In this document: piece after piece, positions 1 to 14,262 of the stretch
Layout: every line of letters starts with the position of its first letter
How positions within the stretch are numbered: position 1 is the first letter of the stretch
Source of the DNA: a bacterium
Lineage (GTDB): Bacteria > UBP18 > UBA7526
DNA: 14,262 nt
Assembly (NCBI GenBank): GCA_030619985.1
Contig: JAUXAI010000030.1
Location: forward strand, 1 to 14,262
Direction: 5' to 3'
Program-made: the position numbers and the translations under genes
Notes under the pieces: generated by a model
What the model was told of the DNA's origin: nothing
The model's input: only the letters and a program-made list of their open reading frames with translations
Database searches by the model: none

Positions 1-817
1 AGTGATTCGTAGGAATAAGAGAGGAAGGCTCAACATCATAAATGAGGCCAATATCGATGACTATCTCTATGGCGTCTTGCCCCATGAAATTTCTCCTGCC
101 TGGCCTCTGGAGGCCCTGAAGGCTCAGGCAATCGCCTCCCGCACATTGGCCCTCTATCGCAAGAGAAGGGCTCGGGCGAAGGATTACGACCTGGATGCCA
201 CCATCTTCACTCAGGTCTATGGGGGAGTGGAAGATGAAGACCAGAGAACGAATCAGGCAGTTAATGAAACGAGAGGAGAGGTCTTGACCCACAAAGGAAA
301 GATTATTAATAGTGTTTTTCATGCTACCTGTGGTGGCCATACAGAGGATGCCGCAAATGTCTGGCCGGGATCAGAAGAGCCCTATCTTAAGAACATCTCT
401 TGCACTTTCTGTAAGGATTCTCCTTACTATCAGTGGGAGAAGAGGATTAAGGAAAGGGACCTGAGAAATATATTGAAAGAGAAGGGTCTCGATCTAAGCA
501 GGATTAAAGAGATAGAAACAACAGAAGCAAGCCCTTCAGGCCGAACAATTAGAATAGCTATTAAACAACGCAGGAAAACCCAGTTCCTGAGGGCAAATAA
601 CTTCCGTCTTTTTCTGGGTCCAGACCTCCTGAGAAGCACCCTTTTTACCGTAAGCAAGGAAAAAAATGAATTTATCTTTAAAGGTCATGGCTGGGGGCAT
701 GGGGTGGGGATGTGTCAGTGGGGAGCAAAAGGAATGGCAGAGAAGGGCAAGCACTATAAAGAGATTTTGAAACACTATTACACTGGAGTGGAAATAGAAA
801 AATATGAATCCCGTTAG
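1..817 (+). CDS. SpoIID/LytB domain protein, 5' truncated
   Basis: The reading frame is open from the window edge to TAG at 815-817, so the true start is probably upstream; SpoIID-type proteins are usually longer than the 271 residues seen. The family comprises lytic transglycosylases that cleave denuded peptidoglycan glycan strands, or LytB-type amidase enhancers. Visible hallmarks are the YLYGVLPHEISPAWPLEAL block near residues 21-39 with the conserved acidic E29, an AxSRTxA helix, the ATCGGHTED segment followed by ISCTFC (a possible zinc-binding His/Cys set, by family analogy), and the C-terminal GHGWGHGVGMCQWGA signature. The last codons and the stop lie inside the left arm of a palindromic element (see 804-916). 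Without that element the frame would run a few codons into pgsA, ending in residues ESTE. In a non-sporulating lineage the likely role is cell-wall remodelling. Family assignment is secure; the biological role is inferred. Confidence 0.92.
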   Translation, partial: VIRRNKRGRLNIINEANIDDYLYGVLPHEISPAWPLEALKAQAIASRTLALYRKRRARAKDYDLDATIFTQVYGGVEDEDQRTNQAVNETRGEVLTHKGKIINSVFHATCGGHTEDAANVWPGSEEPYLKNISCTFCKDSPYYQWEKRIKERDLRNILKEKGLDLSRIKEIETTEASPSGRTIRIAIKQRRKTQFLRANNFRLFLGPDLLRSTLFTVSKEKNEFIFKGHGWGHGVGMCQWGAKGMAEKGKHYKEILKHYYTGVEIEKYESR

Positions 818-914
818 ACAGATTTGTTCTGTAACCATTGATTGCGGAGTTAACAACAGATTTTGGTTTTATATATATGTTTTGAGAAGAAAAGGTGGAA
901 GTCTAACGGGATGA
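804..914 (+). CDS. Possible 36-codon leader ORF inside the palindromic element before pgsA
   Basis: ATG at 804 opens a 36-codon frame (MNPVRQ... to ...GGSLTG) that stops at TGA 912-914. That stop overlaps the pgsA start as ATGA, which is the usual arrangement for translational coupling. The frame overlaps the end of the spoIID-like gene in another phase and has no clear Shine-Dalgarno of its own. It consists almost entirely of the inverted-repeat element at 804-916. The equivalent element at 4065-4173 has the same layout and the same opening residues (Met-Asn-Pro). The peptide probably has no function of its own; its value may be to carry ribosomes across the element to pgsA. This is inference. 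Confidence 0.25.
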   Translation: MNPVRQICSVTIDCGVNNRFWFYIYVLRRKGGSLTG

Positions 915-916
915 AT
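804..916 (+). repeat. Palindromic insertion-like element, copy 1 (ATGAAT-flanked)
   Basis: The direct repeat ATGAAT at 804-809 and 911-916 encloses a perfect 10-base inverted repeat, CCCGTTAGAC at 810-819 and GTCTAACGGG at 901-910, with an 81-base interior. The right ATG is the pgsA start codon, and the left arm contains the stop codon of the spoIID-like gene. Copies 2 and 3 (4065-4173, 6875-6933) share the ATGAAYCCCG left end and CGGGRTGAA right end but have different interiors. A direct repeat around terminal inverted repeats is the usual footprint of a small non-autonomous insertion. No transposase is present, so mobility is inferred. Confidence 0.7.
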
Positions 917-1447
917 CTACCGAATAAAATAACCATCTTGCGATTGATATCTATTCCTTTTTTCCTTTATTGTTTGAAAGTTGGTCAGGCCAAAGTAGCT
1001 TTCTTTATATTCCTGGTGGCTATTCTGAGCGATGCCTTAGACGGCTATCTGGCCAGAACCAGAGGGCAGAAGACGAAACTGGGTAGTATTTTGGATCCCG
1101 CAGCGGATAAAGCGTTAGTCCTTTCCTCCTTTATTATGCTAACTTTTTTCTATCACAGGATTCCTTTTTGGTTAACCGGGGTTGTGATTGGCAGGGATAT
1201 AATTCTTCTTGTCGGTTTCGGCATCCTCCGTCTTTCCTTGGGGTCCGTAGAAATCATACCTTCTGCCTGGGGAAAGATGACCACTCTTCTGCAATTCAGC
1301 GTGGTAGTGATAGCCTTAATCTCAGAGGCCTTTCGGCCCTACTCTCAGATCATTCTTGGTCTGGCTTATCCTACAGTAGCCTTTACTGCTATCTCCGGGG
1401 CCCACTACCTCGTTCGCGGTAGTCTCCGCCTATTAAGGAAGAAGTAG
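911..1447 (+). CDS. pgsA: CDP-diacylglycerol--glycerol-3-phosphate 3-phosphatidyltransferase
   Basis: This 178-residue integral membrane enzyme transfers a phosphatidyl group from CDP-diacylglycerol to sn-glycerol-3-phosphate, giving phosphatidylglycerol phosphate, the committed step to phosphatidylglycerol and cardiolipin. The CDP-alcohol phosphotransferase signature DGx2ARx8Gx3Dx3D is complete: D44, G45, A48, R49, G58, D62 and D66, preceded by D41. The N-terminus MNLPNKITILRLISIPFF is typical of PgsA, so ATG 911 is preferred over a TTG at 863. Several hydrophobic segments follow, as expected. The stop codon directly abuts the plsY start at 1448. The start codon is the right flank of a palindromic element, which places the AAGGTGG purine run (about 892-898) further than usual from the ATG. 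Translation may therefore depend on coupling to the leader frame 804-914. The family is certain; the closely related phosphatidylserine synthase is less likely given the N-terminal sequence. Confidence 0.93.
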   Translation: MNLPNKITILRLISIPFFLYCLKVGQAKVAFFIFLVAILSDALDGYLARTRGQKTKLGSILDPAADKALVLSSFIMLTFFYHRIPFWLTGVVIGRDIILLVGFGILRLSLGSVEIIPSAWGKMTTLLQFSVVVIALISEAFRPYSQIILGLAYPTVAFTAISGAHYLVRGSLRLLRKK

Positions 1448-2065
1448 ATGCTTTTCTTGGCCATAATATTGAGTTATCTCTTAGGTTCTATTCCTACGAG
1501 TTACATTATGGGAAGGCTCTGGAAGGGGATCGATCTGAGAGAGCATGGCTCGGGAAATGTGGGGGCCACCAATACCTTTCGCGTTCTGGGCCCGGCCCCA
1601 GGGATAATCGTCCTCCTTGCCGATGTCTTAAAAGGATTGGTCGCCATCCTTTTTATAAGTCGCTTAGCAATTAGTGGGCCACTCTCTTACGAATGGATAA
1701 AAGTCCTTTGTGGAATGGCTGCTATCTGCGGCCATAATTGGACAATATTCTTGAAATTTAAAGGGGGAAGAGGAGTGGCCACTAGCATCGGAGTCTTCTT
1801 CGGCCTAGTTTGGCAGGCAATAGGGATAGCTTTTCTTATTGGAATCATTATTATTTTTTTCACCCGCTATGTTTCTTTAGGATCGATTTTAGGAGCCCTT
1901 GCCTTTCCCTTCTTAGTAGCCTTTTTGCCCTTTGAGTGGCCCTTACCTTATTTCTGGCTCGCCTTCTTGGCAGCTCTTTTAGTTGTTATCAAACATATTC
2001 CAAATATCAAAAGGCTTATTAAGGGTAAAGAGAATAGAATTTCCTTTAGGAGAAAAAGAAAATGA
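1448..2065 (+). CDS. plsY: Acyl-phosphate:glycerol-3-phosphate acyltransferase
   Basis: PlsY (205 residues, usual size) is a multi-pass inner-membrane protein that transfers an acyl group from acyl-phosphate to the sn-1 position of glycerol-3-phosphate, the first acylation step of phospholipid synthesis in most bacteria. The conserved loops are all visible: GSIPTSYIMGRLWKGIDLRE and HGSGNVGATNTFRVLG near residues 13-47, DVLKG, CGHNW(T)IFLKFKGGRGVAT in the middle, and a hydrophobic C-terminal half ending in the basic KHIPNIKRLIKGKENR. It starts immediately after the pgsA stop with no gap, so the two are almost certainly cotranscribed. Together with gpsA downstream it forms a module around glycerol-3-phosphate: GpsA makes it, PlsY and PgsA consume it. 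Nothing is unusual about the protein. Confidence 0.95.
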   Translation: MLFLAIILSYLLGSIPTSYIMGRLWKGIDLREHGSGNVGATNTFRVLGPAPGIIVLLADVLKGLVAILFISRLAISGPLSYEWIKVLCGMAAICGHNWTIFLKFKGGRGVATSIGVFFGLVWQAIGIAFLIGIIIIFFTRYVSLGSILGALAFPFLVAFLPFEWPLPYFWLAFLAALLVVIKHIPNIKRLIKGKENRISFRRKRK

Positions 2066-2094
2066 GTTTGTTTTGCGTTTTTCAATTTAATTTT

Positions 2095-2117
2095 GCCTGT
2101 CCGGTAGCCAGACGGGC
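2095..2117 (+). repeat. Imperfect hairpin upstream of gpsA
   Basis: In the 67-base gap between plsY and gpsA, bases 2095-2104 can pair with 2108-2117 around a 3-base loop, with one mismatch (2102/2110) and one G-U pair. There is no T-run after it, so it is unlikely to be a terminator. It ends 15 bases before the gpsA start and differs in sequence from the other palindromes in the window. Confidence 0.45.
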
Positions 2118-2132
2118 GTTTCGGCGGTTGCA

Positions 2133-3131
2133 GTGAAAAAGATTGCAGTTCTTGGGGCGGGAAGCTGGGGAACTACCTTAGCCATACTATTGGCCAAGAA
2201 GGGCCATGAAGTCAGCCTCTGGGAGTATCTTAAGGAACAGGCAGAGAGGCTCAGTAGGGAGAGGGAGAATCGCCAGTTCCTTCCTGGAGTTCCTATTCCC
2301 AGAGAGATCTTCATCTCACCAAACTTGGAAGAGACAGTCAAAGAGAAGGAGTTTATATTAATCGTCGTTCCCTCCCAGGTCTTGAGAGAAGTGGTGGAGA
2401 AATTAGTGAAAGTAAAGATTTCACTCAAGACCATTCTCATCAGTGCCACAAAGGGTCTTGAGGTAGGAACAAACTTGAGGATGTCCCAGATAATCAAATC
2501 CTACTTTTCAAAGAATGAGATAGTCGTCGTTTCCGGACCTTCTCATGCAGAGGAGGTCTCAAGGGAAATCCCGACCACCATCGTGGCCTCTGCTTCCAGC
2601 GCAAAACTAGCCCAGGAGATACAGGAGATATTCACCACTCCCTACTTCAGGGTCTATACCAACCCAGATACCATTGGAGTAGAACTGGGAGGAGCCTTGA
2701 AGAATATCATCGCCATCGCCAGTGGAATATGTGACGGTCTGGGATTAGGGGACAATAGTAAGGCGGCTTTGATGACTCGGGGAATAGTAGAAATTGCCCG
2801 GCTGGGAGTAGCCATGGGAGCCAAGCAGGAGACCTTTGCTGGACTCTCCGGGATGGGAGATCTCATCACCACCTGTATCAGCAAATATAGTAGAAACCGG
2901 GGTCTGGGAGAAAGAATTGCTAAAGGAAAGAAGTTGGAAGAGGCCCAGAGAGAGATCGGCATGGTTACTGAGGGGGTGCCTACCACAAAAAGTGCTTATG
3001 AATTAGCCAAGAAGTATAAAGTGGAAATACCCATTACTGAGGAGCTCTATAATATTCTCTTTAAAGGAAAAGATCCCAGGGACGCAGAGTTTGAACTCAT
3101 GACCAGAAAGACAAAGAGGGAAGACCGGTGA
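2133..3131 (+). CDS. gpsA: NAD(P)+-dependent glycerol-3-phosphate dehydrogenase
   Basis: GpsA reduces dihydroxyacetone phosphate to sn-glycerol-3-phosphate with NAD(P)H in the cytoplasm, supplying the backbone for PlsY and PgsA encoded just upstream. The 332-residue length is standard. The N-terminal Rossmann motif GAGSWGTTLA (residues 8-17) begins right after MKKIAVL, which supports the GTG start at 2133 despite a poor Shine-Dalgarno. Other landmarks are VVPSQVLREV (about 79-88), ISATKGLE with K107, SGPSHAEEV (about 134-142), GGALKNIIAIASG with the catalytic-type K190, GDNSKAALMTRG, and GLSGMGDLITTC in the C-terminal domain. Its TGA stop overlaps the GTG start of the HU-type gene (GTGA, 3128-3131), so the two are translationally coupled. 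No anomaly is seen. Confidence 0.96.
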   Translation: MKKIAVLGAGSWGTTLAILLAKKGHEVSLWEYLKEQAERLSRERENRQFLPGVPIPREIFISPNLEETVKEKEFILIVVPSQVLREVVEKLVKVKISLKTILISATKGLEVGTNLRMSQIIKSYFSKNEIVVVSGPSHAEEVSREIPTTIVASASSAKLAQEIQEIFTTPYFRVYTNPDTIGVELGGALKNIIAIASGICDGLGLGDNSKAALMTRGIVEIARLGVAMGAKQETFAGLSGMGDLITTCISKYSRNRGLGERIAKGKKLEEAQREIGMVTEGVPTTKSAYELAKKYKVEIPITEELYNILFKGKDPRDAEFELMTRKTKREDR

Positions 3132-3397
3132 TTAAGAAGGATCTAGTTAATAAGATAGCATCCCTTGGCCTCTCTAAGAAAAAGGCAAAGGAGGCCATGG
3201 AGACCATAATTGAGGGAATAGGTGAGAGCCTGGCCAGGGGAGAGAAGGTCCAGATTCAGGGGTTGGGCAGTTTTGACATTAGGGTTACCAAGGAAAGAAG
3301 GGGGCGCAACCCCAAAACTGGGGAGCCCTTAAAGATTCCTTCTCGAAAGGTCCCTGTATTCCGTCCTGCTCCACCCTTGAAAGAGAGAGTAAAGTGA
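3128..3397 (+). CDS. HU/IHF-family DNA-binding protein
   Basis: This 89-residue basic protein belongs to the HU/IHF nucleoid family, which binds and bends DNA as dimers. The family pattern is complete: an N-terminal helical half (MIKKDLVNKIASLGLSKKKA), the GLGSFDIRVTKERRGRNPKTGE beta-arm segment at about 46-67 containing GRNP, and a C-terminal VPVFRPAPPLKERV tail matching the usual P-x-F-x-P-x-x-x-LK. It starts with GTG inside the gpsA stop and ends in a second GTGA overlap with the MerR-like gene (3394-3397). An HU/IHF gene next to a small MerR-type gene is a recurrent bacterial arrangement and recalls ihfA. HU and IHF subunits cannot be separated with confidence from sequence alone, so I give no symbol. 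Confidence 0.94.
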   Translation: MIKKDLVNKIASLGLSKKKAKEAMETIIEGIGESLARGEKVQIQGLGSFDIRVTKERRGRNPKTGEPLKIPSRKVPVFRPAPPLKERVK

Positions 3398-3711
3398 GAG
3401 TTCGTATTCCCAATAAACTCTTCTTCTCTATTACCGAGGTAAGTAAGATTACTAAGGTTCCCTCTCATGTCTTGAGATACTGGGAGAAGGAGTTCAAGCA
3501 ATTTTTAAAACCTACAAAGTCCGAGATGAAAAGGAGGAGATATCAGAAAAAGGATATAAAGACTATCCTCGGAATAAAGGAGTTGCTCTATAAGGAAAAA
3601 TATTCTATTGCCGGGGCAAAGAAGAGGCTGAAACAGGAAACGGTCTTGCCCGATCTGATAAAGGAATGCAAAAGAGAACTACGCAAAATCCTAAGAGTCT
3701 TAAGCAAGTAA
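3394..3711 (+). CDS. MerR-family helix-turn-helix regulator, short form
   Basis: The 105-residue protein has an N-terminal MerR-type winged helix: FSITEVSKITKVPSHVLRYWEKEF (about 11-34), where the RYWE motif is diagnostic, then a wing with RRRYQKKDI and a helix IKELLYKEKYSIAGAKKRLKQE. The C-terminal dimerisation/effector region of full-length MerR proteins is almost absent, and no cysteine cluster for metal sensing is visible, so this is the short type often encoded beside HU/IHF genes. It starts with GTG overlapping the upstream stop (GTGA) and is the last gene of this operon; an AT-rich repeat follows. Targets are unknown. DNA binding is inferred from the fold. Confidence 0.88.
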   Translation: MRVRIPNKLFFSITEVSKITKVPSHVLRYWEKEFKQFLKPTKSEMKRRRYQKKDIKTILGIKELLYKEKYSIAGAKKRLKQETVLPDLIKECKRELRKILRVLSK

Positions 3712-3878
3712 ATCACAAATTACAATATACAAATTACAGACAATATACAATTACCGAAATTACAATAACCGAAACAAAAATTCATAGCGGGTTTTTGTTT
3801 GGAATTTTGGTCATTTGGATTTGTGATTTGTTTGTGATTTGGAATTTGGGATTTTGAGTTTACGTCGAAGGCGTTTAT
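3712..3878 (+). repeat. AT-rich spacer of iterated words and their complements
   Basis: The 167 bases between the MerR-like gene and tRNA-Pro hold no credible gene. The left half iterates words like ACAAATTAC and AATATACAAATTACAG. After about 3785 the strand asymmetry flips and the right half iterates GATTTG, GGAATTTTGG and TGATTTGGAATTTGGG. The two halves can fold into a long imperfect hairpin. A 63-residue frame here merely translates the repeat. I see no clear promoter, though the tRNA promoter must lie in or near this stretch. Confidence 0.6.
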
Positions 3879-3956
3879 CGGGGCGTAGCGCAGTTGGTTT
3901 AGCGCACCTGAATGGGGTTCAGGAGGTCGCTGGTTCGAATCCAGTCGCCCCGACCA
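3879..3956 (+). tRNA. tRNA-Pro, anticodon GGG
   Basis: A full cloverleaf can be drawn. Acceptor stem CGGGGCG (3879-3885) pairs with CGCCCCG (3946-3952), followed by discriminator A and an encoded CCA (3954-3956). The D stem is GCGC/GCGC. The anticodon stem CCTGA/TCAGG encloses loop ATGGGGT with anticodon GGG, reading CCC and CCU. The T arm has the TTCGAAT loop. The C1-G72 pair with A73 is characteristic of bacterial tRNA-Pro. Confidence 0.97.
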
Positions 3957-3966
3957 GTAATCAAAT

Positions 3967-4042
3967 ACAAGGGTGGCACGGGTAGCAAGGGGAACAAGGG
4001 TTTTAAACCCCTGTTACCCCTGTAGCCCCTGTGACCCCTGAG
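3967..4042 (+). repeat. 9-base tandem repeats in head-to-head inverted arrays
   Basis: Four 9-base units close to ACAAGGGGT (3967-3975, 3976-3984, 3985-3993, 3994-4002) are followed by the short loop 4003-4006 and then four 9-base units of the complement, ACCCCTGTT-like (4007-4015, 4016-4024, 4025-4033, 4034-4042). The whole can fold into an imperfect hairpin with arms of about 36 bases, helped by G-U pairs in RNA. It lies immediately downstream of tRNA-Pro(GGG). Confidence 0.8.
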
Positions 4043-4054
4043 AATTTGTATCCC

Positions 4055-4060
4055 GGAGGG
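4055..4060 (+). promoter_or_regulatory. Strong Shine-Dalgarno separated from its gene
   Basis: GGAGGG at 4055-4060 lies 4 bases before ATG 4065, an ideal ribosome-binding site. That ATG belongs only to the 35-codon leader frame, while the real downstream gene starts at GTG 4169. Deleting 4065-4168 would put this site directly before the downstream gene's start. Confidence 0.7.
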
Positions 4061-4064
4061 AAAG

Positions 4065-4172
4065 ATGAACCCCGCACCTTCTATTGTATCTTTTGAAAAT
4101 AAAGGAACGAGAAGCTCTCCATTCGTCTTACTGAGTAGAATACAAAATCTTATTAAGGAAGGTGCGGGGTGA
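4065..4172 (+). CDS. Possible 35-codon leader ORF inside the palindromic element before the 97-residue gene
   Basis: ATG 4065 follows an excellent Shine-Dalgarno (GGAGGG, 4-base spacer) and opens 35 codons (MNPAPSIVSF... to ...LIKEGAG). They stop at TGA 4170-4172, overlapping the GTG start at 4169 as GTGA. The frame spans the palindromic element exactly. Its translation is plausible on signal quality, and it would couple translation to the downstream gene. The peptide has no recognisable domain. It shares the opening Met-Asn-Pro-Ala-Pro with the N-terminal extension at 6875, because both are encoded by the same element end. Confidence 0.35.
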   Translation: MNPAPSIVSFENKGTRSSPFVLLSRIQNLIKEGAG

Positions 4173-4173
4173 A
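4065..4173 (+). repeat. Palindromic insertion-like element, copy 2 (RTGAA-flanked)
   Basis: The flank ATGAA (4065-4069) recurs as GTGAA (4169-4173). Inside lie perfect 13-base inverted arms, ACCCCGCACCTTC at 4069-4081 and the complement at 4158-4170, around a 76-base interior. The arm sequence is the same as in copy 3 (6875-6933), while the interiors are unrelated by eye. The right end supplies the GTG start codon of the next gene and contains its only nearby purine-rich run, so the hairpin would bury that start in RNA. Confidence 0.75.
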
Positions 4174-4462
4174 GAAAGAGGATTATCAAAGGGGAAGGAA
4201 GATGATTAGAGAAAATATGGAGAGATTGGTAGATAGATATTTAGAGGAGATTATTCGCTATAAAGAAGAGCTGGCAGGGGTCGATCTCTCTAAGATAGAG
4301 AAGTCTAAGGAAGCAGCGGAAAAGACGGAGATGCGCAATGCCAAACTCCTGGCCCTCTTAGAAATCCAGGAGATTACTAATCAGATGATTAAGGAATTAA
4401 ATGCCCTTAAAATTAGTGAACCCCGCTCTCCGATTTCATCGGAGAACGAAGGTGAAGAATAA
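4169..4462 (+). CDS. Unknown 97-residue charged coiled-coil protein
   Basis: I do not recognise a family. The protein is highly charged and predicted helical: MKKEDYQRGRKMIRENMERLVDRYLEEIIRYKEELAG, then DLSKIEKSKEAAEKTEMRNAKLLALLEIQEITNQMIKELNALK, with heptad-like spacing of I, L and M that suggests a coiled coil. It has no signal peptide, membrane segment, cysteines or histidines. The acidic tail SEPRSPISSENEGEE is encoded by a small palindrome (4417-4456) that looks like an in-frame insertion of 12 codons. The GTG start is the right end of a palindromic element. The gene is followed 34 bases later by a strong terminator, so it forms a short unit with the preceding tRNA region. It is probably a real gene, because the helical periodicity and codon pattern look natural. 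Confidence 0.72.
   Translation: MKKEDYQRGRKMIRENMERLVDRYLEEIIRYKEELAGVDLSKIEKSKEAAEKTEMRNAKLLALLEIQEITNQMIKELNALKISEPRSPISSENEGEE
4417..4456 (+). repeat. Degenerate fourth copy of the TGAA-flanked palindrome, inside a coding region
   Basis: TGAA at 4417-4420 and 4453-4456 flank a palindrome that starts CCCCG like copies 2 and 3. TCTCCGAT (4427-4434) pairs with ATCGGAGA (4438-4445) around TTC, with further weak pairing outward. The distance between flanks is 36 bases, exactly 12 codons, so the reading frame is kept. It is less perfect than the other three copies. Confidence 0.45.
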
Positions 4463-4496
4463 AGAGTCAGGAAACAAGACTTCAATTACTATATTC

Positions 4497-4518
4497 GCCC
4501 ACAGAAGTGGGCTTTTTT
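4497..4518 (+). terminator. Rho-independent terminator after the 97-residue gene
   Basis: GCCCAC (4497-4502), loop AGAA, GTGGGC (4507-4512), then six T (4513-4518). This is a textbook intrinsic terminator 34 bases after the stop codon, separating the 97-residue gene from the symporter operon. Confidence 0.9.
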
Positions 4519-4520
4519 GA

Positions 4521-4672
4521 GGTATCGGAATTTGTTGAAATTCCGATACCGAGGATTAGGGGGTCTGGGGGAAAGAATCTGCTTTCCCCCAGGGGGTGAC
4601 AGGGAGGCAAAGCATGACTTTGCCGACCACCAAAGGGACAAAGCCCCTATGGAAGTATCCCCGGAGGGGATA
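4521..4672 (+). repeat. Train of four distinct perfect hairpins before the symporter gene
   Basis: Four different perfect inverted repeats follow the terminator in series: 4521-4533/4538-4550 (13-base stem, loop GTTG), 4565-4575/4582-4592 (11-base stem, loop AATCTG), 4606-4612/4618-4624 (7-base stem, loop CATGA) and 4656-4662/4666-4672 (7-base stem, loop GGA). They share no sequence and none is followed by a T-run. They fill most of the 173-base leader of the symporter gene, whose promoter I cannot identify. Confidence 0.75.
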
Positions 4673-4691
4673 TCTTGAGGGATAGGTCAGG

Positions 4692-5987
4692 ATGAACAAA
4701 GAGCTAAAACTACCCCTGCTATTGAAGACCATGTACGGAGCGGGATCCGGAGGGTTCGCCTTAGTAATCTTAGCCATAGGAACATGGACCGTCTACTACT
4801 ACGCTCCTCCTTCGGGGCGAGGGTTGATGACCTATGCCCCCATGGCCCTATTAGGGACCGCCATGATGATTGGGAGGGTTGTGGATGCCCTAACCGATCC
4901 CTTGATAGCTCAGTGGAGCGATAGGACCAGATCACGCTGGGGAAGGAGAATTCCCTTCATTCTATTTGGTAGCCTGCCCTTGGTCTTATCCTTTATCCTC
5001 GTTTGGCATCCACCAGTACCAGGAAGTTCTGTGGTCAATTTTGTCTATCTGGTTTTGATGTTGAGCCTCTTCTTTTTATTCTATACGGTGGTGATTGTTC
5101 CTTACGCTGCCCTCTTACCAGAATTAACTTCCTCTTCAAAGGAAAGGATCAGTCTGGCCACCTGGCAAGGATTTTTTAGAATATTGGGGCTTATCATTGG
5201 TTTTTTAGGCTCTTCCTTTCTCATTGAGAGATTAGGTTTTAAAGCCATGGCCACCATCTTAGGTATGGTGGTCTTAGTTAGCCTCTATTGCCCAGTACTT
5301 GCCGTTAGGGAGCGAAACGTACATCTCAGGAAATCAGAATTTGCTTTTCGCCAATCTATCATTCAGACCTTTAGAAATAAACCCTTCAGATATTACATCG
5401 GCGGTTTTATATTCTTTTGGTTCGCCTTCACTCTCTTGACCATGGGGATCCCCTATATCGTTACCGAGTTGATGGGACTTGGCAAAGGAGATGTGGGGTT
5501 AATTGTGACTCCTTCGTTAGTAGTAGTGATCCTATCTTTCCCCCTTATACAGAGGATTGCTTCCCAGAAGGGTAAGAAGTTTACTGTTATCCTTTCTTTA
5601 GTTTTGCTCTGCGCCGCCTTCTTTCTCATCCCTTCCATTGGCCATTGGCCATTCGGAATTTCCAAGGCTCTTCAAGGGCAGATACTCCTGGGCCTGGCCG
5701 GCATTCCCATAGCAACATTATTTGCTCTCCCTAACGCTATGATTGCTGACTTGGTAGATTATGATGAGAAAGTCACAGGTTCGAGAAGGGAAGCAATGTA
5801 CTTTGGTATGCAGGGTTTGATGCTTAAGTTCGCCATCGCACTATCGGCACTTTTCTTCGGTTTTTTACTTAGAACTTTTGGTTATAGCTCAGCCGAACCA
5901 CTGGGCATCCTTCTTTTAGGGCCCGTTGCTGGCGTCTTTGTATTGGTCGGGCTTTCAATCTTCTCAAAGTATCCTATTACTACATAA
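4692..5987 (+). CDS. GPH-family (MelB-like) sugar:cation symporter
   Basis: This 431-residue membrane protein of about 12 hydrophobic segments matches the glycoside-pentoside-hexuronide:cation symporter branch of the major facilitator superfamily. The diagnostic loop between helices 2 and 3 is present: VVDALTDPLIAQWSDRTRSRWGRR (about 57-80), where the first Asp region contributes to cation binding in MelB. The loop motif GSRREAMYFGMQGLMLKFA lies around 366-384, and a Gly/Pro-rich transmembrane pattern runs throughout. The substrate cannot be read from sequence; glycosides, pentoses or hexuronides are family options, and some members serve lipid or other roles. The ATG at 4692 has only a modest purine-rich site (GAGGG, 4677-4681, and AGG nearer). 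It is first in a likely operon, with the acyltransferase gene starting 9 bases after its stop. Confidence 0.9.
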   Translation: MNKELKLPLLLKTMYGAGSGGFALVILAIGTWTVYYYAPPSGRGLMTYAPMALLGTAMMIGRVVDALTDPLIAQWSDRTRSRWGRRIPFILFGSLPLVLSFILVWHPPVPGSSVVNFVYLVLMLSLFFLFYTVVIVPYAALLPELTSSSKERISLATWQGFFRILGLIIGFLGSSFLIERLGFKAMATILGMVVLVSLYCPVLAVRERNVHLRKSEFAFRQSIIQTFRNKPFRYYIGGFIFFWFAFTLLTMGIPYIVTELMGLGKGDVGLIVTPSLVVVILSFPLIQRIASQKGKKFTVILSLVLLCAAFFLIPSIGHWPFGISKALQGQILLGLAGIPIATLFALPNAMIADLVDYDEKVTGSRREAMYFGMQGLMLKFAIALSALFFGFLLRTFGYSSAEPLGILLLGPVAGVFVLVGLSIFSKYPITT

Positions 5988-5996
5988 GAGGACCTA

Positions 5997-6878
5997 ATGG
6001 GCTATCTTTTGGCTTTAGTGAGGTATTTTCTATACTACATGGGGAGGATTATATTCTGTCGCCTTCTTCCTAAAGAGTTAAGTTATAGAATTACCCGGCT
6101 CATGGCCGATGCCCACTACTTTCTGGCTCGTCCCACCAGGAGAGCATTAATCTCTAATCTAAGGGTAGTCTGGGGGAAGGAGAAGAATGAAAGAGAGATA
6201 AGAAGGATGGCCCACCGCACCTTCCGCAGATTCGCAGGCTACGCAGTAGACTTCTTTTACTCCCCCCAGATAAATAGGGATAATATTGATGATTGGGTTA
6301 TTATAAAGGGCCTTCATTATGTAGACCGGGCTCTTTCTCAAGGGAAAGGAGTAGTAACCTTAAGTGCTCATTTAGGGAATTGGGAGCTGGGGGGAATCAC
6401 CATGGCTTTGAAGGGATATAAAATGAACGTCCTTGCCTTGGGCCATGGGAAAAGGAGGGCCACAGATATCTTCAGAAAGCAGAGGGAGGCAAAGGGAGTA
6501 AAGGTCATCCCTTTAGGAGTGGCCACAAGGAGATGCTTCCAGGCACTCAAGGATAATGAACTTTTAGCCACGCTTGGGGATCGGGATGTGAAAGGAAAAG
6601 GAATGAGGGTAGAGTTCTTTGGGAAGGAAGCCATCGTTCCCAAGGGTCCTGCTACCTTTTCTTTGGAAACTGGGGCAATAATCGTTCCATCTTTTATATT
6701 CAAGAAGGGCGAAAAGTATGAACTATCTTTTGAAAGACCTATTCTACCTAAGCCCACAGGTAATAAAGAAAAAGACCTTCTTCACCTTACTAAGAAGTGT
6801 CTCAAGGTAATCGAAAAATATATCAAGGGACATCCTGAGGAATGGTTCCTCTTTCATCGAATGTGGAGAGAAGGATGA
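5997..6878 (+). CDS. LpxL/HtrB-type lysophospholipid/lipid A acyltransferase
   Basis: The 293-residue protein belongs to the HtrB/LpxL acyltransferase family, whose members add secondary acyl chains to lipid A or acylate other glycolipids at the inner membrane. The catalytic Hx4E motif is seen as SAHLGNWE with H125 and E130. Downstream landmarks are GDRDVKGKGMRVEFFG (about 198-213) and the PKGPATFSLETGAIIVPSF block. The N-terminus is hydrophobic, LLALVRYFLYYMGRIIFCRLLP, and probably membrane-anchoring. Shine-Dalgarno AAGAGG sits 5 bases before ATG 5997. The gene ends in a TGA that overlaps ATG 6875 of the glycosyltransferase as ATGA; that TGA is also the left end of a palindromic element. A diderm envelope is suggested, though related acyltransferases (e.g. 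PatA of mycobacteria) exist elsewhere, and no lpx genes are in view to fix the substrate. Confidence 0.9.
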   Translation: MGYLLALVRYFLYYMGRIIFCRLLPKELSYRITRLMADAHYFLARPTRRALISNLRVVWGKEKNEREIRRMAHRTFRRFAGYAVDFFYSPQINRDNIDDWVIIKGLHYVDRALSQGKGVVTLSAHLGNWELGGITMALKGYKMNVLALGHGKRRATDIFRKQREAKGVKVIPLGVATRRCFQALKDNELLATLGDRDVKGKGMRVEFFGKEAIVPKGPATFSLETGAIIVPSFIFKKGEKYELSFERPILPKPTGNKEKDLLHLTKKCLKVIEKYIKGHPEEWFLFHRMWREG

Positions 6879-6933
6879 ACCCCGCACCTTTAAGCAGAAA
6901 GAAAAAATTGAATAGCAAAAGGTGCGGGGTGAA
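6875..6933 (+). repeat. Palindromic insertion-like element, copy 3 (RTGAA-flanked, short)
   Basis: ATGAA at 6875-6879 and GTGAA at 6929-6933 enclose perfect 13-base arms, ACCCCGCACCTTT (6879-6891) and its complement (6918-6930), with a 26-base interior unrelated to that of copy 2. The left TGA is the stop codon of the acyltransferase gene. The right GTG is a possible start of the glycosyltransferase. The 54-base offset between flanks is 18 codons, so the frame stays open through the element. Confidence 0.75.
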
Positions 6934-7591
6934 GACCTGTGCTATCATCCCGGCCTATAATATTGAGAAGACCCTTCCCAAAGTCATTGAGGGTGTTCAG
7001 AAGTATGTTGGTAAAGTAATCGTTGTCGACGATGGATCTACCGATGCTACTTTTGCAAAAGCAAAGGAGGCCGAGGTAACGGTTCTAAAACATGAGAAGA
7101 ATGAGGGCAAGGGAAAGGCCCTGCGCACCGGCTTAGAGTACGCTTTAAAGAAAGGCTTTGAACAGATAATCTTGATGGATGGCGATGGCCAGCACGATCC
7201 TAATGAGATACCAAGATTTCTGAAGGCCGCCCAGTATCCTCAGGTAGATATCGTTGTCGGTTCACGAATGGAGAACGTGAAGGATATGCCCAGAGAGCGC
7301 TTGGTGGTTAACAGGATCGGTTCCTTCCTCACCTCTCTTCTGGCAAGACAAAGGATCCCAGATAGCCAGTCCGGATACCGTCTGGTAAAGAGCAGGGTAT
7401 TGAAAAAGATCACCCTCACCTCCCAGCGCTACGATGTAGAGTCTGAGATGCTCATTAAAGCAGGAAAGAGGGGATTCGGGATAAAGAGCATCCCCATAAA
7501 GACCATCTATCGCCAGGAGATAAGCCACTTTCGTAAGTTCTGGGATACTCTGCGGTTCATAAAATTAATCTTGAAAGGAGTCTGGTGGTAA
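6875..7591 (+). CDS. GT2 glycosyltransferase, polyprenyl/dolichyl-phosphate sugar transferase-like
   Basis: A GT-A fold family 2 glycosyltransferase resembling DPM1/DPG-synthase proteins, which load a sugar from a nucleotide donor onto a lipid phosphate. Seen in order are AIIPAYNIEKTLPKVI, the VVDDGSTD donor-binding motif, NEGKGKALRTGL, the catalytic-type MDGDGQHDP with its DxD, and QSGYRLV before the C-terminal helices. No transmembrane pair follows, so it is the soluble or peripheral form. Two starts compete. ATG 6875 overlaps the upstream stop and has GGAG nearby, giving 238 residues. GTG 6929 lies at the end of the palindromic element and gives 220 residues, beginning immediately before TCAIIPAYN as usual in the family. 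The 18-residue basic extension (MNPAPLSRKKK...) is element-encoded and not part of the normal fold. Coupling to the LpxL-like gene suggests synthesis of an acylated or lipid-linked glycan. Confidence 0.9.
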   Translation: MNPAPLSRKKKLNSKRCGVKTCAIIPAYNIEKTLPKVIEGVQKYVGKVIVVDDGSTDATFAKAKEAEVTVLKHEKNEGKGKALRTGLEYALKKGFEQIILMDGDGQHDPNEIPRFLKAAQYPQVDIVVGSRMENVKDMPRERLVVNRIGSFLTSLLARQRIPDSQSGYRLVKSRVLKKITLTSQRYDVESEMLIKAGKRGFGIKSIPIKTIYRQEISHFRKFWDTLRFIKLILKGVWW

Positions 7592-7690
7592 CAACAGATA
7601 GATAATACAACGGATAACGCAGATAGCGCGGATAGGTAATGACAAAGTATCAGCGTAATCCGCGAAATCTGTTGTAACATAATCCGTTGT
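7591..7690 (+). repeat. 100-base palindromic repeat, copy A
   Basis: This copy begins ACAACAGAT, ends ATCCGTTGT, and consists of 9-base-like words (CGGATAACG, AGATAGCGC) followed by complements (AATCCGCG, ATCTGTTGT). It starts at the last base of the glycosyltransferase stop codon. Copy B (8125-8224) differs at only about 5 of 100 positions with no gaps; copy C (9816-9915) has the same length and is roughly three-quarters identical. There is no T-run, so it is not a simple terminator. Confidence 0.88.
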
Positions 7691-7695
7691 AAGTA

Positions 7696-7730
7696 ACAAA
7701 AGATAGATAATACAACGGATAACACGGATA
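7696..7730 (+). repeat. Truncated left half of the 100-base repeat
   Basis: Bases 7696-7722 match the first 27 bases of copy A with a single difference, and the similarity fades by about 7730. The complementary right half is missing. It lies just before the nuclease-like gene (ATG 7743), so it could pair with the right half of copy A upstream or copy B downstream in an mRNA. Confidence 0.7.
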
Positions 7731-7742
7731 AAGATAAGGCTG

Positions 7743-8135
7743 ATGGAATTACTGCATAAAGAGTTAACCTATAAAATTAGGAAGTGTCTTTTTGAGGTTT
7801 ATAATACTCTTGGGCCTGGCTTCGATGAATCAGTTTATCTCAGGTCATTGATCATAGAATTCAAGCATCATGGTATAGCATATGAAACGGAAAAGCCAAT
7901 CAAAGTCCGTTACAAGAGTACCCTTGTAAAAAATTATAAACTTGATCTTGTAGTAGAAAATAAAATCATATTAGAAATTAAAGCGGTAACAAAATTAAAT
8001 CCAGCGTTCAAATCCCAAATCATATCTTATCTAAAGGCAGCCCAGTTAGACTTAGGACTTTTAGTAAACTTTGGTAAAGAAAGATTAGAAATTGAAAGAA
8101 TAATTCTTTCTAACAAAATTAAGTACAACAGATAG
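7743..8135 (+). CDS. GxxExxY protein, PD-(D/E)XK nuclease-like
   Basis: The 130-residue protein carries the defining G26-x-x-E29-x-x-Y32 motif (GFDESVY) after an N-terminal helix, ELTYKIRKCLFEVYNTLGPG. It then has a PD-(D/E)XK core: D68 in KLDLVV and E78-x-K80 in ILEIKAV, followed by Q92 in QIISYLKAA and LGLLVNFG. The GxxExxY family is classed with the PD-(D/E)XK nuclease superfamily; its biological role is not established to my knowledge, and genomes often hold several paralogs. All expected catalytic residues are present, so it may be active. The gene looks more AT-rich than its neighbours. It lies between near-identical 100-base repeats, and its last codons and stop are formed by copy B. 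The Shine-Dalgarno is weak (AAGG, 7736-7739, 3-base spacer). Together these suggest a laterally acquired or recombining cassette, which is inference. Confidence 0.9.
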   Translation: MELLHKELTYKIRKCLFEVYNTLGPGFDESVYLRSLIIEFKHHGIAYETEKPIKVRYKSTLVKNYKLDLVVENKIILEIKAVTKLNPAFKSQIISYLKAAQLDLGLLVNFGKERLEIERIILSNKIKYNR

Positions 8136-8224
8136 ATAATACATCGGATAACGCAGATAGCGCGGATAGGTAATGACAAAGTATCAGCGTAATCCGCGAA
8201 ATCCGCTGTAATACAATCCGTTGT
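8125..8224 (+). repeat. 100-base palindromic repeat, copy B
   Basis: This copy is about 95% identical to copy A by eye. It begins within the end of the nuclease-like gene and supplies the codons for its last residues and the stop at 8133-8135. A further unit, AACGAAATCCGTTGT, extends it to 8239. The left arm (CATCGGATAACGC) and right arm (AATCCGCG, ATCCGCTGT, ATCCGTTGT) are complementary. It separates the nuclease gene from the YjbQ-like gene at 8261. Confidence 0.88.
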
Positions 8225-8260
8225 AACGAAATCCGTTGTATACATAATCGAGGTGTACTG

Positions 8261-8671
8261 GTGAGAACGCATAAGGAAGTTTTGAACATTACTACAAGCA
8301 AAAGGACTCAATTAATTAATGTTACTTCTCAGGTTCGGGATATTGTAGGAAGGTCAAGGATTAGAGATGGGCTTCTTTCCCTCTATGTCAGCCATACCAC
8401 AAGCGGCATCCTGATTAACGAGAACGAAGCGGGGTTGAAAGAAGACATAGAGAAGTCCTTAGAGAAACTCTTTCCCAAAGGGGGAAAGTATCTTCACAAC
8501 CGGGTGGATAATAATGCCGATGCTCACCTCAAGTCAACCTTCCTGGGTAGCACCCTTACCCTTCCCGTTACCGGAGGAAGCCTCCATCTCGGGATGTGGC
8601 AGAGCATCTTCTTTGCCGAATTCGATGGCCCCAGAAATCGCAACCTCACCGTTATGGTAATCGGCGAATGA
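8261..8671 (+). CDS. YjbQ/UPF0047 family protein
   Basis: The 136-residue protein is a clear member of the YjbQ/UPF0047 family, annotated as secondary thiamine-phosphate synthase activity from complementation work in E. coli; the physiological role is still uncertain. Conserved blocks are visible: YVSHTTSGILINENE (about 43-57), HNRVDNNADAHLKSTFLGSTLTLPV (about 79-103), and the C-terminal GMWQSIFFAEFDGPRNRNLTV, with histidines placed as in the family's metal or phosphate site. The start is GTG 8261 with GAGGTG at 8250-8255. No thiamine genes are in the window, so the context adds nothing. The stop codon at 8669-8671 directly precedes a perfect 24-base palindrome. Confidence 0.93.
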   Translation: MRTHKEVLNITTSKRTQLINVTSQVRDIVGRSRIRDGLLSLYVSHTTSGILINENEAGLKEDIEKSLEKLFPKGGKYLHNRVDNNADAHLKSTFLGSTLTLPVTGGSLHLGMWQSIFFAEFDGPRNRNLTVMVIGE

Positions 8672-8695
8672 CCAAAAAGCCGATCGGCTTTTTGG
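8672..8695 (+). terminator. Perfect 24-base palindrome, probable bidirectional terminator
   Basis: A perfect self-complementary sequence begins CCAAAAAGCCGA and continues with its exact reverse complement, centred at 8683/8684, directly after the YjbQ stop. An A-run, GC core and T-run make it a plausible intrinsic terminator in both directions, although part of the T-run falls within the stem. Confidence 0.65.
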
Positions 8696-8697
8696 AA

Positions 8698-8749
8698 TTT
8701 ACAGTTAACAGTTTACAGTTCACAACGATTAAACTGGTTACTGGTTACT
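8698..8749 (+). repeat. 7-base iterated words in inverted arrangement
   Basis: ACAGTT recurs three times at an exact 7-base period (8701, 8708, 8715). It is followed by ACTGGTT twice in tandem (8733-8739, 8740-8746) plus a partial third unit. The second set is nearly the complement of the first, so the stretch forms an imperfect hairpin, the same plan as the 9-base arrays elsewhere. It ends shortly before the Shine-Dalgarno (AGGA, 8757-8760) of the deacetylase-like gene. Confidence 0.65.
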
Positions 8750-8767
8750 TAATGATAGGACATCTAT

Positions 8768-9826
8768 ATGACCTCTAAAGTTGGTCTCGTCTATTCAGAT
8801 GAATATCTAAAACATGATACGGGAGATCATCCAGAGAATAGCAAGCGCCTTGAAGCTATTCTAAATTATCTTAAAGAGAAAAATCTTCTAAAAAATTTAG
8901 TCTCTATTCTCCCCAAAAAAGCAAAAGAAAAGGAGATTGAATATATTCACAGCCCTTCTTACATCCAGGAGGTAGGAGAAATCTGTAGACGAGGGGGAGG
9001 ATTTTTAGATCCCGATACCCCGGTGTCCAAAGATTCCTTCGAAGTTGCTCTCTTAGCAGCGGGTGGAGTATTTAGTGCCATCGATAGAATAGTGGATGAT
9101 CTGGATAGCGCTTTTTGCCTCATTCGTCCTCCGGGCCATCATGCTCTAAAATCAAAGGGAATGGGCTTCTGCCTCTTCAATAATGTCAGCCTGGGGGCAA
9201 GGTATGCCCAGAAAAAGTATAATCTAAAGAAAGTTCTGATTATCGATTGGGACGTCCATCATGGAAATGGAACCCAAGAGGCTTTCTATCGCGACCCTTC
9301 CGTCTTATACTTCTCCCTTCATCGCTATCCCTACTATCCAGGAACAGGAGATATCGAGGAGATTGGAGAGGGAGAGGGGAAAGGATATACCGTCAATGTC
9401 CCTCTTCCTCCGGGATGTGGAAATAGTGATTATATCTATATCTTCAAGGAACTCCTTTCCCCCATCGCTAATGAATTCAAACCGGATATCACCCTCATCT
9501 CCGCAGGATTCGATGCCCACCAAGACGATCCCCTGGGAGGAATGAGTCTTGCTTCTCAAGGATACGGAGTCCTAACCTCTTTAGTGAAAGAGTTCTCTCA
9601 AGGAATAGTCTCTTGCTTGGAGGGAGGATATAATCTAAAGGCCTTAAGAGAATCTGTTTTCACCCATCTGGACTCTTTGGCCTCTCGTCCCGAGGGGACC
9701 CGAGGTCCCCGAGGGAGAGAATTCAACCTTTTCCCTAAGGGGGGAATGGACTACGAACTTCCTAGTAGAGGGGTTAAAGAGATAGTAGAAAAGGTAAAGG
9801 GAATCCATAGTAAGTACACCAGATAA
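8768..9826 (+). CDS. Histone deacetylase/AcuC superfamily amidohydrolase
   Basis: The 352-residue protein is a class II-like bacterial deacetylase of the arginase/HDAC fold; bacterial members act on acetylated proteins, polyamines or small molecules. The active site is complete: RPPGHHALKSKGMGFCLFNN with H124 and H125, DWDVHHGNGTQ with zinc ligands D162 and H164, SAGFDAHQDDPLGG with zinc ligand D249, and LEGGYNL carrying the catalytic-type Tyr. The N-terminal GDHPENSKRL is also typical. Start ATG 8768 has AGGA 7 bases upstream. After LASxx the usual C-terminus is interrupted by a Pro/Gly/Arg-rich segment, SRPEGTRGPRGREFNLFPKGG, encoded by a short palindromic repeat. The last codons (...KYTR) and the stop come from repeat copy C. 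The substrate is not predictable from sequence. Confidence 0.94.
   Translation: MTSKVGLVYSDEYLKHDTGDHPENSKRLEAILNYLKEKNLLKNLVSILPKKAKEKEIEYIHSPSYIQEVGEICRRGGGFLDPDTPVSKDSFEVALLAAGGVFSAIDRIVDDLDSAFCLIRPPGHHALKSKGMGFCLFNNVSLGARYAQKKYNLKKVLIIDWDVHHGNGTQEAFYRDPSVLYFSLHRYPYYPGTGDIEEIGEGEGKGYTVNVPLPPGCGNSDYIYIFKELLSPIANEFKPDITLISAGFDAHQDDPLGGMSLASQGYGVLTSLVKEFSQGIVSCLEGGYNLKALRESVFTHLDSLASRPEGTRGPRGREFNLFPKGGMDYELPSRGVKEIVEKVKGIHSKYTR
9683..9720 (+). repeat. Small palindrome inserted in the deacetylase coding region
   Basis: GGGGACC (9694-9700) pairs with GGTCCCC (9704-9710) around CGA, with outer pairing of TCTC and GAGA. CCCGAGG is iterated three times (9689, 9699, 9707). The frame stays open and yields an Arg/Gly/Pro-rich insert after the conserved deacetylase core. 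Confidence 0.6.
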
Positions 9827-9915
9827 ATAATACATCGGATAGCATGGATAAGTAGGGTAAGCGATAATAAAGTATCAGTGTAATCCGCGTAATCAGTTGT
9901 AACGAAATCCGTTGT
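9816..9915 (+). repeat. 100-base palindromic repeat, copy C
   Basis: The same 100-base length as copies A and B, without gaps, and roughly three-quarters identical by eye. It starts ACACCAGAT and ends ATCCGTTGT, with one more unit, AATATAATCTGTTGT, to 9930. Its left end forms the last codons and the stop (9824-9826) of the deacetylase gene. The left half is the most diverged part; the right half, AATCCGCG...GTTGT, is well kept. Confidence 0.82.
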
Positions 9916-9943
9916 AATATAATCTGTTGTAATGGAGTTTTGA

Positions 9944-10594
9944 ATGAAGGACGAGATTAAGTTTGCCCAATTGAGAGAAAGGATGGTCGCTACCCAAATA
10001 GCCAGTCGGGGGATAGATAAGAGGGTCTTAGAAATTATGGCCAGGGTTCTCAGGCATAGGTTCGTTCTGCCAGAGTATCTGGATAGCGCCTATGAAGATC
10101 ATCCCCTGCCCATTGGTGAGGGACAGACCATATCCCAGCCCTATATGGTTGCTTTGATGACCGAGTGTCTGGGATTGAAAGGGGATGAGAAAGTATTGGA
10201 GATAGGAACCGGCTCTGGTTATCAGGCAGCCATCTTGGCAGAGATCTCTAAAGAAGTCTATACCATAGAGAGATTTGAGAGCTTAGCAGAAAGGGCTAAA
10301 AAAGTATTAAGCGATTTAGGGTATAAAAATGTAAAGGTAATTGTTGGGGATGGCTCACGGGGATTAGAAGAGAAGGCTCCTTTTGATAGGATTATGGTTA
10401 CCGCTGGCGCCCCCATCCTACCTAAGAGTTTAGTCGATCAATTGGCTGAGGGAGGAAAAATGGTCATTCCCGTGGGCGGTTCCTTCTCCCAGGCCCTGCT
10501 CTTGGTGGAGAAAGAGAAGGGCAAGGTGAAGACCACCAGTGTCTGTGGCTGTGTCTTCGTCCCTCTGATTGGGGAGTATGGATGGAAGAGGTAG
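9944..10594 (+). CDS. pcm: Protein-L-isoaspartate O-methyltransferase
   Basis: Pcm uses S-adenosylmethionine to methylate L-isoaspartyl residues in aged proteins, starting their repair in the cytoplasm. The 216-residue length is normal. Key blocks are MVATQIASRGIDKRVLEIMARVLRHRFV (about 14-41), YEDHPLPIGEGQTISQPYMVALMTE with the family-specific substrate loop, the SAM-binding VLEIGTGSGYQAAILAE (84-100), VYTIERFESLA, VIVGDGSRG, and APFDRIMVTAGAPILP. A GGAG site lies 6 bases before ATG 9944. The stop overlaps the adenine deaminase start by 13 bases, so the two are cotranscribed and probably coupled. Nothing is anomalous. Confidence 0.96.
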   Translation: MKDEIKFAQLRERMVATQIASRGIDKRVLEIMARVLRHRFVLPEYLDSAYEDHPLPIGEGQTISQPYMVALMTECLGLKGDEKVLEIGTGSGYQAAILAEISKEVYTIERFESLAERAKKVLSDLGYKNVKVIVGDGSRGLEEKAPFDRIMVTAGAPILPKSLVDQLAEGGKMVIPVGGSFSQALLLVEKEKGKVKTTSVCGCVFVPLIGEYGWKR

Positions 10595-12231
10595 TCCTCA
10601 AAGGTGCTAAGATTATCGATACTCTAAAAGAAAAGATTTATCAAGGGGATGTAGCAATTAGTAAAGGAGTGATTACCGGTATCGGTGATTATCAAGGGAA
10701 AGAAGAGATTGATTTAAGAGACAAATTCTTACTCCCTGGTCTCGTGGATGCTCACGTCCATTTAGAGAGTTCTATGGTAACCCCCGGAGAGTATGCTCGG
10801 GCCGTAGTTTCCCAAGGGACCACGGCAGTCATTGCTGACCCCCATGAGATCGCTAATATCTTAGGGATAGAGGGCATCGAATATATCCTGAAGGTAAGTA
10901 AGAATTTACCTCTGGATGTCTTCATCATGCTCCCTTCCTGTGTTCCAGCAACAGAATTTGAGACCTCAGGAGCAAGATTAGAGGCAGAAGATTTAAAGAG
11001 ACTGATTGACCATCCTATGGTATTAGGGTTAGGAGAGGTGATGAACTTTCCGGGAGTAATAGATGAAGACCCAAGGATTTTGGAAAAGATCGCCCTATTT
11101 AAGAATAAAATAATCGATGGTCATGCCCCAGGATTATCTGGAGAGGACTTAAAGAGATATATCCGGGCCGGGATAGGTTCGGACCATGAATGCACTAGGA
11201 AAGAGGAGGCAGAAGAGAAATTGAAAGCGGGAATGACCATTATGATCCGGGAGGGTTCTGCCTCCAAAAATCTAAAGGACCTTATTCCCATTGTAAACGA
11301 CAAAACCTGTAAAAAATGCCTATTCTGCACAGACGATAGAAACCCCATTGATTTATTGGAAGAAGGGCATATTGACTTCTTAGTAAAAAAAGCCATCTCT
11401 TTGGGCCTGGAACCTTTACGGGCTATTCAGATGGCGACCATCAATACCTCCCATTACTTTAGACTTAAAAATAGGGGAGCCATTGCTTCAGGATATAAGG
11501 CGGATTTAGTGGTGGTCGATGATCTGGAAAATTTTAAGGTAGAGATGGTCTTTAAGAATGGGGAACTAGTGGCCAAAGAAGGAAGACTTCTTTCTCCTAT
11601 AAAGGAAGAAGAAGCCCCCATGGTCACCAAGACCTTTCATGTCAAACCACTTAAAAAGGAAGATTTTCAAATTAAAAGGACTCCTTCAAAGATAATCGGG
11701 ATTATACCGAATGAGATAGTGACCAGATCCTTGAATGAAAGGGTGGAAATAGAAAATGGATTTGCCATTCCCGATATAGCAAGAGATATTCTAAAGATTG
11801 CCGTCATTGAAAGACATAAAGAGACGGGGAATGTCGGTCTGGGGTTTATAAAGGGTTGGGGCTTAAGAGAAGGGGCGTTGGGAACATCGATTGCTCACGA
11901 CAGTCATAATATCATTGTTGTAGGAACGAATGATAGGGATATGTTTTTGGCCGCTCAAGAAATCATCAGAATGCAAGGAGGATTGGTAATCTGTAACAAA
12001 GGAAGGATTCTGGACTCTCTGCCCTTGCCCATTGCGGGAATTATGTCTGATCAAGATCTGACGTTTGTTAGAGGGAAACTGGAGGGATTACATAGCATAG
12101 CCTCATCTTTAGGGATAAAATTAAAGGAACCCTTCATGACCCTATCCTTTTTGGCCCTTGCTGTTGTTCCTGAACTAAAGATCACAGACAAGGGTTTAGT
12201 AGATGTCAACCATTCCCGACTTATTACATAA
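10582..12231 (+). CDS. ade: Adenine deaminase
   Basis: This metal-dependent amidohydrolase converts adenine to hypoxanthine and ammonia in purine salvage. The 549 residues are slightly short but include both the TIM-barrel catalytic domain and the family-specific C-terminal domain. Metal-site and active-site motifs include DAHVHLESSM with H58 and H60, ADPHEIANILG (about 86-96), DGHAPGLSG, GIGSDHECT, MIREGSASKNL, and CTDDRNP with the final metal Asp region, followed by GLEPLRAIQMAT and GYKADLVVVDD. The C-terminal part ends with the ASSLGIKLKEPFMTLSFLALAVVPELKITDKGL segment typical of the family. ATG 10582 lies inside the end of pcm. A Cys pair, CKKCLFC, precedes CTDD. Coupling to a protein-repair methyltransferase has no obvious metabolic logic. 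Confidence 0.95.
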   Translation: MEEVVLKGAKIIDTLKEKIYQGDVAISKGVITGIGDYQGKEEIDLRDKFLLPGLVDAHVHLESSMVTPGEYARAVVSQGTTAVIADPHEIANILGIEGIEYILKVSKNLPLDVFIMLPSCVPATEFETSGARLEAEDLKRLIDHPMVLGLGEVMNFPGVIDEDPRILEKIALFKNKIIDGHAPGLSGEDLKRYIRAGIGSDHECTRKEEAEEKLKAGMTIMIREGSASKNLKDLIPIVNDKTCKKCLFCTDDRNPIDLLEEGHIDFLVKKAISLGLEPLRAIQMATINTSHYFRLKNRGAIASGYKADLVVVDDLENFKVEMVFKNGELVAKEGRLLSPIKEEEAPMVTKTFHVKPLKKEDFQIKRTPSKIIGIIPNEIVTRSLNERVEIENGFAIPDIARDILKIAVIERHKETGNVGLGFIKGWGLREGALGTSIAHDSHNIIVVGTNDRDMFLAAQEIIRMQGGLVICNKGRILDSLPLPIAGIMSDQDLTFVRGKLEGLHSIASSLGIKLKEPFMTLSFLALAVVPELKITDKGLVDVNHSRLIT

Positions 12232-12463
12232 TAAATGCCAAATTTGGGTTATGTCTTAAGGTTACAGCAACGAAGCCCGCCCTGTTATTAACAGGTTACG
12301 TTTAGGGGTGACGGTGACGAAGCCCGTATCGGTTACGTTTAATGGTTACGTGAAGAAAACAAGACGTTACCGTAACCAAAAGACGAAACGGGCCTCGTAA
12401 CCCTAGCCGTAACCAAATGTTTTTCACTGGCTTATCAACTTATTAACCGTTGAGGAAAAGATT
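12232..12463 (+). repeat. 232-base spacer of inverted GGTTACG words
   Basis: There is no credible gene here. GGTTACG occurs three times (12294, 12331, 12344), followed by its complement CGTAACC three times (12371, 12396, 12408). ACGAAGCCCG occurs twice (12269-12290 region and 12317-12326), with a near-complement around 12387-12398. A small hairpin, CCTGTT/AACAGG, sits at 12281-12286/12290-12295. The layout again is tandem words then complements. The last 50 bases before the next gene are AT-rich and may carry its promoter, but no clear -35/-10 pair is evident. Confidence 0.7.
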
Positions 12464-12928
12464 GTGAGACCAGAATTAGTCACCATTCTTTTAGCTATGG
12501 CACCGATATCTGAACTGCGAGGTGCCATCCCCTATGCCTGGAGCCAGGGGATGAATCATGTCTCGGCCTATATCTTGTCTGTAATAGGAAACATAATTCC
12601 TGTTGTTCCTCTCCTTTTATTTTTGGGACCAGTCTCCAAATTCTTGAGAAGATTCAAGCCATTCGATAAATTCTTCTCTTGGTGGTTTTCCCGTACCCTA
12701 AGAAGGTCTCGTTTGGTGGAGAAGTATGAGGCCTTAGGATTGGTTTTATTCGTCATGATTCCTTTACCTATTACCGGCGCCTGGACGGGGAGTGTGGCGG
12801 CCTTTCTCTTGGGAATAAGGTTCCGCTTCGCCTTTCCCGCTATTATTGCGGGAGTATTATTAGCAGGAGCAATCGTTAGTTCTGTTTGCTTAGGAGTAAT
12901 GCATATTCCAGCCTTCATTCACCATTAA
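12464..12928 (+). CDS. COG2426 / small multidrug export family membrane protein
   Basis: The 154-residue integral membrane protein matches the family named small multi-drug export protein (COG2426, PF06695). It has the early ELRGAIPYAWSQGM motif (about 18-31), a hydrophobic stretch around IGNIIPVVPLLLFLGPVS, a basic central loop with WWFSRTLRRSRLVEKYEALGL, and the conserved PLPITGAWTGSVAAFLLGI segment, then a final hydrophobic helix. Despite the family name, a transport function is poorly supported. Its re-entrant-loop-like motifs resemble those of DedA-type proteins, which is an inference. The start is GTG 12464, giving MRPELVTILLAM; the Shine-Dalgarno is a loose GAGGAAAAG (12453-12461). It stands alone before a tRNA gene. 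Confidence 0.9.
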   Translation: MRPELVTILLAMAPISELRGAIPYAWSQGMNHVSAYILSVIGNIIPVVPLLLFLGPVSKFLRRFKPFDKFFSWWFSRTLRRSRLVEKYEALGLVLFVMIPLPITGAWTGSVAAFLLGIRFRFAFPAIIAGVLLAGAIVSSVCLGVMHIPAFIHH

Positions 12929-12957
12929 AGGGAAAGCGGGACTGTCAAACTGAATAG

Positions 12958-13036
12958 CGGGGAGTGGCGCAGTTTGGTTTAGCGCGCAGCGTTCGGGACG
13001 CTGAGGTCGTGGGTTCGAATCCCACCTCCCCGACCA
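12958..13036 (+). tRNA. tRNA-Pro, anticodon CGG
   Basis: Acceptor CGGGGAG (12958-12964) pairs with CTCCCCG (13026-13032), followed by discriminator A and encoded CCA (13034-13036). The anticodon stem CAGCG/CGCTG encloses loop TTCGGGA with anticodon CGG, reading CCG. The T arm is GTGGG-TTCGAAT-CCCAC. The D loop is one base longer than in the GGG tRNA. It has the same C1-G72/A73 bacterial tRNA-Pro identity elements. Confidence 0.97.
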
Positions 13037-13061
13037 GGTCGTCACTATCGTTCCTCCCCAT

Positions 13062-13142
13062 AGGGGAAACCTAAGGTTTCCCCTCCATGGCGCTCGCTCA
13101 TTGCATTCGCTCGCTGTCACCCCTTCTTCTTGGAAAGAAGGG
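13062..13142 (+). repeat. Two hairpins and an iterated GC word after tRNA-Pro(CGG)
   Basis: AGGGGAAACC (13062-13071) pairs perfectly with 13075-13084 around TAA. CGCTCGCT recurs at about 13091 and 13108. CCCTTCTT (13121-13128) pairs with AAGAAGGG (13135-13142) around CTTGGA. No T-run follows either hairpin. The 161-base gap to the next gene otherwise shows only that gene's Shine-Dalgarno. Confidence 0.65.
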
Positions 13143-13197
13143 ATGGCCTTTTAGGCGTGGTACGGGGGGTTAGTAAGACTCGTGTAAAGGAGAAAAA

Positions 13198-14262
13198 ATG
13201 AAAGTTGCTTTTGTCTCTCCTTCTTTCTGGAGTGGGAAGAGGAAGGAGTTCTATAAACCAGGGGATCAGATCTACGACCACCCTCTTCCCTTAGAAGAGA
13301 AGGGAACCTTAGTAAGGTGCATCAAGAGCATGAAGAAATTAAAGGATCAGGACTTCACCTTCATTATTATCTCCGCCGCCACTCGGCCTGATGGAGAGAA
13401 TGAGGTAGACAGAAAAATAAGAAGTCTAATAGAGGAGACAAGGACGAAATTTGATATCAGGGTCTTTGGCTACCAGGAATTAAGGAGATTAAAGAGATAT
13501 CTGACGAAAAAGGGAAAGAAGGGTCTCCTGGGGCCTCTTCATATGTATGGCTATGCCGGAATAAGAAATATGTGCCTTTTGGCCGCCCACATCTTAGGGG
13601 TAGATATTGCCATTTCTATCGATGATGACGTAGTCTTTGAAGACCCACATTATCTGAAGAAAGCAAAGGAGTTTATCGGAAAGAAGAGAGGAAAGGAAAG
13701 GATGCTCGCTGTCTATGGACCATATAAGTACGGGAAAAGGGGACCGGAATGGGAGAAGATAGAACCCCCCGTATGGAGAACCTATTGGGATAATGTTGCT
13801 CCGGCAAGGAAGGCCTGGGAGAAGTTCATCCTTTCCCAGGGAAGATTAAAGGAGACCTCCTACATTGTGATGTCCAATATCGTGGTCCATAAGAACTTCT
13901 TCACCAAGGTTCCTCTGGACCCTAATATAAACAGAGGAGAGGATATGGACTGGGTGGTGAATGCCCGAATGTTTGGCTATAAGTTCTTCGTAGATAATAA
14001 ATTACATGTGAGACATCTCCCTCCTCCCAGGACCCATCCTGCCTGGAGACTGACCAGAGAGGATATCAAGAGATACATCTATGAGCGGGAGAAGGTGCAT
14101 TCCTTAGAAGAGCATAAGGGAATCCCAAAAGAGTACTTCGACCCCTTTCCCGGCGAATTCTTAAAGGAAGATCTGGAAGAGAGGCTCTTCAAGTCCAATA
14201 TCATGCTCGCTATGGACTCTTTGATTAAGAAGGACTTCGAAGGAGCGAGAGGGTGTCTGGCA
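13198..14262 (+). CDS. Putative GT-A-type glycosyltransferase, 3' truncated by window end
   Basis: ATG 13198 follows a strong Shine-Dalgarno (AAAGGAG, 13186-13192, 5-base spacer). The frame stays open for 355 codons to the window edge. The N-terminus MKVAFVSPSFWSG starts a beta strand; later come FTFIIISAATRPDGE, then GVDIAISIDDDVVFEDP with acidic D142-D144 placed like the metal-binding DxD of GT-A enzymes. PLDPNINRGEDMDWVVNARMFGYKFFVDNKLHVRHLPPPRTHP (about 239-281) resembles the acceptor-side ED motif followed by a His that often completes the metal site. No signal peptide or membrane segment is seen. I do not recognise a named family; nucleotide-sugar-dependent transfer is inferred from these motifs only. 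The gene follows the tRNA and palindromes with no close upstream gene, so it likely starts a new unit. Confidence 0.75.
   Translation, partial: MKVAFVSPSFWSGKRKEFYKPGDQIYDHPLPLEEKGTLVRCIKSMKKLKDQDFTFIIISAATRPDGENEVDRKIRSLIEETRTKFDIRVFGYQELRRLKRYLTKKGKKGLLGPLHMYGYAGIRNMCLLAAHILGVDIAISIDDDVVFEDPHYLKKAKEFIGKKRGKERMLAVYGPYKYGKRGPEWEKIEPPVWRTYWDNVAPARKAWEKFILSQGRLKETSYIVMSNIVVHKNFFTKVPLDPNINRGEDMDWVVNARMFGYKFFVDNKLHVRHLPPPRTHPAWRLTREDIKRYIYEREKVHSLEEHKGIPKEYFDPFPGEFLKEDLEERLFKSNIMLAMDSLIKKDFEGARGCLA

Follow-up and report, generated by a model that had tools for sequence, protein, structure and literature searches.

Palindromic elements at start codons in the candidate lineage UBP18, and a GIY-YIG nuclease gene within the same ends

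Rickettsia palindromic elements (RPE) are short palindromic repeats that are open in frame and that are found in essential genes (PMC2229807, PMC10969869). They lie within the bodies of open reading frames (ORFs), their target duplication is listed as unknown, and their descriptions name no parent element (PMC2229807, PMC10969869).

Bacterial MITEs (Correia/NEMIS, RUP, ERIC) are also short, with terminal inverted repeats, target duplication and high copy number. Some of these carry ORFs or promoters. They are considered to be derived from insertion sequences that encode a transposase. In REP/RAYT and IS200/IS605, small palindromic repeats are associated with a small nuclease gene; in those systems, the enzyme is of the HUH type, and the target is not duplicated.

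Free-standing GIY-YIG homing endonuclease genes are selfish genes for a PF01541 nuclease; these spread by target cutting and use conserved functional sites. Dunin-Horkawicz et al. (2006, PMC1564403) state that the mobile DNA of a homing enzyme is not recognised by that enzyme, and ask whether other members of the GIY-YIG family are molecular parasites.

The stretch of DNA analysed here (14,262 nucleotides, "the window") is part of a 1.25-Mb MAG from the candidate lineage UBP18 (G000). It carries three short palindromic elements, each of which ends where a gene begins. The best explanation for these is probably a selfish GIY-YIG element together with its miniature derivatives.

Three copies in the window and their empty sites

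A first-pass annotation of the window had noticed that the right ends of three elements fall at the starts of genes (pgsA, a gene for 97 residues, and a GT2 gene). The positions, arms and offsets that it gave were all reproduced (Table 1). The arms, 12-13 bp long, are perfectly complementary, and the left and right start codons are offset by 107, 104 and 54 bases in copies 1, 2 and 3.

Table 1. Elements and neighbouring genes in the window
Feature	Position (strand)	Details
Copy 1, at pgsA	804..915 (+)	left ATG 804; TGAA 805-808; core 809-911; TGAA 912-915; right ATG 911
Copy 1 arms	809-819 / 901-911	TTAGAC-type
Copy 1 leader ORF	804-914	36 aa, MNPVRQICS...GGSLTG (stop); stop TGA overlaps ATG 911
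pgsA-like CDP-alcohol phosphatidyltransferase	911..1447 (+)	start is right end of copy 1
Copy 2	4065..4173 (+)	left ATG 4065; TGAA 4066-4069; core 4070-4169; TGAA 4170-4173; right GTG 4169; CACCTTC arms
Copy 2 leader ORF	4065-4172	35 aa, MNPAPSIVSFENKG...KEGAG (stop); stop TGA overlaps GTG 4169
97-aa gene	4169..4462 (+)	start supplied by copy 2
Putative acyltransferase-like ORF (family name read from sequence)	5997..6878 (+)	stop TGA 6876-6878 within left target copy of copy 3
Copy 3	6875..6933 (+)	left ATG 6875; TGAA 6876-6879; core 6880-6929; TGAA 6930-6933; right GTG 6929; CACCTTT arms
GT2 glycosyltransferase	6929..7591 (+)	GTG start is right end of copy 3

The downstream genes keep a start codon, as had been claimed, and the right starts are true gene starts. 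PF01066 aligns with the pgsA product from residue 1, TIGR00560 aligns over 1-169 (slightly under its cut-off), and PF00535 matches the GT2 product from residue 5. Profile searches with the 97-residue protein gave no family match; its gene is kept in relatives with 86-96% identity and an identical N-terminus. The left target copy was also correctly read, as a leader ATG in copies 1 and 2, and in copy 3 as a stop plus an ATG in frame with the GT2 gene, which it extends by 18 N-terminal codons.

The duplicated unit itself had to be corrected. It had been given as RTGAA, which is ruled out by a relative that has the empty site of copy 2. Copy 2 has ATGAA on its left and GTGAA on its right, and the empty site reads ATGAAG; the base before the right-hand TGA is therefore the element's own. 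Thus, the strict direct repeat is the 4-bp TGAA, with TTGA, TGGA or TTTA in other copies.

Loci with and without the element can be compared directly. For the copy 2 gene, the relative's locus L072 is empty (..cccggaggaaaatATGAAGAAAGAAG), having tatcccggaggaaaatATGAAGAAAGAAGATTATC where the window has tatcccggagggaaagATGA, then the element, then GTGAAGAAAGAGGATTATC. At the GT2 gene, L073 has gtggagagaaggATGAGAG where the window has gtggagagaaggATGA, the element, and GTGAAGACC. In an unrelated lineage, the start of ybaB is empty in G231 (aaaggagagatggATGAATAAAATGG), and in G091 it holds one degenerate and one fresh element in tandem. At pgsA, L073 retains the right arm alone, which serves as a ribosome-binding region. 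A right-arm match of L073 at the 97-residue gene was set aside as ambiguous, because it sits in the coding end of the upstream ORF. Comparison of GuaA between G155 and G293 yielded no sufficiently close ortholog.

To catalogue the family, elements were called by their arms alone in 177 stretches of six genomes, those of the window MAG and five relatives. This gave 103 elements with CCCCG...CGGGG arms of 8-18 bp. Exact 4-bp direct repeats flank 69 of these (51 TGAA-type, 14 TTGA), and ten more match at three of four positions. In the five relatives (G001-G005), where elements were found by the arm ACCCCGCACCTT alone, a pattern that fixes only the last A of the flanking repeat, exact repeats are present in 35 of 57. 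The earlier view that direct repeats around terminal inverted repeats are here the footprint of insertion is borne out by these repeats and by the empty sites.

A pattern search found RTGAAYCCCG 59 times in the 1.25-Mb genome, against six matches for a control. The arm ACCCCGCACCTT occurs there 55 times, mostly in inverted pairs, and its reversed control not at all. The end sequence TGAACCCCGCACC is present in 6/6 family genomes and in 1/54 others. A second arm type, ACCCCGTTAGA, was found outside the family in 11 of 380 genomes; several of its copies are flanked by TGAA at gene starts, and one copy lies where a GT2 homologue begins, in a MAG that carries the label Deltaproteobacteria. In G091 there are several miniature copies with TGAA flanks and related ends, for the most part at gene starts. 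Judged by their sequences, then, these elements are a multicopy family of insertions with TGAA duplication, seen at both occupied and empty sites.

Hairpins might, of course, have evolved at gene starts as non-mobile RNA regulators of translation. The right-hand Shine-Dalgarno sequence and start codon are sequestered in the hairpin, and the copies in the window fold more strongly than shuffled sequences (copy 1, -29.6 kcal/mol, z -2.45; copy 2, z -2.57; copy 3, z -5.56). This is contradicted by the empty sites, and the exact direct repeats, the unrelated interiors and the presence across unrelated genes and lineages make it highly improbable. Rfam, scanned with the elements, returned two tRNAs only and no element match. 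Slightly less credible still is programmed ribosomal bypassing, or RNA splicing, across a hairpin between identical flanks. Short direct repeats around a stem do resemble bypassing signals, but the flanks are the stop and the start of separate genes, the offsets fall in all three frames, and both starts have their own Shine-Dalgarno sequence.

Placement at gene signals

Gene starts were defined from ORFs of at least 60 aa rather than from annotation. By this definition, 47 of the 57 TGAA-class copies (82%) lie at the exact start of an ORF, compared with 25% of noncoding TGAA sites. The associated p of 3e-19 is optimistic, since copies share descent (some loci are orthologous) and this kinship is ignored. 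The host genes, RadA, Fmt, EF-Ts, PtsI and GalT among them, retain canonical N-termini. The target, as reconstructed, is a purine-rich Shine-Dalgarno sequence followed by ATGAAG.

The TTGA class is found instead in the -35 boxes of promoters. Ten of 16 right copies have a -10 box with at least five of six matches at a distance of 16-18 nt, mostly 17 nt. This is 63%, against 4.4% of noncoding TTGA sites (p 2e-10, again optimistic because kinship is ignored).

The proposal that the element targets ATGAA at start codons stands, therefore, as far as the enrichment goes; active targeting is the part that we infer, and the start-codon bias may in part reflect it. The alternative is that the element inserts at any TGAA or TTGA, and that start codons and -35 boxes are simply the places where an insertion is tolerated, the signals being kept in working order by the duplicated 4-mer and by the Shine-Dalgarno sequence that the element brings. 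The duplicated sequence by itself restores RTGA or TTGA, in 44 of 47 gene-start copies the right end matches a Shine-Dalgarno sequence over 4 nt or more, and copies in G155 and G293 have several targets (TGAA, TTGA, TGGA, TTTA). The enrichment, however, holds even over noncoding sites, the very places where insertions should meet the least selection against them. Survival alone is thus a real possibility, but the less likely one.

Many copies also carry a reading frame. From the left start codon, 29 of 47 gene-start copies are open, 20 as leaders and nine as N-terminal fusions. The typical leader reads MNPAP...GAG (stop), with its TGA overlapping the RTG of the gene. Shuffled interiors are open in a mean of 4.6 copies and a maximum of 11; with one copy per interior cluster, 17 of 29 are open against 2.5 in shuffles. 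Stops per codon are 0.026 in the leader frame; the two remaining frames have 0.107 and 0.075. As the right arm ends in a Shine-Dalgarno sequence and RTG, it offers the host gene a new start, and translation may be coupled from leader to gene. Since 18 of the 47 copies, and most of the miniatures in G091, have no open leader, the leader is not essential; it is helpful or inherited, but not required. In a separate case, at L348, a copy lengthens the C-terminus of the upstream gene.

A nuclease gene inside the same ends

The annotation saw in these copies a small non-autonomous element. This holds for the short multicopy forms. It does not hold for full-length forms, present in several lineages, in which the same ends enclose a single gene, that of a GIY-YIG nuclease of about 95 aa. 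In G091 (L267/L423), the ends are ATGAACCCAGCACCT...GAGGTGCTGGGTGAAA, the protein reads MNPAPQKYHYVYILNS...RGAG (stop), TGAA stands on both sides, and the TGA overlaps the GTG of the next gene. In G118 (L297/L411), the protein is MNPALPNFYYVYILRN...GRAG (stop); TGAA repeats are again present, and the TGA overlaps the start codon that follows. Thus, in two genomes, the nuclease itself has the form MNPA...AG (stop), its stop overlapping the next start. Matches to PF01541 are 1.4e-15 (L267) and 1e-13 (L297), and the closest solved chains are UPF0213 proteins.

Further copies vary in their details. One in G002 (L190) lies at a gene start with CCCCGCACCTTTT arms (also given as CCCCGCACCT arms), and copies with CCCCGCACCT arms occur in G293 and G155 (L298, L300, L452); the direct repeats of L190 and L298 are approximate only. 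L196 and L285 are GIY-YIG copies of the TTGA class, L285 sitting in a TTGACA-17-TATACT promoter, and in the window's own genome just one intact GIY-YIG gene was seen between arms of this kind, which is likewise a TTGA-class copy. Of 50 distinct small GIY-YIG ORFs, 20 are bracketed by inverted repeats of 11 bp or more, compared with 14 of 571 control windows; the other 30 ORFs do not have them.

One short copy, L173, has a truncated GIY-YIG domain as its leader (36.9 bits; Pfam E 4e-4). A GIY-YIG origin for all of the leader peptides nevertheless found no support, the similarity being limited to L173 and, weakly, L169 and L181; the interiors of other short copies have no detectable GIY-YIG similarity.

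Perfect terminal inverted repeats with a 4-bp duplication are, of course, the usual signature of a DDE-type transposase. Such an enzyme, encoded elsewhere in the genome, might move these elements as MITEs, the GIY-YIG gene being a passenger or a homing gene that had landed in their ends. As G000 is 84% complete, a transposase could be missed. In the fetched loci, however, none was found between arms flanked by target duplications within a span limit of 3 kb, and the only such arm pair longer than 700 bp (771 bp) proved to be two neighbouring copies around a gene. Moreover, the one gene that such ends repeatedly enclose, in several unrelated genomes, is GIY-YIG, with a reading frame that spans both arms. 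A DDE enzyme is for these reasons an unlikely source of the movement.

The preferred reading, a selfish GIY-YIG element with miniature derivatives, suggests the following mechanism. The full-length element is a single nuclease gene of 270-380 bp; ATGAACCCCGCACCT at its 5' end (MNPAP) and AGGTGCGGGGTGA at its 3' end (GAG, stop) are reverse complements of each other. It inserts at TGAA inside a start codon, (A/G)TGAA, and duplicates TGAA. Served by the Shine-Dalgarno sequence of the host, the left copy would then start the ORF of the nuclease or, where the element has been shortened, that of the leader. The right arm carries a new Shine-Dalgarno sequence and RTG, from which the host gene would start; this RTG overlaps the leader stop as RTGA, which would let translation continue from the leader into the gene. 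Most copies would be internally shortened derivatives of 50-150 bp, moved in trans. In the second class, with its TTGA target in -35 boxes, the duplication would preserve the signal as well.

The nuclease presumably makes the target cut and drives the movement. It might cut TGAA or TTGA with a 4-nt stagger and process hairpin ends. ANKLE1, of the GIY-YIG family, cuts cruciform junctions (PMC10287932), which makes a hairpin or cruciform intermediate plausible.

A larger claim can be made, for which the chances seem about even. Bacteria would then have a mobile element of a new class, with no transposase but a small GIY-YIG nuclease, which recognises hairpin ends and takes gene signals of a generic kind (start codons, -35 boxes) as safe places to insert. 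The same element would be the parent of widespread palindromic repeats in many phyla (MNPAP/MNPVR N-termini, perhaps TGTCATT-type repeats).

Comparison with known systems

Were this so, part of the orphan palindromic repeats of bacteria would gain an autonomous parent and a testable enzyme. The element is also one that spares its host, inserting where the duplicated target rebuilds the signal that insertion broke, be it a start codon or a -35 box. It accounts for N-termini that are false or too long in the gene predictions of candidate phyla (MNPAP..., MNPVR...), and could suggest a compact means of placing DNA at start codons. The first-pass annotation knew of no described element with such a start-codon preference, and in the open-licence literature searched, none was found; neither a palindromic element coding for a GIY-YIG enzyme nor a MITE that targets start codons is described there.

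Set beside the descriptions of RPE, the UBP18 elements differ in lying at start codons and -35 boxes, in their 4-bp duplication, in the Shine-Dalgarno sequence that they carry, and in having a full-length form that encodes a GIY-YIG nuclease. In-frame insertion within the body of an ORF, the mark of RPE, is not what the TGAA class displays, with its copies at start codons and its fusions N-terminal. The REP/RAYT and IS200/IS605 systems rely on HUH enzymes and leave the target unduplicated; here, the candidate enzyme is GIY-YIG, and duplications are present. Nor do the arms flanked by target duplications in the fetched loci enclose, within 3 kb, the transposase expected of a DDE insertion sequence.

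With MITEs the elements share terminal inverted repeats and target-site duplication. Many of the short copies have an open leader ORF, however, and so are not simply noncoding derivatives of a transposase-encoding insertion sequence; the candidate parent is a GIY-YIG nuclease, and placement is at gene signals. Homing genes, for their part, have one long, specific cognate site and neither terminal repeats nor duplications, while here there are repeats, duplications, many unrelated sites and miniatures. If the nuclease is the mobility enzyme, then the kind of element is categorically new; otherwise, it is a variant of the MITE.

A second nuclease gene and other repeats in the window

The window holds a second pairing of a nuclease with palindromes. 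Here, the gene is one for a GxxExxY protein (PDDEXK_3 nuclease), and an imperfectly palindromic repeat of ~100 bp stands on each side of it. The coordinates of this gene, of a further copy of its repeat, and of two other features are collected in the table.

Coordinates of nuclease genes and repeats
Feature	Location	Setting
GxxExxY (PDDEXK_3 nuclease) gene	window 7743-8135	within region 7588-8240
Third copy of the ~100-bp palindromic repeat	window 9813-9931	
Degenerate direct repeats, ~33 bp (GGTTACGTTTA...)	window 12247-12363	intergenic
GIY-YIG ORF with 21-bp inverted repeats (L269)	G100:C1:1560726-1560971	

Nested elements and a different repeat at start codons

Elements are also inserted into elements. 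At locus L181 the nested copy is in frame, and at L455 two elements stand in tandem at the start of ybaB. A different repeat, CGAACG(A/G)AGTGAGG, lies immediately 5' of several start codons (L071, L072, L032), where it provides a Shine-Dalgarno-like sequence; the genes that it precedes in relatives include GT2 and pgsA.

GIY-YIG genes in other surroundings

At five loci (L272, L276, L280, L287, L294), GIY-YIG genes are enclosed by TGTCATTCCCGCGAAAG-type or TGTCATTGCGAGCG-type inverted repeats. These appear to be intergenic repeats with a wide distribution. Other GIY-YIG ORFs (L195, L198, L203) adjoin, or lie inside, tRNA-like gene fragments in the window's own genome and in family member G004. 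The host of the L269 ORF appears to be a 23S rRNA gene, an arrangement resembling an intervening sequence.

Follow-up and report, generated by a model that had tools for sequence, protein, structure and literature searches.

Two element copies at gene starts in the window

The window (the whole stretch of DNA that was analyzed, 14,262 nt) harbors two copies of an inverted-repeat element, CCCCGCACCTT...AAGGTGCGGGG, each flanked by the 4-bp target-site duplication (TSD) TGAA (Table 1). In an initial annotation, a Shine-Dalgarno sequence (SD), GGAGGG, had been noted close to the ATGAA at 4065-4069, as had a 35-codon frame that opens at this ATG, crosses the element without a stop and terminates at a TGA overlapping the GTG of the downstream gene (GTGAAG, 4169-4174). 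Coordinates and reading frames proved correct, and the stop-free passage was confirmed. The extent of the insert proposed to lie between the SD and the gene was refined to the 100 bp enclosed by TGAA at 4066-4069 and 4170-4173. The assignment of the GTG as the true start held as well: this codon aligns with the ATG of the orthologs. An internal ATG at 4202 was considered as start of the 97-residue gene and was rejected, because it is replaced by ATA in two orthologs (L082 and L083; genomes G001 and G004). Therefore, the GTG at 4169 is the conserved start. When the window and two element loci were searched against Rfam, tRNA and rRNA alone scored above threshold and no family fell on the element.

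A gene for a 130-residue PD-(D/E)XK protein (7743-8135; PF13366, E 5e-39) was also observed in the window. It lies between direct repeats of 102 nt (7591-7692 and 8125-8226, 95% identical), of which a third copy (78%) is found at 9816-9917. Gene and repeats are possibly another nuclease-based mobile unit.

Table 1. Position of the elements, their target duplications and the adjoining genes in the window
Feature	Position	Strand	Remarks
Original SD, GGAGGG	4055-4060	+	Now serves the leader; in the empty-site ortholog the same SD directly precedes the start
Leader ORF, 35 codons, MNPAPSIVSFENKGTRSSPFVLLSRIQNLIKEGAG followed by a stop	4065-4172	+	From the old ATG to the TGA overlapping the new start; frame kept in related copies
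Left TSD TGAA of first copy	4066-4069	+	Part of the original ATGAA start; supported by the empty site and by TSD statistics
First element copy, 100 bp	4070-4169	+	Arms 4070-4080 and 4159-4169; predicted hairpin
Regenerated start GTG	4169-4171	+	Terminal G of the element joined to TG from the target duplicate; element-free orthologs have ATG at this position
Right TSD TGAA of first copy	4170-4173	+	Contains the leader stop TGA (4170-4172), which overlaps GTG 4169-4171
First host gene, 97 residues	4169-4462	+	81-97% identical within the family (ortholog comparison); no Pfam family
SD-like GGAGAGAAGG ahead of the old start of second copy	6865-6874	+	Within the end of the upstream gene
Left TSD TGAA of second copy	6876-6879	+	Contains the TGA that ends the upstream gene, within a 4-nt ATGA overlap
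Second element copy, 50 bp	6880-6929	+	Frame of the old ATG (6875) crosses the element and continues as that of the glycosyltransferase (MNPAPLSRKKKLNSKRCGVKT...)
Right TSD TGAA of second copy	6930-6933	+	Direct repeat
Second host gene, family 2 glycosyltransferase	6929-7591	+	Regenerated GTG start; PF00535, E 2.7e-28

Empty sites in orthologous loci

Orthologs of the 97-residue gene were found in G001, G002, G003 and G004. That of the congeneric genome G002, whose protein is 97% identical, occupies an empty site, in which the same upstream flank (CCTGAGAATTTGTATCCCGGAGG...) with the SD GGAGG runs straight into ATGAAGAAAGAAG. The empty junction reads CCTGAGAATTTGTATCCCGGAGGAAAAT/ATGAAGAAAGAAG and that of the window CCTGAGAATTTGTATCCCGGAGGGAAAG/ATGAA-(100 bp)-TGAAGAAAGAGG; if one TGAA and the element are taken as the insert, the window and G002 match across the junction. 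The gene likewise begins with ATGAA in G001 and G004. The claim that the element had split an SD from its start, for which an ortholog test had been suggested earlier, was thereby borne out: in the element-free orthologs, SD and ATGAAG stand at ideal spacing. The ortholog in G003 (L084) was tried as a decayed copy, with an upstream ORF ending in KEGAE-stop, and was discarded, as the locus lacks the left arm and the frame reaches farther upstream. We read this ORF as what is presumably an ordinary overlapping gene.

For the second copy, the same insertion was found in G001 (L087), whereas the site is empty in G002-G005, where the glycosyltransferase gene starts with ATGA(A/G). Clean empty sites were also seen for a ribosomal-protein-like gene (L174 compared with L120) and for a PHP-type gene of Omnitrophota (L300 compared with L264). 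At the level of sequence comparison, these loci show the old SD and start to the left of the element and the regenerated start to its right.

Copies, target duplications and distribution of the element

The arm AACCCCGCACCTT occurred 25 times in the 1.25-Mb genome and the reversed control 0 times; therefore, the element is not a product of chance. The arm was present in all five relatives of the window's family. Scanning 84,980 named genomes for TGAA-arm-N22-52-arm-TGAA yielded 75 stretches, which came almost entirely from Omnitrophota MAGs or relatives of the window, and the spread was patchy, with the exact arm in 16 of 285 sampled genomes. The genomes compared are MAGs.

With arms of at least 11 bp and a length of 45-130 nt in most copies, this is a short element with terminal inverted repeats that duplicates its target and occurs in multiple dispersed copies, as MITEs do. 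The TSDs are 4 bp long and covary, reading TGAA, TGAG, TGAT or TGGA at gene starts and TCAA, TTGA, TTTA or TAAA elsewhere. Among non-start copies, both TSDs were identical in 22 of 29 and 31 of 48 cases (shuffled means 8.6 and 7.9). As copies are related by descent, this and the other tests are descriptive and overstate significance. Copies nested inside copies with a TGAA duplication of their own were found, as were tandem stacks. The last base of the element is A, giving an ATG start, in 23 of 137 start copies, and the mirror change on the left is present in 9.

The DDE transposase PF13701 (IS1380 type) was absent from 6 genomes, and PF01609 (IS4 type) was detected as three copies in G042 only, all without such arms; in these genomes, no DDE transposase was found between the same arms, as it would be in an IS1380- or IS4-type insertion sequence. 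REP/RAYT elements are tagged palindromes that are moved without target duplication, whereas the present element has a TSD that covaries. Neither the element nor a relative of the GIY-YIG protein described below was found in viral contigs. In two genomes of the window's genus (L117 and L067), a tRNA-like sequence was observed inside perfect arms, CCCCGCACCAT...ATGGTGCGGGG (116 nt).

Placement at start codons

Arms were gathered regardless of flanks or location in two Omnitrophota genomes, G042 and G041. Exactly at an ORF start lay 32 of 33 elements in G042 and 31 of 44 in G041, and G042 contained almost no intergenic copies. By a generous count in those loci, starts make up only about 37% (G042) and 27% (G041) of the TGAA sites that are noncoding or at gene starts. 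By this distribution, the element family is specialized for start codons. A 4-nt ATGA gene overlap was the site of entry in 41 of the 86 Omnitrophota cases, where the left TGA doubles as the stop of a preceding frame of 60 codons or more.

In the window's family, 48 of 88 copies lie away from gene starts. Its subfamilies are largely split by location: clusters of 5, 5, 5, 4 and 3 copies are all at starts, and clusters of 9, 5, 4 and 3 never are. At starts, the interior always has the same orientation, all 81 strong best matches being forward and 0 reversed, whereas non-start copies carry interiors in both orientations. Because arms and target duplications are common to start and non-start copies, the split of the subfamilies and the fixed orientation argue for selection on the interior at starts, with targeting as the remaining alternative.

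The targets are presumably radA-, argD-, lpxD- and apt-like genes in the window's family and radA-, nrdR-, purN- and pgsA-like genes in Omnitrophota, names that we assigned by reading the sequences. Two Omnitrophota genomes share a radA-like gene with an element at the start; the upstream flanks are near-identical, but the elements and TSDs (TGAG and TGAA) differ. Two genomes of the window's genus have an element there as well (L304, L351, L006 and L129 in all). Judged by flanks and TSDs, this start was either entered repeatedly or had its element replaced.

The leader frame is kept open

In the commonest Omnitrophota type, of 73 nt, a leader of 26 codons (MNPAPSKYSTIKAIRFDKLNKKEGAG, then a stop) begins at the old ATG, and its TGA overlaps the new GTG. 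The long types in the window's family have an open interior frame too, and leaders comprise 26-45 codons (MNPAP...EGAG). Other copies, such as the second one in the window, let the leader continue in frame into the gene. The length was 1 mod 3 in 66 of 88 start copies from Omnitrophota, and in 48 of these 66 the leader had no stop before the overlapping one (after shuffling, 11 on average and 18 at most); the 35 start copies of the window's family comprised 15 open leaders and 5 in-frame fusions. The leader stops early or passes the new start out of frame in 40 of the 88 start copies from Omnitrophota and in 15 of the 35 from the window's family. Therefore, strict coupling is not universal. 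Long clusters of the window's family differ by multiples of three nucleotides (100/106/112, 118/121 and 73/79/82) and non-start clusters by one or two; some start clusters differ by one nucleotide as well, so that the rule is not absolute.

A set of 27 related 73-mers provided 286 interior changes for an analysis of substitutions. Nonsense changes numbered 1 in the leader frame compared with 15.6 expected, 20 compared with 15.8 in frame 2 and 5 compared with 9.0 in frame 3; the shared ancestry of the 73-mers inflates the significance of these values, not the contrast between frames. Synonymous changes in the leader frame amounted to 53 (38 expected) and nonsynonymous changes to 163 (172 expected). 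To judge from this pattern, translation of the leader is conserved and its peptide hardly so.

Hairpin, Shine-Dalgarno sequences and a proposed coupling model

The arms are predicted to pair into a hairpin; as the last G of the right arm is part of it, the new start is buried. This agrees with the initial annotation, in which the downstream start had been placed inside the right hairpin arm. A predicted free energy of -32.5 kcal/mol (z -7.6) was obtained for the 73-nt consensus; z was -2.6 and -6.7 for the two window copies, and the empty site had no stable structure. An SD core was retained upstream of the old, left start in 23 of 35 start copies of the window's family; of the 31 non-start copies, 3 had one, and shuffling gave a mean of 6. 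The split of SD and start is therefore general. In nearly every copy, the right arm also contains AAGG about 6 nt upstream of the new GTG, which could initiate translation alone.

Insertion into an (A/G)TGAA start duplicates the 4 bp TGAA. The left duplicate keeps the old SD and start; the right one, placed behind the terminal G (or A), yields a new GTG (or ATG). We propose, as the simplest model, that ribosomes would bind at the old SD and, in translating the leader, melt the arm hairpin that hides the new start; at the overlapping TGA they would stop and re-initiate at the GTG, and gene expression would survive the insertion. In-frame fusion, as in the second window copy, would be an alternative route of tolerance. 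Start codons would thus be a safe harbor for the element. We infer coupling by leader translation and regard it as well supported: many diverged copies share the frame, which is the only one depleted of nonsense changes, and a strong hairpin encloses the start. Of 14 overlapping stop/start pairs tested in Escherichia coli and Haloferax, 13 were strictly coupled (PMC6728339), and two models of coupling, RNA unfolding and re-initiation, have been proposed (PMC12548453).

Full-length relatives encode a GIY-YIG protein

Some leaders resemble decayed GIY-YIG proteins, and that of L116 matches PF01541 (E 4e-4). A search with PF01541 identified a single 294-nt element in G042 (C58:6431-6724) that has perfect arms, is flanked by duplicated TGAA and occupies the start of a purN-like gene; its GIY-YIG ORF carries one frameshift. 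That this arm pair represents two separate elements was considered and rejected, as the ORF search showed one element. A 295-nt element (L390) with perfect arms and TGAA on both sides, at the start of an nrdR-like gene, contains an intact 100-codon ORF that runs from the target ATG to the target TGA. The ORF ends about 20 nt early in a 327-nt element at a pgsA-like start (L391). Another element (L392) resides in G002, of the window's own genus, and its protein is 77% identical to that of G042; a further one lies within a tandem array (L393). At the nrdR-like gene of L394, the arms are decayed and the ORF is intact, ending in ATGA. The exact layout with borrowed start and stop plus perfect arms was found in one intact GIY-YIG copy only (L390), the others ending earlier or being frameshifted. 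The full-length ORF lies in the frame of the leader (MNPAPS...NKKEGAG-stop). Full-length elements match PF01541 with E values of 3e-12 to 2e-16 and have the invariant Y, G, R, H and E columns; UPF0213 (1zg2, 1ywl) provides the nearest solved structures.

Short Omnitrophota copies retain both ends of the ORF (MNPAPS and NKKEGAG) and are similar to the full-length elements from end to end (z 2.7-4.6). Because full-length relatives carry the GIY-YIG ORF in the same frame, these short copies look like internal-deletion derivatives. The 73- and 94-nt interiors resemble GIY-YIG elements weakly, and the 100-bp interior in the window had no significant similarity to them (best z 1.8); we infer descent of the window copy from such an element from arms, frame and peptide ends only. 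As a proposal, the GIY-YIG protein would drive the mobility of the element, and short copies would be moved by this nuclease or a related enzyme.

The array of L393 (1345-1829) is a tandem stack at a single gene start. It consists of a 55-nt element, then a GIY-YIG element, then another short element, and each begins where the one before it regenerated the start. A 272-nt element in the window's genome, on the minus strand of contig C46 (L379:1480-1751), likewise encodes a GIY-YIG protein: its ORF is intact and has a start of its own, its arms (CCCCGCCCCCATTT) are related, and its flanks are TCAA. This element recurs in G002 (L411). Other GIY-YIG ORFs in element-bearing genomes (L405, L413 and L415) are flanked by inverted CGTCATTGCGAGGAG/CGTCATTCTGAG-type repeats, which suggests that palindromic elements of several kinds carry small GIY-YIG genes.

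Discussion

The reading we favor, with a probability of roughly 0.8, is that of a mobile inverted-repeat element inserted at start codons, whose host genes would remain expressed by translational coupling and whose short copies would be deletion derivatives of GIY-YIG elements. An ordinary nonautonomous element with a preference for TGAA-like targets might look similar, if it survived at starts merely by its G plus TGAA providing a start and AAGG a new SD, the leader being irrelevant. The near-universal AAGG ahead of the new GTG, the many closed leaders and the 48 of 88 window-family copies off gene starts speak for it. It nevertheless seems unlikely to us, since it does not account for a leader frame open far beyond chance with nonsense changes depleted in that frame only, the fixed orientation at starts, the start buried in a hairpin or the near lack of intergenic copies in G042.

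Less probable still is a domesticated translational regulator, a portable leader and hairpin that tunes expression and is kept by positive selection rather than merely tolerated. Location and orientation at starts are near-exclusive, and the same genes (radA-, rfaE-, pgsA- and nrdR-like) bear elements in different genomes, which speaks for it; yet many orthologs of these genes are element-free, amino acids are weakly constrained (163 nonsynonymous changes compared with 172 expected), the targets have no common function and the spread is patchy (16 of 285 genomes). The least plausible alternative is that the long leaders are functional small proteins, remnants of a micro-nuclease, with coupling as a by-product. 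The intact protein encoded by the full-length ORF and the persistence of the L394 ORF despite decayed arms fit this idea, but short leaders have lost the entire catalytic core, and the excess of synonymous changes is modest (53 compared with 38).

Beyond the start-codon element with coupling that we prefer, the full-length copies may tentatively point to a new class of transposable element, about 295 bp long: its only gene would be, from end to end, a GIY-YIG nuclease that borrows start and stop from the target start codon (ATGAA ... TGA) and is expressed as a coupled cistron of the host operon, and it would give rise to in-frame deletion derivatives. This assignment is somewhat less likely to be right than wrong. 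Gene starts are sites that mobile DNA would be expected to shun or disrupt; the present family seems at home there, with the start regenerated and the ribosome handed on. Filled and empty orthologs provide natural experiments on translational coupling, and odd GTG starts and small MNPAP... proteins in such genomes find an explanation. The GIY-YIG protein is a possible mobility enzyme for inverted-repeat elements with 4-bp duplications; if it does drive mobility, these would be among the smallest autonomous mobile elements.

A literature search returned no start-codon insertion elements, none from Omnitrophota and no comparable bacterial GIY-YIG elements, an absence that weighs little as subscription journals lay largely outside the search. 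Bacterial MITEs (Correia/NEMIS, RUP, ERIC; PMC2229807) are likewise short, with inverted repeats, target duplication and many copies, and some have open frames that fuse to genes; insertion into a start codon, with regeneration of the start and an overlapping leader stop, was not found for them in the literature searched. No DDE transposase with the ends of the present element was found in the genomes searched. MITE copies of Coxiella QMITE1 (PMC5896051) also contain annotated small ORFs, but they are 300-400 bp long, have direct repeats of 2-3 nt and bring complete ORFs and promoters of their own; start-codon targeting was not found in that text. Rickettsia palindromic elements (PMC2229807) are similar as palindromic mobile DNA that is tolerated in genes through an open reading frame; they have been reported within coding regions, where they add residues, whereas the copies described here are mostly placed at the start as a separate overlapping cistron.

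The conserved catalytic core of the full-length elements is that of small GIY-YIG nucleases (PF01541; UPF0213, 1zg2 and 1ywl), here enclosed by inverted repeats with a 4-bp TSD and, in the clearest copy, with start and stop taken from the target. ATGA/GTGA overlapping pairs with termination-reinitiation (PMC6728339, PMC12548453) share the overlap of one ORF's stop with the next start, which in our case is made by the target duplication of a mobile element. ORF-11 of the integron site attI1 (PMC8876359) is a close functional analog. It is part of a fixed recombination site, has 11 codons and lacks a transposing element of its own; there too, inserted DNA supplies the stop of a small ORF, translation of the next gene is raised by coupling and the sequence of the peptide hardly matters (PMC8876359).
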